Below, piece after piece: positions 1 through 64,000 of a stretch of DNA of 64,000 bases. Position 1 is the stretch's first letter; each line of letters starts with the position of its first letter. The notes beneath the pieces were generated by a model that worked only from the letters and a program-made list of their open reading frames with translations, was not told the origin of the DNA and made no database searches. The stretch is from Candidatus Palauibacter poriticola. GTDB lineage: Bacteria > Gemmatimonadota > Gemmatimonadetes > Palauibacterales > Palauibacteraceae. The position numbers were made by a program, and so were the translations under genes. The stretch lies in the NCBI GenBank assembly GCA_012270965.1, contig JAAXHJ010000097.1, positions 1 to 64,000 on the forward strand, given 5' to 3'.

Positions 1-36
1 GGGCCGGGCGGGCGGGCGGGCGGTGCGAAGACCTCG

Positions 37-1338
37 TCACACTTGGTCCTCGAGCCAGTAGCTGGCGGGTTCCGACAGAAACTCATGCAGCGGGACGCCC
101 CCGGTGCCCACCACCTCGGTACGGGTGGGCTGGAATCGCCTCTTGAATGCCCCCATGCCGCTCACAGCCCGGCGCCGTGAACCCGTCTTCACTTCAATCG
201 CCGTTAGGCGCGGCCCGCGCGCGAGTACGAAATCCACTTCCAAGCTGTTGTGACGCCAGTAGTAGAGCCGGACTCCCGGCTTGCGGGTATTGTGGAGATG
301 TGCGCCCACCGCGCTCTCCACTATCCGGCCCCAGAAGGTGCGGTCCGCCTTGGCCTCCTCGAATGTATATCCCGACGAAGCCGTCATCAGTGCCGTATTG
401 AGCACGTTGAGCTTCGGGCTGGACGCTCGTCGGCGGTGAGCCTTGGAGCTGTACTTGCCAAACCCGGTCAGCAACCCGGCGCCACTCAGCAACTCGAGGT
501 AGCGCGCCAGCGTCGTCGTGTTGCCGGCGTCCTGGAGTTGCCCGACCATCTTGTTGTAAGACAGGATTTGCCCGGAATAGGAGGAGCCCAATTCGAGCAG
601 GTTGGAAAAAAGCGCGGGCTTATCCACGCGAACCAGGGAGAGGATGTCCCGTTCCACGTTGTGTTGGATGATTCCATCCTCGATGTAGCTCCGCCAGTCG
701 TCCTCGTCGTCCCATCGTTCTGCCCCCGCCGGATACCCGCCAAAGAACAGGTATTCGTCCATGCCGCAACCGAAGGCGCCTACCATCTCGGCCAAGGACC
801 AATGGCTGACCGGCAACGACAGGAACCTGCCGGCCAGCCGGTCCCCCAAACCGAATAGCAACGGAAGCGGCACCGAGCCCATGACGACCACGCGAAGCGG
901 ACAGCCGGTCGCCTGATCTTGGTCCCACAGACCCTTCACCGTTCGGGACCAATCGCGGATGTCCTGGATCTCGTCCAACACTAGGACGGCCCCCCGGGGC
1001 GAGCGTTCGGCGGCGTGACGCGCCTGTTCCCATGTTCCAACGAGCCAGCGGGCATCGCGTTGACCCGCGAAGGCGCGCCCGGCGGCGTGCGCCGGCTCGC
1101 GAAACTCGGGCCAGGAATGGGTATCGCCGGGTTGCAGTTCCGGACCCGCTTCGGGAGGCGCGTCCACCGCCACATATCGCCAAGCGATTCCCGATGACGC
1201 GAGTGCGGCCAGCGCTTGGCGGGCGATCATCGTCTTGCCTGTCTGGCGTGGGCCGGTGATGGCGATGAGCCGTCGTCGCCCGTCCTCCCGAAGGAATCCC
1301 AGAAGGCGCTGGACGTGAGCACGGTGGAAGGTCTTCAT
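37..1338 (-). CDS. AAA+ ATPase with DUF4143 C-terminal domain
   Basis: P-loop ATPase of the widespread ATP-binding / DUF4143 family; its cellular role is not established. Seen: Walker A GPRQTGKT at residues 29-36 and Walker B VLVLDEIQD near 118-126, counted from the chosen start. The C-terminal part has the family pattern with LYYWRHNSLEVDFVL followed by AIEVKTG, a PD-(D/E)XK-like core. The frame could begin at a TTG at 1386, but the ATG at 1338 gives the usual family N-terminus (MKTFHRAHVQ). An AT-rich stretch at 1339-1380 could hold the promoter. It is about 433 residues, normal for the family, and transcribed away from the dehydrogenase behind it. Confidence 0.8.
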   Translation of the reverse strand: MKTFHRAHVQRLLGFLREDGRRRLIAITGPRQTGKTMIARQALAALASSGIAWRYVAVDAPPEAGPELQPGDTHSWPEFREPAHAAGRAFAGQRDARWLVGTWEQARHAAERSPRGAVLVLDEIQDIRDWSRTVKGLWDQDQATGCPLRVVVMGSVPLPLLFGLGDRLAGRFLSLPVSHWSLAEMVGAFGCGMDEYLFFGGYPAGAERWDDEDDWRSYIEDGIIQHNVERDILSLVRVDKPALFSNLLELGSSYSGQILSYNKMVGQLQDAGNTTTLARYLELLSGAGLLTGFGKYSSKAHRRRASSPKLNVLNTALMTASSGYTFEEAKADRTFWGRIVESAVGAHLHNTRKPGVRLYYWRHNSLEVDFVLARGPRLTAIEVKTGSRRRAVSGMGAFKRRFQPTRTEVVGTGGVPLHEFLSEPASYWLEDQV

Positions 1339-1395
1339 GCAAAGCACGGTAAGCGTTGAGTGAAAATACTCAATAACTGGCCGCAATGATCGGCC

Positions 1396-2442
1396 TCAGT
1401 ATCCCCGCGCCTTGTCCACCCGGTTCTCGAGGGGCTCACCCCGCTGGTAGCGGGAGATGTTGCGCACGATGAGATCCGTCTCGCGCTCCCAGAAGCGGGC
1501 CGAGGTGCCGCCCACGTGCGGGGTGACGAGGACGTTGTCGCGCCTCCACAGGGGATGGGCGGCCGGGAGCGGCTCGGTCTCGAACACGTCGAGCAGCGCG
1601 CCGCGCAGGTGCCGCGTCTCCAGCGCCTGGACGAGCGCCGTCTCGTCCACGAGGGTGCCGCGGGCGAGGTTGATGAGCACGGCGCCCGGCTTCATGCGCG
1701 CGAGTTCGGCGGCGCCGAGGAGGCCCTCCGTCTGCGGCGTCTCGGGGGCCGTGAGGGCGACGAAGTCCGAGGACGCCAGGAGTTCGGGCAGGTGGCCGGG
1801 TCCCGCCAGGCGGTCGAGCTCGGGGGGCTTCCGGCCCACGTTTCGGCGAATGGCCTGAACTCGCATGCCGAGCGCGTGCGCGCGGCGGCCGAGCGCCGAT
1901 CCGATGCCGCCGTAGCCTACGATGCCGAGCGAGGCTCCGGCCACCTCGCCGGCCGCGGGCGCGGCGTGCAGGGGACTTCGGGGCGAGTTCAGCGCGGACT
2001 GGACCCACTCGCGCTCGCGCTGCGCCCGCACCGCGATGTCCAAGCCGCGGACGAAGTAGAGGATGCCGGCCAGGGCGTGGTCCGCCAGCGAGTCCGCGTA
2101 CATGCCCGCCGAGTTCGTGAAGATGACGTCGCTCTCCCGCATTTCCTCGAAGAGCGAGTTCCGCGCCCCGGCCGCGCCCGAGTGGAACCAGCGCAGCTTG
2201 CGGGCGGCGAGGAAGACGTCGCGGCGAATCCCCCACCCGCAGTAGACCTCGGCGTCGGCCACCGCCTCAAGCAGCTTCGGCGGCGTCACCCGCACGCCGT
2301 CGCCCGTCGCCTCGAGCGCGACGCGAACCGACTCGATCTCCCACTCCGGGTCCAGCGCGCCGCGGATGCGTTCGAAGGACCATTCCGGCATCGACCAGTG
2401 GGGGGTCTCCGGCGCGTACATCCAGGTCACGAAGCGGCGCAA
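1396..2442 (-). CDS. D-2-hydroxyacid dehydrogenase
   Basis: NAD(P)-dependent reduction of a 2-oxoacid to a D-2-hydroxyacid; the substrate cannot be told from sequence. Seen: Rossmann motif GYGGIG at residues 176-181 and the catalytic triad in family spacing: Arg261 in ARGTLVD, Glu288 in VFETEP, His309 in TPHVGG. Length 348 is normal; the N-terminal substrate domain belongs to the glyoxylate/hydroxypyruvate-reductase-like group. The start is a TTG; GTG and ATG codons lie 4 and 7 codons further in. It lies 16 bp downstream of trpS on the same strand, so the two are probably co-transcribed. Confidence 0.85.
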   Translation of the reverse strand: MRRFVTWMYAPETPHWSMPEWSFERIRGALDPEWEIESVRVALEATGDGVRVTPPKLLEAVADAEVYCGWGIRRDVFLAARKLRWFHSGAAGARNSLFEEMRESDVIFTNSAGMYADSLADHALAGILYFVRGLDIAVRAQREREWVQSALNSPRSPLHAAPAAGEVAGASLGIVGYGGIGSALGRRAHALGMRVQAIRRNVGRKPPELDRLAGPGHLPELLASSDFVALTAPETPQTEGLLGAAELARMKPGAVLINLARGTLVDETALVQALETRHLRGALLDVFETEPLPAAHPLWRRDNVLVTPHVGGTSARFWERETDLIVRNISRYQRGEPLENRVDKARGY

Positions 2443-2458
2443 GGCGCTTCCCGGGCCC

Positions 2459-3655
2459 TCAGCCCCCGCCCGACGGGGCGTGGGGGGCGGCCGTCGCCCC
2501 GCTGCCGACCGTTGTGTTGCTGCGGACCGTCGCGTTGCTGCGGACCGTCGCGTTGCTGCGGACCGTCGCGTTGCTGCGGACCGTCGCGGCCAGACTGCGC
2601 GGGTCGGCGTCCAGCGTGCGGAGTCCGACCCCCATCCGCTCGCGCACGACTTCCATGGTGCGGGCGGCCTCGACTCGGGCCCGCTCCGCCCCCGCCGCCA
2701 GGATCTCGATCACCCGCTCCGGGTGCGCGCGCAGCTCCGCCGCGCGTTCGCGCACCGGCGCGAGTTCCTCCGCCACGTGTTCGGCGAGCCGCCGTTTACA
2801 GGCGACGCAGCCGATCCCGGCCGTCTGGCAGAGGATCTCGATCTCGTCGCGGCCCGCCGGGTCGGTGAAGAACTCGTGCAGGGCGAAGACGTTGCACACG
2901 TGCGGGTTGCCGGGATCGTCCCTTCTCACCCGCGCCGGATCCGTGACCGCCGTGCGCAGCCGCGCCCACAGTTCGTCCGGTTCGGCGACCATCCGCACCG
3001 TGTTGTCCTTCGACTTCGACATCTTCGCCACGCCGTCGAGCCCGCGGACGCGGCTCCCCGTCCCCACGAGCGTCTCCGGTTCCGGGAAGAAGTCGCCGAA
3101 GCGCGCGTTCCAGCGCCGCGCGACCTCCCGCGACAGTTCGAGGTGCTGGCGCTGGTCCTCTCCCACCGGCACGAAGTGGGCCCGGTACAGGAGGATGTCG
3201 GCCGCCTGCAGCACCGGATAGTTGAGGAGACCCGCGTTCACCGACTCCCGACCCTGGGACTTCTCCTTGAACTGCGTCATCCGTCCCAGATCGCCCACCG
3301 GGGTGACCGTGTTGAACAGCCACTGGAGTTCGCTGTGGTGGGGGACGTGCGACTGCGCGAAGAGCGTGCAGCGTTCCGGATCGATCCCCGAAGCCACGAG
3401 CGACACGGTGAGATCGAACACGCGCCGCAGCAGATCCTCCCGTTCGTACTCGCGCGTGATCGCGTGCAGGTCGACGATGCAGTAGAAGCACTCGTACTCG
3501 TCGACCATCCGCGCCCAGCGCCGGAACACGCCGAGGTAGTTCCCGAGATGCGCGTGACCCGTGGGCTGGATGCCGCTGAAGACCCGCCTGCGCGGCCCAG
3601 GGGGGATCTGGTCGGCGGGGGGGCTCGGGGGGCTCTTGGAATCGGCGGTGCTCAT
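2459..3655 (-). CDS. trpS: tryptophanyl-tRNA synthetase with repeat tail
   Basis: Charges tRNA-Trp with tryptophan (class I aminoacyl-tRNA synthetase, cytoplasm). Seen: HIGH-type motif GHAHLGN at residues 33-39, KMSKS at 211-215 and the TrpRS signature QPTG just before the HIGH motif. The ATG start at 3655 is clear. The body ends near residue 356, about where TrpRS proteins normally stop. It is followed by a 42-residue tail of ATVRSN repeats and a Gly-rich end, produced by an 18-bp tandem repeat in the gene. The tail has no counterpart in the family and is predicted disordered. Confidence 0.95.
   Translation of the reverse strand: MSTADSKSPPSPPADQIPPGPRRRVFSGIQPTGHAHLGNYLGVFRRWARMVDEYECFYCIVDLHAITREYEREDLLRRVFDLTVSLVASGIDPERCTLFAQSHVPHHSELQWLFNTVTPVGDLGRMTQFKEKSQGRESVNAGLLNYPVLQAADILLYRAHFVPVGEDQRQHLELSREVARRWNARFGDFFPEPETLVGTGSRVRGLDGVAKMSKSKDNTVRMVAEPDELWARLRTAVTDPARVRRDDPGNPHVCNVFALHEFFTDPAGRDEIEILCQTAGIGCVACKRRLAEHVAEELAPVRERAAELRAHPERVIEILAAGAERARVEAARTMEVVRERMGVGLRTLDADPRSLAATVRSNATVRSNATVRSNATVRSNTTVGSGATAAPHAPSGGG
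2516..2587. repeat. 18-bp tandem repeat, four perfect copies
   Basis: Four identical copies of GTTGCTGCGGACCGTCGC in a row, with a degenerate fifth on the left. On the minus strand they code for ATVRSN repeated in frame at the C-terminus of TrpS. Perfect identity between units points to recent slippage. Confidence 0.95.
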
Positions 3656-3756
3656 GGTGCGCGTAGTATCGCGTCACACGTCGCGCGGCGCGACCCCGAC
3701 ACGGATCCCGCAGCTTCGTGGCGACGGGAATGCGTGGCGAGGTGGAGTGGGCGGGG

Positions 3757-4233
3757 CTATTCCGTGCCGATGTCCGATGTCTCGCGCGCGCGGATCAGGT
3801 TGCCCAATTCCCGAATCTCCTCGCGGAGATCCTCCACGCTCTCATGCAGTTCCTCGCGGATGGCGGCGACATCCTCCCGGAGGGCGGCGACATCCTCCCG
3901 GAGGGCGGCGACATCCTCCCGGAGGGCGGTGACGTCCTTCTGGAGGACCGTGACGTCCTCTTGGAGAACCGTGACGTGCACCTCGAGGCGGGACACCCGG
4001 GTGACGAGCGCCACCTGGGTCTCGCGAAGGGCTGCGAGCTCGTCCCATACGAGCGTAAAGGCACCCGTCAGGATGGTGAGAGCGATGGTGAGCGAGATAC
4101 CAAGATTCCAGCGCGTGACCGTAATCCCGTCCGATGCGCGGGTTCCCTCCGCACGCGAACGGCGGCCGGCGGCGGTACCGGGCTCTCCGGTACGCCCGGG
4201 AGGTTGCCTGGAATCCGTGTTAGATTCGGACAT
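3757..4233 (-). CDS. single-pass membrane protein with heptad coiled coil
   Basis: Function unknown. From the ATG at 4233 the protein is 158 residues: a polar, Arg/Gly-rich N-terminus, one hydrophobic segment (WNLGISLTIALTILTGAFTLVW), then a long coiled coil of heptads such as VLQEDVT, VLQKDVT and ALREDVA. The DNA of the ALREDVA heptads is a near-perfect 21-bp repeat at about 3871-3933. The start is favoured because AAGGA lies at good spacing; 16 extra in-frame codons upstream lack such a site. It stands alone between trpS and the DUF1611 gene. Confidence 0.7.
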   Translation of the reverse strand: MSESNTDSRQPPGRTGEPGTAAGRRSRAEGTRASDGITVTRWNLGISLTIALTILTGAFTLVWDELAALRETQVALVTRVSRLEVHVTVLQEDVTVLQKDVTALREDVAALREDVAALREDVAAIREELHESVEDLREEIRELGNLIRARETSDIGTE

Positions 4234-4381
4234 GTAGGATCCTTGGGACGAAATGAAACGTAACCCGTGGGCGTGCCGCACGGAAACGTCCGCCGCGCAC
4301 CACCAACTACATGATCGCGGCGACCCTCAACGAACCATCAACGGCGGCGAGTGACGACCTCCGCCGCGGAGACTTCGGCCG

Positions 4382-5512
4382 TCAGGTGGGGGTTGCGAAC
4401 CTCCGGTGAGAATCGCGAGCGTGGAGGATGGCGTCGGCGAGGGGTGCGGTGCCGAAGCGGATGGGGTCGGTGGCGGGGAGGCCGGTGACCTCGCGCGCGT
4501 GGCGGACGGCGGCGCGGGCCTCGTCCTCGCCGATGTCGTAGGTCGCGAGGGAGACGCCGATTACACGGCCGGGGACGTCGGGACAGGCCCAGGCTAGCGC
4601 GTCTTCGTAGCGGCGGATCACTTCGTCCAGTTCGGGGAGCACGACCCAGCTGTGGTTGCCGCCGTAGATGCGGGGGCGGCTCGGCATCCACGTGAGGATC
4701 ATCGCCTGCGGCAGCGTGCCGTGCAGGAGGCCGTGCGTGACGCCGGAGTAGCCGGGGTGCATGAGGGACCCCTGGCCTTCGACGAGGACGATGTCGACGC
4801 CCTCGCCGTCCTCGCCGCGCGCCGCCTCGAGCGTGAGACGTTCGGCGGCGCCGGAGATGAAGTCCGACACCACCGCGTCGACGGCGATGCCGGTGCCGGC
4901 GATGAGGATGCCCGTCTGGCCCGTAGCGGCGAAGCCGGCGCGCACGCCCCGGGCCCGCAGAGCGCGCTGCAACTCGAGCGAGACCGTCATCTTTCCGGTG
5001 TTGCAGTCCGTGCCGACCGTGAGCACCCGGAAGGCGTCCGTCTCCATGGCCCGGCCCGCGCCCACCGGCAGGTCCGGGGGCGGCTTGCGGAGGTCGAAGA
5101 GAGTACAGCCATGCCGGTCCGCCAGCGCCGCAAGTTCGGGATCGTCGCAGAGGAAGAAGTGAAGGCCGCTGATGATGTCGAGCCCCTCCTCGAGCGCGGT
5201 CTCAAGCACGGCCCGCCACGCCTCGGGGAGCTGCCCTCCCTGGGGCGCGATCCCGACGAGGAGAGCTTCGGGACGGGGTTCCGTCGCGAGCGCCTCGGCG
5301 AAGGTCGCGACGATGGGGATGTCGCCGCCGAAGCCGAGCGCCTCTCCCACGGTGCTGTCGGCGAAGCGGGAGTCGATGACGGAACTCACCCGCTCCGGCT
5401 GGTAGCGCACGGCGGACGAGGCGGTCTTCGCCGTCTCGACCCCGAAGGCGCCCTCCGCGAGGATCGCGAGCCGAGAGGAGGAAAGCCGCTTCCGCCCCGG
5501 GCCCAAGCTCAT
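4382..5512 (-). CDS. DUF1611 family P-loop protein (DgcN-like)
   Basis: Belongs to the DUF1611 family. Some members (DgcN) have been described as D-amino-acid N-acetyltransferases in D-glutamate catabolism; that activity is not demonstrated by this sequence. Seen: an N-terminal Rossmann-like half (LAILAEGAFG), a P-loop-type motif GTDCNTGKM at residues 167-175, and VEGQGSLMHPGYSG near 247. These are family hallmarks. Length 376 is slightly above the usual size. The ATG overlaps the pspA stop in an ATGA, so it is translationally coupled to pspA. Confidence 0.8.
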   Translation of the reverse strand: MSLGPGRKRLSSSRLAILAEGAFGVETAKTASSAVRYQPERVSSVIDSRFADSTVGEALGFGGDIPIVATFAEALATEPRPEALLVGIAPQGGQLPEAWRAVLETALEEGLDIISGLHFFLCDDPELAALADRHGCTLFDLRKPPPDLPVGAGRAMETDAFRVLTVGTDCNTGKMTVSLELQRALRARGVRAGFAATGQTGILIAGTGIAVDAVVSDFISGAAERLTLEAARGEDGEGVDIVLVEGQGSLMHPGYSGVTHGLLHGTLPQAMILTWMPSRPRIYGGNHSWVVLPELDEVIRRYEDALAWACPDVPGRVIGVSLATYDIGEDEARAAVRHAREVTGLPATDPIRFGTAPLADAILHARDSHRRFATPT

Positions 5513-6363
5513 TCGCGCTCGGCCCGCTCCGTCTCGCCGGATCCACCCAGCAGCTCGAGGAGTTCCGCCTCGGGGATCTCCTCATGCACGTCGCCGGCCG
5601 CATCCGCGTCCGCCCCGGCATTCGCCTTGGACCCGGCTTCCTCGCCGGAGCCGAGCGCCTTCACGTCCTCGGGTTCGCCGGAGGTGAGGAGACCCATGGA
5701 GGCCTTCATCGCAAGCAGCTTGTCTTCAACCGCGGCGTCGCCGCCCGCCTCCAGCGCCTTGAACTCGCTGAGGAGCGTGTCGCCGGTGAGTTCCTCGGTG
5801 ACCTCCGCACTCGCGAGCGCTTGGCGCTCCGCCTGCTCGATCCTCTCGGTCATCTGATCGAAGGCGCGGAAGGCGCTCTTGTCGTGGAGTCCCTGCATCG
5901 TGTCGTGGATGCGCTTCTGGGCCTCCGCGCGCTTCTGCTTTGCGATGAGGAGGTTCTTCTTGCGCTTTGCCTCCTCGATTTTCGCGTTCAGCTGGCGCAG
6001 CGAGTCCTTGAGCTTCTCCGTCTCGTTGCGGTGGTTCTGCCACTGCGTCTCCAGCTCGCGTGCGTGCTCGGCGTGTTCCTGCCCGCGCACGAGCGCCTGG
6101 CGCGCGAGGTCGTCGCGGCCCTCCCGGATCGCGAGCCGCGCCCGCCGCTCCCACTCCTGGGCGGTGGAGCGCGACTCCTCGAACTGCGCCCGCAGCTTGC
6201 GTTCGTCGGCGATCGCGACCGCGACCTCCTGCTTCGCCCGGGCAAGCTGGCGGCGCATGTCCTCGATGATCGTGGTCAGCATCTTCTCGGGGTTTTCGGC
6301 CCGAGCGATGAGGTCGTTGATGTTCGATCGAATCAGCCGGGAAAGACGGTCCAGGACACCCAT
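5509..6363 (-). CDS. pspA: PspA/IM30 family membrane-stress protein
   Basis: PspA/Vipp1-type peripheral membrane protein that assembles on stressed inner membranes. Seen: N-terminal amphipathic helix (MGVLDRLSRLIRSNINDLIA), the EDPEKML-like motif AENPEKMLTTIIEDMR, then a long charged coiled coil to about residue 210, as in family members. After it comes an Ala/Glu/Gly-rich tail of about 70 residues, longer than in E. coli PspA. It follows the YbjN-like gene by 42 bp and overlaps the DUF1611 gene. No sigma-54 regulator PspF is in the window. Confidence 0.92.
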   Translation of the reverse strand: MGVLDRLSRLIRSNINDLIARAENPEKMLTTIIEDMRRQLARAKQEVAVAIADERKLRAQFEESRSTAQEWERRARLAIREGRDDLARQALVRGQEHAEHARELETQWQNHRNETEKLKDSLRQLNAKIEEAKRKKNLLIAKQKRAEAQKRIHDTMQGLHDKSAFRAFDQMTERIEQAERQALASAEVTEELTGDTLLSEFKALEAGGDAAVEDKLLAMKASMGLLTSGEPEDVKALGSGEEAGSKANAGADADAAGDVHEEIPEAELLELLGGSGETERAERE

Positions 6364-6405
6364 GGTGTATGCTCGTTTCCTGTGCTTGTTTCCTGTGCTT
6401 GCTCT

Positions 6406-6810
6406 TCAGTCGTTCGGAATGTCGGCGGTGAGGCTGTCCCAGTGGGAGGTCAGGGCGAGGGTCAGGCTCTCGAGCGTGGCGCGGAACTCGGAGAAGTCGA
6501 GGTTCTCAAGTTCCAGCGTGTCGCTCAGGATGACCTCTCCGTCCTCAAGACCGTAGGCTCCGTGGATGAGATCCACCGCGTTCAACTCCAGGAGCCTCCG
6601 GTAGAGCGCAAGCTGGTCTTCGTCGTCGATCGGCAGATCGCGGATGTCCGCGCGGCACACGAGGACGGGCGGCTGGTGGTTCACCACAATCCTCGGCTGC
6701 CGCTCCGCGCCCGCCCCGTCGGGGTGGACGATCCACAGTCCTTCGTCGAGTTCCTGATAGTCCGCTTCCGTGCGGATCAGAAAGCTCTCTATGTCCTCTC
6801 GGTTCAGCAT
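6406..6810 (-). CDS. YbjN / CesT-like small acidic protein
   Basis: A 134-residue acidic alpha/beta protein resembling YbjN or type III secretion chaperone-like domains, which recur beside pspA genes. Seen: N-terminal LNREDIESFLIRTEADYQEL, then alternating strands and a helix (DEDQLALYRRLLELN) in YbjN-like order. No catalytic motif is apparent. Its ATG overlaps the stop of the preceding membrane-protein gene in a TGATG, and pspA follows 42 bp on, so the genes are probably one operon. Chaperone or adaptor work for PspA is inference. Confidence 0.65.
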   Translation of the reverse strand: MLNREDIESFLIRTEADYQELDEGLWIVHPDGAGAERQPRIVVNHQPPVLVCRADIRDLPIDDEDQLALYRRLLELNAVDLIHGAYGLEDGEVILSDTLELENLDFSEFRATLESLTLALTSHWDSLTADIPND

Positions 6811-7103
6811 CAGCTTGGTCCCCGCAGTCGTGAATCGGGTCGCCCTTCAGGGCGAGACTCATCCGATGGCGCCCCGCTCGCGACCGCGCCGCCCTCGAGG
6901 AGGCGGGTCATGAAGCGCTGCTCCTCCGTCAACTGGTCCACCTGGTTCGCCAGCAGCGTCACATGTTCGCGCAGGCGCTCGATCTCCGCGTCCCGGCCCG
7001 GTTCCACCGGCGTGGGCGACGGGCGGGCCGCGAACCACTTCGAGGCCACCTCCCCGAACGTGACGAGCGCCACGATGATGATGATGAAGACGAAGACGCT
7101 CAT
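6810..7103 (-). CDS. PspB-like small membrane protein
   Basis: 97 residues from the ATG at 7103: a single N-terminal membrane helix (VFVFIIIIVALVTFG), then a charged coiled coil (AEIERLREHVTLLANQVDQL) and a short tail. The layout is that of PspB, the phage-shock inner-membrane sensor subunit, though identity by eye is low. The frame stays open 60 codons upstream, but that part is Arg-rich and lies in the spacer containing a dispersed repeat, so the ATG just before the helix is preferred. It is the first gene of the pspA cluster. Confidence 0.6.
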   Translation of the reverse strand: MSVFVFIIIIVALVTFGEVASKWFAARPSPTPVEPGRDAEIERLREHVTLLANQVDQLTEEQRFMTRLLEGGAVASGAPSDESRPEGRPDSRLRGPS

Positions 7104-7479
7104 CGCCGTCCTTGCCGCAACTGGCACCACCCGGGACCGGCCGCCATCGGTGAAGCGGCCTACGCGACGCCCCGAACCGGAGTTTCGCCGCGTACGGCCG
7201 CGCAAGCCGCCGGCGGCGGGCCATGATAACGCCGGGACACCCGCCACGGAACCCGCGGCACGCCCCTCCTCCCCGCATCGCACGTTCTCGAATGAGGTTC
7301 GGGTGTTTGCGCGTTCGGCTTGGGCATGGACGCTCCTTCCGGGGATGATCTCAAACTAGCGGCTCGAGCTACCTTACCAAGTCGCGGATGAGATCAACGG
7401 ATCGTCAACCGTACCGGTCTCGATTGAGGCCGTGGCTTCACCATGAGATACAACAGCACGGTCGCCAACGCGTCGGAGG
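7104..7479. other. spacer between the TonB receptor and the psp cluster
   Basis: No gene supported. The part nearest the psp cluster holds one copy of a dispersed repeat (about 7167-7238) and should include the psp promoter. The part near 7380-7479 is the 3' side of the TonB receptor gene. I see no convincing terminator hairpin with a T run. Confidence 0.6.
7167..7238. repeat. dispersed intergenic repeat, copy A
   Basis: Shares two conserved blocks, CCGGAGTTTC followed by CCGCG and then GCGGGCCATGAT...CGCCGGGACAC, with a second copy at about 13452-13520. Both copies are in the same orientation and both are non-coding, just upstream of a gene start on one strand or the other. Confidence 0.7.
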
Positions 7480-9702
7480 TCAGAATGGCAGCGTTGTCGT
7501 CAAGCCGAAGAAGATGGTCCTCGGGAAGGGCGTCTCCGGAGCAAAGCGTTCCGAGTAATCCCGGCTGTAGAGGTAGTTCGAGACGTTTCGGTGGTCGAGG
7601 GCGTTCATCATGGAGAAGAAGAAGACCGTGACATTGCGGCGCCAGAGGCTGCGGATCACGCTTGCCGACAGGTCCAGCCGCGAGTACGCCGGCAGCCTCT
7701 CCGACATCGGCACCCCGTATAGGGGTCGCCACCGGTCGAGTCCCTCGTCGAACGCCGCGCCCGCGACGGGCGTGAACGGAACGCCCGCGGCGGTCCGGTA
7801 GCCGACGCCTATCCGGAGCGGGCCGAAGCTGCGGTTGAGGACCACGTTCAACGTGTGGGTGGCGTCATACGGAGACGGTGCCGTCTCCCCGGTGTCGGGA
7901 TCCGTGCGCTCGGCGCGGACGAAGCTGTAGGCCACTCGCCCCGTGAGGCCGAGGAACCCCACCTCCCCCTTGGCGAGTACGTCGAACCCCGTGGACTCGC
8001 CGCTGCCTCCGCCGCGCGCCCTGCCGTCGCGGGCCCGCGCGGCGAGGTGCGAGTACCGTTTGCGGTACGCCTCGGCCCGGATGAGCCGACCGCCGCCGCC
8101 GTAGGTCACCCCGCCGATGAGGTGGCGGGCCGACATGGACGGCAGGGTGGGGTCTCCGAATCTCCCGCTGTGGAGCCGGACATCGGGAACCTGGTGGAAC
8201 ACGCCCCATGCCGCGGTCAGGGTGAGGAGCCGGGCGGGCCGGATGGAGGCCGACACCCTGGGATCGACGGTGGCGCGCCCGGTAAGGGAGGAGCGGTCGC
8301 CCCGGAGGCCGAGCAGGAGCCGGATCCCGCCGGCGGGTTGCAGCTCAAGTTCGCCGAAGCCTCCCAGCCGGGTTCCGGAGCCGCGGTCGCTGAACGGGAT
8401 CCTAATCGTTCGCGGCCCCGTCGGCAGGTTGACTTCCACCGGAACGGATGCCGACGAGTCCATCCTCCGGTCCTCGACCTCGGCCCCCGCCGCCAGCACG
8501 ACTCCGGGGCTCACGGGCGCTTCGAGCTTCGCGCGCACCTGCGTGAGGCGATCAGATCTGTCGAGGCTCGATTCGCCGAGATCCTCGTCCCTTCGGGCAC
8601 CGCTGGTCGCCGCGCCCCAGGAGAGCCGGACATCGCCGAAGGCGTCGCGACCCGAAACGGCAAGGAGACTCGAGGCCGCGTCGGCCCGATAGGAGCCGGA
8701 ATAGGCCGGATAGTCGATGTTGACGCCGAAACGATCGCTCTGCGTGAACGCGAACGCGCGCACGCTCCCGCCCGGACGGTACATCCATTCTCCGGACCCG
8801 CCGAAGTCGGTGGACCGGGGAACCTCGTCGAACTCGTCCCGCCTGCCACTCATGCGCAGGACCAGGTCCGTGTTCGCGTGGCCCCCGCTCAGGCGGACGC
8901 CGGCGGTCTCCGACAGCTCGAGATTCAGGTCGCCTGAAAGACCGGCGGCGGAGGCCGTCAGGCGGAGGCCGTCACGGATCGGCTTGCCGGTCGCCTCAAT
9001 GTCCGCGACGGCCGATAGGGCGTCGCCGTACTCGGCGCCGAAGCCCCCCGTCGAGAAGTGGATGCCGCGCACGTGGAGCGGGTCGAAGCGGCCGAAAGAC
9101 ACCGTGCGCTCGCCCTCCTGGCGCAGGGGCGACAGAACCGTCGCACCGTGCACCAACACTCGCGTCTCGGAGACGGCGCCGCCGCGGACGAAGAGGCCCG
9201 TTCCGTTCCCCACGTTCTGGAGTCCGGCTAGGGACTGGATCGCGCGGAAGGGATCTGCCGCCGCGCCGGGGGTGCGCACCATGTCGAGATTGCTGAGCGT
9301 GGCATCGGGCAGGGCACCCAGCCGGAACGCGCCCGCTTCGACGGGGATCGGTTCCCGGGCGGTGCGGAGGATCCGCATGATCAAGGTGACGGGCCGGTCG
9401 AGCGGAAGCCGCAGCGCGCGCCTGATCTGCCGGTATCCCGGCCGCTGGACGATCAGCACCGCGGCGCTCCGTGCCCCGGCATCGAATACGAACTCGCCCG
9501 CGGCATCGGTGGTCGTCCTCTCCCCGGTTCCAAGGAGCAGTACGACGGCCCCGGCGAGGGGCTGGCCCGAGGCGTCGCGCACGGTTCCGGCGATGGCCGA
9601 TCCCGCCTGGGCGTCGATCCCGGGCGGCGCCAGCCAGGGAAGGACGACGACGACCGTCGCCAACGTGATCCGGGGCCTTGCCAGACGCCTCAGCCGGGTC
9701 AT
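7480..9702 (-). CDS. TonB-dependent receptor with CarboxypepD_reg-like domain
   Basis: Outer-membrane, TonB-energised transporter of 740 residues. Seen: signal peptide (LATVVVVLPWLAPPGIDAQA), an N-terminal carboxypeptidase-regulatory-like beta sandwich (GTVRDASGQPLAGAVVLLL), a plug domain (around residues 130-240, with FVRGGAVSETRVLVHG and GFGAEYGDALSAVADIEATG), then a beta barrel ending in phenylalanine (TTTLPF). Fe-siderophore or vitamin specificity cannot be read. It is the third gene of an operon behind the copper-monooxygenase fusion (36-bp gap), so transport of a metal or its ligand is a reasonable inference. Confidence 0.92.
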   Translation of the reverse strand: MTRLRRLARPRITLATVVVVLPWLAPPGIDAQAGSAIAGTVRDASGQPLAGAVVLLLGTGERTTTDAAGEFVFDAGARSAAVLIVQRPGYRQIRRALRLPLDRPVTLIMRILRTAREPIPVEAGAFRLGALPDATLSNLDMVRTPGAAADPFRAIQSLAGLQNVGNGTGLFVRGGAVSETRVLVHGATVLSPLRQEGERTVSFGRFDPLHVRGIHFSTGGFGAEYGDALSAVADIEATGKPIRDGLRLTASAAGLSGDLNLELSETAGVRLSGGHANTDLVLRMSGRRDEFDEVPRSTDFGGSGEWMYRPGGSVRAFAFTQSDRFGVNIDYPAYSGSYRADAASSLLAVSGRDAFGDVRLSWGAATSGARRDEDLGESSLDRSDRLTQVRAKLEAPVSPGVVLAAGAEVEDRRMDSSASVPVEVNLPTGPRTIRIPFSDRGSGTRLGGFGELELQPAGGIRLLLGLRGDRSSLTGRATVDPRVSASIRPARLLTLTAAWGVFHQVPDVRLHSGRFGDPTLPSMSARHLIGGVTYGGGGRLIRAEAYRKRYSHLAARARDGRARGGGSGESTGFDVLAKGEVGFLGLTGRVAYSFVRAERTDPDTGETAPSPYDATHTLNVVLNRSFGPLRIGVGYRTAAGVPFTPVAGAAFDEGLDRWRPLYGVPMSERLPAYSRLDLSASVIRSLWRRNVTVFFFSMMNALDHRNVSNYLYSRDYSERFAPETPFPRTIFFGLTTTLPF

Positions 9703-9738
9703 GGGGCTATCGCGGCCGTCGTCTCGAACTCGGATCCC

Positions 9739-11874
9739 TCAACGCTCGCCAGCGCGATCGAGCAAGCCGCTGAATCCGCGCAGCAGCTGGCCGCGGCCCG
9801 AAGGAACGGAGTCCGGATCGTCCGGCAGAACCGTGAGCGAACTCAGGCACATCTCGTCCCGCGTCCCCTCGCCCCACACCGTGTACCGCTGTCCCTCTCC
9901 GGTTCCCTTGTCCCACGTGCAGCTGATGCGGACGATGTCGCCTTCGGCCACGCGGACCGGCGTCTCGTACTGGTAGCGACCCTGCCAGTTGAAGTCCCAC
10001 TCCGGTATCTCGAAGAGCACCTGCTCGTCGTCCGCATCCGGATTCAACGTCAGCGAGAAGCGGCTGCCCATGGTGTGCATGTGGCCGCCGACCTCGACGA
10101 TCGCGCCGGCGTAGCTCATCGCGATGTCGCACCAGCTGGTCACCGCGGGGCCGTCCTGCGCCTGGAGTTCCTCGGCGGTTCGCCCGCAGAGACCGAGCAG
10201 AAGGTTGGGCACGATCGCGGCCCGCAGTCCCTCGGCCTCCCTCAGTTCGCGGAGCACGTGGTCGCGCTCGCACTGCGGTCCGGCGGCGGGATCGGCGCAC
10301 GGGATCTCGACGGGCGCGATCAGAGGCACGGCATGCAGGGCGCGGAGATCCCCGTCCGCCGGCTCCGTCTGGAGGCTGAGACTGGTCTGGTCGGAGAGCA
10401 CCTGTTCCGCATAGTTGTAGTGCAGCTGGAAGACGAAGAAGCTCCCCGCGGGCACGAGGAAGCCGGCGCCCTCCGGCTGCGCCGTGGCGGTCTGGCCCGG
10501 TACCCAGCTGGCGATCACGCCGCCGACACCCGGAATCCCCGGTCCTCCGAAGCACTCCCAGCCGGGACGCTCGTCCCGGCCGGCGGCGGTCGCCGCCTCG
10601 TCCCTCGCGTCGCCGCTGGCGAGGTAGACGAGCGAGTGGTGTACGACCCGCCGCTCGCCGGGCTCGAGCGAGAACCCCGTAATGAAGGTGTCCTCCTCGA
10701 AGCCGGGATCGAGCGGGAAGCAGCGATAGTCGTCGGCCAACTCGCCGGTCCCTCGGTACGGCTCGCTCATCCCGAGGACGAGGTCGGAGCGGACCTGCAC
10801 GGCCTGCGTCTCGCCCGGAGGCACGGGCGTGCCCGGAGCCACGTCCAACGGGGCGCCCGCCGCCGCCCATTCCCGGAGGCTGCCGCGCGCCTCGGCGTCC
10901 AGCCGGCGCTCGTGGAGCAGCGCGGGCGTGGCGCCCCCCGGCTTCCAAGGCGGCATGTAGCCCAGCCGGGTCACGAGCGCGAGGTCGTCCGCGAAGCTCG
11001 CCGCGTCGGCCGCAGTCGCCAGGGACCAGTGCCCGGCACCCACCTCGCCGGGCTGGTGGCAACCCGCGCACGCGGAACTCAGGATCGGAAGGATCTCCCC
11101 GGCGAAGCTCGGTCCAACGCCCTGCGGGCCACCGGCGGAGGCGAACCGCTCCCCCGCGGGCGCGTCCGGGCCGGCACCGGCCGCGACATTGTACGCGACC
11201 AGGTCGATGGAGAGCCCCACCTCGTCGCGGGTCTTCAAGAGGCCGGCGATGCTGATCGGGCCGACTCCATAGGTGGACATCAGAACTTCGGTGGTCGCGG
11301 AAGCCCGGAGATGTCCGTCGTCGAACTCGAAGGTCGCGTCCCAGATCGTTGGCGCCGTGATTCCCTTCACGGTCAGCTCGCCTTCGAGTCGCAGGGAGTA
11401 CCCCTCATCCTGTTCGAACGATTCCGGCAGCTCGAGGAAGCGCGCGAATCGCATCTCGACCTCCGGGTAGCTGGCCGACTCGAGATAGTCCTTGCGCAAC
11501 CGCGAGTCCCGCATGCGGCTGTCCGACACGAGCGATTCGACGTTGACGATGATCGTGCCGAACCGGCCGGCCTCCGGGCTGCCGGGCTCGATGAGGATGT
11601 CGCCGGCGATCGCCGAGGTCTCCCCGACCGGCGAGCCGACGGTCGCGTCTAGGAACTCCTCGAACGCCTCGTACCGGGCGACCGACCGGTTCGGGTCGAT
11701 CCGGAACACGCGCTGGCGTTCGTTGGCCGGCTCCATCCGGGGAGCGTTCACGGCCACCGCCGCGGGCAGGTCCGCGCCCGCATCCCTCCCCATGACCAGC
11801 CATACGGTCACGCCCGCGATCAGGCCCAGGCCACCAAACAGGACAGTCCCAATAGCCAAGCGACGACGGTTCAT
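9739..11874 (-). CDS. YceI + cytochrome c + copper monooxygenase-like fusion protein
   Basis: 711-residue exported protein with three modules. Residues 1-30: signal anchor. Residues about 55-230: YceI-like lipocalin fold. Residues about 255-345: c-type cytochrome with heme site CAGCH (269-273) and likely axial Met in YMPPW (306-310). Residues about 360-690: PHM-like type II copper monooxygenase, with His412-His413 in VVHHSLVYL, His485 in LHYNY, the HMH pair at 598-600 and the Met ligand in DEMC (675). All these copper ligands match the peptidylglycine monooxygenase pattern. Reaction and substrate are unknown. The ATG overlaps the upstream stop (ATGA). Joining YceI to the cytochrome-Cu unit is unusual. 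Confidence 0.85.
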   Translation of the reverse strand: MNRRRLAIGTVLFGGLGLIAGVTVWLVMGRDAGADLPAAVAVNAPRMEPANERQRVFRIDPNRSVARYEAFEEFLDATVGSPVGETSAIAGDILIEPGSPEAGRFGTIIVNVESLVSDSRMRDSRLRKDYLESASYPEVEMRFARFLELPESFEQDEGYSLRLEGELTVKGITAPTIWDATFEFDDGHLRASATTEVLMSTYGVGPISIAGLLKTRDEVGLSIDLVAYNVAAGAGPDAPAGERFASAGGPQGVGPSFAGEILPILSSACAGCHQPGEVGAGHWSLATAADAASFADDLALVTRLGYMPPWKPGGATPALLHERRLDAEARGSLREWAAAGAPLDVAPGTPVPPGETQAVQVRSDLVLGMSEPYRGTGELADDYRCFPLDPGFEEDTFITGFSLEPGERRVVHHSLVYLASGDARDEAATAAGRDERPGWECFGGPGIPGVGGVIASWVPGQTATAQPEGAGFLVPAGSFFVFQLHYNYAEQVLSDQTSLSLQTEPADGDLRALHAVPLIAPVEIPCADPAAGPQCERDHVLRELREAEGLRAAIVPNLLLGLCGRTAEELQAQDGPAVTSWCDIAMSYAGAIVEVGGHMHTMGSRFSLTLNPDADDEQVLFEIPEWDFNWQGRYQYETPVRVAEGDIVRISCTWDKGTGEGQRYTVWGEGTRDEMCLSSLTVLPDDPDSVPSGRGQLLRGFSGLLDRAGER

Positions 11875-12356
11875 CTGATCACTCCGCGCCGGGCCCGCAG
11901 CCGTTCGCGCAGCGCCGCTCGCCGTTCCTCCTGCATGTCCTTGAACTCGGCGAACTGCTCGTCGGTGAGGAACCCCAACTCCTCGATCTTCTCGTACATC
12001 GCCCCCCGAACTTCGTCCAAGTCCCTCCCCAGAGCGCGGAGCTGACGCAGGTTGAGCCGGCGGTTTGAACGCCCCTCGGTGAGACTCGGGACATCGATGC
12101 CGTGTTCCTCGAGGATGGCCATTGTGCCCTCGAAACCCTCCATGAGGACCGGGCGCAGCTGCTCGACCTGTTCGTCGCTGAGTTGAAGCCGCTCCCGAGC
12201 CTCCTCCAACCGCTGCCGGAGGTCGGTCAATCGCTCCTCCTCCCCGGGCTCCGTCTCTTGGGCGGCGACCGGCGCGGCCGTCACGGCCACCGCCGCGGAC
12301 GCCATCAGGGCCGCGGCAATGACAACGGGTACTGGTCTCCTGGTACGGTGCATCAT
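11871..12356 (-). CDS. Spy/CpxP-like periplasmic LTxxQ protein
   Basis: 161 residues from ATG ATG at 12351-12356, with AAGGAA just upstream. A signal peptide (PVPVVIAAALMASAAVAVTA, ending near AAPVAAQ) is followed by an all-helical acidic/Arg-rich protein with two LTxxQ-type repeats, LSDEQ and LTDEQ. This is the layout of Spy/CpxP, periplasmic chaperones that often respond to copper or envelope stress. The open frame continues 130 codons upstream but that part lacks coding character. It is the first gene of the operon with the YceI-copper protein and the TonB receptor. Confidence 0.75.
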   Translation of the reverse strand: MMHRTRRPVPVVIAAALMASAAVAVTAAPVAAQETEPGEEERLTDLRQRLEEARERLQLSDEQVEQLRPVLMEGFEGTMAILEEHGIDVPSLTEGRSNRRLNLRQLRALGRDLDEVRGAMYEKIEELGFLTDEQFAEFKDMQEERRAALRERLRARRGVIR

Positions 12357-12661
12357 GGTTCCTTTTCGCTGCTTGCGTCCGGGGTCAACCCCGGCTTCCC
12401 GACCGTTAACGAAACCCAAGCCCCCCGGCACCGCAAGATCCAAGAAGCGGAAGGCGAAGGCGCCCGAGTCCCGAGCGGATACCGGCCCGGCGAGCGTCAA
12501 CGGCCGCCGGTCCCGCACGGGCATTCGACGGGCGGGAGCCGATCCCCCAGCCACCGTCCTCCGAGGTGGCGTACCGGCGCAACCGTCGGTACCATGCTGC
12601 GCATCGAAAGAGTGTAAAGCACACCCCATGTGGTCACGCGGGACGCGGTCGAGGAGTGGAA
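12357..12661. other. spacer upstream of the Spy-like operon
   Basis: No gene is supported. This stretch separates the minus-strand Spy-like operon from the degraded plus-strand remnants and should contain the operon promoter; no clear -35/-10 pair stands out. Confidence 0.5.
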
Positions 12662-12877
12662 ATGACGACTTCTCCGGCTCGAACCGGCGACAGGCCCGAT
12701 CACGACAGGACGACCACCGGGACCGTAGCCAAGTCGCGAACTCCAAACGGCGCTTTCCGTCAACAAATCTGAGCTGGCACGCATCCCGCGCGTCTCACGC
12801 CCCACCGTGTACGACTTGCCGGACGACGGCGAGCCGAAACATGGCATTGATGGACTGGCCTCGAGAGTAGGTCCGCC
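12662..12877 (+). pseudogene. fragment of a helix-turn-helix protein
   Basis: A stretch at about 12768-12860 reads SELARIPRVSRPTVYDL in one frame, a helix-turn-helix pattern (SxxxLARxxxVSRxTVY) like resolvase or Xre-type DNA-binding domains. The upstream ATG at 12662 is in a different frame that ends just before this motif (TGA at about 12770). The downstream continuation also runs into another frame. It therefore looks like the frameshifted remains of a small regulator next to the following gene. Confidence 0.35.
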
Positions 12878-13168
12878 ATGTCTCGCGAGTTCGACGCGGG
12901 TGCGGTTGCGGAATTGGGTTGGAAGCAGGGCGCGATCCTGGGGCAACGGCTGGCGAAGCAAGCGCGGAAACACGTGTCGGCAACGCTCGCGCGGAGCGAC
13001 CGTTGCTGCCTCGTTGCGACCAGTCACGACTGCGACATTCTCAATACCGCGATCGAGAAGGAGCCAGTGGTTGAGGTACTTCGCGCCAAGATCGCGGCGG
13101 ACGATGGCCGAGCGGGAGGGATGATTTCGTCGGGAAGCCACCGCCCCACAAACCGCTTCTCGAAGTAG
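12878..13168 (+). pseudogene. truncated protein with SHDCDI motif
   Basis: 96 residues; contains WKQGAILGQRLAK and later CCLVATSHDCDILNTAIEKE, followed by PVVEVLRA. This pattern (xxTHDCDxxxxxxxxPxVEV) is that of uncharacterised accessory-genome proteins that are normally much longer, and I recall it without being able to name a domain. The frame ends in unrelated sequence (GSHRPTNRFSK), so the 3' two thirds appear to be lost. It sits between a degraded HTH reading frame and the integrase. Confidence 0.4.
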
Positions 13169-13553
13169 GTCCTCCGCCAGCCGGCGAGGGCCGCATGTCC
13201 TTCCGCGGGCCACCCATGTCCTCGCGCGGACCCTTGATCCCGCCGCCCAGCTCGGCTCGCGGATCCTTGATCTCGCCGCTCAGGTCGGCCGGCGGTCCCA
13301 AGCTCGCGGACTCCAACCTTCGCACGCGCTGACCCATCGCTCCTCATGGCCGCTTTCGCTCCGCCGGGCAGCCCGCAACAATTCGTCCACTCAGCGTTCC
13401 GCGGCCGTCGGCAGACCCTGGAACCCCGCCCGGCGAGCGTGCGTGGGACGACGCGAGCCGGAGTTTCTCCGCGGACAGCCACGCGTACGCGCCGCGGGCC
13501 ATGATGGCGCCGGGACACGCGTCGGGGAGGCGGCGCGATTCTATTATGAGGTA
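13169..13553. other. spacer before the integrase
   Basis: No gene supported. It contains imperfect internal repeats at about 13195-13300 (motifs around CGCGGACCCTTGAT and CGCGGATCCTTGAT) and copy B of the dispersed repeat at its right end. Confidence 0.5.
13452..13520. repeat. dispersed intergenic repeat, copy B
   Basis: Matches copy A at 7167-7238: GCCGGAGTTTC, CCGCGGAC, GCCACGCG and GCGGGCCATGATGGCGCC are in the same order and orientation with small gaps. It ends about 35 bp before the integrase start. Confidence 0.7.
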
Positions 13554-14786
13554 ATGAATGGCGTAACCCCCTCGCCCGTTCCGCCCCGAAGAACGAAGCC
13601 GAAGGGCCGTCATCCGGAAAGGGCGCTTTCGGCCACGTTCGTGCGCACGGCGCCGCCGGGCAGGTACTGCGACGGCAACGGGCTATACCTGTTCGTCCAG
13701 CGGAGCGGGGCCCGGAGCTGGGTCCAGCGCCTCGTCATCCGCGGGCGGCGCCGGGACTTCGGACTCGGCAGCGTCGCGCTGGTCTCGCTGGCCGAGGCCC
13801 GGGAGAAGGCGCGGGCGAACCGCAAGCTGGCCCGCGAGGGCGGCGACCCGCTGGTGGAGAGACGGCGGGCCCGGGGCGTGCCCAGCTTCGCCGAGGCGGC
13901 CGCGCGAGTCTTGGAGCAGAAGCGGGCCGGCTGGCGCAGCGAGAAGCACGGATGGGACTGGGTGTCGAGCCTCCAACGGTACGCCTTCCCGCGCATCGGC
14001 AAGATGGCGGTCTCGGATGTGACGAGCGCCGACGTGCTCGATGTCCTCTCCCCTATCTGGCACACGAAGGCGCCGACCGCCCGGTTCGTGTTTCAGCGAA
14101 TCCGCTCGGTGCTGGAATGGGCGGTGGCGATGGAGTTCCGTACCAGCAACCCCTGCGACCAGTTGCGGCCGGTGCTCGGCCCGCAACACCGCGTGGTACG
14201 GCACATGCGGGCCCTGCCGCACCGGGAGGTGGCATCGGCGATCGAGGCGGTGCGCGGATCGAGTCGGTCGTCCGCCGATCCGCTCGCGTTCGAGTTCCTG
14301 GTGCTGACGGCGGCGAGGTGGGGCGAGGTGCGGTGGGCCGAGTGGGCGGAAATCGATGATGACGCGGGGGTGTGGACGGTTCCCGCGACGCGCATGAAGG
14401 CGAAACGGGAGCATCGCGTGCCGCTGTGCCGCCGCGTCCTGGAAATCCTTGACCGGGCGCGAAGGCTTGGCGGTCGCAGTCCGTTGGTGTTCACCCGCGG
14501 CGGCGAGAAGCCGCTGCCGGAAAATGCGCTGCGCCGACTTCTTGGGAAGCAGGAGATCGCCGCCGTACCGCACGGCTTCCGGTCGAGCTTTCGGGACTGG
14601 GCGGCCGAGGAGACGGACCATCCCCGCGAGGTGGTCGAGGCGGCCCTGGCGCACGTGGTCCAGAACAAGGTCGAGGCGGCCTACAGGCGCACGGACCTGT
14701 TCGAGCGGCGGCGCTACCTCATGAACGACTGGGCTGGCTACCTGGCCGACCGACCCGATGCCGGGATGTGGGATCGAATGAGGTAA
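13554..14786 (+). CDS. P4-type tyrosine recombinase (integrase)
   Basis: Site-specific recombinase of the DUF4102 / phage P4 integrase class, about 410 residues. Seen: N-terminal arm-type domain (YCDGNGLYLFVQRSGARSW), SAM-like core-binding region, and the catalytic set: Arg in TAARWGEVRW, Lys in MKAKREHRVPL, His and Arg in HGFRSSFRDW, His in ALAHVVQNK, and Tyr in EAAYRRTDLF. All are intact, so the enzyme could be active. The ATG at 13554 fits the family N-terminus; the frame is open 37 codons further up. No tRNA target flanks it. The gene ends 56 bp before the truncated surface-protein gene. Confidence 0.92.
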   Translation: MNGVTPSPVPPRRTKPKGRHPERALSATFVRTAPPGRYCDGNGLYLFVQRSGARSWVQRLVIRGRRRDFGLGSVALVSLAEAREKARANRKLAREGGDPLVERRRARGVPSFAEAAARVLEQKRAGWRSEKHGWDWVSSLQRYAFPRIGKMAVSDVTSADVLDVLSPIWHTKAPTARFVFQRIRSVLEWAVAMEFRTSNPCDQLRPVLGPQHRVVRHMRALPHREVASAIEAVRGSSRSSADPLAFEFLVLTAARWGEVRWAEWAEIDDDAGVWTVPATRMKAKREHRVPLCRRVLEILDRARRLGGRSPLVFTRGGEKPLPENALRRLLGKQEIAAVPHGFRSSFRDWAAEETDHPREVVEAALAHVVQNKVEAAYRRTDLFERRRYLMNDWAGYLADRPDAGMWDRMR

Positions 14787-14818
14787 CGGGTGCAAGAGTC
14801 CAATCAACAACCCATGTA

Positions 14819-14838
14819 TTATCAGTAAGTTATGATAA
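14819..14838. other. short inverted repeat, possible recombinase core site
   Basis: TTATCAGTAAGTTATGATAA: 6-bp arms TTATCA/TGATAA around an 8-bp spacer, AT-rich in a GC-rich region, lying between the integrase stop and the point where surface-protein homology begins (14843). Such core layouts are typical of tyrosine recombinase crossover sites; assignment is inference. Confidence 0.4.
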
Positions 14839-14842
14839 TCTT

Positions 14843-17800
14843 GCCGTTGTCACCGTCACAGCGTCCGACGGCGAGGCCACGGCGACTCAGGGCTTCACGG
14901 TCACCGTGAGCGACCCGTCGGGGAAGGCGGCCACGGTGGCGCTGTTCGGTCTGCGCTCGGTGACGGACCGCAGCGTGTCGATCGACCCGACGAACGTGTC
15001 GGGCGGCATCTCGGTGATCTTGGACGTGCAGCCCAACGACGAGACGGTGGCGGCGATCGCGCTCACGCTCGACGGTGAGACGATCCAGTGCCGCGGCTCC
15101 TCGAGCGACGCGGATCCGGCGGCGGGCCTCGCGGCGTCGTCGCAGGCGGAGGTCGACTGCTTCCTCAACACGGCCGCCGTGATGGGCGAGTGCGCGGGGA
15201 TGCAGCTCGATCCGATGTATGCCAACGGCGAGCACGAACTCGGGGCGTTCATCACGACGGCCGAGGGCGAGCGCCGCGACGTGGTGGCGGCGCAGCCGAT
15301 CACGCTGAACAACTCGGGCTACGTGATGGTTTCGCACAGCCCCGGCAGCGCGTCGGCCGTGGTGAAGGGCTACCAGTTCTACGGCGGTCCCGCCGGCGAC
15401 GACATGGGCAACACGAACTCCTTCCACGCCTGCCCGGTGTCGTACAAGGGCACCACGGTCGCCGAGCTCGGGCTCATGGCGAAGGTCACCGGACTCGGCG
15501 GCGCCGACCTTGGCGACGCGGCGCCCGATGCGGTGACGCTCGCGCAGGAAAAGGGCGCGTTCACCTGGACCGTCAACACGGCCAAGAGTTCGATGGTCGA
15601 GAACCAGGCCGGCATGGATGAGCACTGGATCATCAACAGCGGTCCCATCCACGACGCCGACGGGCTGCTGGTGACGGACGAGTTCCGGGGCGAGGAGGCG
15701 GCGAAGACCGGCCCGCTCCACTTCGACTTCAAGGCTCCGACGACGGCGGAAGGCGAGATTAAGGTCAACAAGGGCTCCGTGGTCGCGGGCACGTCGTACT
15801 CGGCCAACGCGAAGAACGCCGTCGCCCTTGCCGGCGCTGCGGACATGGGCGTGGGCGTGGACCCCGCGTCGATCATGATCGCGGTGGGCGACTGTTCGGC
15901 CCCGGCCAACAACGTCGACGTTGCCGCCGCGATGATGCCCAACCGGACGAAGGTTCCCTTCGCCGCCGCCTACGACGGCGTGATCCACATCTCCGACTTG
16001 GAGGAGGAGGATGCGGGCCGCGATGGACCGGGTGAGGACGACAACGGGCTCGACTGCTACGTGGCCGAGCTGACCGCGCTGGCCGACGAGCTGGGCAACG
16101 CGTGGATGGGCGGTAAGGCGCCCGCGTCCTGGCTGCAGACGGCCAACTTCGGCGTCGACAAGACCGCGCCGGCGCTGAGCGACATCGAGCCCGAGTCGGG
16201 TCTGGTGTTCAAGGCTCTACCCACCATGACGTTCGAGGTCGACAATCCGGATCTCGCCTCGGGCGACGACGGCACCCCGCTCACCGGCACGGTGAAGAGC
16301 GGCAAGTTAGGCGCCGGCACGGTCTCAATTACCGGCCGCGATGGTGTGGTCACGCTCAGCGGATCTACTTTTGCTAAGGACGGCAGGAAGACGGTCAGCG
16401 TCACGGTCTCCGACGGGGCCGAGCCGACCAACAACGCCGGGTACTCGTTGTCCTTCGCCTACGACACGAAACCACCGACGTTCTCGCTCAGCCGGACCCA
16501 GCCGGACCTGAGCCCGGGCGGTGCGTCCTCGGTTACGGTGTCGGTGGAGGGTTCGATCTCCGACGCGAGCGAGATCAAAGAGGCGACTCTGTTGCTCCTC
16601 AAGGCCGCCGACTGCTCGAGTGCGCCTGCGGTCAAGGACACCCTGAAAAAGTGGGATCTGGAGAACGGGACGAACTCGGTCCCGATCAACAACAGCTTCG
16701 TCATTGAGGCTACCGGCACCGGTCCGGAGGACTATTGCTTCCACCTCGATGCCGAGGATGTCGCCGTTGGAGCGGACACCAAAGGCGACGGCAACGCCCT
16801 TGTCAACGGGGACTTGGGCAGCTTCAACGTGGCATGGTCCGGCGAACCGCCGAAGCCGGGTCCGACGTTCGACTTCTCGACGAGAACGGACAACACCGAC
16901 CCAGCGACGTGGATGAAGGCCGATACGCTGGGTATCACCGAAGGCGACGAAAAAACCACATACTGGGTTGCGCTGAAGGATGCGGACGCGGAGCCAACGT
17001 CGGATGCCCCCGTCAGCGTAAGCATCACCGGTGAGGCCGGGGTAAGCGTGAATCCCTCGACGCTGGAGTTCGACGGGACTGCGGACACCCTGGAGGTGAC
17101 GGTCACCGTCGAACACGACACCGATATCGATTCGGAGTATCTCGATCTGACTCACAAGGCTGAAGGCTTTGGCGGCGGGGAGCTTGTGGTGCAGGCGCTT
17201 GACGACGATTTCGAGATCATGGTGTCCCCGACGTCGATACGTGAGGATGACGACGCCGAGGAGGCGGAGGTTACCGTGTCCGCCGGGCTGGGGGCGGACA
17301 TTACAGACCCGGTAATGGTGACATTGGGTCGCGGGGACGGTGCCGACGACAGTGACATCGCAAGCGGGAGCGCGAAGACGACCGCAGTGACGGTCAAGGA
17401 GGCGACGGCCGATGCGCCGCGGATGGGGGTGACTACGGTCATGGTGGATGCGGCCGACGACACCGAGCAGGACGAGGTGAACGAGTCGATCGAACTGACC
17501 GTGTCGGCCAGCGCCACCGCCGGCGTGTACTACAAGCCCGCCAGCATCGCGATCATTGACGACGATCCCGACATCACGTTGTCGTTGAGCCAGGAGAAGG
17601 TGAACGAGGGTGAGGGCACCGTGACGGTTACGATCACGGCGACGGCGGACGCGCCGGTGCTTGGGATCGTGAACCTCTCCCTCACCTTTGGCGGGACGGC
17701 AACGCCCGAAGACTACACCGCCAGTCCGACGCCGCTGACGGTGACGATCGACACGGGGGGCGAGACGGCGACGGCGACGGTGACGATCACGATCACCGAC

Positions 17801-17923
17801 GACGACGGAGAGGAGGGCAATGAGACGATCGTGTTCTCGGGTCCGACGAGCGCCGAAGCCGGAGGCAAGATGTACTCGACCGGCTCCGCGACGCTGACGA
17901 TCGTGGACAACGACGGCTCGTAA
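14843..17923 (+). pseudogene. 5'-truncated Calx-beta surface protein (silent copy)
   Basis: An uninterrupted 1027-codon frame homologous to the lipoprotein at 22483-25908 but lacking its signal peptide, lipobox, proline tract and first Ig-like domains. Homology begins sharply at 14843 with a 483-bp block (14843-15325) about 92% identical to the inverted block 24763-25245. After that the two diverge but keep landmarks (ANFGVDKTAP, CPVSYKGTTV). The C-terminal third has three Calx-beta-like repeats (SIREDDDAEE, VNEGEGTVTV, VDNDGS). An in-frame GTG at 14768 within the integrase could add 25 residues but no export signal. The open frame without decay suggests retention, perhaps as a recombination donor. 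Confidence 0.75.
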
Positions 17924-17961
17924 ACCCCGACGGTCGGTCTCCGACGAGAGGCCCAACGGAA

Positions 17962-18002
17962 GCGGGCCCCCGCGAAGTCTGCGGGGGCCCGCTTCTTTTT
18001 TT
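17962..18002 (+). terminator. rho-independent terminator
   Basis: A 12-bp GC stem (GCGGGCCCCCGC / GCGGGGGCCCGC) with a 7-base loop followed by TTCTTTTTTT, 38 bp after the stop of the truncated surface-protein gene. Confidence 0.9.
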
Positions 18003-18412
18003 GTGGGACAAGAGCACGGACGTCCCGACCGAGGAGTTCGAACGGGCGAGACCCGAAGATCGCTCCCCCTGCTCCGTTATCTCCCCCAGCTTCGTGCGGG
18101 TTCGCATCAGCTCCCGTCCGGCGTTCCGTCCCGTAGCCTCTTCCGGATCCCCCTCCAGGAACATTGGCCACCAGAGGCTCGAACTACGCCGGCGGAAGCA
18201 GGATCTCGCCGCCCAGCCCACCGATGTCCCCGCCTCCCCGCCACGAACGAGCCAAGTGCCCCTCCGACTTCCGCCGCACTCGACCTCCGAGTCGAGCGAG
18301 TCCGGCTTCATCGCGGACAAGGGGTGCCCTCGAGGAATCGTCTACGACCCGTCTTCCGCTGTAGGTCGTCGATTCGCCGCGTGGTGGCACTCCCGCCCGC
18401 GCCTCCGACCGT
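18003..18412. other. non-coding stretch between surface-protein gene and IS remnants
   Basis: No gene is supported in either strand. It probably consists of decayed mobile-element flanks; I recognise nothing in it. Confidence 0.4.
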
Positions 18413-18660
18413 CTTGCTCCGGTCGCCGTCGATCCGGTGTCCCGAGCGCTCGATGAACGCCAGCTTCTTGATGTCCATGTGCGCCGGAGGCCCCGGCCGC
18501 AACCGTTCGCACCGCACCGCGGGCTCCGGAGGCGCCGGCTTCTCCAACGGGTTAGGTTCGAACCCTCCCACCCCGGCGTCACCGTCGAGACCGGCATCCC
18601 CAGGTGATCCGCAATCCGCGTGCAGCTCCACCGCCGTCGTCTCAGCCGCTTCGGGGCGAC
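18413..18660 (-). mobile_element. IS481-family transposase remnant, frameshifted
   Basis: In one frame (18544-18650) the minus strand reads RLRRRRWSCTRIADHLGMP, the helix-turn-helix start of IS481 transposases. In the next frame (18413-18556) it continues with RCERLRPGPPAHMDIKKLA and then RSGHRIDGDR, matching the RPGELIHIDIKKL...GHRITGD region before the first catalytic Asp. The frameshift lies near 18550. Everything downstream of this point (the DDE core) is absent. Confidence 0.7.
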
Positions 18661-18664
18661 CTCC

Positions 18665-19163
18665 GGTACGGGGCTTTCCGTCCTGGAACCTTCTTCCGTC
18701 GTACACGTCCCGCAGCAACTCCGGGGGCGTTGAGCTTCCCGAACCGCTTCTCGGCCACCATCAACAGCCGCCAGATGAGCGCCGTGGCGTTGTCCACCCG
18801 CTTGAACCGCTTCGCCGCCGTCGTGCGCAGCCGGACCGAGGCGAACGGGCTCTCCACCACGTTCGTCGTCCGCAGGTGCCGCCAGTGCTTCTCGGGGAGG
18901 GCGTAGAAGGCCATAGTCCGCTCCCAGTCGTCGCCGAGCACCGCCACCGCCTTGGAGTGCCCATCTCCGTAGCGGTTCGCGAACGCGTCGCGCGCCCGCT
19001 CGGCCGCCGCCCGCGAGGGCGCGTACGCCACCGCCCGCAGCATCTCCCGCGCCACCGTCTGCTCCCTCTTGGGCAGCCGGTCCAGCACGTTGGCCATCTT
19101 GTGGTTCCAGCACCGCTGCTCGGCCACCGCCGGCCACACCTCCCACGCCGGCCTCACGCGCAC
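18665..19163 (-). mobile_element. IS256-family transposase fragment
   Basis: The C-terminal part of an IS256/mutator-type transposase: QRCWNHKMANVLDRLPK, HWRHLRTTNVVESPFASVR and NATALIWRLLMVAEKRFGKL, all family signatures. The N-terminal DNA-binding part and first catalytic Asp residues are missing. A run of five Cs at 18723-18727 shifts the frame: after NAP the expected continuation PELLRDVYDGRRFQDG is found in the next frame. The IS481 piece abuts its 3' end. Confidence 0.85.
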
Positions 19164-19520
19164 TCGGCGTCCGAAGTCGATCAGGTCACCAGCCGCCGTC
19201 CGTCAGCCGCGTCTCCTCCCCGAGCGTCGTCGCCCCGGGCTTCCACTCCTGTCTCTCAACAAGTTTCGTGTGGATCGACCTTACGGGGTCCGGAGAGAGG
19301 GGATTCGAGGATGTCGGAGAGGCCGACGAGGCCGGGTCGCCGGGGGATCAAAGTCCTGTTGCCGCGACGTCCGGATCAGGCATCAAACGGGAGTCGGTAT
19401 CCGATCGACATCGATTCGGCCGGCATTCTTCATGGCCCGTGCGAGGTCGTAGGCCGAGTGAGCGGGTTCGTCACCGACAGGGCGCAACGCCGCGAGGGCG
19501 TCGTTCTCGTTCATCCGCGA
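19164..19520. other. non-coding stretch after the IS256 fragment
   Basis: No gene supported. A minus-strand frame at 19383-19511 reads a 43-residue peptide starting MNENDALAALRPVGDEPA, but I cannot tie it to any family. Confidence 0.35.
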
Positions 19521-19861
19521 CACGAAGACTCGACGTTCACGGCGGGCGCGGGCCCCGGCGCGTTCAACGCGGGGAGCTCGTCGGCGATCACGGTGACGGC
19601 CTCGGGCACGATCACCGACAAGAACGTGATCGAGGAAGCGCTGCTGAGCGTGTACTCGAACGCGGCCCCGCTCGACTTCTGCGGCGACGACGACGCTGGG
19701 CGACGCGAAGCTGGCTGCGTCGCGGGTCCGCACGGTCGACCTCGAGAACAACACGAAGCAGATCAGGTTTGAGCAGCCGATGACGATCAGGCGACCGTCG
19801 GCCGGGGGCGGGGTGGAGAACCTCTGCTTCCACCACGAGCGCGTGCGACGTAAAGCGGTAT
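19521..19861 (+). pseudogene. third fragment of the surface-protein family
   Basis: Plus-strand translation STFTAGAGPGAFNAGSSSAI then TVTASGTITDKNVIEEALL corresponds to FSLSRTQPDLSPGGASSVTV...VSVEGSISDASEIKEATLL in the copy at 14843-17923. After a frameshift at about 19690 it continues VRTVDLENNTKQIRFEQP and VENLCFHHE, matching KKWDLENGTNSVPINNSF and EDYCFHLD in the same order. So a central piece of a third paralogue lies here, without either end. Confidence 0.65.
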
Positions 19862-20211
19862 CGGCGACATGAACGATCTGGTCGTTCAGATAGGGATGGG
19901 CGCGAACCTTGTCATGGAATCTCGTGTCGGCCGTCACGACCGGGTGCTGCTCCGGTATGGCCGGCGAGACGCATGGGCACCGGCGTCGCCACCGGTGCAT
20001 CGCGAAGCAGGTCCACGGCGGCCGCGAGCTGCGGGCGGTCGATGTCGCCGCGCTGGCGCATGGCCCACAGCGCGTTGGCCGCCTCGGCAAACATCAGTTC
20101 GGGCGCCAGCAGGGTAACGCCCGTCACGAGCAGCTTCTCCGATTCGGCAGAGAGGTGCTCCGACACCAGCCACTTCACGGCCACGCTGGCGTCGACCACA
20201 TAGCCTCTCAA
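19862..20211 (-). pseudogene. vapC: VapC-type PIN-domain toxin, internally deleted
   Basis: A PIN-domain ribonuclease toxin gene beginning at TTG 20211, which overlaps the antitoxin stop as TTGA. Residues YVVDASVAVKWLV carry the first catalytic Asp and ELMFAEAANALW the conserved Glu. After PVPMRLAG the reading frame is lost; the expected end, VVTADTRFHDKV, appears in another frame. The stretch between (normally about 25-30 residues with the central catalytic Asp, as in YDCLYLALAE) is missing. The toxin should be inactive. Confidence 0.75.
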
Positions 20212-20444
20212 CCGGATCCGTCCCGGTCCCGGTCGGCCCGGATCGTGTCGACACTGTCGACCGACGACCGCAGGTGACTTCTCAGCTTCCGCGCGCGGTC
20301 CGCGAACGCCGCGCCTTCGGCGAGCAGGGCGTCGCGAAGAATCGCCCGGTGCTCGGCTTCGGCGGACCGTCGATTGGCGGCCGCCCGGCGCCGGAGCGCG
20401 TCGACCACCTGCGCGGTCACGTTGCGGACCGTGAGTTGCGCCAC
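20208..20444 (-). CDS. vapB: VapB/FitA-like antitoxin
   Basis: Ribbon-helix-helix antitoxin, about 78 residues: AQLTVRNVTAQVVDALRRRA, then SAEAEHRAILRDALL, the Arc-like fold that binds the operator and masks the toxin. GTG at 20444 is preferred over the ATG at 20459 because GGGGGAGGA lies directly before the GTG. The reading frame is intact although the toxin it controls is broken, so it is now an orphan antitoxin, perhaps still repressing its own promoter. Confidence 0.8.
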   Translation of the reverse strand: MAQLTVRNVTAQVVDALRRRAAANRRSAEAEHRAILRDALLAEGAAFADRARKLRSHLRSSVDSVDTIRADRDRDGSG

Positions 20445-20484
20445 CGCTCCTCCCCCCATCTTGTGGTGCCTTCAATGACAGCAG

Positions 20485-20512
20485 ACGATACTGATGCCTG
20501 CGATAATGTCAA
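20485..20512 (-). promoter_or_regulatory. sigma-70-like promoter of vapBC
   Basis: On the minus strand TTGACA (20507-20512) and TATCGT (20485-20490) are separated by 16 bp, about 25 bp upstream of the vapB leader. The region is AT-richer than its surroundings. Confidence 0.55.
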
Positions 20513-20674
20513 TCCCTCAAATGGGCCTCGCTTCCCGTACGGACCTCCGCACCCGTGGGTGTCCAACGCGACGCTGGCGTGCAGTGCCTCCAATAATGTT
20601 GTTCATCCAGCTGCGCGAGGAGGACGGCGTCGAGCCCACGCCGGATACCGGCACCGATCCGGCCTGACCGCTGA

Positions 20675-20827
20675 TCACGCGCCCCACACGGTGATGGGCG
20701 TGCCGTTCCGGCACCGGTCCCTCCCGTAGATCTTCTCCGCCCACGTCCTGCCGCCGCGCATGTCGAAGACGACGAGGTGGCCCGCGTCGGCGTTGCAGAG
20801 ATCCATGTACGCGGCCGTCTGTTCGAG
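20675..20827 (-). pseudogene. rearranged ATPase/nuclease gene, C-terminal piece
   Basis: Minus-strand reading gives LEQTAAYMDLCNADAGHLVV, then FDMRGGRTWAEKIYGRDR and ends ITVWGA with TGA at 20675. This is the normal C-terminus of the AAA ATPase plus PD-(D/E)XK family whose centre lies inverted at 20827-22017 and whose N-terminus is at 22020-22265. Confidence 0.75.
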
Positions 20828-22017
20828 CGGACGTGGGCCGAGCAATGGGGGCGGTCGCCACGGAGATCGCCCACGAGGCCGAGGACACGCTGAACGATCC
20901 GGCCACGGCCGAGGCGGCGCGGCGCCTCGACACCGCTGGACGTCCCGACGTCGCGCTGGGAACGCTGCTGCGGCTGTGGGCGAAGACGTCCACCGCGCCG
21001 CTGGTGCTGCTGATCGACGAAATCGACGCGCTCGTCGGCGATTCGCTGGTTTCGGTGCTGCGGCAACTCCGGGCGGGCTACGCCCACCGCCCGGCCGCGT
21101 TCCCCCAAAGCGTGGTGCTGTGCGGCGTGCGGGACGTGCGCGACTACCGGATTCACGCCGGCTCCGGGCGGGAAGTGATCACCGGGGGCAGCGCCTTCAA
21201 CATCAAGGCCCGCTCCCTCCGCTTGGGCGACTTCACGCGAACGGAGGTCGAAGCCCTGCTGGGGCAGCACACGGTCGAATCGGGCCAAGGCTTCTCCGCG
21301 GAGGCGCTGCAAGCGGTGTGGGAACAGACGCGCGGCCAGCCCTGGCTCGTGAACGCCCTCGCGCGGGAGATATGCTTTCCGGCCGAGGCGCTCCGTCCGC
21401 CCGGTCGTCCCATCTCCGAGAAGGACGTCTTCGAGGCGCGGGAGGCGCTGATCCTGAGCCGCGAAACGCACTTGGACCAATTGGCCGACAAGCTGCGCGA
21501 GCCTCGCGTGCGCCGGGTGATCGAACCGCTGCTCAGCGGGGGCGACGCGGCGTATTCCGACCGGGACTTCGAGTACGCACGCGATCTTGGACTGGTCGCG
21601 CCCGATCCGCCGCTCCGTATCGCCAACCCCATCTACGGCGAAGTGCTTCCCCGGGAACTGACATAGGTACTTGAGCAAGCGATGCCGCGGCGGCGGGCGG
21701 CATGGTACATTGATGCGGACGGTCGTCTGAACATGGACAAGCTGCTGGCCGCGTTCCAGGATTTCTTTCGGCGGAAATCGGAGCACTGGGTGGAGCGGGC
21801 CCAGTACACGGAGGCGGGTCCTCAACTCGTACTGCAGGCGTTTTTGCACCGGGTCGTGAACGGACGGGGCCGAATCGAGCGGGAATACGCGCTGGGGAGC
21901 CGCCGCGTGGACCTGCTGGTCGTCTGGCCGGGCGGGCGGGGGCGCGATGCCCGGTTCGTCGTCGAGTGCAAGCTGTTGAAGAATGGCCGCTCACACGCCG
22001 GGATCGTCGAGCGGGGG
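20827..22017 (+). pseudogene. rearranged ATPase/nuclease gene, inverted central piece
   Basis: Plus-strand frame of 397 codons: ADVGRAMGAVATEIAHEAED, Walker B VLLIDEID, arginine-rich sensor region, then RVDLLVVWPG and FVVECKLLK of a PD-(D/E)XK nuclease core. It lacks Walker A and both ends, which are found on the other strand on either side. A TAG at 21664-21666 interrupts the frame after PRELT, where family members are expected to read on; translation resumes in the same frame (VLEQAMPRRRAAWYI). Joining the three pieces restores a 530-codon gene. Confidence 0.8.
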
Positions 22018-22019
22018 TC

Positions 22020-22265
22020 GCGGGCGGTTTGCGCGGACTCGACGTTAACGTACCCGCAGCGGTACTCGCCCGCGGTCCCGCCGTTCAGCAGGTCGCGCAG
22101 CGCCAGCAGCGCGGAAGTCTTCCCCGTCTGACGGGGAGCGTGCAGGACGAAGTAGGCCTTGGAGCGGATGAGGTCCATCACGCCGGCCAGGCTGACCCGG
22201 TCCAGCGGAGGAACGAAGTAGTGCTCATCCGGCCGGACGGGGCCGGCGGTGTTGAATCGGCGCAT
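22020..22265 (-). pseudogene. rearranged ATPase/nuclease gene, N-terminal piece
   Basis: ATG at 22265; MRRFNTAGPVRPDEHYFVPP followed by Walker A HAPRQTGKTSALLALRDLL and CGYVNVESAQTAR. After that Arg the homology stops at the inversion breakpoint and continues at 20827 on the other strand. Related proteins start the same way and bind ATP through this P-loop. Confidence 0.8.
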
Positions 22266-22395
22266 GTCCGAACATCGCCTCGCCTGCGGGGGGACGCAAT
22301 CAGGCGCACGGGGGCGGGGGGGTCTGAACCGGGCGGAAGCGTCCGGGTCGGGCGGCCGCCGAAGGGAAGAGTGTGAATCAATGGATCACGGCGAC

Positions 22396-22430
22396 AAAAA
22401 GGAAGGCCCCGCGAACTCGCGGGGCCTTCC
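22396..22430 (-). terminator. rho-independent terminator
   Basis: A 13-bp perfect stem (GGAAGGCCCCGCG / CGCGGGGCCTTCC) with a 4-base loop. Read on the minus strand it is followed by TTTTT, about 50 bp past the stop of the surface lipoprotein gene. Confidence 0.9.
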
Positions 22431-22482
22431 TTTCCAAGCCGGCCGGGTCAAGCGCGGCACCGCGTTCGCGGCGCCTCCCCGC

Positions 22483-25400
22483 CTACTGTTTATCGTCGTC
22501 GACAATGGTGATGGTAATGCCGGCGGTCGGCAGTCCGCGGCCACCCGACACCGCCAGCGTAACCACGATGGCGTCGTCCTCGTCGTCATCGTCGTTCTTC
22601 TCGCCCTCACCCTGAACGGCGGTGATGGCGACCTTGATGCTGGCCGTCGTCTTGTCCGCCGCGAACGCGATCTCCTCCGGGTCGACCCCCTCAGCGCCCG
22701 CCGCGACCGTGAACTCGTCCTCGGCCGTTCCCGCGGCCGTGCCGCCCGTGTAGACCACCGGAACGGTCACCGCACCAGACGCCTGGGCGCGCGTGGCCGT
22801 GATCGTGACGGTGTCCGTCGTGCCCTCCGTGATCGACACGTCGTCGATCGCAAGGAGGACATCGGGATCCTCCGAGGTCACCTTGACGGACGCGCTGCGG
22901 CCATCGTACCCGCCGCCGGATGCGGTCGCCTTCAAGGTGGCCAGCTCGCCCTGCGCGTTGTCGTCCTCGGGGGCCGTGACCGTCACGTTCTGCTTGGTGT
23001 CGAAATTGGCGGGCGTGAACGTCAGCGTCGTATCCGCCTCGATGCTCTTCGCGCGGCTTCCCGTGATCTTCACCGTGACGTCGGCGGTGGGCCGCTCGCT
23101 GAGGGTGACCTCGAGGGTGGCGTCGTCCCCCTCGTTGATCGATCCCGCCATGCCGTCGGCCGTCACCAGGCTGCCCCCGAGGACCACCGCGGCGGCGCTG
23201 CTCCAGTTGACCGCGAACACGGCGACCGAGAACTCCCTGCCGTTGCCCCCGCCGCCGGTCGCGTCGGTGGCCTGAAGCAGGACGCACAGCTCCTCGGTCG
23301 TCGTGTCAGCAACGGCCGGCCGGCCCAGCGTCAGCGTCCGGTCGATGGACAACGACTTCGCGCCGCCGACCTTCCGGGCCCCGTACCTGCCCCCCCGGGC
23401 GGTCGGAAGCGAGTCGTCCGCCGCCTCGCAGAACGCCGGCGCGTTGTCCGACCGCTTGCTGCTGTCGTTGTTGCGGACGGTCAGGGTGTAGCTCTCGATG
23501 CCGGCCGTGGCGTCCTTCAGCACGCCCGACACGTCGATGCCCACGCTCTCCGCGCCCGAAAGCGTGCCGACGGGTCCGCCGCCCGAGAAGGTCGGAGCCG
23601 TCGTGTCGTAGACAAGGTCCCGCGTGAACGAGCTGCGGTTGGGCGGCGTCGCGGCATCGCTCATCGTCACCGTCACGGTGTACGCGCCGTCCTTCGTTAG
23701 GCCGCTAACCGTGGCGGTCGCGTCGTCGTCCTCCGCCTCGTTGTAGGCCACGGACCCGGCGGATACCGGGGCCTTGCCGCCCGGCGGGGGCGGAATCGTA
23801 ACGGTCCCCGTCACCGCCGTGCCCGCGTCGCCCGATGCGAGCTTCGGGTTCTGGACCTCGAACTCGATGGTCGGAGCCGTTTTGAAGGCCATGGAGCCGT
23901 CGAACTCGATGTCCTCGATCACCGGCGGGGTCTTGTCGACGCCGAAGTTGGCCGTCTGACCCCAGCTCCCCGGAGTCGCGCCGCCGCTCCACGCGTTGCC
24001 CAGAAGGTCCGCGCCCGCGCCGATCTCGGCGACGTAGCAGTCCAGACCGTTGCTGTCCGTCTGGCCGAGGCCGGCCCGCGACGCATCCTCCTCGGCCAGC
24101 TCGGAGATGTGCGCGACGTCCGTGTACGCGGCGTTGAAGCCGACCTTCGTCCGGTCGACCTTCGACGTCCTGTTGGCCGCGCAGTCGCCCACGTCGACCC
24201 GCGTCATCGCCTTGTCGAGACCCACCCCGTCATCGGCCAGATCGGTCGAGAAGGCGTTGGCCTTCGCGGCCGAGTACGACGCGCCCGCCGAGACCGCGGC
24301 CTTGTTGATCATCACGGAGCCGCCGGTGGGCGCCTTGAAGTCGAAGTGGAACGGGCCCGCCTTGGCGTACGCCCCGTCGGCCACGAACTCGTCCGTCACG
24401 AGCAGGCCGCCGTCATCCTTGATGTCGCCCGTGTTGGCGACCCAGTACTCGTCGTCGGCCGTGTTCGAGACGGTCGCGTTGAAGTCGGAATCGGCCGTCC
24501 AGGTGAAGGGCGGAGCCTCGAGCGTCGGCGACGGATCGTTGTCCGGAGCCTTCGAGCCGGTCTGGAAGCTCAGATCCGGGCCCTCCGCGGATTCGCCGTC
24601 GGCGTCCGTCAGCATCGCCGCGAGGGTGAGCTCGCCCACCGTCGTCCCCTCGTAGGACACCGGGCAGGCGCTGAACGAGTTCGTGTTGCCGTCGCCCGTG
24701 GGCCCGCCGTGGTACGTGCGGCCCCCGTGGGCCACCGAGCGCCCCGCGTGGTGAACGATCTTCACGTAGCCCGAGTTGTTCAGCGTGATCGGCTGCGCCG
24801 CCACCACGTCCCGGCGCTCGCCCTCGGCCGTCGTGATGAACGCCCCCAGCTCGTGCGTCCCGTTCGCGTACATCGGATCGAGCTGCGTCCCCATGCACTC
24901 GCCCACCACCGCGGCCGTGTTGAGGAAGCAGTCGACCTCCGCCTGCGACGACGCCGCGAGGCCCGCCGCCGGATCCGCGTCGCTCGAGGAGCCGCGGCAC
25001 TGGATCGTCTCACCGTCCAAAGTGAGCGCGATCGCCGCCACCGTCTCGTCGTTCGGCTGCACGTCCAGAATCACCGAGATGGGGCCCGACACGTTCGTCG
25101 GGTTGACCGACGTGCTCCGGTCCGCCACGTCGCGCAGGCCGAAGATCGCCACCGTCGCCGCCTTCCCCGACGGGTCGCTCACGGTGACCGTGAAGCCCTG
25201 AGTCGCCGCGGCCTCGCCGTCGCTCGCTGTGACGGTGACAACGGCCTCGCCCTCGGCCACACCCGTGATGGTCGCGCTCGAACCCTCCATCGAAACGGTC
25301 GCCACCTCGGCGTTCGAACTCGCGGCGGCGTAGCTGAGCTCATCGCCATCCGCGTCGCTGAAGTAGCCCGCGACATCGATCGTCGACGCAGCGCCGACGT

Positions 25401-25908
25401 TAATGGTGTGCGCCGGAATGGTGCTCACCGCGGCGGGCGGGTTGTTGGCGGGCTCCGCCTCGACCGTGACGGTGAAGCCCTGCGCGGCGGCGGCCCCGTC
25501 CGGGTCCGTCGCCGTGATCGTGATGACCGCGGTTCCGGCCGCCACGCCCGTGATGGTCGCAACCGCGCCTTCCATCGCGACCGTGGCGTTGGCGGGGCTC
25601 GAGGAGCCGGCGCTGTAGGTCAGCGCGTCGCCGTCGGGATCCGCGAAGTAGCCCGTCGCGTCGACCGACACCGTGCCACCCATGGCCACATTGTGGGCCG
25701 GAATGGTACCGCGAGCCTCGGGCGCCTGGTTGACCGGCGGCGGCGGCGGTGGCGGCGGCGGCGGTGGTGGCGGCGGCGGCGGCGGCGGTGGAATTACGAT
25801 GGGCGGAATGTCCGGGAACGGCGGCGTGACGACCTCCACGGTGTCTCCGCAGCCGCCGATGGTCAGGACCGCCCCGACCGTCAACAGCCTCTTGGTACCC
25901 TTCTTCAT
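22483..25908 (-). CDS. large Ig-like / Calx-beta surface lipoprotein
   Basis: 1141 residues, predicted outer-surface lipoprotein. Seen: signal peptide with lipobox IGGC (Cys about residue 20), a linker with an unbroken run of about 18 prolines, two Ig/cadherin-like repeats (GYFADPDGDALTYS and GYFSDADGDELSYA), then a Cys-containing conserved module (residues about 222-382, encoded by 24763-25245), a variable centre (CPVSYEGTTV, ANFGVDKTPP), and C-terminal Calx-beta-like repeats (SINEGDDATLEV, SITEGTTDTV) that usually bind calcium. The ATG has GAGGAGG five bases upstream. Adhesion is a family-level expectation. The homologous truncated copy is at 14843-17923. Confidence 0.85.
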   Translation of the reverse strand: MKKGTKRLLTVGAVLTIGGCGDTVEVVTPPFPDIPPIVIPPPPPPPPPPPPPPPPPPPVNQAPEARGTIPAHNVAMGGTVSVDATGYFADPDGDALTYSAGSSSPANATVAMEGAVATITGVAAGTAVITITATDPDGAAAAQGFTVTVEAEPANNPPAAVSTIPAHTINVGAASTIDVAGYFSDADGDELSYAAASSNAEVATVSMEGSSATITGVAEGEAVVTVTASDGEAAATQGFTVTVSDPSGKAATVAIFGLRDVADRSTSVNPTNVSGPISVILDVQPNDETVAAIALTLDGETIQCRGSSSDADPAAGLAASSQAEVDCFLNTAAVVGECMGTQLDPMYANGTHELGAFITTAEGERRDVVAAQPITLNNSGYVKIVHHAGRSVAHGGRTYHGGPTGDGNTNSFSACPVSYEGTTVGELTLAAMLTDADGESAEGPDLSFQTGSKAPDNDPSPTLEAPPFTWTADSDFNATVSNTADDEYWVANTGDIKDDGGLLVTDEFVADGAYAKAGPFHFDFKAPTGGSVMINKAAVSAGASYSAAKANAFSTDLADDGVGLDKAMTRVDVGDCAANRTSKVDRTKVGFNAAYTDVAHISELAEEDASRAGLGQTDSNGLDCYVAEIGAGADLLGNAWSGGATPGSWGQTANFGVDKTPPVIEDIEFDGSMAFKTAPTIEFEVQNPKLASGDAGTAVTGTVTIPPPPGGKAPVSAGSVAYNEAEDDDATATVSGLTKDGAYTVTVTMSDAATPPNRSSFTRDLVYDTTAPTFSGGGPVGTLSGAESVGIDVSGVLKDATAGIESYTLTVRNNDSSKRSDNAPAFCEAADDSLPTARGGRYGARKVGGAKSLSIDRTLTLGRPAVADTTTEELCVLLQATDATGGGGNGREFSVAVFAVNWSSAAAVVLGGSLVTADGMAGSINEGDDATLEVTLSERPTADVTVKITGSRAKSIEADTTLTFTPANFDTKQNVTVTAPEDDNAQGELATLKATASGGGYDGRSASVKVTSEDPDVLLAIDDVSITEGTTDTVTITATRAQASGAVTVPVVYTGGTAAGTAEDEFTVAAGAEGVDPEEIAFAADKTTASIKVAITAVQGEGEKNDDDDEDDAIVVTLAVSGGRGLPTAGITITIVDDDKQ
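25735..25792. repeat. GGC/GGT tract coding poly-proline
   Basis: About 19 consecutive GGN triplets (minus strand CCN) encode the proline run after the lipobox of the surface lipoprotein. Low-complexity triplets of this type change length by slippage, and any non-multiple-of-three change would shut off the gene. Confidence 0.85.
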
Positions 25909-26307
25909 TCACTCCTCCTCAGGGATGAAGTCCTTCGGGTGGATGGTGATCGATCAACATATCATCGACGAGCGATGCACCACACCCCAGCCCGCAAATC
26001 GGGCTGAACCTACCGACGCTCCCGAAGAGGGTCAAGAGCGCCGGAACTCACGAAAAGAACCTTGTTTTCTTCGATCAAGCAAGTCCGTGAACCGTCTCCG
26101 GCGAGAGCATCGATTCTCCGGCGATCCCGGGGGATCGCGCCGTCACTTCGGGTCACGTATTCCCGGGGGGATTCGAGGCAGGCCCCACCACACTCTACAC
26201 ACCCACTTCCCCCGCGTACCGGTAGTATGGCACCGACCGCCACCCCCCGTCAAGTTTTGGCGTCGCGCGCATCCGCACCGCGCCTTGATTACGGCCCCCT
26301 ACACCGT
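25909..26307. other. intergenic region upstream of the surface lipoprotein, downstream of uvrA
   Basis: No gene is supported. It contains the ribosome site GAGGAGG next to the lipoprotein ATG, a perfect 7-bp stem CAGCCCG/CGGGCTG at 25988-26006 without a T run, and a palindrome GCGATCCCGGGGGATCGC at about 26122. The lipoprotein promoter should be here; I see no convincing -35/-10 pair. Confidence 0.5.
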
Positions 26308-29300
26308 TCACACGGCCAGGGTTCCGCTCGGCTTCCGGCTCGATTCCCGCAGGAGCGAGGCGAGGTGCCGCCCGGTGTGGCTGCCGGGCGTCGCGGCCAC
26401 GAGTTCCGGGGGCCCCTCGGCAACGACGAGGCCGCCTCCGGCTCCCCCCTCCGGGCCCATGTCGACGACCCAGTCCGCCGTCTTCACGACGTCCATGTGG
26501 TGCTCGATGACGATGATCGTGTTGCCGCGGCCGGCGAGCCTGTGGAGGACGCGGAGGAGGAGGCGCACGTCCTCGAAGTGGAGACCGGTGGTGGGCTCGT
26601 CAAGGATGTAGACGGTGCGGCCGGTGCTCGTCTTCGCGAGTTCGGTGGCGAGTTTCACCCGCTGGGCCTCGCCGCCGGAGAGGGTGGTGGCGGGCTGGCC
26701 CAGCGTCACGTAGCCGAGGCCGACATCGGAGAGCGTGTCCAGGCGGCGCCTCACCGACGGCACGGCGTCGAAGAACTCGAGCGCCTCGTCCACGCTCATC
26801 GCGAGCACGTCGGCGATGCTCCGTCCCCGGTAGAGGACCTCGAGCGTCTCGCGGTTGTAGCGCCGTCCCCGGCAGATGTCGCAGGGGACGTACACGTCGG
26901 GCAGAAAGTGCATCTCGATCTTCACGAGGCCGTCGCCGCGGCAGGGTTCGCAGCGCCCGCCCTTCACGTTGAAGCTGAACCGCCCCGGCGCGTAGCCGCG
27001 GATGTTCGACTCGGGCAGGCGGGCGAAGAGTTCGCGGATGGGGGTGAAGAGGCCCGTATAGGTGGCCGGGTTCGAGCGCGGAGTGCGGCCGATGGGGCTC
27101 TGGTCGACGTCGATGACCTTGTCGAGGAGTTCGATGCCCTCGACCGCGTCGTGCGCGCCGGGGACGAGCTTCGAGCGGTAGATCTCGCGCGCCAGGCGGC
27201 GGTAGAGGATCTGCTCGACGAGGGTGGACTTGCCGGAGCCGGACACGCCCGTGACGCAGATGAAAGTCCCCAGCGGGAACTCGATGTCGATTGCCCGCAG
27301 GTTGTGCTCGCGGGCGCCGCGCACGACGAGCCGGCCGTTGTCGGGGGGGCGGCGCCGTGCGGGGACGGGGATCTCGCGCTCGCCCCGAAGGTAGGCGGCG
27401 GTGAGCGAACGGTCGTCCGCCAGGAGCCGGTCGATGTCGCCCGAGACGACGACTTCCCCGCCCTCGCGCCCGGCCCCCGGTCCCATGTCGACGATGTGGT
27501 CGGCGCGGCGGATCGTGAGTTCGTCGTGCTCGACCACGAGGACGGTGTTCCCGAGGTCGCGCAGGGCGCCGAGCGTCTGCAGCAGCTTGCGGTTGTCGCG
27601 CGGGTGGAGGCCGATGCTGGGTTCGTCGAGCACGTAGAGGACACCGACGAGGCGGCTCCCGATCTGGGTCGCGAGGCGGATGCGCTGCGCCTCGCCGCCT
27701 GAAAGCGTGCCGGCGGAACGCGCCAGGGTGAGGTAGCCGAGCCCCACGTGGTCGAGGAACTCGAGCCGCTCGACGACCTCCTTTAGGATGGGGACGCGGA
27801 TCTCGGCCGTCTGGCCGGCGGCGGCGCGGGCGCGCTCGAGCCAGCCGCCGAGGAGCGGTCGCAGTTCGGCCACCGACTGCCCGGTGAGCGCGGGGAGGGA
27901 GAGCCCCTCCAGCGTGACGGCCCGGCTCTCGGGGCGCAGCCGTCCGCCCTCGCAGGCGAGGCAGGTGGAGAGCGTCATGTACTCCTCGAGCGAGAGGCGC
28001 ACGCGCTCGCTCGTCGTCTCGTGGTAGCGGCGCAGCGTGGCGGCAACCGCTCCCTCCCACCCCACGTCGGTGTCGCCATAGAGGATCGCCTCCCGCTGGT
28101 CCCCGTTCAGGTCGCCCCAGACGGTGTTGAGGTCGAAGTCCATCTTGCGCGCGAGCCGGGCGAGGGCGTGGCGGCGGGCGCCCCAGCTCGGCGTCCCCAG
28201 GGGAAGGAGGACGCCCTCGAGGATGGAGATCCGGTCTCCGCCCACGATGAGGTCGGCGTTCGGGACGCGCTGGGAGCCGAGCCCGTCACACTCCGGACAG
28301 GCGCCGAACGGAGAGTTGAAGGAGAACTGCCGCGGCTCGAGTTCCGGCATGCCGAGCCCGCATCCCGGACAGGCGTACCGCTCGCTGAACAGGTGCCGCG
28401 TCTCTCCGCTATCCTCCGCGCCGTCGTCCGTTCCGCCCGCGCCGTCGTCCGTTCCGCCCGCGCCGGCGGCCCTGTTGGCACCCCCGCCGGCGACCCTTTG
28501 GGTGCTCCCACCCCCGTCGCCGGCCCGCCCCTCGCCCCCGTCGGCGCCATTGCGCAGGGCGACCTCGACGACGCCGTCGGCCATGCGAAGGGCGGTCGCC
28601 ACGGAGTCCGCCAGCCGCTCACGGTCCGAGGCGCGCACGACGAGCCGGTCCACGACGACCGAAATGTCGTGGTTGCGGCGCCGGTTCAGAAGGGGCGGGT
28701 CGGAGAGGTCGACGAGTTCGCCGTCCACGCGGGCGCGCACGAAGCCCTGGCTCAGCGTGCGCTCGAACAGGTCGCGGAACTCCCCCTTCCGTCCCCTCAC
28801 GAGCGGAGCGCGAACCTCGATGCGGGCGCCGGCGGGCCAGCCGAGAATCTGCTGCGCGATCTCCGACGGCGATTGCGGGCGCACCGGGCGGCCGCAGGAG
28901 GGACAGTGGGGGGTGCCGGCGCGGGCCCACAGGAGCCGAAGGTAGTCGTAGATCTCGGTGACGGTGCCGACGGTGGAGCGCGGGTTGCCGCCCGCCGTGC
29001 GCTGCTCGATCGCGATGGCGGGCGAGAGTCCCTCGATGACGTCGACGTCCGGCTTCTCCATGACGCCGAGGAACTGCCGCGCGTAGGCGGAGAGGGATTC
29101 GACGTAGCGGCGCTGCCCCTCCGCGTAGATGGTGTCGAAGGCGAGCGAGGACTTGCCGGAGCCGGAGAGTCCCGTGACGACGATGAGCCGGTCGCGCGGC
29201 AGCTCGACGTCCACGTCGCGGAGGTTGTGCTCCCGCGCCCCCCGCACGATGAGGGCGCCGCCGCCGGTCGAGCCGGCGCCTTCGACGCCGCCCGGGTCGG

Positions 29301-29325
29301 CGCCGGTTGGGTTCGAGTTCCTCAT
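26308..29325 (-). CDS. uvrA: excinuclease ABC subunit A
   Basis: Damage-recognition ATPase of nucleotide-excision repair, acting with UvrB and UvrC. Seen: first Walker [11 protein letters not shown] (51-60), second [10 protein letters not shown] near 690, zinc pairs CPGC/CPEC and CEPC/CDIC, and two ABC signatures LSGGEAQR. Length 1005 exceeds the usual 940-960 mainly because of a Gly/Asp/Ala-rich insert of about 45 residues near residues 255-305, just before the first zinc pair; it contains the repeat GGTDDGA twice. ATG at 29325. It is not followed by other repair genes here. Confidence 0.97.
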
Positions 29326-29530
29326 AGCCGGGGATCGTAGGCGCGCCCGGCGCTCCCGCGCCAGTTCGCCCCCCCCCGGCCGGCCGGGGGCCGGGGAAGG
29401 TACGGCCGGGATCGGGCCGCGCGGGGTCCGCGATGATGGCCCGTTGATGGGCCGCGGATACTATATTGCGGGTGCGATATGGTGCGAGCCGTGTCCGGAC
29501 CATCATCCAAAGCCGGAGGCGAAGGCGACG

Positions 29531-30028
29531 TTGGGCTTTCTCATTTCAACCCGCGGCAAACGCGACGAGGCGCTGGTCGCCGCCGTCGTGAAGGCTCTCG
29601 AACCCCGGTTCGACGGGATCGACCGCCGCTTCGAGGCCCTCGAAGCCAGGATTGGAACCCTCGAAGCCAGGATTGGAACCCTCGATGGCAGGATCGACAG
29701 CCTCGAAGGCAGGATCGACAGCCTTGAAGCCGGAATCGAAGCGAGGTTCGATGCCATCGACCGGCGCTTCGAGGCAATGGACGCGAAATGGGAAGGGCGA
29801 TTTCTCGATCTGCGCAACGAGTTCGTCACGCTGCGCGAGCGCTTCTCGGCCCTGCAGGATCACGTCGACGCGCGGATGAACGGATTCGAGGCGCGGATGG
29901 ACGGCTTCGACGCCAAGATGAACGGATTCGAGGCGGCGTTGAACGCGGTGGGCGAGGAGATGGTGGAGCGATTCTCGCAACTCTCCAAGACGGTGGTGCA
30001 CGGGTTCAGCCGGCCGGAGCCCGCCTGA
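29531..30028 (+). CDS. coiled-coil protein with tandem heptads
   Basis: About 165 residues, predicted cytoplasmic, function unknown. After LGFLISTRGKRDEALVAAVV the protein is a continuous coiled coil: RFEALEARIGTLEARIGTL, DGRIDSLEGRIDSLEAGIEA, RFDAIDRRFEAMDAK, then NGFEARMDGFDAKMNGFEA. The 7-codon units are near-identical at DNA level at about 29650-29720. TTG at 29531 with AAGG 5 bp upstream is my start; an in-frame ATG at 29447 would add 28 residues including CEPCPDHH. It resembles tropomyosin-like bacterial proteins of the DUF1640 type only in general form. Confidence 0.55.
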   Translation: MGFLISTRGKRDEALVAAVVKALEPRFDGIDRRFEALEARIGTLEARIGTLDGRIDSLEGRIDSLEAGIEARFDAIDRRFEAMDAKWEGRFLDLRNEFVTLRERFSALQDHVDARMNGFEARMDGFDAKMNGFEAALNAVGEEMVERFSQLSKTVVHGFSRPEPA

Positions 30029-30396
30029 CCCCGGCGAGGAGGCCGCAACTTGGCGCTGTCGATCCTGCTACGCGACCGAGACGAATGCGCCGTGGATTCC
30101 GAGCGAGACGACGACTAGATCCCGGACAACATCCGGGCCCTCGGTTTCGTGCCCTTTTTTCGGACGGAGCTTGCCGGAGAGGCGGATCGCGATCGGCCCC
30201 GGCCCGGCCTCCCGGCAGTTGGAGAACGGCATCCACCATTCCCTGCAGAAGCGCTTCCGGCGCAGGGTTCCGAAAACTGCGGAGGCGAACAACGTTCAGG
30301 TCTTGGCGACGATACATAGCCGTGATTGTGTGGAGGGATTCGCCCGGGCGGTAAACGGACTGACCTGTCGCGGGCGCTCCTGGCGAGTGGGGCGGT
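30029..30396. other. spacer between coiled-coil gene and symporter
   Basis: No gene clearly supported. A minus-strand frame at 30068-30292 (74 codons, MFASAVFGTLRRKRFC...) has some protein-like character and could be a small gene or remnant, but I cannot assign it. Confidence 0.4.
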
Positions 30397-31824
30397 TCAG
30401 GAGCGCCGCGGGCGTCGGCCGGCGAGGAGGCCGGTTGTTACGGTGATCGCCGTGCCGATGAGGACGAACCAGGGCCAGGCGACCGCGGACCGCGCTCCGA
30501 TCCATATCGCGGTGACGGATCCGATCCCGAGCGCGATCCCGAGACGGACCGAGCGGCTCGTGGCCCGGCGCGAGAAACGGGCGAGCGCGAACGCCCCCAG
30601 CAGCCCTCCGTAGACGAGCGACGCGATCCCGAGCGACACCTCCACGGCGGTGCTCTCCTCGCTCAGGGGGATGAACCCGACCGCCGCCGCCACGAGCAGC
30701 ACCGTCCACACCGCGGCTCCGATCCTCCCCGCGCGCAGGATTTGCCGCTCGTCCGCCTCCGGGCGCGCCGCCGCCCAGAAGTCGTAGGCCGCCGTGGATG
30801 AGAGCGCGTTGATCGAACTGGAGAGAGTAGACATGGCGGCCGCGAACACGCCGGCAATGAGGAGGCCGCGGACGCCGGCCGGGAGCGCTTCGACGATGAA
30901 GCCCGCGAAGATCTCGTCGGCGCGGAGGAAGGCGGCTCCGTCGTACCACGCCCAGAGGCCCAGACCAACGAAGAGGAAGAGGGTGAACTGGAAGAGGACG
31001 GCGAAGCCGCTGCCGACGAGGGCGCGGCGGCTCGCGGCGAGGTCGCGGCAGGCGAGGAGGCGCTGGACGATGAGCTGGTCGGCGCCGTGCGAACCCATGG
31101 AGAGGAAGGCGCCGCCGAGCAGTCCGGCCCACAGCGTGTAGGGTCGCCCGAAGTCGAGCGCGGGGTCGATCACGGTGAGCTTCCCGGCCTCCCCGGCGCG
31201 GGAAAGGATCTCGGGCCAGCCGCCGGGCACGGCGCCACCCAGGACGACGAGGGCGATGAGCCCCCCGGCCAGGTAGAGCGCCATCTGCGAGGCGTCCACC
31301 CAGACGACCGCGCGGATGCCGCCGATGAAGGTATAGATGAAGGTGACGGCTCCGATCACGAGCACGGAGGCGATGAGCGGCCATCCGGTGACGAGCGTAA
31401 GCGGGATCGCCGTCGCGAAGAGCCGCACGGAATCCGCGAGAAGGCGCGTGACCATGAAGATGCCGGAGGTCAGCCGCCGCGTCTCCGTACCGAAACGGGC
31501 CTCGAGCAACTCGTAGGCGGTCCGCAGCCGCCCCGCGCGATACGCCGGCAGAAGCCAGAGGGCGACCGCGATTCGTCCGAGCACGTAGCCCGCCGCGATT
31601 TGCACGAAGGCGAGCGACCCGCCGTAGGCGATGCCGGGGATCGAGAGGAAGGTGAGCGTGCTCGTCTCCGTCGCCACGACGGAAAGGAGGACGATGGCCC
31701 AGGGCAGGTCGCGCCGACCCAGAAAATACTCCTCCCCCCCGCGTGCGCCCTTCCCGAGCCACGCCCCCCAGGCGGTGACGCCGCCGAGATAGACGACGAG
31801 GATCGCGAGATCGAGAGAGGTCAG
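30397..31824 (-). CDS. sodium:solute symporter (SSS) family transporter
   Basis: About 475-residue inner-membrane symporter with 12-13 hydrophobic segments. Seen: N-terminal LAILVVYLGGVTAWGAWLGK, FLGRRDLPW, then GGIRAVVWVDASQM, GSHGADQLIVQRLLACRD and AGVFAAAMSTLSSSINALSS, the SSS sodium-site region. No ATG/GTG/TTG lies before the first helix; the nearest GTG (31677) would delete it. The best start is CTG at 31824, overlapping the TGA of the NagZ-AmiE gene as CTGA. Such SSS transporters often sit by muramic-acid recycling genes, so uptake of MurNAc or a muropeptide sugar is inferred. Confidence 0.85.
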   Translation of the reverse strand: MTSLDLAILVVYLGGVTAWGAWLGKGARGGEEYFLGRRDLPWAIVLLSVVATETSTLTFLSIPGIAYGGSLAFVQIAAGYVLGRIAVALWLLPAYRAGRLRTAYELLEARFGTETRRLTSGIFMVTRLLADSVRLFATAIPLTLVTGWPLIASVLVIGAVTFIYTFIGGIRAVVWVDASQMALYLAGGLIALVVLGGAVPGGWPEILSRAGEAGKLTVIDPALDFGRPYTLWAGLLGGAFLSMGSHGADQLIVQRLLACRDLAASRRALVGSGFAVLFQFTLFLFVGLGLWAWYDGAAFLRADEIFAGFIVEALPAGVRGLLIAGVFAAAMSTLSSSINALSSTAAYDFWAAARPEADERQILRAGRIGAAVWTVLLVAAAVGFIPLSEESTAVEVSLGIASLVYGGLLGAFALARFSRRATSRSVRLGIALGIGSVTAIWIGARSAVAWPWFVLIGTAITVTTGLLAGRRPRRS

Positions 31825-34800
31825 CGGTCGCGTCCCGAGGGCGCCGGCCCGCCCGCGCCGCCGGGCTCGCGGGGCCGCACCGTCCGGTCGCGGATCGAGG
31901 TCGCGACGGCGTCGTGTACCGCCCGCCGCAGCTCGATGTGCTTCCGGTTGTCCCGGGTCGGATTCACGCGGTTCGTGAGCAGGACGACGAAAAGATCCAG
32001 TTCCGGATCGACCCAGATGCTCGTGCCCGTGAAGCCGGTGTGCCCGAACGCGCCTTCACCGAAGTAGTCCCCCGCCGACGAGCGCCCGGAGGGGGTGTCC
32101 CAGCCCAAGCCCCGACTCGAGGCGGGAGCGGCCCGCGCCGTGAACCGCGCGACGATCTCCGGCGAGGGCGAGTCGAGACGGGCGGAGAACGAACGGGTAA
32201 GCGGCCCGCGCGGGGGGCGCGCGGTGACGGGAAGATTTCGCCCTTCGCGCGCGGCGGCGAGGATCCAGGCGGCGAACGTCGCGAGGTCCCGGGCCGACGA
32301 GAAGAGTCCGGCGTGTCCCGCCACTCCCTCCAGCGCGTGGGCGTTCTCGTCGTGCACCTCTCCGTGCACGTGCCGGTGCCGGTAGACGGTGTCCAGCTCG
32401 GTCGGAGCCGTCCGGCGGCGCAGCGAGCGGGGCGGATCGAACCAGGTCTCCGTCATCCCCAGCGGGCGGAAGACGGATTCATGCAGATAGTAGTCCAGCG
32501 ACTGTCCCGTGATCTCCTCGATCAGGAAACCGAGCGTCATGAACCCGATGTCGGAATAGACCGTCGGGCCGCCGTCCTCCCCCGGTTCATACTCGGGTTC
32601 GAGGGCGGCGATCGCCTCGCGGTACGGCTCCTCTCCCCGGAGGGTGCGCCAGAAGGGACGGAAGGGCGGCAGCCCCCCCCGGTGCGTCAACAGGTGGCGG
32701 ACGGTGACGTCGCGCTTCCATCCCCGCGACCACTCCGGCAGGTGCTCGCCGATGCGGGTGTCGAGGGAGAGTGCGCCGCGGTCGATGAGTTGCATCATCC
32801 CCGTCGTCGTCGCGACAACCTTGGTGAGCGACGCCAGATCGTACAGACTCGAATCCGTCGCGGCGGTCCCGGCCGGCGGCGTGGCGGAAGATGCCCAATC
32901 CAGCCTTCCGTAGCCGCGCAGACGGACGACGCGGTCCCCCCGTCCCACGGCGAGCGCCGCGCCGGGCGTCGCCCCGTCCCGAATCGCCGCGTCGATGATC
33001 CGGTCCGCGCGGGCGAGGGAATCCCCGTCCATCCCCACGTTGACGGGCCACTCCTCCCACGGCCGCCGCACGCGCAGGCGCTCGTCGGCGTTCGGCGGAC
33101 CGTACCCATCGATAGGCACGTGCTCCCACTCCGCTTCCCCGCTCCCGCCGCTGACCAAGCCATCGCCGAGCGCGTGACGGGGAGGGAGGGAGATCGGCAG
33201 GCGACCCAAAACCGGCGCGCCGAGGAGCGCGCGCGCGGCGGCTTCCTGCGAGACGTCCGCCCCACCCCACGCGATGAGGTACGTCTTCGCCTCCGGCACG
33301 GAAGTGAGCAGGTAGGGACTCCCGAACGAGACGAGCACGGAGGTTCGGCCGGCGGCGTCCAAGCGGTCGAAGAAATCCCGGACCTCTTCGGGAAGGTCGG
33401 TGGAATCCCGGGCGGCGCCGGGGCGGACGTAGGCGGAGAAAACCACGGCGTCGACGGAGCGGGCGAGCCCGAGGAGCGAATCGTAGACGCCGGGGCGGGC
33501 GTCGAACCCGATCCGGGCGCGGCGCACGCGCGCGGCTCGGCCGAGTTCGCGGTCGAAGGCGCGTCCCGCGGCGAGGTCGTTCCGTCCGGCGAAGGTCACG
33601 GACAGCACGGAGCGCGACGCGGGGCTGTCGAGGGGCACCGCGCCGGCCTCGTTGCGCACCAGCGTGATGGAGCGCGCGGCAACCCCGCGGGCGAAGAACT
33701 CGTGCCACCGGGTGCCGACGAGCCGGGGGATGGCTTCGAAGTCGATCTCCGCGCCTTCGTGCAGGCGGGCGCGCGCCTTCAGCTCCAGTACGCGCCGGGC
33801 GGAGGCCTCGATGCGCTCGGCGGCGAGCCGGCCGGAGCGGACGGCGCCGACGACGGCCGCGATGGCGCGCAGGGGCTCGCGCGGCATGAGCAGGACATCG
33901 CTCCCCGCTTCCAGCGAGCGGATCGCGGCTTCGCTGGCCCCGTAGTCGTCGGCGATGGCGGCCATGTCGAGCGCGTCGGTGAAGAGGACGCCATCGAAGC
34001 CCAGATCGTCGCGCAGCATGTCCGTCATGAAGTACGGGGAGAGCGTCGCGGGCGGGGCGCCGGGGCCGAGGATGCCGGGGGCCGCGACGTGGGCCGTCAT
34101 GACCGCGTCAACGCCCTCCGCGATCGCGCGGCGGAACGGGACGAGTTCCAGGCTGTCGAGGCGGGCGCGGTCGCCGGGAATGACCGGGAGGGCGAGGTGG
34201 GAATCGGTCCCGGTATCTCCGTGACCGGGGAAGTGCTTGGCGGTGGCGAGAAGGCCGGCCTCGCGCGCGCCCCGGATGAAGGCCGCGCCCAGCGCCGCCA
34301 CGCGCTCCGGATCCTCCCCGAAGGAGCGCGTGTTGATGATGGGATTGGCGGGGTTGTTGTTGACGTCGAGAACGGGCGCGAAGGTGATGTGGACGCCGAG
34401 GGCCCGCGCCTCGATGCCGGTGATCCGGCCCGCGTGGTAGGCGTAGTCCTCATCGTCCGCCGCGCCGAGCGCCATCGCGGGAGGGAGGACCGTCGCGCCG
34501 GGCATCTCCAGCATGTTCGGCAGCGCGAACACGCCGCTCACGCGGAACCCCGCTCCGGACTCGAAGTCCGCCGCGACGAGCAGGGGAACATCGGCTGACG
34601 CCTGCAGGCGGTTCAGTCGCTGGGCGTATCCGAGCGGGGTTCCGAGCGAGATCACGATCCCGCCGATCGCGTCGTCGCGGACGAGGGATTCGACGCGCGT
34701 GAACTCCTCGTCGTCGCGCGGCGCGTAGCCGCCGCTCATCCACACCATTACGAGCTGCGCGACCCGCTCCCGCAGGCTGAGGCGGGCGAGCGTTTCCTCC

Positions 34801-35015
34801 ACCCATTCCTGTGCGCCGGCGGAAAGGACGGGTTCCACCGCGCGACCGCCGGGGAAAGCGCCGGCGTCCGAGCCGGACGGACGGGGGGCGACGGCGCTGG
34901 AGCCGGCGGCGACGAGCGCGGCCAGCCCGAGGGCCGCGACCGTTCGCCCCCGTACCACCACCCGCCGTCCGTCCCGCTTTCGGGGGCCGCTCAACGTCTC
35001 TAATCTCCCAGCCAT
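31821..35015 (-). CDS. NagZ (GH3 N-acetylglucosaminidase) fused to AmiE-like serine amidase
   Basis: 1064-residue exported bifunctional protein for peptidoglycan turnover. N-terminal signal sequence (VAALGLAALVAAGSSAVA); GH3 domain at about 65-620 with the NagZ His-Asp motif KHFPGHGDTGTDSH (260-273) and nucleophile Asp347 in FTDALDM; class C beta-lactamase-like domain at about 670-1040 with SLTK (Ser-x-x-Lys) and YSDIGF (Tyr motif). In Bacillus subtilis NagZ, AmiE and NamZ are separate neighbouring genes that release GlcNAc, strip peptides and release MurNAc. Here the first two are one protein; NamZ is divergent and a symporter is downstream. The ATG overlaps the mRNA start region of namZ. 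Confidence 0.88.
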   Translation of the reverse strand: MAGRLETLSGPRKRDGRRVVVRGRTVAALGLAALVAAGSSAVAPRPSGSDAGAFPGGRAVEPVLSAGAQEWVEETLARLSLRERVAQLVMVWMSGGYAPRDDEEFTRVESLVRDDAIGGIVISLGTPLGYAQRLNRLQASADVPLLVAADFESGAGFRVSGVFALPNMLEMPGATVLPPAMALGAADDEDYAYHAGRITGIEARALGVHITFAPVLDVNNNPANPIINTRSFGEDPERVAALGAAFIRGAREAGLLATAKHFPGHGDTGTDSHLALPVIPGDRARLDSLELVPFRRAIAEGVDAVMTAHVAAPGILGPGAPPATLSPYFMTDMLRDDLGFDGVLFTDALDMAAIADDYGASEAAIRSLEAGSDVLLMPREPLRAIAAVVGAVRSGRLAAERIEASARRVLELKARARLHEGAEIDFEAIPRLVGTRWHEFFARGVAARSITLVRNEAGAVPLDSPASRSVLSVTFAGRNDLAAGRAFDRELGRAARVRRARIGFDARPGVYDSLLGLARSVDAVVFSAYVRPGAARDSTDLPEEVRDFFDRLDAAGRTSVLVSFGSPYLLTSVPEAKTYLIAWGGADVSQEAAARALLGAPVLGRLPISLPPRHALGDGLVSGGSGEAEWEHVPIDGYGPPNADERLRVRRPWEEWPVNVGMDGDSLARADRIIDAAIRDGATPGAALAVGRGDRVVRLRGYGRLDWASSATPPAGTAATDSSLYDLASLTKVVATTTGMMQLIDRGALSLDTRIGEHLPEWSRGWKRDVTVRHLLTHRGGLPPFRPFWRTLRGEEPYREAIAALEPEYEPGEDGGPTVYSDIGFMTLGFLIEEITGQSLDYYLHESVFRPLGMTETWFDPPRSLRRRTAPTELDTVYRHRHVHGEVHDENAHALEGVAGHAGLFSSARDLATFAAWILAAAREGRNLPVTARPPRGPLTRSFSARLDSPSPEIVARFTARAAPASSRGLGWDTPSGRSSAGDYFGEGAFGHTGFTGTSIWVDPELDLFVVLLTNRVNPTRDNRKHIELRRAVHDAVATSIRDRTVRPREPGGAGGPAPSGRDR

Positions 35016-35073
35016 GTCGACCTCCGCCCGCCCCGCGTGCCGCGCTCGCTACCCCGAACCTACGAGGCGCGAG

Positions 35074-36372
35074 ATGAATGCGCCCGCCCGTTTCCTCTTC
35101 CTCCTTCCCCTTCTTCCCCTTCTCCCGGTCTCCGCGTGCGGGGGGCCGGAAGCGGGAGCGGCGGACGGCGAGGCGGAGGGGGGACCCGCCAGGGCGGCTG
35201 CGGCCGCATCGACGGTGCGCCCCGGGATCGATGTGCTGCTCGCCGATTCCTCCCATCTCATCGACGGGCGGCGCGTGGGGCTGATTACGAACCGGAGCGG
35301 CGTGGGGCGCGACGGTACGAGTTCCATCGACCTCCTGCACGGCTACGCGAACGCGGAACTCACGGCTCTCTTCGCCCCCGAGCACGGGATCCGGGGCACG
35401 GAAGCGGAGGGCTCCGCGATCAACGATGCGACGGACGAAGGGACGGGGCTGCCGATCTACTCTCTCTACGGCGAGACGCTGGCGCCCACGCCGGAGATGC
35501 TGGCTTCGGTCGACGTGCTCGCGTTCGATATCCAGGACATCGGTTCGCGCTACTACACCTACGTATCGACGATGGCGCTCGCGATGACGGCGGCCGGGCG
35601 CGCGGGCATCCCCATGCTCGTTCTCGACCGCCCGAATCCCATCGGAGGCCTCACGCAGGGTCCCGTGCTGGATCCCGCCTTCGCCACCTTCGTCGGCCTG
35701 TACCCGGTGCCCGCGCGGCACGGACTCTCGGCGGGAGAACTCGCGCGTCTGTACGGGGGGGCGTTCGGCGTGGAGGTGGAGTTGCACGTCGTCCCGGCCG
35801 CGGGCTGGTCCGCGGACCGCTGGTTCGACGAGACGGACCTGCCTTGGATCGCGCCGTCGCTCAACATGCCCTCGCTGGAGAGCGCCACGCACTATCCCGG
35901 CACCTGTCTGTTCGAGGGGACCAACCTTTCCGTCGGCCGCGGGACGCCGACGGCGTTTCAGGTGCTGGGCGCGCCGTGGCTGGACGGGGAAGCCTGGGTG
36001 GCGGAAATCGAGGCCGTCGCGGGCGCGGCGCGGCTGCCGGGGGTCGAGATCCGAGCGGTCACCTTCACGCCGGAATCTCCGAGCGACGGCAGGTTCGGGG
36101 GGGAGAAGATCTCGGGGATCCGCCTCACGGTGACGGACCGGTTAACCTACGATCCGGTGCGGACGGCGGTGGCGGCGCTGCTCGCCGCGCGTCGACTCTC
36201 CGGCGACGCCTGGGAGTGGCGGGTGCGCCACTTCGACCGGCTCGCGGGCTCGGACCGCCTCCGGCTCGCCATCGACCGCGGCACCCCGCTCGACGAGATC
36301 ACTTCGGAATGGGCGGCCGGTGTCACCGCCTTCGAAGCGCTCCGCCGCCCGTACCTCCTCTACCCCCGCTGA
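35074..36372 (+). CDS. namZ: exo-N-acetylmuramidase NamZ (DUF1343, GH171)
   Basis: Removes terminal MurNAc from glycan strands; family DUF1343/GH171. From ATG 35074 the protein is 432 residues with lipoprotein signal (FLFLLPLLPLLPVSAC, lipobox VSAC). Family motifs seen: GLITNRSG, LFAPEHGIRG, FDIQDIGSRYYTYVST, LDRPNPIGG, GTNLSVGRGTPTAFQ. An earlier ATG at 35014 would hide the signal peptide 20 residues in, so the later one is preferred (GAGG just upstream). Divergent from nagZ-amiE with 58 bp between starts, so a shared control region is likely. Confidence 0.88.
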   Translation: MNAPARFLFLLPLLPLLPVSACGGPEAGAADGEAEGGPARAAAAASTVRPGIDVLLADSSHLIDGRRVGLITNRSGVGRDGTSSIDLLHGYANAELTALFAPEHGIRGTEAEGSAINDATDEGTGLPIYSLYGETLAPTPEMLASVDVLAFDIQDIGSRYYTYVSTMALAMTAAGRAGIPMLVLDRPNPIGGLTQGPVLDPAFATFVGLYPVPARHGLSAGELARLYGGAFGVEVELHVVPAAGWSADRWFDETDLPWIAPSLNMPSLESATHYPGTCLFEGTNLSVGRGTPTAFQVLGAPWLDGEAWVAEIEAVAGAARLPGVEIRAVTFTPESPSDGRFGGEKISGIRLTVTDRLTYDPVRTAVAALLAARRLSGDAWEWRVRHFDRLAGSDRLRLAIDRGTPLDEITSEWAAGVTAFEALRRPYLLYPR

Positions 36373-36414
36373 CCGGCGCGCCCCACCGGCCACCGCGTAT
36401 CCGGAGCGACCGAC

Positions 36415-36428
36415 GTTCCCGCGGGAAC
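36415..36428. repeat. 14-bp perfect palindrome between convergent genes
   Basis: GTTCCCGCGGGAAC in the 62-bp gap between the convergent namZ and lipid-kinase genes. There is no T run, so it is a weak candidate for a terminator or a binding site. Confidence 0.4.
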
Positions 36429-36434
36429 GCGCGG

Positions 36435-37361
36435 CTATCTGGGGACGATGATGCGGGCGGCCAGCGGCGAGACCTTCGCCTCCATCGGAGTCTCGCCCCG
36501 CGGGTCGCCGTCGATTTCTATGGCGACGGGCGGGTCGGCCTCGATCCGCACGCTGCGGGCCTGGAGGAAGATCACCTTGTCGTCTCCCGAGTACCGGTTT
36601 CGCGTGACGCGCCAGATGATGCGGGCGACCTCCGGGAGGTTTCTGGGGGCGTAGATGCACACGTCGATGAGGCCGTCTTGGAACGAAGCCCCAGGCGCCA
36701 TCCGGAACTCCACGGGAAGGGGTCCGGCCCCAAGCTGGCCCGCGTTCGCGACGAGCACCATCGACGCCTTTACCTCCACTTCCTGGTCGTCGGCGGTGAT
36801 CCGGAAGTCGGCGCCGGGGCGGTTGATGACGTTCTTGAGGCCGCTGTAGATGTAGGCCCCGAAACCGAGGCGGCTCTTGAGTTCGGCGGTGGCGTCGGCC
36901 ATGACCTGCGCGTCGAGGCCCGCGCCGGCCATGAGCGCGAACGTCTCTCCGTTCGCCTCCGCAAGGTCGATCCGCGTCACCCTTCCCTCGACCGCGACCC
37001 GGACGCTGTCCTCCAGCGACGTGGGAATGTCGAAGTTGAGGGCAAGCTGGTTGGCCGTTCCGAAGGGGACGATGGCGACGGGCACGGACGTTCCGGCAAC
37101 CCCGCGGAGGGCCACGCTCACGGTGCCGTCGCCTCCCGCGGCGACGATGGCCCGGTATCCTCGCTCCGCGGCCTCGCGGGTGACGTCCAGACCTGCTTCG
37201 GAACTCTCGGCCGCCACGATATCGAAGGGGACGCCCCTCGCGGCGAAGGCGCCCCCCAGTCGCCGGCGCAGCGTCTCGGGCTCCGCGGTCCCGCCCCGCG
37301 CGCCGGGGTTGAGGAGCACGAGGAATCGCTCCGAATCGGGATAGAGGCGCGCGCCGGACAT
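36435..37361 (-). CDS. diacylglycerol/lipid kinase family protein
   Basis: Phosphorylates a lipid or sphingosine-like substrate with ATP (DAGK catalytic fold, YegS/DgkB-like). Seen: FLVLLNPGARGG near the start, nucleotide motif AAGGDGTVS (about residues 79-87), IVPFGTANQLAL, and the C-terminal EIDGDP. 308 residues, normal. ATG at 37361. It follows tamB by 19 bp on the same strand and closes the long minus-strand gene string. Which lipid is phosphorylated cannot be told. Confidence 0.88.
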   Translation of the reverse strand: MSGARLYPDSERFLVLLNPGARGGTAEPETLRRRLGGAFAARGVPFDIVAAESSEAGLDVTREAAERGYRAIVAAGGDGTVSVALRGVAGTSVPVAIVPFGTANQLALNFDIPTSLEDSVRVAVEGRVTRIDLAEANGETFALMAGAGLDAQVMADATAELKSRLGFGAYIYSGLKNVINRPGADFRITADDQEVEVKASMVLVANAGQLGAGPLPVEFRMAPGASFQDGLIDVCIYAPRNLPEVARIIWRVTRNRYSGDDKVIFLQARSVRIEADPPVAIEIDGDPRGETPMEAKVSPLAARIIVPR

Positions 37362-37380
37362 GGACGGAAGTTAGGGGCCG

Positions 37381-40300
37381 CTAGCGAGAGCCGCTGCCGC
37401 TGCCGCTGCCGGAGCCGCTACCGGAGCCGCTGCCGGAGCCGGGGCCAGGGCCGTTGCCGGAGCCGGGGCCGTCGCCGAACTCCCACTCACGGAAGAGGAA
37501 GAGGCTGTAGGTCCGGTCGTTGGCGACGTTCGTGCCCACGTTGAGACCGAACAGCCTCTCGTCGAATCGGCTCGCGGTTCCGGCTTCGACGGACCAGCCC
37601 GGGAGGAACGCCCACTCCAGGGCGGCCCGCGGAGGCCCGCCGCCCAGTGGCCGCCAATAGGAGAGAAAGAGTGTGTTGCTCGCATACCACCCGACTTCCA
37701 GCGCCGTACGCTCGAACAGGCTCCGGTTCGCCGCGAGTCCTCCGGCGCCGCTCCCGGAAGCGACCGACGTCAGGTTGAGGTAGGAGATGCCGGTCGCTCC
37801 TCCGAGCGCGGACGTGAGTCCGGAACTCAGCGGACCCAGCAGCGTCTGCTGCACGAGCCGCCGTCCAAGTTGCGGGTCGGCGGAACGGTAGCATGGCGTC
37901 CCCACCGCGAGCAGGCAGAGCTGGTCGGTCTCGCTCATGGGCGGGTTGCTCGTCAGGAGGAGCTGCGGCGCGGTTGCGGTACCGGTGATCCGAGCCTCGA
38001 CGAACACGGGGCCGTCGACCGTCCGGTCCCGGTATTCGGCGGTGATGTCGACGATGGGGTTGAAGCCGGCGTCCCCCACGAACTGAAGGCTCCCCTCGGT
38101 GATCCGGAGCCGCCGGCCATAGGGCGGCACGCGGTCGAAGACGTAGGTGCCCCGCGGTATCCGGGCGCTTCCGCGTATGTAGAGGGTATCGAGGCGGCGG
38201 TCCATATGGACGGACAGCCCCTCCCCCACGATGTCGGCGTTGAGGCTCGCCGACTCGAGCGAGAGGCCGGCACCCAGATCGATGTTCGCGTCTAGGACGA
38301 GGTTGTCGAGAAACGGGTTCCGGAACTGCGCCAGAACGCCTTCCGCGGAGGCGTCGAGGAGGTCGAAGACTTCCATCTCGCCGGGATTGAAGACCTCGAG
38401 TCCGCGGAGGAACTCGTCCTGCTCCAGGTATCCGTCGGAGAGGACGACGTCGCCGCTCACCCAGGGTCTCGCGTAGGCGCTGTCGAGCCGCGCCCGGCCG
38501 CTCACGGCGAACGCCATGTCGTTGCGCACGATGCCGTGGAACTCGTCCGCGTCGAAGTCCAGCGCGAAGACCGGGTTGGTGATCCGGGCGATGTCCACGG
38601 TGCCGCGCGTCCGCAGCGAACCGCCGAGATCCGACCCCACGTAGGCCGAATCGACGAAGGCGAGCGACGAACCGCGGAAGGCGACGCGCGCCCCGACATC
38701 GGCGAGCCAGACGCCGAGGTCCGGAACCCAGCCCCTACCGTTCACGATGCGCAGGGCGCCGTCGTAGCGGAGGGCATCGGGAGCGCCGCGAATCGAGAGG
38801 TCCGCCTCGGCGGTGCCGGTCACCTCCTCGAAGCTCTCCAGCACGAGTTCGACGAGCGCCAACGGAAGACGGTCCCCGGTCAGGTCGAGGTCGAACGGGT
38901 CGTCGAGAAGGCGGCGTTCCACCGGGAGGATCGCGAGATCCGTCGCCACGGCCCCGCCGAGTCGGCCCAAAAGGGCACCTCCATCGACGAGGTCGATCTC
39001 CCCGTCGAGTTCGCGAGCGGCGTAGCCGACCCGGGCGCGCAGCCCATCGTAGCCCTGATGCTGAACGGACGGATTGAGAACCTCGAATTCTCCCGTCACG
39101 AGGGGTTCGGCCAGCGTGCCCGTCGCCCTCACGGACCCTCCGAGGGTGCCTCCGAGGACCGGTTGCTCCGAGAGCAGGTAGCCGAACTGGTCCACGCGCA
39201 CGCCGAAGATCTCCACGTTGAGCGATCCCTCGCCGGCGGCGGGGATGCGGCCGTCGGCGCGCAGCCGGCCGAGTTGACCGTTCAGATAGAGGCCCTCGAC
39301 GAGCAGAGCCGAGTCGGAGTAGACGAGCCTGGCGGGCGTCACGAGCGTGGACTCGAGTTTGCCGAGACGAAGGCGGAGATCCGTCAGGCCCGCGCTCCAG
39401 AGGTCGCCGCCGACCACGACGCCGCGACCCGAGACCTCGAGGCTGGAGTCGCGCTGCGCGTGGAATTCCGCGTCCAGCGCGTCGGCGCCGGGCTCGCCGG
39501 CGCCCGAGCGGGCCAGCCGCACGGAGAGCGAATCCACCCGGCGTCCGTCCAATTCGACGTTCGTAGCCGTGAACCGGGACCGCAGATCGCCGATACGCGG
39601 AGGGTCGAACAGCTCGACGCGGGCCGAGAGGTCTCCGGCGCGGTAGCTCCGGAAACGCACGCCCGAGGCCTCGATGCCGGCGTCGAGCGTGAAGTCTCCC
39701 CAGCGGCCCGTGGCCGTGCCGCGCGTCTCCAACCGGCCCTCCAGTCCCTCCGTCGGTCGCGGGGTTCGCTGGACGCGGCCCAGCAACTCCTGAATAGTCT
39801 CGAACAGCGCCTCGCCGGCCTCGGCCTCCGCACCGCCCGGAATCTCATCCACGAACCAGCGGTCCCAGTCGGAGAGATCGGGAGCCTCCGCCTCGAAGGC
39901 GATCTGCCCGCTCCGGCCCTCCGCGAGCCCGAAGTCGCCCACCACCGAGAGCATCCCCACGTCGGAGGCGAGGAACGCGCTGTCGATCGTCGCCACGCCG
40001 TCGGCCACCCGCAGCCGCACGCGGCTGTCGAAGATCTCGGCCTGGTCCACCTGGGAGGGGAGGACCTCGAGGTCGAACGCCGCCGCGAGCGTCGCGGGAT
40101 CGATCCCTTCTCCCCGCACGCGTCCCCGGACGGCGAGTCTCGACGCCGGGGCACCCTCGACCCACTGGTCCAGCGAAAGATCCGTTCCCGCGATCTCCGT
40201 GTCGTAGCGCGGCTCAGCGGAGGCGAGATCGAAGTCCCCGTTCAGGGTGAGTTGGCCGCGTTCCGATTCGAGTTCCGCCTCGAGGGCCAGCGCCTCGAGA

Positions 40301-42402
40301 CTTCCGCGCGCCCGAATGGGACCAGTCACCGTGCCCGCCAGTTCGATTCCCGAGACCCACGGGCGCAACAGCGTGAGAGCGAGCGGGTTCGCGTCGACCG
40401 CCGCGTCGACCTGCGACTGCGCGAGGTTCAGGAACCCGGAACCCGTAAAGCGCGAGCGATCGCCGGCCGGCGTCAGATGATCGACGGCGCCCTCGAAGGT
40501 GACGCCGCCGTCCTGTTCGCGGTCGAGCGTGAGCGTCCCGTGGAAGCGCCCGTCGATCCCCAAGTCCATGCCGATGAGACGGGTCCAGCGAGACTCGAAG
40601 GCGTCGACTTCCACACCGAGGCGGCGGAGGCTCACGAACTCCTCGCCGATGCCGACGCCACCCCGCGCCCGCAGGCCGGACGGCGGCGTGCCCGGCTCCG
40701 GATCGTGGAGGGTGAGATCGGCGACGATCATCAGGTCATCGACATAGCCCGAGCCGCGCAGCGTGCCGCGCACCATCCCCGGCATCGTCGCTGGCGCCGG
40801 GGCGACCACCGGAGCCGGCACCGGGGCGGGCGCGGCGGCGGATGGCGGGTCGGACTCTCGTTCGGATGCCGCATCCGACTCTGGCCCGGATGCCGCCTCG
40901 GGCTCTGGCTCGGGTGCCGCGTCAGACTCCGGCTCCGATGCCGCCTCGGGCTCTGGCTCGGGTGCCGCGTCGGACTCCGCGCCGGTTGCGGCTGCGGCGG
41001 GCGGGGAGTCGCGTCCGAGGAGTGGGCCCAGATGCGCGAGGTCGAAGGGTGCCAGCGTGACACCGATGCGGTGGAACCTGGGACGCCGATCGAGGGCGAG
41101 GGCGAACCCTCCGGTCATGCGGGTCTCGCCCGTCCGGAAGTCTCCGTTCGTGACGTCCACGACCGTGTTGCCGCCGCGGCCGCTGAGGGCGATGGACATG
41201 GGGCCGCCACCGGTTTCGGGCAGGTCGATGGGTAGCCAGCGGAGATCCCGGACGTCGAGCGGGTCGGCTTCGAGCGCGAACTCGAAATCGAGGCCGGTCG
41301 AGCCCATCCACCCTTCCCCGCGGATCACCGACTGATCCGTCTCGAATCGCTCGACGTCTATGCGGGCCGTGTCCCCGATCGTCAGCTTCATCCTCAGGTC
41401 CGAGAGGTCCAGCGGCTGGTTCACGGCGAGCAGCGTGGCGGCCGCCTCCTCGACCTCAATCATGAAGGGAGCCTCGGGGTCCGTCACGCGCGCGACCGGG
41501 AACCGGCCGCGGAGGTTCGTCAGTTCGAACACGCGCTCGAATTCGCCGTCCGGCGTCTCCCGCAGGGCCCAGGGCGACTCCCCCGCCCGCGCCTCGCGCA
41601 GCGCCTCCGTCTTCGCGGCTCCGGCCAGCGTTTCCGTCCACGGCGTGACGATCCGGATGTGGCCGGAGGCGACCGTCGCATCGTGCAGGAGGATGCCGAG
41701 CGCGGCTTGCGGTGCCCCGGTGGCCGCCGGCCCCGCCTCCGCCGCCTCGTCCGGGCCCTGGTCCCGACCCCTAGGCGGAGCGACGAAGGAGAGGGATGCC
41801 GGGAGGAGCGAGGCCGCCGCCATCGCCACCGACTCGGCCGTGGGGTCCGCTGGCGACGGCGGCTCGGACGGCGACGGCGGCTCGGACGGCACCGGCGGCT
41901 CCGACCGCGGGGGCGCCTCGAAGACGCGATCGTAGTTCCAGCGGCCGTCCGGGTACTGCCGCAGGCGGAGGTCCAGACCGCGGGCGTGGAGTCGGCCCAC
42001 GTCGAGTTGCTGCCGCAGGAGCGCCACCGGGTCGTGTTCGATCGTGACGGTGTCGAGCGCCAGAAACAGCCCCCCGTCCGCGTCGAAGATCTCGAAGCGG
42101 GAGACGGTGAGGTCGCTGAGGAGATTGCCGGAGATCGCGTGGCCGATGCGCACTTCCCCGTTCACGCTGCGGGCAAGGGCGTCCTCGAGCAGGGAGAGCG
42201 CGGCGTCCCGACCCCTGGCCGTCTGCGTGACCGTGATGAAGACGCCGAAGACCAGCAGGCTCGCGGCGACGGCCAGCGACAGGACGATCCGGCGCCGGCG
42301 CGGCGCGGGACCCGACTCGCCGGACTCGAGCGCGGACCCGTCCGGCCCGGACGCGGAGTCCGGCGCGGAGGTCGACGCGGGGGGGCGCTCGTCGGAACTC
42401 AG
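37381..42402 (-). CDS. tamB: TamB-like translocation/assembly protein
   Basis: Very large (1673 residues from CTG) inner-membrane-anchored, periplasm-spanning AsmA/TamB protein that works with TamA in lipid or outer-membrane protein traffic. N-terminal anchor (RIVLSLAVAASLLVFGVFIT), long beta-rich body, and the conserved C-terminal DUF490 domain (RIPRGTYVFDRVPPYGRRL, DITAEYRDR, LLLTSNPPMSETDQL). Two low-complexity stretches are odd: a Pro/Glu/Ala/Ser block at about 40855-40990 and a (GS)n tail at 37384-37460. No ATG, GTG or TTG precedes the anchor; the CTG at 42402 overlaps the tamA stop (CTGA), with GGAG 7 bp upstream. Confidence 0.9.
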   Translation of the reverse strand: MSSDERPPASTSAPDSASGPDGSALESGESGPAPRRRRIVLSLAVAASLLVFGVFITVTQTARGRDAALSLLEDALARSVNGEVRIGHAISGNLLSDLTVSRFEIFDADGGLFLALDTVTIEHDPVALLRQQLDVGRLHARGLDLRLRQYPDGRWNYDRVFEAPPRSEPPVPSEPPSPSEPPSPADPTAESVAMAAASLLPASLSFVAPPRGRDQGPDEAAEAGPAATGAPQAALGILLHDATVASGHIRIVTPWTETLAGAAKTEALREARAGESPWALRETPDGEFERVFELTNLRGRFPVARVTDPEAPFMIEVEEAAATLLAVNQPLDLSDLRMKLTIGDTARIDVERFETDQSVIRGEGWMGSTGLDFEFALEADPLDVRDLRWLPIDLPETGGGPMSIALSGRGGNTVVDVTNGDFRTGETRMTGGFALALDRRPRFHRIGVTLAPFDLAHLGPLLGRDSPPAAAATGAESDAAPEPEPEAASEPESDAAPEPEPEAASGPESDAASERESDPPSAAAPAPVPAPVVAPAPATMPGMVRGTLRGSGYVDDLMIVADLTLHDPEPGTPPSGLRARGGVGIGEEFVSLRRLGVEVDAFESRWTRLIGMDLGIDGRFHGTLTLDREQDGGVTFEGAVDHLTPAGDRSRFTGSGFLNLAQSQVDAAVDANPLALTLLRPWVSGIELAGTVTGPIRARGSLEALALEAELESERGQLTLNGDFDLASAEPRYDTEIAGTDLSLDQWVEGAPASRLAVRGRVRGEGIDPATLAAAFDLEVLPSQVDQAEIFDSRVRLRVADGVATIDSAFLASDVGMLSVVGDFGLAEGRSGQIAFEAEAPDLSDWDRWFVDEIPGGAEAEAGEALFETIQELLGRVQRTPRPTEGLEGRLETRGTATGRWGDFTLDAGIEASGVRFRSYRAGDLSARVELFDPPRIGDLRSRFTATNVELDGRRVDSLSVRLARSGAGEPGADALDAEFHAQRDSSLEVSGRGVVVGGDLWSAGLTDLRLRLGKLESTLVTPARLVYSDSALLVEGLYLNGQLGRLRADGRIPAAGEGSLNVEIFGVRVDQFGYLLSEQPVLGGTLGGSVRATGTLAEPLVTGEFEVLNPSVQHQGYDGLRARVGYAARELDGEIDLVDGGALLGRLGGAVATDLAILPVERRLLDDPFDLDLTGDRLPLALVELVLESFEEVTGTAEADLSIRGAPDALRYDGALRIVNGRGWVPDLGVWLADVGARVAFRGSSLAFVDSAYVGSDLGGSLRTRGTVDIARITNPVFALDFDADEFHGIVRNDMAFAVSGRARLDSAYARPWVSGDVVLSDGYLEQDEFLRGLEVFNPGEMEVFDLLDASAEGVLAQFRNPFLDNLVLDANIDLGAGLSLESASLNADIVGEGLSVHMDRRLDTLYIRGSARIPRGTYVFDRVPPYGRRLRITEGSLQFVGDAGFNPIVDITAEYRDRTVDGPVFVEARITGTATAPQLLLTSNPPMSETDQLCLLAVGTPCYRSADPQLGRRLVQQTLLGPLSSGLTSALGGATGISYLNLTSVASGSGAGGLAANRSLFERTALEVGWYASNTLFLSYWRPLGGGPPRAALEWAFLPGWSVEAGTASRFDERLFGLNVGTNVANDRTYSLFLFREWEFGDGPGSGNGPGPGSGSGSGSGSGSGSGSGSR

Positions 42403-44651
42403 AACGCTTCTCCGATGGACACGTGGATCTGCACGCGGCGCCAGAGTTCGCGGAGGGGGTGCGGATCATCGAACCGGAACGGATCGAACCTGACGGGCTG
42501 CGGCATCTGGACCAAGGTTCCGTCCTCCGTTGAAACAATCGCCGGTAACTCGGTCGCGAATGTCGTATTGTACCCTATGTCGAGCCGGATGGAACCAATC
42601 GGGCTCGCGTACCGGAGTCCCATGCCGGGCGTCCACTGCAGCTTCCGAAGCTCCGTGAGACGCTGCGAGACGCTTCCCGCGTCCCCAAAAAAAACGAGAC
42701 TCCACCGCTCGCCGAGGTATCGGCGCAGCTCGAAGCTCAGTTCCAAGTGAGCGTCGCCGCCGCGGGGCCGCTCGTCGAAGGCGCCGGGATCCTCCGCCGC
42801 GAGCCGCGCGACGCACGCCTCGAAATCGCCCGTCGGACAGTCTTCCACCTCGTCGGCCACGAGCACGCGGGGCCCGAGGAGGTTCTGCCCGACGCCGCGA
42901 ACGCTCTGCGAGCCGCCGACGAAGAAACGCCGGGATGGATGGATGAGCCGGTCGGTCCGGGGCGCGCCGGGCGTGAAGATGCGGGTGCCGGGGAAGCGGA
43001 CCATGCCGGTCCGCGCGCGCGCGGCGATCACGAGGCCGGGCTCCAGTTCCCGGAAGAGGGCGGCTTGCGCCACGATCCGCGCGTACCGGTACTGCGATCC
43101 CGTCATCTCGTGGGCGACCTCCCCCTCCGCCGTCAGGTAGTGGCCGCGGGTGGGGCGGAGCGCGTCGTCCGTCGCGTTGTAGAGCCAGGCGAGGGTCAGG
43201 GGCGCCAGCCAGCGCGATCTCGTCACGGTGACGATGTCCTCGGGTTCGCAGAAACCGAAGTTGATGCAGAAGAAGATGTCGGCGGACTGCTCGCCGAAGC
43301 CGGTGTAGCCCGGCGAGTACGAGAGCGTGGCGGAGGCCCTACGCCCGAGTCGGCGCGTGAGACCGATTTCGGCGCCGAAGCCCTCTTGGATGAAGACATC
43401 GGGAATCGTCTCCCGCTCGAGGAAGAGCCGGGCGCTGAAGCTGTTTTCGGCCGAATGGACGACGGGGAGGAGGAGTTCCGCCTGGAGCAGATAGTTCAGC
43501 GTCCGGAAGTCGGGGTCCGTGCCCACCTGCGAGCAGGGGAAGGATCCGTCGAGCTGGTCCGCGAAGATGTTCCCGAGCTGGCCGGTGATCTCCAGCCGGC
43601 GGGCGCCGCCGAAGAGGTTGCGGTGCGTTAACCGCGTCTCGGTTCGGAGACACTGGTCGGTACTCCATCCGACGCCGAACCGGGCCGCCTGCGGCGAGGC
43701 CGGGGTGACCTGGACGACAAGATCCAGGGTCGAATCGGCGGTGGCGGCCTCGGGGCGCGACGATTCCCGGCGGATCGAGGCGAAGCGGATGGCGTCGAGG
43801 CCGAAGAGGTTCCGCTGCCCCTCCTGTTCGGCCTCCTGGTTGTAGTAGTCGCCCGCGCGCAGGGGGAGGAGGTCGCGGATCACCTCCTCGCCGATCTCCT
43901 CGCCGCCCTCGATCCGGATCTCACCCAGGCGATAGCGGGCCCCGGGGTGGACGTCGAGCGCCACCTGCGCGGTCCCGTCCCGCCCGCGGCGGAAGTCCTC
44001 CAGGGCCATGGCGTAGAGGTAGCCCTGACGGCGCAACGAGCCTATGAGACTGTCCACGCCGGCTTGGAGCCGTAGGCGATCAAAGGGATCGCCTACGCCG
44101 ACATCGACGAGGGTCTCGGCCTCCTCCGCCACGAGGCTTTCGGGCAGCCCTTCGATGGAGAACTCATCGATGACGGTCGCCGGACCCTCCTCGATGATGA
44201 AGGAGACGCTGGCGTCGACGCCGTTCGTGCGGACGATGTGTTGGACATCCGTCTCGAAGTGGCCGCGGAAGTTGTAGTACAGGCGGAGCCGGTCCGCGTC
44301 GACCCTGACGTCGAGCGTGTCGAGATAGGCCCGGCGGTGGGCGAACCCCCAGTTCGTCACCAGGCAGAAGGGGGAGAGCAGGAGGCTCGCGCATTCAGTG
44401 CTGCGCGTACGGATCACCGCGCGCAACTGACCGTCGGAGAGCGTCTCGTTGCCGCGGAAACGGAGGGAAGTCACTTCGGCGCGGCGCGGTCCCGCCTCGC
44501 CGGCCGCCTGCCCGCTGAGTGGAGACGGCCCGAGATGCGACAACGGCCCCGGCGGCGACGACGGCGCGGGGTGCGACGACGGCCCGACGAAAGAAGGCGG
44601 CCCGGCGAGGTTGACGGCCAGCGCCAGCCCGGCCAGAGCCGCGCGTTTCAC
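42399..44651 (-). CDS. tamA: BamA/TamA family outer-membrane protein
   Basis: 750 residues, outer membrane. Signal peptide VKRAALAGLALAVNLAG, a Pro/Ser linker, POTRA domains at about 65-360 (VTSLRFRGNETLSDGQLRAV, VIDEFSIEGLPESLV, YRLGEIRIEGG), then a 16-strand barrel containing RRFFVGGSQSVRG, the lid-lock motif of BamA/TamA, and a C-terminal Phe (VSIGEAF). Immediate coupling to tamB favours a TamA role over BamA. The GTG start overlaps the lgt stop (GTGA). The frame is open further upstream but that reading is a shadow of lgt. Confidence 0.9.
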   Translation of the reverse strand: MKRAALAGLALAVNLAGPPSFVGPSSHPAPSSPPGPLSHLGPSPLSGQAAGEAGPRRAEVTSLRFRGNETLSDGQLRAVIRTRSTECASLLLSPFCLVTNWGFAHRRAYLDTLDVRVDADRLRLYYNFRGHFETDVQHIVRTNGVDASVSFIIEEGPATVIDEFSIEGLPESLVAEEAETLVDVGVGDPFDRLRLQAGVDSLIGSLRRQGYLYAMALEDFRRGRDGTAQVALDVHPGARYRLGEIRIEGGEEIGEEVIRDLLPLRAGDYYNQEAEQEGQRNLFGLDAIRFASIRRESSRPEAATADSTLDLVVQVTPASPQAARFGVGWSTDQCLRTETRLTHRNLFGGARRLEITGQLGNIFADQLDGSFPCSQVGTDPDFRTLNYLLQAELLLPVVHSAENSFSARLFLERETIPDVFIQEGFGAEIGLTRRLGRRASATLSYSPGYTGFGEQSADIFFCINFGFCEPEDIVTVTRSRWLAPLTLAWLYNATDDALRPTRGHYLTAEGEVAHEMTGSQYRYARIVAQAALFRELEPGLVIAARARTGMVRFPGTRIFTPGAPRTDRLIHPSRRFFVGGSQSVRGVGQNLLGPRVLVADEVEDCPTGDFEACVARLAAEDPGAFDERPRGGDAHLELSFELRRYLGERWSLVFFGDAGSVSQRLTELRKLQWTPGMGLRYASPIGSIRLDIGYNTTFATELPAIVSTEDGTLVQMPQPVRFDPFRFDDPHPLRELWRRVQIHVSIGEAF

Positions 44652-45490
44652 ACCGCCGCCTCTCCGGCCCGGCGCCGCAACCTGAGGACGAGCGCCACAC
44701 CGCCCGCGAACAGCAGGACCGAGATCACTTGGGCGAGCGTGATGCCTCCGAAGAAGCGGTCGTCCTTGGCGCGGAAGAACTCGATGACGAAGCGCTCGAC
44801 CGCGGCCAGCGCGAGCCACATGCCGAACAGCCACCCTTGGACGTGCGGGTGCCGCCGGAGCCGCCACAGGAGGAAGAAGATGACGAGCGAGAGTCCCGTC
44901 TCGTAGAGCTGCGTGGGGTGAACGGAGAGGACCTCGGCGTCAGGGATCGCGGGGTCCACCTCCGCCCCGAAACCCCTCAGGTTGCCGGCGGTCGTGGGTG
45001 GCAGGCCGTTGGGGAAGGCGATGCCGACGAACGATTCCGTCGGACGCCCGTAGTCGTCGCCGACGAGGAAACAGCCGATGCGGCCGATCCCGTAGGCGAG
45101 CGGGAGGGCGGGCGCGATCGCGTCCACCCCGAGGCCGGGGGTCACGGGGCGCCGGTACAGCATCCACATGACGCCGATGGACCCGCCGATGAGCCCTCCG
45201 TACCAGACGAGCCCGCTGCGTGAAAAGATCATCCCCAGCGGATCGGCCGCGGTCCGGTCCCAGTAGAGGAGCACGTAATAGATCTTCGCCCCGACGATGC
45301 CGCCGATCAGCGCCCCCAGCAGCATGTCCGCCGCGAGGTCGGGCCCGGCCCCGAGACGCGTCGTCTCGCTGCGCAGGAGCAGGTACCCGCTCAGAAAGGC
45401 GAGCGCCATCATGAGTCCGAAGGAGGTGATGGTGACCTCGCCGAGAACCGGCAAAGTCAGTGTGAAGAGTTCGGGATACACGTCTGGCAC
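44648..45490 (-). CDS. lgt: prolipoprotein diacylglyceryl transferase
   Basis: Transfers diacylglycerol from phosphatidylglycerol to the lipobox Cys of prolipoproteins, the first step of lipoprotein maturation, in the inner membrane. Seen: multi-helix protein with the Lgt signature (GRIGCFLVGDDYGRPTES) containing the conserved Gly-Arg-x-Gly-Cys and Asn-equivalent region, plus HPTQLYE. 280 residues; GTG start with GAGGAG upstream. The lipoproteins in this window (surface lipoprotein, NamZ, TonB-like) are substrates. A 21-bp minisatellite lies directly upstream. Confidence 0.93.
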   Translation of the reverse strand: MPDVYPELFTLTLPVLGEVTITSFGLMMALAFLSGYLLLRSETTRLGAGPDLAADMLLGALIGGIVGAKIYYVLLYWDRTAADPLGMIFSRSGLVWYGGLIGGSIGVMWMLYRRPVTPGLGVDAIAPALPLAYGIGRIGCFLVGDDYGRPTESFVGIAFPNGLPPTTAGNLRGFGAEVDPAIPDAEVLSVHPTQLYETGLSLVIFFLLWRLRRHPHVQGWLFGMWLALAAVERFVIEFFRAKDDRFFGGITLAQVISVLLFAGGVALVLRLRRRAGEAAV

Positions 45491-45500
45491 GCTCCTCGTT

Positions 45501-45642
45501 GGCTGCTGTGCTCCTCGTTGGCTGCCGGGCTATTCCCGTCGGCTGCCGGGCCACTTCCGTCGGCTGCCGGGCCACTTCCGTCGGCTGCCGGGCCACTTCC
45601 GTCGGCTGCCGGGCCACTTCCGTCGGCTGCGGTGTTCCTCGC
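45501..45642. repeat. 21-bp tandem repeat (minisatellite)
   Basis: Four perfect 21-bp units at 45541-45561, 45562-45582, 45583-45603 and 45604-45624, each running from GGCTGCCGGG to CTTCCGTC, with degenerate units on both sides. It fills the gap between tsaD and lgt. On the minus strand a 66-codon frame (45657-45457) starting MSTAAARNTAADGSGP reads through the units as AADGSGP and overlaps the lgt start; whether it is translated is unknown. Confidence 0.9.
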
Positions 45643-45666
45643 GGCTGCCGTGCTCATTGTCGGCCG

Positions 45667-46791
45667 TTACGCGAGGCCGGGAAACGCGAGCGCCGCTTCG
45701 GCGTTGAGCGACCACGGGCTGCGTTCCCCCCTCGCCAAGCGGAACCGCGCGGCCGCGGCGATCATCGCCGCGTTGTCCGTCGCGAGGCGGGGGGAGGGGG
45801 CGTACAACTCCCCGGACGAGCCCAGACGCTCGGCCAAACCTTCACGAAGACGGGAGTTCCGCGCCACTCCCCCGCCCAGCACGACCCGGCGGCAGCCCGT
45901 CTGTTCCACGGCGCGGCGCGTCTTCTCGGCGAGGACATCGACCACGGCCTCCTGAAAATCCGCCGCGAGGTCGTCGACGGCGTCGGCGAGGGCCCCCTCC
46001 TCCTCCAGTTGTTCGGCGACCCGCGCCAAGGCGGTCTTCAGACCGGAAAAGGACATGTCGTAGTACGCGGGATCTCCGGGCAGATCCCGCCGGCTCAGCA
46101 TCGGGCGCGGGAGCCGGAAGCGTCCCGCGGCGCCCACCGCCGCCCCGCCCGCCGCCGCAGCGCTCCGCTCCGCCGCGCGTTGGATCTGGGGCCCGCCGGG
46201 ATACGGCAATCCGAGCCGGCGCGCGACCTTGTCGAACGCCTCGCCCGCCGCGTCGTCCCGCGTCCCGCCCAGGAGGCGGTAGCGGCCCCATGCGCGCGCC
46301 TCCAGCAGGAGCGTGTGTCCGCCCGATACGAGGAGACCGATGAAGGGGGGATGCGCGCCCTCGTGCTCGAGTGCGGTGCCGAACAGGTGCCCCTCCATGT
46401 GATGGACGCCGAGGAGGGGAAGCCCGCGCGCGAAGGCGTAGGCCTTGGCCCAGTTCACGCCCGCGAGCAGGGCGCCGACCAGCCCGGGGCCCGCCGTTAC
46501 GCCGACACCCGAAATGTCCGCGTGGTCGACCTCCGCCTCGCGCATGGCGTGCCGCACCATCGCGTCGAGCGAACGAATGTGCTCGCGGGCGGCGATCTCC
46601 GGTACCACGCCCCCGAACGCGGCGTGCGCGTCCTGCGAGGCGATCGCGAGACCCCGGATCCCGTGCTCATCCACGACGGCGGCCGAGGTCTCGTCGCACG
46701 AGGTCTCGATGCCGAGGACCGGCCCGCCTCCAAAGTCGGCGGCGGGCGCAACGGGGCGCGGGTCGGTGCCCGCGGCGGCCGGCGCGTCTAT
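45667..46791 (-). CDS. tsaD: tRNA threonylcarbamoyladenosine transferase TsaD
   Basis: Catalytic subunit for t6A37 in ANN-decoding tRNAs, an essential step. Seen: GIETSCDETSAAVV near the N-terminus, HHMEGH metal motif, LLVSGGHT, GLPYPGGPQI and VLGGGVARNSRLR. About 374 residues, some 25 more than usual at the N-terminus. No NTG codon exists in frame between the ybbR stop and VLGIETS; the next downstream GTG would remove the conserved nucleotide motif. The ATA at 46789-46791 overlapping the ybbR TAG (ATAG) is the most plausible start. Confidence 0.92.
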   Translation of the reverse strand: MDAPAAAGTDPRPVAPAADFGGGPVLGIETSCDETSAAVVDEHGIRGLAIASQDAHAAFGGVVPEIAAREHIRSLDAMVRHAMREAEVDHADISGVGVTAGPGLVGALLAGVNWAKAYAFARGLPLLGVHHMEGHLFGTALEHEGAHPPFIGLLVSGGHTLLLEARAWGRYRLLGGTRDDAAGEAFDKVARRLGLPYPGGPQIQRAAERSAAAAGGAAVGAAGRFRLPRPMLSRRDLPGDPAYYDMSFSGLKTALARVAEQLEEEGALADAVDDLAADFQEAVVDVLAEKTRRAVEQTGCRRVVLGGGVARNSRLREGLAERLGSSGELYAPSPRLATDNAAMIAAAARFRLARGERSPWSLNAEAALAFPGLA

Positions 46792-47735
46792 CGGTCGGGC
46801 GGGTCGGAGGCGATGCCCGCGCTCACCCGCTCCGGCACGAGGTCGATCGTCACCGTGCCGGCCACGGCGTCGGGCAACTGGGCGCGTACGGGATAGGAGC
46901 CCGTCGATTCGAAGGAATTGGGGATGTCGACCGTCGCGATCACGTCCCCGGGGTCGAGTCCGTCCACGACGGCCGCAGGTCCGGTGATGGCCACGGTGAC
47001 GGTGGGCGGATCCACCACGGCCATGAGGGCCCGCGGACCTGTCGTGACGACCTCGGTCGCGAACAGTCGGGTGCGGAGAGAGTCGACGTCGACCGTCGCG
47101 ATCACGGTGGCGGGCTCGACCGATAGTCCCGCCAGATCCGGCGGCAGGGCGATCTCGAGTTGCCGGGTCACGCGCGTGGAGACCGCGCCCACCTCGAGCG
47201 TGGCCGTCGTCACCTCGGAGATCTGGTTGACGAAGGACGCGGGCCCTTGGAGCCACACGCTGTCGGGGGCGACCTGCATGCCGACGACGAGCACGCCCGC
47301 CGCCGCCCTCGCGTCCGTCCGGCCGGAGACGGCGACCCGCTTTCCCACCCGGTCCTCGAGATACACGGTGACGGCTGCGGGAGAGACTTCCACCGGATCG
47401 AGTCCCAGTTGGCGGTCGTAGATGACCTCCGAGGTCGAGAGCGGAACCTGGACCACGGTGTCCTCGACCTGGTCGAGAACCTTCCGAATCACGGGCCGCT
47501 CGAAGCGGGCGGCGAACACCTGGTTCCGGCGGCCGCGGAAGGTCGTCGTGATCTCGGCGGGCCGCACCTCGCGCAAACTCCAGGCGGAATCGCTCACCTG
47601 GATCTCGAGGAGCGTCGAAACCGGCTGCTCGGCGATCTCGGCGTCGGCCGACACGCTGAGCCAGAGGAGCACCGAAAGCACGATAGCCGCGACCTTGTAG
47701 GGCCAGTTCTTCGTGAACGCGCTCTTGAAGTCCAT
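46788..47735 (-). CDS. ybbR: YbbR/CdaR-like domain protein
   Basis: Membrane-anchored protein of 315 residues: ATG, NWPYKVAAIVLSVLLWLSVSA helix, then YbbR-like beta domains (about 50-300) with VTVYLEDRVGKRVAV and LATVDVDS-like strands. CdaR proteins regulate the c-di-AMP synthase CdaA in Gram-positives, but no dacA/cdaA is in this window. It follows the PASTA gene almost directly and is coupled to tsaD. Confidence 0.85.
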   Translation of the reverse strand: MDFKSAFTKNWPYKVAAIVLSVLLWLSVSADAEIAEQPVSTLLEIQVSDSAWSLREVRPAEITTTFRGRRNQVFAARFERPVIRKVLDQVEDTVVQVPLSTSEVIYDRQLGLDPVEVSPAAVTVYLEDRVGKRVAVSGRTDARAAAGVLVVGMQVAPDSVWLQGPASFVNQISEVTTATLEVGAVSTRVTRQLEIALPPDLAGLSVEPATVIATVDVDSLRTRLFATEVVTTGPRALMAVVDPPTVTVAITGPAAVVDGLDPGDVIATVDIPNSFESTGSYPVRAQLPDAVAGTVTIDLVPERVSAGIASDPPDR

Positions 47736-48572
47736 CTAGCCCTCCCCGTCGCTAGAGGCCCGTGGCAAGAGCGCCGACGCGGGGTCTTCCCACGGGCTGC
47801 CAGGGGTCGCGGGAACCGTGTCGCGGGCGGTCTCCCGCGTAAGATCCGCCGTGGCCGAGTCGGGCGGCGCCCCGGCCACGATCACGGAGACGAGCCCCTC
47901 CCCGCGGAGCGCAGAGCCGGGGGCGGGGCTCTGAAAGATGACGCGTCCCCGCACCTCGGGGGCTTCGAGCTGATAGCGGACGGCACCCAGCCGGAGATCC
48001 ACCTCCTCGAGGAGAAGCTCGAGGTCGTCCACGTGGCGGCCCTGGAGATCGGGGACGGAGACGATCGCCCGCCCCTGGCTGACGAAGAGGCGGACGCGGG
48101 CCGGGAGAGGGAGGCTCGTCCCCGCGGCGGGCTCGGTCCGGATCGCGCCGGCGACGGCGCTCTCGTCGCTTTCCTCGATGTCGATCTCGAAGCCGAGGCG
48201 GGTGAGGAGGGTCGCGGCTTCGCCGCTGGGAAGTCCGGCGAGATCGGGCACGCGGCGCGTTTCGATGCCGACGCTCGTCGTGAGCACGATCGTGTCCCCG
48301 GCCCGGGCGAGCTGGCCGGGGAGCGGCCGCTGGGCGACGACGGCGCCGATGGGAATTTCGCCGTGATGGAGACGTCCCAGCTCGGCGGAGAAGAGCCCCA
48401 GCGCCGAGAGGCGTTCGCCGGCCGCGGCCAGGGGGACGCCCGTGAGGTCGGGGATTTCGGTGAACTCCACATCCGTCGGATCCTCCGCCGCCGGGAAGAG
48501 CCGGAGCGCGGCGAAGGCGTAGCCGATGCCGAACATGGCGGCGAAGAGGAGGATCGGGCGCAGGAGTCTCAC
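47736..48572 (-). CDS. membrane-anchored PASTA-domain protein
   Basis: 278 residues from GTG: one N-terminal helix (LLRPILLFAAMFGIGYAFAA), then three PASTA repeats (EIPDLTGVPLAAAGERLSAL, RRVPDLAGLPSGEAATLL, VSVPDLQGRHVDDLELLL) each ending in the usual (A/S)xxP...G...V pattern, and a Ser/Thr/Pro-rich tail. PASTA domains bind peptidoglycan fragments; here they are not fused to a kinase or PBP. It sits between rsmB and ybbR with 0-7 bp spacing, in one operon. Confidence 0.85.
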   Translation of the reverse strand: MRLLRPILLFAAMFGIGYAFAALRLFPAAEDPTDVEFTEIPDLTGVPLAAAGERLSALGLFSAELGRLHHGEIPIGAVVAQRPLPGQLARAGDTIVLTTSVGIETRRVPDLAGLPSGEAATLLTRLGFEIDIEESDESAVAGAIRTEPAAGTSLPLPARVRLFVSQGRAIVSVPDLQGRHVDDLELLLEEVDLRLGAVRYQLEAPEVRGRVIFQSPAPGSALRGEGLVSVIVAGAPPDSATADLTRETARDTVPATPGSPWEDPASALLPRASSDGEG

Positions 48573-48579
48573 GGGGCTC

Positions 48580-49914
48580 TCACGCGATCCGCCGCAGACG
48601 CGCCGCGTAGGCGCCGTCCGTGCCGGTGAGCCACGGGCGCACGAAGAGGTCGCCGCGCGGCGTCACGCAATCGCCGCGCGCGTCCGCGGGGGGCGGGTCG
48701 CGCCGGTAGTCGGGCCTGCGCTCCAAGAAGGCGTCCACCTGCCCTTCGTTCTCCTCACGTTCGAGCGAACACGTGCTGTACACGAGCAGCCCGCCCGGCC
48801 GCACGGCCGCGGCGCACGCGTCCACGATCTCGCGCTGCAGGGCCACGAGGTCGTCGAGGCGGCGCTGTCCCAGCCGCCAGCGGGCGTCGGCCCGCCGCCG
48901 CAGTACGCCGGTGCCCGTGCAGGGCACGTCGGCCAGCACGGTCCCGGCCTCGGCGACCGGAAGCCGCCGCGCGTCGGCGACGGCCGCGCTCACCGGCAAC
49001 TCGAGGCGGCGGGCCGGCGCGCCGAGGCGGGCCAGCCGCCGGTGCGAGATGTCGAGCGCCACGACCGGCACGCCGCACCCCGCGGCGAGCCCAAGGGTCT
49101 TCGTGCCCGGTGCCGCGCACACGTCGAGTACCGGCTCCTCGAGCGGGCCACCCGCATAATCTACCACGGCGGAGGCCGCAGGGTCCTGAATCACGGCTCG
49201 CAGGTGCGAAACCGCCGCCCCGGGCAGTCCCTTCTCGAGCCGGAAGGAGCGCGGCCAGCCGGGGACGAGATCGAGTTCCACGCCCTCCGGCGGCACCGGG
49301 TCTTCCCCGGTCAGCATGCGGACGACGACATCCGGCGGCCGGTTCTGCCGTTCGACGAGCCGCCGCACCTCCGCCAGATCCCAGCGCGCCAGCCACCGCC
49401 GGACGAGCCACTCCGGATGCGAACCCCAGGAGCACAGGTGCCCCACCGGATCCACATCCGGATCCGGAAAGGGACCGGCGGCCCAGAGCGCGACCGGACC
49501 CGCGGCCTCGAGCGCCTCCGGGCCGGTGCCGAGATCCGCGGCACGGCGCCTCGCGAGCGCGCGGAGCACGGCGTTCACGTACCCCGCGCGGCCGCGCCCC
49601 AGCGCCGAACGCGTCGCGCCGACGGTCTCCCCCACCGCGGCGTGGTCCGGCGTCCTCAACTCCGTCATCTGGTACGCGCCGATGCGAAGCCAGTCGCGCA
49701 CCGCCCGGTCCATGCGGGACGGGGGCCGGTCCGCGCAGGCGCGGATCCAGGCATCGAGGCGCGCGCGCAGCCGGAGGCAGCCGAAGGCAATGTCCAGCGC
49801 GAGTCCGCGGTCGGCCGCATCCACGGCCGGGAGGACGCGCGACGCCGCGCGGTCGGAGCGCGCCCCGCGCCGCACCTCGCCCAGAATCCGGTGGGCCGCC
49901 GCGCGGGGGTTCAA
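48580..49914 (-). CDS. rsmB: 16S rRNA (cytosine-967-C5) methyltransferase
   Basis: NusB-like N-terminal RNA-binding domain (NPRAAAHRILGEVRRG) followed by a SAM methyltransferase: DVCAAPGTKT, VVALDISHRRLARL, DVPCTGTG (catalytic Cys) and YSTCSLEREENE (second Cys). 444 residues from TTG at 49914, which overlaps the thiG stop as TTGA; an ATG further up (49959) would overlap thiG by 49 bp. Methylates C967 in helix 31 of 16S rRNA in E. coli. Confidence 0.9.
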   Translation of the reverse strand: MNPRAAAHRILGEVRRGARSDRAASRVLPAVDAADRGLALDIAFGCLRLRARLDAWIRACADRPPSRMDRAVRDWLRIGAYQMTELRTPDHAAVGETVGATRSALGRGRAGYVNAVLRALARRRAADLGTGPEALEAAGPVALWAAGPFPDPDVDPVGHLCSWGSHPEWLVRRWLARWDLAEVRRLVERQNRPPDVVVRMLTGEDPVPPEGVELDLVPGWPRSFRLEKGLPGAAVSHLRAVIQDPAASAVVDYAGGPLEEPVLDVCAAPGTKTLGLAAGCGVPVVALDISHRRLARLGAPARRLELPVSAAVADARRLPVAEAGTVLADVPCTGTGVLRRRADARWRLGQRRLDDLVALQREIVDACAAAVRPGGLLVYSTCSLEREENEGQVDAFLERRPDYRRDPPPADARGDCVTPRGDLFVRPWLTGTDGAYAARLRRIA

Positions 49915-50687
49915 GCGGGCGGCGGCACGCCCTCGAGCGGGCTCGAAGGCACCGCCCATTCGCGTCGGGGCATGCGGCCGGCGACGTAGGCGCGCCGACC
50001 GGCCTCCACCGCCAGCCGCATGGCGCCGGCCATCTCCACCGGATCCCCCGCCGCGGCGATCGCCGTGTTCATGAGGATGCCGTCCACGCCCTGCTCCATC
50101 GTCGCGCAGGCGTCGGACGCGGTGCCCACGCCGGCGTCGACGATAACCGGAACGGACAGGCGCGACTTGATGATGCGAATGTTGAGCGGATTGAGGAGGC
50201 CGAGACCGCTCCCGATCGGCGAGGCGAGCGGCATCACTGCGGCGGCTCCGGCCTCTTCGAGCCGCAGCGCCGTGATGAGGTCGTCGTTCGTGTACGGGAG
50301 CACCACGAACCCCTCGGCGACGAGCGCGCGCGTGGCCTCGATCAACTCCCCGGTGTGCGGCAGGAGCGTGTCGGGGTCGCCGATGACTTCGAGCTTCACC
50401 CAGTCGCTCAGCCCCGCCGCCCGCCCCAGCCGCGCCGCGCGGATCGCCTCTTCGGCGCTGTAGCAGGCGGCGGTGTTCGGCAGAAGGCTGAACTCGTCCG
50501 GGCTCAGCGTGCGGAGGATGTCGTCGCGGTCCGGGTTCTCGATGTCGACGCGGCGCACCGCGACGGTGACCATGTCGGTGCCGGATGCCCGGATCGCTTC
50601 GAGCATGATCTCGGGACTCGGGTACTTCCCCGTTCCGACGATGAGCCGGGAAGCGAACGTGCGGCCGGCGATTTCAAGCGGAGCCAT
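49911..50687 (-). CDS. thiG: thiazole synthase
   Basis: Forms the thiazole of thiamine from 1-deoxy-xylulose 5-phosphate, ThiS thiocarboxylate and dehydroglycine. Seen: RLIVGTGKY, VTVAVRRVDIENPD, LLPNTAACYSAEEA (Schiff-base region), MPLASPIGSGLG, VDAGVGTASDA. 258 residues from ATG 50687, one base after the thiS stop. The longer frame is thiS in a shadow frame. Confidence 0.95.
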   Translation of the reverse strand: MAPLEIAGRTFASRLIVGTGKYPSPEIMLEAIRASGTDMVTVAVRRVDIENPDRDDILRTLSPDEFSLLPNTAACYSAEEAIRAARLGRAAGLSDWVKLEVIGDPDTLLPHTGELIEATRALVAEGFVVLPYTNDDLITALRLEEAGAAAVMPLASPIGSGLGLLNPLNIRIIKSRLSVPVIVDAGVGTASDACATMEQGVDGILMNTAIAAAGDPVEMAGAMRLAVEAGRRAYVAGRMPRREWAVPSSPLEGVPPPA

Positions 50688-50688
50688 C

Positions 50689-50904
50689 TCATCCGCCTCC
50701 CACGAAATGGACGAGTTCGACGCGGTCCCCCGCTTCCAATCGCGCGCTCTCGATTTCGGGCGGACGGACGATCCGCCGGTTGAGTTCGACGACGAGCGTG
50801 CGTCCATCGAGCTCGAGATCCCGCAGCAGGGTTGCGACCGACGTTCCCGCGGGAACGTCTCGCTCCCGGCCGTTCACCCGTATCCGTATCGCCATGGTCT
50901 CCAT
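50689..50904 (-). CDS. thiS: sulfur carrier protein ThiS
   Basis: Small ubiquitin-like carrier ending in VHFVGGG, whose terminal Gly-Gly is adenylated and thiocarboxylated. MAIRIRVNGRERDVPAG starts the fold. Of the two nearby ATGs (50904 and 50895) the second fits the usual length; the first gives 71 residues. Directly coupled to thiG. No thiF or thiH/thiO lies in the window, so sulfur loading must use genes elsewhere. Confidence 0.9.
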   Translation of the reverse strand: METMAIRIRVNGRERDVPAGTSVATLLRDLELDGRTLVVELNRRIVRPPEIESARLEAGDRVELVHFVGGG

Positions 50905-50953
50905 CAAGTCCGTATCCGGCCGGTGATCCTCCCGGTTGTCCGCCCGCATCCGG

Positions 50954-51634
50954 TCAGCGATCCCGCCGGTTCAGCCGGTCCAGTTGTCTGCGCAGGTCGA
51001 ACGCGGCCCGCGCCGGATCGGGGGCGGACCAGACGGCCCGCCCCACCACGATGCCGTGCGCCCCGGCCTCCGTCACCTCCCCGACTCGATCCGCGTCCAC
51101 GCCTCCGATCGCGAGGATCGGGGGCGGAGGCCGAGCGGACAGCCGATGAACGGTAAGCCGGTGGGCGGCGAGTCGGCGGCGGACCGCGGACACGGCGCCG
51201 GGACCGCTTCCCTCGACCCCCGGGTGCGAGGGCGTCGCGTAGATCGTGCCGAGCACGAGGTAGTCGGCACCCTCCCGGGCCGCCCGGAGCGCGCCCTCCG
51301 CGTCGTGCACGGAGGCCCCGATCGCAAGCCTCCCCGCGCACGCTTCGACCACCCGGCGCGTCTCCTCCACCCCGAGCGCCGTGCGCCCAAGTTGTACGGC
51401 CCGCGCGCCCGCCGCCAGCGCCACATCGGGCCGCCCGCTCACGACGAGCCAGCTCCCTGCGCGCGACGCGATGGGGGCGAGCCGGTCCGCGGTTTCGAAC
51501 ATGCGGCGGGTGCTGATCCGGGCCCGCAGATGCACCGCCACGGGGGCCGCGCGCTCCAGCACGCGTTCGACCGCCGCCAGCTCGCCGGGGCCGCGCGGGT
51601 CGCCCAGCTCCCTCTCCGAGACGAGGACGTGCAA
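50954..51634 (-). CDS. ThiE/TenI-family protein (probably TenI thiazole tautomerase)
   Basis: 226-residue TIM barrel of the thiamine-phosphate synthase superfamily, TTG start. Seen: VAVHLRARISTRRMFE, VQLGRTALGV, IGASVHDAEGALRA, YLVLGTIYATPSHPG, AIGGVDADRVGEV. Where ThiE has HxGQxD with a metal-binding Asp, this protein has VQLGRTALG, more like TenI, the thiazole tautomerase that often neighbours thiS and thiG. Call is therefore TenI or a divergent ThiE. Confidence 0.75.
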   Translation of the reverse strand: MHVLVSERELGDPRGPGELAAVERVLERAAPVAVHLRARISTRRMFETADRLAPIASRAGSWLVVSGRPDVALAAGARAVQLGRTALGVEETRRVVEACAGRLAIGASVHDAEGALRAAREGADYLVLGTIYATPSHPGVEGSGPGAVSAVRRRLAAHRLTVHRLSARPPPPILAIGGVDADRVGEVTEAGAHGIVVGRAVWSAPDPARAAFDLRRQLDRLNRRDR

Positions 51635-51650
51635 GCGCGGGAGTCGTGGC

Positions 51651-52631
51651 TCAGCCGAAGCGGACCTCCTTCCGATCCGGGAGGCCCCGCACCCACTCGG
51701 CCGCGCTCATGCGGTGTCGGCCGGCCGGCTTCACGGCACCCACGGTGATCGTGCCCGACCCCGTCGCGACGCGCAGTCCCCGCACGGAATCCGCCCGGAC
51801 GACCGCGCCCGGCTCTGTTCCCGCGCGGATGCCTCCGGCGTCGGCGCCGTCCGGGCGAAGAGCGTCGACGCTCGGCTCGAAGCACTGCAGCGTTCTCCCG
51901 GCGTGGGCGGCGGGCGCGGCCAGCGACGTCCACGCGGCGGGCCAGGGGTCGCAGCCGCGCAGCCAGTTCGCAACATCGGCCGCGGGGCGAGACCAGTCGA
52001 TGCGCGCCGCCGCGCGGTCAAGCTTCGGCGCCCACGTGGCGCGCGAGGCGTCCTGTGCCCTCTCCACCGCCCGCCCGGACGCGAGGTCGTCGAGCACGGC
52101 GACGAGGCGCGCGCCCCCCGCCTTCGCGGCCTCCGCGTACAGTTCTCCGGCCGTCATCGCCTCCGGAATCGGGATCCGGGTCTGTCCGAGCACGGGGCCG
52201 GCGTCGAGTGCCGCGACCATGCGCTGGATGCTGACCCCGGACTCGCGGTGCCCCCGGATGATGGCCCAGTTGATGGGAGCCGCGCCGCGCAGCGCGGGCA
52301 GAAGCGAGGCGTGCACGTTCAGCGACCCGAGCGGCGGGAGATCCAGCGCCGCCGGCGGGAGGAGACGGCCGTACGCCGCGACGACGGAGATGTCGGGGCG
52401 CAGGCGGCGGGCGGCGGCGAGGAAGGCCTCCTCGCCGGGACGCTCGGGCTGCAGCACGGGCACTCCGGCCTCGAGCGCCCACGCCTTCGCCGGACTCGTC
52501 CGCAGACGCCTCCCCCGGCCGGCGGGCCGGTCCGGGTTCGTGACGACCCCCGCGATGTCGTGCCCCGCCCCCCGCATCGCTTCCAGCGAGGGGAGCCCGA
52601 ACTCCGGCGTACCCCAGAAGAGGATCCTCAT
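51651..52631 (-). CDS. fmt: methionyl-tRNA formyltransferase
   Basis: Formylates Met-tRNAfMet. Seen: MRILFWGTPEFGLPSLEAM, ASLLPALRGAAPINWAII (formyl-folate site; Asn-His-Asp-type catalysis), GVSIQRMVAALDAGPVL, and the C-terminal OB-like region. 326 residues. Pairs with def upstream, a standard order for initiation-Met processing genes. Confidence 0.95.
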   Translation of the reverse strand: MRILFWGTPEFGLPSLEAMRGAGHDIAGVVTNPDRPAGRGRRLRTSPAKAWALEAGVPVLQPERPGEEAFLAAARRLRPDISVVAAYGRLLPPAALDLPPLGSLNVHASLLPALRGAAPINWAIIRGHRESGVSIQRMVAALDAGPVLGQTRIPIPEAMTAGELYAEAAKAGGARLVAVLDDLASGRAVERAQDASRATWAPKLDRAAARIDWSRPAADVANWLRGCDPWPAAWTSLAAPAAHAGRTLQCFEPSVDALRPDGADAGGIRAGTEPGAVVRADSVRGLRVATGSGTITVGAVKPAGRHRMSAAEWVRGLPDRKEVRFG

Positions 52632-52647
52632 GCCGTCCGCAGCCGCT

Positions 52648-53142
52648 TCAGTCCCGCTCCCGTTTCCGCCACTTCGCGAGCAGGAGCCTGCGCTTGAGCG
52701 GGCTCACGCGGTCCAGGAAGAGGACCCCGTCCAGATGGTCCCGTTCGTGTTGGATGCAGCGGCTCAGAATGCCGTCGGCGCGGATCTCGACCGGCTCTCC
52801 GTCCAGTCCGAGGCCGCGGGCGACGATGGACTCGCTCCGCTCGACGGTCTCCGACAGGCCGGGGATGCTCAGGCACCCCTCCTCCTCCCTCACCGCGCCC
52901 TCCTCTTCCACGATCTCGGGGTTCACGAGAACGCCGGGCGAGACCCCCTCCTCGCGCACGTCGTACACGAAGAGCCGGATCGGCACCCCCACCTGGGGCG
53001 CCGCCAAGCCGATGCCATCCGCGTCGTACATCGTCTCCCGCATGTCGGCGGCGAGTCGGCGGACCTCATCGTCGATCTCCGTCACGGGGGCGCACTTCTC
53101 CCGCAGGACGGGGTCTCCGAAGATGCGGATGTCGAGGATCAA
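52648..53142 (-). CDS. def: peptide deformylase
   Basis: Fe2+ enzyme removing N-formyl groups from nascent proteins. The three motifs are clear: GIGLAAPQVG, EEGCLSIPG and QHERDHLDG (HExxH with Arg). 164 residues from TTG at 53142 (start MILDIRIFGDPVLR). A GC-rich 16-bp gap separates it from fmt. Confidence 0.95.
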   Translation of the reverse strand: MILDIRIFGDPVLREKCAPVTEIDDEVRRLAADMRETMYDADGIGLAAPQVGVPIRLFVYDVREEGVSPGVLVNPEIVEEEGAVREEEGCLSIPGLSETVERSESIVARGLGLDGEPVEIRADGILSRCIQHERDHLDGVLFLDRVSPLKRRLLLAKWRKRERD

Positions 53143-53182
53143 GGCCGGACCACGCGTCGAACACGGAGGGCGGTGGCTGCTA

Positions 53183-53476
53183 CTAGTTGACTCGTCCGAT
53201 CTTGGAGCGCTCGACCTCGATTCGCGTGTCGCCGCTCTTGATCGTGACGATGTCGTTCGTGAGGTGGACGATCTCGCCCACGATGCCGCCGATCGTCGAA
53301 ACCTTGTCCCCCCGCTTCAGGTTCCTGACCAGCGCCTCGTGCTCCTTCTGCTGCTTTCGCTGCGGCCGGAAGAAGATAAAATAGAAGATGGCGATGAATC
53401 CGAACATCATCATCATGGTGGCGGCCGGATTCGCCGTCCCTCCCTCGGGGGAGCCCATGAGGTTCAGCATCAGCAT
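53183..53476 (-). CDS. yajC: preprotein translocase subunit YajC
   Basis: Small SecDF-YajC accessory subunit, 97 residues: N-terminal helix MMMMFGFIAIFYFIFFRPQR and the family block ALVRNLKRGDKVSTIGGIVG. It sits right after tgt, the usual place (queA-tgt-yajC). secD and secF are not found downstream in this window. Confidence 0.93.
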   Translation of the reverse strand: MLMLNLMGSPEGGTANPAATMMMMFGFIAIFYFIFFRPQRKQQKEHEALVRNLKRGDKVSTIGGIVGEIVHLTNDIVTIKSGDTRIEVERSKIGRVN

Positions 53477-53485
53477 GGTCCGTCC

Positions 53486-54661
53486 TCACCCTCTTGTTCG
53501 GTTCGCGGGGCGCGGGGAGCCGCGCCGGTAGGTGGCGAGCCAGTCGTCGGCCCAGCGGTCGTATTCGCCCCGCAGGATCGCCGCGCGCGCGCGGTAAGTC
53601 AATCGAATCAGGAAGCGCACGTTGTGCAGCGAGAGGAGCCGTAGGCCGAGGAGTTCGCCGCTCACGAAGAGGTGCCGCAGGTAGGCGCGGCTGTAGCCGG
53701 CGCAGCAGGGGCCGTCGCACGTCTCGTCGAGCGGGGCGGGATCGGATGCGAAGCGCGCCCCCTTAATGTTGATGCGACCCTCGGCCGTGAATGCGGTGCC
53801 GTTGCGCCCGTTTCGGGTCGGCGCCACGCAGTCGAACATGTCCACGCCGCGCCGCACCGCCTCGAGGACGTCGTCGGGATAGCCGACGCCCATGAGATAG
53901 CGGGGCCGGTCGCGGGGGAGGGCGGGTTCGATCGCGTCGAGCACGCGGTGCGTGACCTCCTTCTCCTCGCCCACGGAGAGTCCGCCGATCCCGATTCCCG
54001 GCCACTCGCCCAGGGCAAGGGTGCGTTCGACGGATTCGATGCGAAGTCCGTCGTAGGAGGCGCCCTGAACGATGGGAAAGAGGAGGCCATCCCGTCCGGG
54101 ACGGGCATCCCGTTGCGCTTCGTGACTCGCCCGGCACCGCGCCAGCCAGGCGAGCGTGCGTTCGACCGCGGTCCGCGCGGCCTCGGGAGAGGACTTCCCC
54201 GGGGGACATTCATCGAACGCCATGCGGATATCGGAGCCGATCGCGGCCTGGATTTCCATCGAGAGTTCGGGCGTGAGCCGGTGCAAGCTCCCATCGAGAT
54301 GGCTGCGGAAGGTGACGCCCTCGTCGTCGATCCGGTTGATGCGCGCCAGCGAGAAGACTTGGAATCCGCCCGAATCCGTGAGGATGGGACCGTCCCAGCC
54401 CATGAACCGGTGGAGTCCTCCGAGTGCTTCGAGCACGCGCGTGCCCGGCCTCAGGTAGAGGTGATAGGCGTTCCCGAGCAGGACCTCGACCCCCGCATGG
54501 CGGAGTTCGCCGGGGGTGAGCGACTTCACCGTCCCCAGCGTCCCGACCGGCATGAAGCACGGGGTGCGGATCGTGCCGCGCGACAGGCGGAGCGCCGCGG
54601 CGCGCGCCCGCCCGCTCGTCCCCTCGACGCGAAAGCGCCCCTCGTCCGCGGGCCCCGTCAC
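53486..54661 (-). CDS. tgt: tRNA-guanine transglycosylase
   Basis: Exchanges guanine-34 for preQ1 in Tyr/His/Asn/Asp tRNAs. Seen: LLGNAYHLYLRPG, ILTDSGGFQVFSL (nucleophilic/active Asp region), GIGGLSVGE, and GVDMFDCVAPTRNGRNG. Zinc site is atypical: CDGPCCAGYSRAYLRH instead of the usual CxCxxC...H spacing. 391 residues, GTG start. QueA, the next pathway enzyme, lies upstream. Confidence 0.93.
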   Translation of the reverse strand: MTGPADEGRFRVEGTSGRARAAALRLSRGTIRTPCFMPVGTLGTVKSLTPGELRHAGVEVLLGNAYHLYLRPGTRVLEALGGLHRFMGWDGPILTDSGGFQVFSLARINRIDDEGVTFRSHLDGSLHRLTPELSMEIQAAIGSDIRMAFDECPPGKSSPEAARTAVERTLAWLARCRASHEAQRDARPGRDGLLFPIVQGASYDGLRIESVERTLALGEWPGIGIGGLSVGEEKEVTHRVLDAIEPALPRDRPRYLMGVGYPDDVLEAVRRGVDMFDCVAPTRNGRNGTAFTAEGRINIKGARFASDPAPLDETCDGPCCAGYSRAYLRHLFVSGELLGLRLLSLHNVRFLIRLTYRARAAILRGEYDRWADDWLATYRRGSPRPANRTRG

Positions 54662-54692
54662 GGGATCCGTATCGGGCGGTGAGCCAGCCGTC

Positions 54693-55844
54693 TCATGTGA
54701 TGAGCATCGCGTCGCCGTAGGAATAGAAGCGGTATCTCTCTCGGATCGCGTGCGCGTAGGCCTCGAGCGCGAGTTCCCGGCCCGCGAATGCCGCGACGAG
54801 CATGAGCAGGCTCGAGCGCGGAAGGTGGAAGTTCGTCACGAGCGCATCCACCGCGCGGAAGACGTACGGGGGACGGATGAAGAGGTTCGTCCACCCCCGC
54901 CCCGGCTCGAAGGGGCCGGCGGCGGAGACACCGGTGCCGGGGCCGGCGGCGACCGTCTCCAACACGCGGCAGGTGGTGGTGCCGACGGCGAATACGCGCC
55001 CGCCCGCCGCGCGCGTCGCGTTCAGCGCCGCGGCCGCGGCGGAGGAGAAGCTGTACGCCTCGGGGGCGACCTCGTGCTCGTCGATCCGGTCCGCGGTCAC
55101 CGGACGGAAGGTGCCGAATCCGACGTGGAGGGTGAGGGACACGAGACGGACGCCGCGGGCCTCGACCGACGCCAGCACCTCCCGCGTGAAGTGAAGCCCC
55201 GCCGTCGGCGCCGCGACGCTCCCGGACGGAACCGCGTACACGGTCTGGTAGCGCTCGCGGTCGTCGTCGTCGTCGCGCGCGCGCCGCGCACCTTCCCGCC
55301 CCGCGCCCGGTTCGTCGCGGGCGTCGCGGACGATGTACGGGGGGAGGGGCACGCGGCCGTGGCGCTGGATCAGGCTCCACGGATCGTCGTCGCCGGCGAG
55401 CCGCACGAGGCGCGTGCCGTCGGAGGCGGAGTCGAGGATCTCGACGGCGAACCCGTCCGCCACGTCCACGCTGCGGCCGGGCTTGAGCTTGCCGCCGGGA
55501 CGGACGATCGCGCGCCAGAGGCGGGTGTCCGTTTCGTCGAATGGGGCGAAGGGCCGGAGGGTGTCGGACTCGGGGCGGACGAGAAGGATCTCGGCCCGGG
55601 CGCCGGTCGGCTTGCGGCCCAGCAGCCGGGCCGGGAAGACGCGGCTGTCGTTGACGACGACGGCATCGCCGGCGGAAAGCCGCTCGAGCAGCGCGGGGAA
55701 GTCCCGGTCCGTGAAGCGGCCCCGCGCGCGGTCCAGCACGAGGAGGCGGCTGGCGTCGCGCCGCGCGGCCGGGCGGGCCGCGATCAGCTCGGCGGGCAGC
55801 TCGTAGTCGTACGCCTCCGTCCGGCCCGCCCGCTCATCCGTCAT
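54693..55844 (-). CDS. queA: S-adenosylmethionine:tRNA ribosyltransferase-isomerase
   Basis: Converts preQ1-tRNA to epoxyqueuosine-tRNA. Family motifs: [66 protein letters not shown]-like end. 383 residues, longer than usual by a charged insert ([20 protein letters not shown]) just before the PTAGLHF region. ATG at 55844 overlaps the 3' end of ruvB. Confidence 0.94.
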
Positions 55845-56964
55845 CGCCGAACAGCGCACCCTGTGCGCCGCCCTCCGTCCCTTCCCGGTCGCTCGGGAGG
55901 GCGTACCCGAAGCCCTCGTACGCCTTCCGGGTGGCCACGCGCCCGCGCGCCGTGCGCTGCATATACCCGTTCTGGATGAGGTACGGCTCGTAGACCTCCT
56001 CGAGCGTCCCCGCGTCCTCGCCCACCGCGACCGCGAGGGAGGCGAGTCCGACCGGCCCCCCCTCGAAGGTCTCGATGATCGCCTTCAGGACGCGTGCGTC
56101 CATCTCGTCGAGGCCGTACTCGTCGACGTTGAGCAGCGTGAGGCCCTTCTCCGCCGTCCGGGAGTCGATGGTGCCCTCGCTCCGCACCTGCGCGTAGTCG
56201 CGGACGCGGCGCAGGAGGCGGTTCGCGATTCGGGGCGTGGCGCGCGCGCGGCGGGCGATCTCCTCCGCCCCGCCGGACGTAATCGGGATGTCGAGGAGGT
56301 TCGCGGAGCGGGTGACGATGCGCGCGAGTTCCTCCGGCGGGTAGTAGCCGAGCCGCTCGACGACGCCGAAGCGCGCCCGCATGGGGGCGGTCAGGAGCCC
56401 GAAACGGGTCGTCGCGCCCACGAGCGTAAAGCGTTCGAGCTTCATCGAGAAGGTCTCCACGCGAGGTCCGTCGCCGAGTCGAATCTCGATGCGATAGTCC
56501 TCCATCGCCGGATAGAGAAACTCCTCGATCACGGGACGGAGGCGGTGGATCTCGTCGATGAAGAGGATTCCGCGCGGCGGGAGGTTCGTGAGCAGGCCCG
56601 CGAGATCGCCCGGCTTCTCGAGCACGGGGCCGGAGGTGAGCTTGATCCCGACACCGAGTTCCCCGGCAAGGAGGAGGGCAAGCGTCGTCTTCCCGAGGCC
56701 CGGCGGTCCGTAGAAGAGGGTGTGGTCGAGCGCCTCCTCGCGGCCGAGCGCCGCCTCCACGAAGACGGATAGGCTCTCCTTCAGCCGCGCCTGTCCGATG
56801 AACTCGTCGAGCCGCTGCGGACGCAGCGAGGCGTCCGGACGCGCGTCGCTCTCGAGCACCTCGGGCGTCGTGATCTCCGTGCGCGGACGGCTTCCCCCTC
56901 CGGCGCCCGCGTCGCCCGGGTTCCGCGCGTCGCCCGCTCGGCCCGGCGGCCCCGGCGCCGTCAT
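55834..56964 (-). CDS. ruvB: Holliday junction helicase subunit RuvB
   Basis: AAA+ motor for branch migration. After a 30-residue Gly/Pro-rich N-terminal extension: [11 protein letters not shown], Walker [11 protein letters not shown], Walker [11 protein letters not shown], and [17 protein letters not shown]. 376 residues. The ATG overlaps the ruvA stop (ATGA), the usual ruvA-ruvB pairing. Confidence 0.96.
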
Positions 56965-57563
56965 ACGTGCCGCAGCGCGCGGCGCACGAGTTCCTCGGCG
57001 CCGACGTCGGGCTCCCCGGCCGGCCGCGCGAGCCCCCGCAGGGCGCGACCGACGGCCTTCTCGCTCTGGGAGCGCGGGTAGCCGAGGCCGCGCAGCGCCT
57101 GAACGGCCGCCGCCGCGACGCCGCCGCCCGCCACGGGGTCGTCGCCCGCGTCACCCAAGTCGTCGAGCTTGTCCGCGAGTTCGATCACGATGCGCTCGGC
57201 GGTCTTCCTGCCCACGCCGCTCACGGTCTGGAGCGTGCGGTGGTCCTTGGCCCGGATCGCGCGCACGACGCGTTCGGGCGGAAGCGCCCCCAGGATCGCG
57301 AGCGCGAGGCGGGGGCCCACGCCACTTGGGACGCGGAGCCGTTGGAAGAGTTCGCGGTCGCGCGGGGTCTCGAAACCGAACAGCTCGAAGGCGTTATCGC
57401 GCACGACGAGGACGGTGTGCAGCTCGACTTCGGTTCCCTCGGGCGGAAGGCGTCCCGCGAGCCCGAGCGGCACGCCGACCTCGTAGCCGACGCCGTCGCC
57501 CGTGAGGACCTCGACGAGGCCTTCCGCGCGCCCGACGAGTTCGCCCCGGAGGCGCCGGATCAC
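56961..57563 (-). CDS. ruvA: Holliday junction binding subunit RuvA
   Basis: Tetrameric junction-binding protein, 200 residues from [21 protein letters not shown], the helix-hairpin-helix motifs [17 protein letters not shown] and [16 protein letters not shown], and a C-terminal RuvB-binding domain ([19 protein letters not shown]). Confidence 0.95.
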
Positions 57564-57620
57564 GGAAGACTCCGCCGCGCGCGGCTCACCGGAGCGCTCC
57601 GTTCACGCGTACCACCCGGC

Positions 57621-58103
57621 TCACCGAAGCGGTCCGCCGAGGAGGTGGCAGAGCGCGACGGCGCATCCGTCCGCCGCGTCCGCCGGACGCGGTGGCTCGC
57701 CGAGCCGCAGATGGTGCTTGACCATGAAGCCGACCTGCTCCTTGCTCGCGGCGCCCGTCCCGACGACGCGCTTCTTGACCTCGCGCGGCGCGTACTCGTA
57801 CACGGTCAGGCCTCGCAGCTCCGCCGCGAGCACGAGGACGCCGCGCGCGTGCCCGAGCACGAGCGCCGTGCGCGCGTTCCGGCCGTGAAAGGGGCTCTCG
57901 ATCGCGACGCACGCGGGCTCGAGCCGGTCGATGATTTCGAGCGCCGCGGTGTGGATCTCCACCAGACGCCCGGGGAGGTCGTCTGCGCGCGGCCGCACGA
58001 CGCCGCACTCGACGAGGCGGTGCGCGAGCCGTCCCGGGCGGCCCCCTTCGACGAGGCCGTAACCGGTCGCCCGCGTGCCCGGGTCGACGCCCAGCACTCT
58101 CAG
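57621..58103 (-). CDS. ruvC: Holliday junction resolvase RuvC
   Basis: Dimeric RNase H-fold resolvase, 160 residues if started at CTG 58103. The N-terminus RVLGVDPGTRATGYG has the first Asp; VAIESPFHGRN the Glu; DAADGCAVALCH the C-terminal Asps. RuvC proteins typically start MR(V/I)LGIDPG, which fits the CTG (CTGAGAGTGCTG); this CTG overlaps the yebC stop. A GTG two codons later (58097) is a conventional alternative. Confidence 0.93.
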   Translation of the reverse strand: MRVLGVDPGTRATGYGLVEGGRPGRLAHRLVECGVVRPRADDLPGRLVEIHTAALEIIDRLEPACVAIESPFHGRNARTALVLGHARGVLVLAAELRGLTVYEYAPREVKKRVVGTGAASKEQVGFMVKHHLRLGEPPRPADAADGCAVALCHLLGGPLR

Positions 58104-58852
58104 GGAGCTTCCCAGCCCTCCCCCTCCGCCTCCTCCAGATCGACGTTCGTGTTCACCTTCAGCACGTCGTCGTGCTCGTCGAGCGCGTGCAGGACGGCGA
58201 GCACCTTCTCCGCGTCGCGCCCTGCCAGCTTAACCGTGTTGCTGGGCACCATCGCGAGTTCCGCCTCCTCGACCGGAAGGCCGGCGTCGCGCAACGCGCC
58301 CAGGACGTCGTGGAAGTCGGGCCCCGCCGTCGTCACGACGTACATCCCGTCCTCGGACTCGAAGTTCTCCGCTCCCGCCTCGAGCGCCGCGTCGAGCGCC
58401 GCGTCCTCGTCGCACTCGCCGGCGGGCACGAGGATCTGGCCCTTGCGCTCGAACATCCACGCGACGGAGCCGCTCTGGCCCAGGTTGCCGCCCCGCTTGT
58501 CGAGCAGATGCCGGAGTTCGGCCAGCGTGCGCCGCGGGTTGTCCGTCAGGCACTCGAGGTACAGTGCCGCACCGCCCGGCGCGTAGCCCTCGTGCGCGAC
58601 CTCTTCGAAGCTCGCTCCCGGCAGGTCCCCCGTCCCGCGCCGCACCGCGCGATCGATGTTCTCGGCCGGCATGCGCTGGCTCTTCGCGTTGTCGATCGCG
58701 GTCCGCAGCCGCGGGTTGAAGTCCGGATCCCCGCCGCCTTCGCGCGCCGCCACGGCGATTTCGCGACCGAGCTTGGAGAAGAGCTTCCCCTTCGCCTTGT
58801 CGGTCACCGCCTTCTGGCGCTTGATCTTCGACCACTTCGAATGCCCCGCCAC
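58100..58852 (-). CDS. yebC: YebC/PmpR family regulator
   Basis: Widespread 250-residue protein; some members are transcription regulators, others relieve ribosome stalling. Signature start AGHSKWSKIKRQKAVTDKAK, then GREIAVAAREGG, MPAENIDRAVRRGTGD, EEVAHEGYAPGG. GTG start. It is placed between fusA-like and ruvC, as in many genomes. Confidence 0.94.
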   Translation of the reverse strand: MAGHSKWSKIKRQKAVTDKAKGKLFSKLGREIAVAAREGGGDPDFNPRLRTAIDNAKSQRMPAENIDRAVRRGTGDLPGASFEEVAHEGYAPGGAALYLECLTDNPRRTLAELRHLLDKRGGNLGQSGSVAWMFERKGQILVPAGECDEDAALDAALEAGAENFESEDGMYVVTTAGPDFHDVLGALRDAGLPVEEAELAMVPSNTVKLAGRDAEKVLAVLHALDEHDDVLKVNTNVDLEEAEGEGWEAP

Positions 58853-58874
58853 CGGATACCGCCCGCTCGTCCTG

Positions 58875-60962
58875 CTAGCCGTCGTCGCGCTGCGAATCGG
58901 CGATCACCCTCTCTTGAACATGCGGAGGAACCTGCTCGTACGCAGCCAAGCTGCGCGTGTGGGTCGCCTTTCCGTGCGTCAGGGAGCGCAGCGCGGCGGA
59001 GTACTTGTAGAGTTCGGCCTGGGGAACGTGCGCCTTCACGACCTGCCGCCGCCCCTTCGAGTCCATTCCGAGCACGCGCCCGCGCCGCTGGTTGAGGTCT
59101 CCCATCACCTCGCCCATGTATTCCTCGGGCGTCTCGACCTCGACCTCCATGATCGGCTCGAGGATCACGGGGTTCGCGTCTCGCGCAACCTTCTGGAACG
59201 CGATCGAGCCCGCGATCTGGAAGGCGATGTCCGAACTGTCCACGGAGTGATGCGCACCGTCGTAGCATTCGGCTTGGAAGTCGACGAGCGGATAGCCGGC
59301 GAGGACCCCCCTGCTCGAGGCCTCCCCGATCCCCTTGCCCACGGCCGGGACGAACTTGGTCGGGATCACGCCGCCCTTGATCGAGTCGACGAACTTGTAC
59401 CCCTCCCCGCGCGGCAACGGGCTGAGCCGGATGTAGCAGTCGCCGAACTGCCCGCGCCCGCCCGACTGCTTCTTGTGGCGTCCCTGCCCCTCCGCGGTCT
59501 TCGTGATCGTCTCGCGGTAGGCGATGTTCGGCTGGTGCGTGTCCACGTTAACCCCGTACTTCCGGGTCATCTTCTCCAGCGAGATGTTGAGGTGGATCTC
59601 CCCCAACCCGCGGATGATCGTCTGCCCCCGCTCGGGGTCGTAGCCGGAGGAGAAGGTCGGATCCTCCTCGTGCAGCTTCGCGAGGCCGCTGCCGATCTTG
59701 TCTTCGTCGGCCCGGGTGCGGGCGGTGACGGCGAGGGAGAGATCGGGCTGTGGCCACGGGATTCCCCCGAAGGAGAGCTGGCTCCCGCCGTCGCACAGGG
59801 TGTCCCCGGTGTGCGTGTCCTTGAGCTTGGTCACAACCCCGATGTCGCCGGGGTTCAGCGCCTCGACATCGATGCGGCGCGACCCGTGCGGAATCGCGAG
59901 GTGCGCGATGCGCTCGCTGGCGGAGCGGTCGGGGTTGGCGAGCGTGACGCCGTTCTCGATGCGGCCGGAGAAGACGCGGAAATAGCTCAGGTCGCCGATG
60001 TGCGGTTCGGACGTCGTCTTGAAGACGAGCGCCGCCGTGGGCGACGCGGCTCCCGGCTCCAGCGCCACCTCGCCGCCTCCGTCACGCACCGTCCGGGGCG
60101 CGGCGCGGTCGGGCGCGGGAAACAGTTCCACGATGCGGTCCATGAGGGCTGGGACGCCCGCGCTCGTCTGGCATGAACCGCAGAACACGGGGACGATGCC
60201 GCCGGAGCGGATCGCCTCGGCGAACACCTTCACGAGCCGGCCGGGATCGAGCTCCTCGCCCTCAAAATAGGCTTCGAGCAGTTCGTCATCCCTCGACACG
60301 ATCGCCTCGATGAGTTCCTCGCGGAGATCCTCCACCTCCGCCGCGACGTCGGCGGGCGCATCGGCCACGCCGGCCGCGCCCTTGTCTCCCCCCCCGGAGG
60401 TGTGGGCCTTCATCGTGAGGAGGTCGACGAAGCCGCCGAAGTCGACGCCCGCCCCGATGGGGACGTGGACCGGCATCGCCGCGGAGGTGAGTTCGTCCCG
60501 GATCTGACCGAGCGTGTTGCGGAAGTCCGCGTTGTCCCGGTCCATCATAGAGACGAAGACGGCCCGCGGCAGACTCGCGGCGTCCGCGGCCGCCCAAGTC
60601 TTTTCCGTCCCCACCTCGACGCCTGAAATCGCATCGATGACGCAGATGCCGGCGTCCGCGACGCGGATCCCCGCCACGACTTCACCCAGGAAGTCCAGGT
60701 AGCCGGGGGTGTCGATGAGGTTGATCCGCACGCCGTCCCGGACGGCGTGGGCGACGGCGAGGTTGATCGAGATCTTGTGGCCGGTCTCTTCCGGCGTGAA
60801 GTCGGTGAGCGCGTTTCCCTTCTGGACATCGCCCTTCCGCGTGGCCCCGCCGGCGATGTAGCTCATCGAGTCCACGAGCGTCGTTTTTCCCGCCCCTCCG
60901 TGCCCGAAGAGGACGACGTTGCGGAGGTTCCGCGTTTGATACTCAGAGGCGGCAGACGCCAT
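58875..60962 (-). CDS. fusA: elongation factor G paralogue
   Basis: EF-G-like GTPase of about 695 residues. P-loop GHGGAGKTT (20-28), DTPG (G3), EF-G C-terminal domains IV-V (GGRGQFGDCYIRL, GHLEPIMEVEVETPEEYMGE-type). It departs from translocating EF-G: switch I reads EETGHKISI and the NKxD motif (G4) is VSMMDRDN. That is the pattern of the divergent FusA-like group rather than canonical fusA. ATG 60962 has AGGAGGTGTAC directly upstream; a longer frame to 61094 is not supported. Symbol is provisional. Confidence 0.88.
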   Translation of the reverse strand: MASAASEYQTRNLRNVVLFGHGGAGKTTLVDSMSYIAGGATRKGDVQKGNALTDFTPEETGHKISINLAVAHAVRDGVRINLIDTPGYLDFLGEVVAGIRVADAGICVIDAISGVEVGTEKTWAAADAASLPRAVFVSMMDRDNADFRNTLGQIRDELTSAAMPVHVPIGAGVDFGGFVDLLTMKAHTSGGGDKGAAGVADAPADVAAEVEDLREELIEAIVSRDDELLEAYFEGEELDPGRLVKVFAEAIRSGGIVPVFCGSCQTSAGVPALMDRIVELFPAPDRAAPRTVRDGGGEVALEPGAASPTAALVFKTTSEPHIGDLSYFRVFSGRIENGVTLANPDRSASERIAHLAIPHGSRRIDVEALNPGDIGVVTKLKDTHTGDTLCDGGSQLSFGGIPWPQPDLSLAVTARTRADEDKIGSGLAKLHEEDPTFSSGYDPERGQTIIRGLGEIHLNISLEKMTRKYGVNVDTHQPNIAYRETITKTAEGQGRHKKQSGGRGQFGDCYIRLSPLPRGEGYKFVDSIKGGVIPTKFVPAVGKGIGEASSRGVLAGYPLVDFQAECYDGAHHSVDSSDIAFQIAGSIAFQKVARDANPVILEPIMEVEVETPEEYMGEVMGDLNQRRGRVLGMDSKGRRQVVKAHVPQAELYKYSAALRSLTHGKATHTRSLAAYEQVPPHVQERVIADSQRDDG

Positions 60963-61108
60963 GTACACCTCCTGGGATGGAACCGGGGCCGGCGACCCGC
61001 GACAGGCGCTTGCTCCGGCCACGGGCCGTTCGATGCGCGACGCTCCCGGCCGGGGGCTCGCGCGGGGCGGACATTGTAGAAACCGGCGGCGCAAAACTCC
61101 AGCCGCCG

Positions 61109-61173
61109 GACCCGGCCACCAGACCCGGCCATCGGATCCGGCCGCGGGACCCGGCCATAGGATCCGGCCATCG
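61109..61173. repeat. 13-bp tandem repeat, five copies
   Basis: Five contiguous 13-bp units of the form GA(C/T)CCGGCCxxxx at 61109-61121, 61122-61134, 61135-61147, 61148-61160 and 61161-61173, in the 217-bp gap upstream of the EF-G paralogue and downstream of the rhomboid gene. Confidence 0.9.
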
Positions 61174-61179
61174 GGGCGC

Positions 61180-62064
61180 CTAGTGTGTGCGGGTCTTTTT
61201 CCGCGTCCCCTGTGTCTGCTGGTACTGCCGGCTCACCGCGTCGAGGAAGGCGCGTTCGCGCGCCGAGAGGGAGTCCATGCCGCTCGCGCGGATCTTGTCG
61301 AGGATGCGGTCCACCTCATCGAGCGCATCCCCGTCCGGCCGGGGGCGGCGGCGAGGCGTGGGGTCCGGCGGCGGTGCGGCGCGCCGCGCCCTCCCGCGCG
61401 GGGGCACCGGCCGTTCCTTATAGAACACCCCGTGCGCGAGGCGGCCAATGCGTTCTCCGAATCGGAGGTAGACGAACCCGGTCACGAGTCCACCGAGGTG
61501 CGCCCAGTGCGCCACGCCGTCCGCCGACCCTTGTACGGTCGAAAGGAGGGTGAAGGCGCCGAGCGCGGCCACGAACCACTTCGCCGGCACGGGAAAGACG
61601 AAGTAGAGGAAGATCTTCGCGTCGGGCCAGTTGAGGGCGAAGGCCACGAGGATGCCGAAGATGGCGCCCGAAGCTCCCACCATGATCGTCGGTCCCGTGA
61701 GCGAATAGAGCAGGACCGAGAAGGCCGCCGCCCCGAGGCCGGTCACGAGGTAGAAGCGGAGGAAGAAACGGCTGCCCCACTTCTGTTCGAGCGGCGGACC
61801 GAAGAAGAAGAGGGCGAGCATGTTCATGAACACGTGCATGAAGCCGCCGTGCACGAACATGTAGGTGACGACGGTCCACGGGCGCGTGAGGAAACCGGGC
61901 ACGGAGAAGCCGAGCCACTCGATCGCCCCGACGGGCACGAGCCGCATCGGCATGAGGAGGAAGATCGCGAAGTTCGCGATCATGAGGCGCAGAACCCACC
62001 GACTCATCGGGAAGCCGTGGCCTAAGCGGACCCCGCCGGTCTGGTACGCGGACCGTCTCATCAC
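61180..62064 (-). CDS. rhomboid family intramembrane protease
   Basis: Six-helix rhomboid core with GASGAIFG (catalytic Ser) in helix 4 and HWAHLGG (catalytic His) in helix 6; HGGFMHVFMNMLAL supplies the conserved His/Asn in helix 2. A cytoplasmic tail of about 80 residues (Arg/Pro-rich, then LDEVDRILDKIRASGMDSLS) follows, as in many bacterial rhomboids. The ddl stop overlaps as TGATG. About 293-294 residues. Confidence 0.92.
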   Translation of the reverse strand: MMRRSAYQTGGVRLGHGFPMSRWVLRLMIANFAIFLLMPMRLVPVGAIEWLGFSVPGFLTRPWTVVTYMFVHGGFMHVFMNMLALFFFGPPLEQKWGSRFFLRFYLVTGLGAAAFSVLLYSLTGPTIMVGASGAIFGILVAFALNWPDAKIFLYFVFPVPAKWFVAALGAFTLLSTVQGSADGVAHWAHLGGLVTGFVYLRFGERIGRLAHGVFYKERPVPPRGRARRAAPPPDPTPRRRPRPDGDALDEVDRILDKIRASGMDSLSARERAFLDAVSRQYQQTQGTRKKTRTH

Positions 62065-63263
62065 CCCGGGCCCGCCTCGCCGCCCCCTTGGAGGTCGATG
62101 GCGGAGGCGAGCCGCTCGTCACGTTCCGCGCGCTCGATCGCCAGCCGCAGGAGACGGTCGATGAGTTCCGGATAGGACACGCCGCTCGCCTCCCAGAGCT
62201 TGGGGTACATGCTGATCCGGGTGAAGCCCGGGAGCGTGTTGATCTCGTTCACCACCAGTGAACCCGCCGCGAGCGGGCCGCAAGCCTCCGTCGCGAGGAA
62301 GAGGTCGACGCGGGCCATCCCCTCGCAGCATAGCACGCGGAAGGCGCGAACGGCGATCTCGCGGGCCCGCGCCGTCGTCTCGGCGTCAAGGTCCGCGGGG
62401 ATGAGCAGCTCCGCACCGTCGTGGTCCAGGTATTTCGCTTCGTAGGAGTAGAACGCGTGCGTCGGGGCGATCTCCCCCGGGATGGAGGCTTCGGGGGTCT
62501 CGTTCCCGAGTACGGAGATCTCGATCTCGCGGCCCCGGATCGTCCGTTCGAGGAGGATCTTCGTGTCGAAGGAAAAGGCCTCGTCGAGGGCCCGCCGGTA
62601 GTCGGGGTCGGTGTCGACCTTCGACACGCCGACGGACGATCCCATGTTCGCCGGCTTCACGAAGATGGGGGCGTCGAGGGCGCTCAGGGCCTCGTCCCAG
62701 GAGGGGGCCTCGCGCCGCGAGAGGACGGTGATGAAGGGCGCGACGGGGACGCCGGCGTCGCGCAACAGCCGCTTGGCCACATCCTTGTCCATGCACACGG
62801 CCGAGCCGAGGACCCCGGGCCCAACGAAGGGCACGTGCGAGAGCCGCAGAAGTCCCTGGACGGTGCCGTCCTCGCCGAAGGGGCCGTGCAGGACGGGGAA
62901 GATGACGTCGAGTTCCGGCAACTCGGCCGGCTCCGGAAGTCCCTCGCCGGAGCCCTCGCGCCCGCCGGGAGCGGCGTCGTCGCGGGGGACGACGGGTACG
63001 ATCCGGGGGCGGCGGCCGGGCGTCGGGGCAAGCCTGATCGGCGCGTCCGGGAGGCGGATGCGCCGCGGGTCCGAGGCGTGCCGGAGAAAGCGCGATTCGT
63101 CGGCGAGGTGCCAGCGGCCGCGGCGGTCGATGCCGATGAGCACGATGTCGCAGCGCTCGCGGTCGATCGCCTCGATGACGTTCTTCGCCGAACGGAGCGA
63201 TACTTCGTGCTCCGGGGATTCGCCGCCGAAGAGTACGCCGACGCGCAGGCGGCGGTCAGCCAT
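62061..63263 (-). CDS. ddl: D-alanine-D-alanine ligase
   Basis: Makes D-Ala-D-Ala for peptidoglycan precursors (ATP-grasp). GVLFGGESPEHEVSLRS, PVLHGPFGEDGTVQGLLRL, VGPGVLGSAVCMDKDVAKRL, KPANMGSSVGVSKV, EINTLPGFT. 400 residues with an insert after about residue 90 (VVPRDDAAPGGREGSGEGLP). ATG start; overlaps the TonB-like gene. Confidence 0.95.
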   Translation of the reverse strand: MADRRLRVGVLFGGESPEHEVSLRSAKNVIEAIDRERCDIVLIGIDRRGRWHLADESRFLRHASDPRRIRLPDAPIRLAPTPGRRPRIVPVVPRDDAAPGGREGSGEGLPEPAELPELDVIFPVLHGPFGEDGTVQGLLRLSHVPFVGPGVLGSAVCMDKDVAKRLLRDAGVPVAPFITVLSRREAPSWDEALSALDAPIFVKPANMGSSVGVSKVDTDPDYRRALDEAFSFDTKILLERTIRGREIEISVLGNETPEASIPGEIAPTHAFYSYEAKYLDHDGAELLIPADLDAETTARAREIAVRAFRVLCCEGMARVDLFLATEACGPLAAGSLVVNEINTLPGFTRISMYPKLWEASGVSYPELIDRLLRLAIERAERDERLASAIDLQGGGEAGPG

Positions 63264-63690
63264 CGGACGCCGGCATGGGATAGCGGATGGGGAGTCGCGC
63301 CCAGATGGCGGTGGGGGCGCCGCGGTGTTGCGCCGGCCGGTAGCGGAGGAGGCGGGCCCCCTCCACGGCGGCCGAGTCGAGGACGGCGTGTCCCGATGAG
63401 GTCACGACCGAGACGGAGTCGACGCGTCCGACAGCGGAAATCCGAATGCGGAGGAGGATCTCTCCGCCCGCGCCCTCCTCCAGGGCGGCGGCCGGGTAGG
63501 GGAAGGCGGGAGACGGCGCGGACTCGAGCGCGGGCCACACGAGACCACCCTCGCGGAGCTGATCCACGCGCAGCGCTCCGACCTCGGGATCCGGCTCGTC
63601 CGTGCACCCGGTGGACGCGGTGCCGGCGAGGGCGGCGAGAACCGCACGAACCCGGGACCCGGCGGCACGCGGCAAGAGCCTTCTAGGCAT
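63256..63690 (-). CDS. TonB-like C-terminal domain lipoprotein
   Basis: 144 residues: signal with lipobox STGC, then a TonB C-terminal fold (PYPAAALEEGAGGEILLRIR, VSVVTSSGHAVLDSAAVEGA, RLLRYRPAQHRGAPTAIWAR). A membrane anchor plus TonB box partner is not seen, so it may be a TonB-family periplasmic domain protein rather than a full energy transducer. Overlaps mutS by 8 bp. Confidence 0.8.
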   Translation of the reverse strand: MPRRLLPRAAGSRVRAVLAALAGTASTGCTDEPDPEVGALRVDQLREGGLVWPALESAPSPAFPYPAAALEEGAGGEILLRIRISAVGRVDSVSVVTSSGHAVLDSAAVEGARLLRYRPAQHRGAPTAIWARLPIRYPMPASDG

Positions 63691-64000
63691 CGCCGAACGC
63701 CTTCCATTCGGCGAGCGTGTTCAGCGCTTCGAGCGGCGTCATCCCGTCGAGGTCGAGCGCGGCCAGTTTCTCCAGCACCACGCGGGCGGCCGCGACGTCG
63801 GCGCGCTCGGCGCCAGCGGTGGCGCCGGACGTCGCCGGGCCGTGCTCCGGGGCGGCGGGCGCGGCGGGGGCGGCCTCGAAGAGGGAGAGTTGCCCCATCC
63901 CCGCCTCGGCGAGCGCGGCTCCGCGGCCGCCGGCGCCCCACGGCCCGCTCTCGAGCAGGTGCAGGATGCGGGCGGCGCGCCCCACGACGTCGGCGGGCAG
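63683..64000 (-). CDS. mutS: DNA mismatch repair protein MutS, C-terminal part
   Basis: The last 105 residues of MutS, running off the window edge. GRAARILHLLE and MGQLSLFEAAP, followed by VLEKLAALDLDGMTPLEALN and TLAEWKAFGDA: the C-terminal dimer/clamp segment typical of MutS (ERAKxIL...QLxLF...LTPLEALxxLxxL). ATPase domains lie beyond the window. Confidence 0.9.
   Translation of the reverse strand: MPADVVGRAARILHLLESGPWGAGGRGAALAEAGMGQLSLFEAAPAAPAAPEHGPATSGATAGAERADVAAARVVLEKLAALDLDGMTPLEALNTLAEWKAFGDA

Follow-up and report, generated by a model that had tools for sequence, protein, structure and literature searches.

Copper oxygenases of the PHM/DBH type need single electrons from outside. 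The animal enzymes, PHM and dopamine beta-hydroxylase (DBH), use ascorbate as the reductant. Both have a two-domain fold with two copper sites, CuH (ligands HH and H) and CuM (ligands HxH and M). In bacteria, a heme c is fused to this dicopper core in an unnamed family of cytochrome c-Cu type II monooxygenase proteins (Cytochrome_CBB3 plus Cu2_monooxygen). These cytochrome c-PHM proteins occur in Bacteroidota, Planctomycetota, Acidobacteriota, Latescibacterota, and other phyla, and some of them carry a Redoxin domain, TPR, or a secretion tail. Redoxin/AhpC-TSA matches were found in 7 of 69 scanned protein rows, so the core has been joined to several redox or accessory domains. No description of how bacterial PHM-type copper oxygenases receive electrons without ascorbate was found in open-licence PubMed Central. 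This question parallels that of the electron donor of LPMOs.

The lipids that accompany YceI proteins are most often isoprenoids, ubiquinone-8 among them (PMC9113575). The YceI protein BcnA and the cytochrome b561 LcoA protect against lipid peroxyl radicals, and the two are fused in most alphaproteobacteria, according to the same paper. The Cellvibrio proteins Cbp2D and Cbp2E contain the YceI-type domain X158, which is associated with ubiquinone-8 in Cbp2D, and Cbp2D also contains the cytochromes X183 (a cytochrome c) and X132. X183 can reduce copper LPMOs, and these enzymes may receive their electrons from Cbp2D. In PMC8981238 and PMC10154616, its electron transfer is described as slow and its biological role as unproven.

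Here we describe a bacterial protein in which a YceI domain, a cytochrome c segment, and a PHM-like dicopper domain are found in one chain. The enzyme core is already known, but the domain arrangement is new, and it is real, conserved, and apparently spread horizontally. Cbp2D, with YceI plus cytochrome c, is a close functional precedent, and Cbp2E shares the YceI domain. However, both of these proteins have a CBM2 and work on LPMOs in trans, whereas the fusion protein has a PHM-type oxygenase in the same chain (PMC8981238, PMC10154616). BcnA/LcoA similarly couples a YceI lipocalin to a heme protein, sometimes by fusion, but the heme is a membrane b-type heme, there is no copper oxygenase, and the role is peroxyl-radical detoxification (PMC9113575). 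No YceI-PHM fusion was found described in open-licence PubMed Central.

The Locus and the Fusion Protein

The window, i.e., the whole stretch of 64,000 nucleotides analysed, is from Candidatus Palauibacter poriticola. Three open reading frames lie at 7480-12356, all on the minus strand and at the positions given by the original prediction. Their features are as follows.

11871-12356, minus strand: small helical protein of 161 aa, exported-type, Spy/CpxP-like (weak assignment)
9739-11874, minus strand: fusion protein of 711 aa
Residues 3-28 of the fusion protein: N-terminal membrane helix (AlphaFold2 model)
11182-11712, minus strand: YceI domain, residues 55-231
Residues 257-338 of the fusion protein: cytochrome c segment with candidate axial ligand Met307
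11056-11070, minus strand: heme c motif CAGCH, residues 269-273
9793-10788, minus strand: PHM/DBH-like dicopper domain, residues 363-694, with ligands H412, H413, and H485 (CuH) and H598, H600, and M675 (CuM)
7480-9702, minus strand: TonB-dependent receptor of 740 aa with an N-terminal CarboxypepD_reg domain

The stop codon of the small helical gene and the start codon of the fusion gene overlap as ATGA, and 36 nt separate the fusion gene from the receptor gene. A scan for promoters and terminators gave nothing beyond chance.

The YceI domain (60.3 bits against a Pfam cut-off of 23.7, E 3.7e-16) and Cu2_monoox_C (33.9 against 23, E 2.6e-8) score above their cut-offs. The Cu2_monooxygen N-domain (18.6 against 30, E 0.0022) and Cytochrome_CBB3 (E 0.011) score below theirs. 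In a profile search, the six candidate copper ligands align directly with those of rat PHM. An AlphaFold2 model built from a 69-row alignment (pLDDT 83.7, pTM 0.69) was compared with known structures using VIA-align. Residues 364-694 match PHM (Z 22.9, rmsd 2.9, 263 aligned residues) and residues 56-228 match the YceI protein BcnA (Z 16.9, rmsd 2.4, 157 aligned residues). The original prediction, which had read a YceI fold, a heme c site, and a full set of PHM-like copper ligands in this chain and had proposed structure prediction as a check, is thus borne out by the Pfam matches, the motif, the ligand alignment, and the fold matches. No sequence similarity was found between the cytochrome segment and a solved X183, and Pfam finds no CBM in the fusion protein, which thus differs from the Cbp2D-type chain of CBM2, X158, and X183.

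The copper ligands are those of animal PHM and DBH, but identity to these enzymes is only about 20%, and the fusion protein has in addition a fused heme c and YceI. R240, N316, and Y318 of PHM, which we take to be the contacts with the peptide carboxylate, are replaced by G596, L677, and S679. A literature search for these contacts yielded no suitable paper. The fusion protein is therefore not expected to amidate peptides, and we rejected peptidylglycine amidation as its function.

Conservation of the Metal Ligands

Ligand conservation was analysed in 129 relatives, after 22 duplicate or single-domain rows had been dropped and with the window protein not counted. They comprise 7 fusions, 72 non-fusions from genome_contigs, and 50 non-fusions from whole-genome protein searches. 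The copper ligands, on whose conservation among homologues the original prediction hung, are retained throughout. The CuH ligands are complete in all 129 relatives, and the CuM ligands in 128, the exception (L045) being cut by a contig end. The candidate axial Met307 is present in 129 of 129. The counts for Met307 and for H598/H600 are biased in the 72 genome_contigs proteins, which were fetched partly via the peptides YMPPWKP and GGHMHTM; the other 50 non-fusions are free of this bias. A CxxCH motif is present in 127 of the 129, missing only from L040 and the fusion of G005 (locus L072). The ligands of nearly all 122 non-fusions are identical to those of the fusion protein, and 121 of the 122 retain the heme site without YceI. 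The YceI and PHM domains of the fusions are under purifying selection (dN/dS 0.15-0.23).

Distribution and Spread between Phyla

The cytochrome c-PHM core is widespread, and the fusion to YceI is its unusual and rare part. Of 395 genomes from the window's phylum, 157 contain matches to the query P0001 with E up to 1e-8, a count that mixes single-domain YceI proteins with cytochrome c-PHM proteins. The YceI fusion itself is found in five of these genomes (G000, G005, G297, G359, and G402) and in one of 297 genomes in a scan of the phylum of G408. It is also found at 7 of the 79 loci returned from genome_contigs, four of which belong to genomes already in the 395-genome scan. The search for the same domain order suggested with the original prediction thus yielded eight distinct loci, and the genomes that carry them are labelled as Gemmatimonadota, Acidobacteriota, and Rhodothermota. 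In the Pfam scan, YceI is present in 11 of the 69 rows, which we take as the eight fusions and three added single-domain YceI proteins; none of the 58 scanned non-fusion PHM rows contains it. No separate YceI gene was found beside the unfused relatives at the 72 non-fusion genome_contigs loci. The fusions are monophyletic (support 100/99) and require a single change on the tree, which shows that the fusion arose once.

G408 holds a second copy of the fusion, which is broken, at 321-1885 of L171 (its contig 110). A Spy-like fragment is close by, and the copy adjoins genes that by eye resemble cas genes.

The fusion protein is better conserved between phyla than RpoB. Identity to the window protein is 81% in G005, 74-77% in G297, G359, and G402, 73% in L068, and 75% in L071. 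The corresponding RpoB identities are 94% in G005, 66-67% in G297, G359, and G402, 53% in the L068 genome (titled Rhodothermales), and 45% in the L071 genome (titled Vicinamibacteraceae); no RpoB was found in the L066 genome. Horizontal transfer is the best explanation of this difference, and the fusion gene seems to have crossed from one bacterial phylum to another in the company of the small partner gene. The main alternative is that contigs were misbinned. In composition, the L068 fusion gene (GC 0.589, GC3 0.65) agrees with the contig on which it lies (0.577) and differs from the other fusions, whose GC3 is 0.83-0.89.

The Small Helical Partner

The small helical gene adjoins the fusion gene in seven of the eight loci, so the link between the two, part of the original prediction, holds well beyond the window. 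It is upstream on the same strand in six loci and divergent in L071; in the G359 genome, no match to it was found anywhere. The ATGA coupling emphasised in the same prediction is present, but it is peculiar to the window, as the genes elsewhere are separated by 53-100 nt or form the divergent pair. The proposed Spy-like identity persists in a weak form. The window protein has an alanine-rich leader. Among seven such proteins, PF07813 (LTXXQ) matches one (E 0.0053) and the Spy model matches two (best E 2.7e-5), all weakly, and the CpxP scores are weak too. In a fold search with a model of pLDDT 67, Spy, STV, and CnrX are among the top rows, with Z of only 4-6. The partner probably aids folding of the enzyme or protects it in the periplasm. 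Metal sensing is disfavoured, since the seven sequences share no invariant His, Met, or Cys, though CnrX is among the weak fold matches. Histidine kinase and response regulator genes directly precede the Spy-like gene in L066 (4580-7197) and L070 (2890-5262), and this pair is a possible regulator at these two loci.

Proposed Electron Supply and Role of YceI

We propose, with a probability of roughly 45%, that the fusion protein works in the periplasm as a copper monooxygenase that is anchored in the membrane and has an electron relay of its own, with an isoprenoid held by YceI. The helix predicted at the N-terminus would tether the protein to the inner membrane. By analogy with other YceI proteins, the barrel may bind an isoprenoid lipid, for which a membrane quinol is the simplest candidate. 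Electrons would pass from the quinol to heme c and then to CuH. CuM, if loaded with copper, would bind O2 and hydroxylate a substrate, which is probably hydrophobic. The fused heme would take the place of ascorbate as the electron source; because nearly all bacterial relatives carry a fused heme c, this heme is the likely electron donor. The whole route from quinol through heme c and CuH to O2 at CuM and the substrate is favoured because YceI proteins carry isoprenoids and Cbp2D pairs YceI with a cytochrome c, according to PMC9113575, PMC8981238, and PMC10154616. In its most complete form, the proposal is a self-sufficient quinol-driven enzyme: YceI draws a lipoquinol from the membrane, heme c wires the PHM-type site, a lipophilic substrate is oxidised without ascorbate, and the module travels between phyla with its helical partner. 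We regard this form as tentative. Since one chain contains its own lipid module and heme, the question of electron supply can be tested in a single purified protein, for which nature has provided a control in a heme-less orthologue.

This orthologue is the fusion protein of G005. About 68 residues that include CAGCH, the heme half of the cytochrome, are gone in frame, and everything else is retained, including Met307, YceI, and PHM. The dN/dS between G000 and G005 is 0.15 for YceI and 0.16 for PHM, like that of other pairs (0.16-0.23), and gives no sign of decay. The heme may therefore not be needed, or YceI may have a different role. The gap may also reflect a recent deletion or an error in the assembly. 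If real, the loss weakens a model in which YceI solely feeds the heme. Genes for a multicopper oxidase and for MsrB (SelR) lie downstream of the heme-less fusion and convergent to it (L072, 9985-12683).

A close rival of the quinol route is that the lipid in YceI, polyprenyl or another, is itself the hydrophobic substrate, which YceI hands to the copper domain, with the heme reduced by ordinary periplasmic cytochromes. The enzyme would be kept at the membrane by its N-terminal helix in either case. We consider this possible but doubtful. Reduction of the heme does not need YceI in the non-fusions that keep a heme without it, G005 keeps YceI although its heme is gone, and the replacement of the residues that we take to be peptide contacts points to a substrate different from that of PHM. 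On the other hand, YceI proteins occur mostly with isoprenoids including ubiquinone-8 (PMC9113575), and the combination of YceI with cytochrome c is already known from Cbp2D in connection with copper monooxygenases. It is unlikely that the protein is instead a lipid-antioxidant device, in which YceI would, like BcnA, hold an isoprenoid quencher, and the heme and copper domains would recycle or dispose of radicals with no hydroxylation of a metabolite. The BcnA/LcoA precedent against lipid peroxyl radicals (PMC9113575) and the multicopper oxidase and MsrB beside the heme-less fusion fit this explanation. However, these neighbours occur at one locus only, the neighbours inspected by eye include no b561 partner, and the full catalytic set of copper ligands is conserved.

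The original prediction had the middle protein as a periplasmic oxidase of a hydrophobic substrate whose product or metal is imported by the TonB receptor. The domain content most naturally suggests an oxidoreductase that is anchored in the membrane and acts with a lipid, and this half of the prediction is supported. The import half is not. The three genes lie side by side both in the window and in L070, which is from a different family of the same class, and the two receptors are 72% identical. But these are the only two of the eight loci with a receptor orthologue beside the fusion; none was found in L067, L068, L069, L071, or L072 within the flanks available, and L066, whose contig stops 92 bp past the fusion, cannot be judged. 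More distant receptor copies (55-65%) are located elsewhere in other genomes and, in the cases read, have a small putative regulator upstream and a TPR-like protein after them (domain names by eye). Because the receptor accompanies just two of the eight fusions, import is not a core part of the system, and an oxidase-import operon is a very improbable account of it.

Surroundings of the Locus in the Window

A tyrosine integrase (Arm-DNA-bind_3, Phage_int_M, and Phage_integrase) is encoded at 13443-14786 on the plus strand, about 1 kb upstream of the Spy-like gene, which is compatible with a mobile island. A tRNA-linked island was rejected, as there is no tRNA in the window. Carriage on a plasmid was also rejected, since no plasmid record covers most of the fusion protein: three records match it in part, none of them over 80%. 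Just downstream of the three genes, a cluster at 4382-6810 (minus strand) encodes DUF1611, PspA/IM30, and CesT_Tir_1-family proteins. Two open reading frames of about 1,000 aa lie on the integrase side. The one at 14906-17923 (plus strand) has a single weak domain match below the cut-off, and the one at 22483-25683 (minus strand) contains Ig-like and cadherin-like domains.

Follow-up and report, generated by a model that had tools for sequence, protein, structure and literature searches.

A gene in the window (the whole stretch of 64,000 nucleotides of Candidatus Palauibacter poriticola DNA that we analyzed) is broken into three pieces. The N-terminal piece lies on the minus strand, the center is flipped to the plus strand, and the C-terminal piece lies on the minus strand again. 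In relatives the corresponding sequence is one collinear gene of 529 amino acids. Our preferred explanation, to which we give a probability of about 0.8, is that the center of a dispensable gene, often present in multiple copies, was recently inverted in a single event of illegitimate end joining, and that the gene also suffered a nonsense mutation.

One gene in three pieces

The pieces, the nonsense codon and the joins are given below, where L002 is the locus of the best-matching intact gene.

22018..22265, minus strand: N-terminal piece with the start codon and the Walker A motif APRQTGKTS; corresponds to L002 residues 1-82 at ~85-87% nucleotide identity
20829..22017, plus strand, opposite to its flanks: inverted central piece of 1189 bp with the Walker B motif LVLLIDEID and a PD-(D/E)XK-like VDLL...VECK
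20675..20828, minus strand: C-terminal piece ending in TGA; 85.2% identity to L002
21664..21666, plus strand: in-frame TAG that replaces a conserved Trp codon (residue 361)
20828..20829: left breakpoint, CTGTTCGAGC joined to GGACGTGGGC
22017..22018: right breakpoint, TCGAGCGGGGG joined to TCGCGGGC, with at most one extra G

The N-terminal piece translates as MRRFNTAGP...VESAQTAR (minus strand, 22265-22020) and the C-terminal piece as LEQTAAYMD...TVWGA followed by the stop (minus strand, 20827-20675). The central piece reads on the plus strand from 20827/20829; its nucleotide identity is 85.4% to L002 and 86.3% to a second intact copy, L027. When L002 is aligned to the window with blastn, three abutting pieces emerge:

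L002 1496-1650, plus: window 20673-20827, 85.2% identity
L002 1652-2839, minus: window 22016-20829, 85.4% identity
L002 2840-3150, plus: window 22018-22322, 84.9% identity

This three-piece match is far beyond chance: each piece matches the intact protein of one genome with E ≤7e-30, and the joins are exact. The alignment confirms the original prediction of a single gene with an inverted interior. Its coordinates and codon-precise joins hold with refinements of 1-2 bases, and its count of 530 codons for the restored gene agrees with the intact homolog (529 amino acids plus stop). The coding capacity is lost, as Walker A is cut off from the remaining gene and the center contains the TAG at 21664.

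The assembly is a draft with 99 contigs, in which the flip could have arisen as an artefact of assembly or amplification and not exist in the cell. We regard this as distinctly unlikely. Short-read assemblers join sequences on extended exact overlaps, whereas the break sites have runs of just ~4 nt in common, and an artefact would take two independent false joins placed such that no base was lost. Furthermore, a search of the window's own genome at a threshold of E 0.001 turned up no second copy of the central piece, and the TAG is independent evidence that the gene is dead. The inversion is probably not an assembly artefact.

Intact relatives

The three translated pieces were searched against the window's own genome and 149 related genomes. 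Matches occur in 20 of the 149, many with full-length, unbroken genes of 525-541 residues. The best match, from the same genus (L002, in G002:C45), has 86% amino acid identity across all 528 query residues. L027 (JAJDVI010000006.1), from a public acidobacterial MAG, is 84% identical at the amino acid level. Related strains had been named in the original prediction as the place to look for an intact gene, and an intact, collinear gene is indeed present in G002, L027 and other species. Since the window aligns plus/minus/plus to the intact L002, the flip is the derived state of the window and not of the relatives.

Several relatives carry multiple copies, some of them decayed, with 7 matches in G079 and 11 in G142. 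The window locus and G002 have only the gene and ~57 bp upstream in common. Hence the gene family moves or is transferred.

One relic, L020 (G099:C1, 1340-1695), has an N-terminal ATPase piece on the minus strand and a central piece on the plus strand, and could stem from a second inversion or from several copies. We did not count it as a second inverted case, because its N-terminal piece runs into an apparent C-terminal tail and another tail lies upstream. The relic may consist of remnants of several copies.

The breakpoints

When the pieces are rejoined and placed in a multiple alignment with 12 relatives, they abut within 1-2 bases at both joins. No base is lost, and at most one G is added at the right join.

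At the ancestral right join, the residues VERGLEQ are encoded by TCGAGC-GGGG-GCTCGA-like DNA. In the ancestor the right break fell within the loop of this small palindrome (TCGAGC-GGGG-GCTCGA); one arm went with the flipped center and the other stayed with the C-terminal piece. The motif TCGAGCGG is present at both ends because the break split one ancestral palindrome into its two arms. For this reason we rejected the TCGAGCGG motifs as microhomology that guided the inversion. The original prediction was right that the breakpoints lack long inverted repeats, but the common motifs it pointed to are arms of the split palindrome. No inverted repeats beyond chance were found at the two ends of the segment. 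In inverted register, the longest run common to the two ancestral break sites is 4 nt; 73% of randomly chosen position pairs from the gene have a run at least as long.

Repeats are central to a second possible explanation, an intragenic inverton, in which a recombinase flips a segment back and forth and thereby switches the gene on and off. Intragenic invertons were reportedly described by Chanin et al. 2024 (doi 10.1038/s41586-024-07970-4, cited in PMC11868660). The window case resembles them in that a DNA segment is reversed inside one coding sequence, and candidate enzymes exist: an integrase gene (13443-14786, with Arm-DNA-bind, Phage_int_M and Phage_integrase domains) is 6 kb away, and the genome has ~10 tyrosine-recombinase matches. 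However, invertons are recognized by flanking inverted repeats and are reversible, whereas such repeats are missing from the window's breakpoints and flipping the center back would not revive the gene, which the TAG kills in either orientation. No recombination sites for the genome's tyrosine recombinases are visible at the breaks, no serine recombinase was found in the window's genome, and the full-length relatives are all in a single orientation. An on/off switch of this kind is therefore very unlikely.

A third explanation replaces end joining with template switching during replication, with a fold-back at a quasi-palindrome. Two features would fit: the position of the ancestral right break in the palindrome loop, and an inverted match of 13 out of 14 bases that begins exactly at the left break. 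This match pairs the first 14 bases of the flipped center (20829-20842) with 20735-20748, and no other pair of this kind occurs in 1.8 kb. A fold-back copy should match exactly, however, and this pair has a mismatch; a span of 1.2 kb with both ends restored would also require two coordinated switches. We give the match little weight because it was spotted after the fact and because synonymous differences from the relatives at third positions account for the window's bases there. It may be a coincidence or a hint of template switching, which we consider unlikely overall.

The amber codon and the age of the pseudogene

All 12 homologs compared have TGG at codon 361, where the window has TAG. The stop at 21664 that had been reported for both the central piece and the restored gene is thus real and in frame. 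In a gene call based on codon composition, 45 window genes end in TAG (12), TGA (31) or TAA (2). With 12 of these 45 genes ending in TAG, this codon most likely acts as an ordinary stop in the genome. We rejected recoding on this count and because the codon is TGG in relatives; judged from these sequences, it is unlikely. The original description of the gene as dead in both orientations unless recoded stands accordingly.

Until recently the copy was under normal constraint. Pairwise Ka/Ks is 0.168 between the window and L002 and 0.187 between L002 and L027. The window branch has 54.5 synonymous and 20.5 non-synonymous changes of its own, compared to 59.5 and 22.5 for the intact L002, a nearly identical ratio. 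The Poisson bound on the neutral share of the window branch is at most ~6% if the L002 ratio is used, and ~9% with a lower assumed ratio. Both the inversion and the TAG are recent on that scale, and the window copy is a very young pseudogene.

The gene family

From its sequence, the gene product appears to be an AAA-type P-loop ATPase with a putative C-terminal PD-(D/E)XK-like nuclease domain. Walker A (APRQTGKTS), Walker B (LLIDEID) and the D...ExK pattern (D444, E462, K464) are invariant in 18 homologs. AAA_22 (PF13401) exceeds the Pfam cut-off in intact homologs (27.6 bits in P0003 against a cut-off of 27, and 36.3 bits in P0005). PDDEXK_9 (PF08011) scores below its cut-off (16.2 against 25.5 bits). 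Hence, of the earlier name "ATPase/nuclease", the first half is supported and the second weakly supported, by the invariant D...ExK pattern and a match below the cut-off.

Known P-loop ATPases with PD-(D/E)XK-like domains (Pfam AAA_22/AAA_16, AAA-ATPase_like plus PDDEXK_9) resemble the family in the Walker A and B motifs, the D...ExK pattern and the occurrence in multi-copy genomes. Compared to such fusions, the window family's nuclease domain falls below the Pfam cut-off. The PADLOC and NCBIfam models gave no match to the gene product, and so no defense-system identity. Structure prediction yielded a modest model (pLDDT 75.5, pTM 0.46). In the PDB it comes closest to Walker-type ATPases such as 2qen; the TM-scores are low, and the model adds little beyond the ATPase call.

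Genomic surroundings

A conserved block (window 1.4-7.3 kb, collinear in G001) lies on one side of the gene and uvrA on the other, and the stretch between the two is variable. This stretch contains an integrase, two convergent surface-protein genes, a transposase fragment and a toxin-antitoxin-like pair. It is the sort of place where dispensable genes gather and decay.

Several other features were observed here. The convergent surface-protein genes are Ig/Calx-like (14768-17923, plus strand; 22483-25908, minus strand). Their 5' parts form an inverted repeat with 74% identity over 1.5 kb and 90-94% over ~400 bp (14888-15288), and their 3' parts differ. The 3' part of the uvrA-linked copy in G001 and G002 resembles that of the window's other copy (17444-17999), and comparison of these sequences suggests an exchange of C-terminal parts. 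A third paralog in the window's genome (G000:C82:15731-18898) is 46% identical and has two in-frame TAA codons.

The integrase gene (plus strand, with an Arm-DNA-bind_3/Phage_int_M/Phage_integrase arrangement) abuts the surface-protein gene at 14768, and its 5' part (13567-13825) has an 85% match at the corresponding place in G001. The transposase fragment is of the Mutator family (18642-19163, minus strand), and at 19915-20459 (minus strand) a FitA-like antitoxin is followed by a weak PIN-domain match. An element of ~110 bp, 84-85% identical, occurs at window 7301-7409, L002 168-278 and L027 9573-9683, three unrelated contexts near surface-protein genes or ATPase copies. Alignments of uvrA (26308-29325, minus strand) to those of other genus members break at query ~800-930, where the window's UvrA has a low-complexity Gly/Asp-rich insert.

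Proposed mechanism

Two breaks and rejoining in inverse order by end joining are the simplest fit to the observations. The gene, which other species from its genus and class also carry, would have broken at two points 1189 bp apart. The released piece of 1189 bp would then have been rejoined backwards by non-homologous end joining (NHEJ), without a dedicated recombinase or guiding repeats. The nonsense change from Trp361 to TAG could have occurred before or after the inversion. Such an event would be one-off and irreversible, and the gene would be dispensable.

Candidate enzymes are encoded in the window's genome. A Ku gene (G000:C98:50890-51384, E 1e-41) is adjoined, on the other strand, by LigD with phosphoesterase, ligase and primase-polymerase domains. 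Ku and LigD may have made the joins; their role is circumstantial. Conventional NHEJ is enriched in Acidobacteria (PMC7719229).

When ~983 kb of the window's genome were compared with ~962 kb of relatives (~199 kb alignable), the known flip was recovered and no further small inversions were found. Alternatively, the flip could be a reversible intragenic switch operated by an unrecognized, repeat-independent recombinase, or the gene family could be a hotspot of end-joining inversion. We consider either extremely unlikely. If one of them were true, the scrambled L020 relic in G099 would be a second case.

The inversion places the window gene among the pseudogenes produced by rearrangement. The usual causes of pseudogenes are frameshifts, deletions and insertion sequences. 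The window gene resembles other bacterial rearrangement pseudogenes in being a single-copy remnant with intact, collinear relatives, a broken frame and a nonsense codon. It differs from the usual ones in its lesion, a clean internal inversion in which nothing was lost.

Implications

Our literature searches found papers on invertons and on bacterial NHEJ, none of which reports the window's inversion. An inversion pseudogene is a known kind of event, an ordinary gene loss, and alone it alters no picture. The window provides a clean and dated instance of gene loss through repeat-free inversion, in a bacterium with Ku and LigD genes. Automatic annotation splits such inversions into unrelated short ORFs and therefore hides this type of mutation. 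The case could be used as a test of how frequently end-joining inversions occur in NHEJ-positive bacteria.
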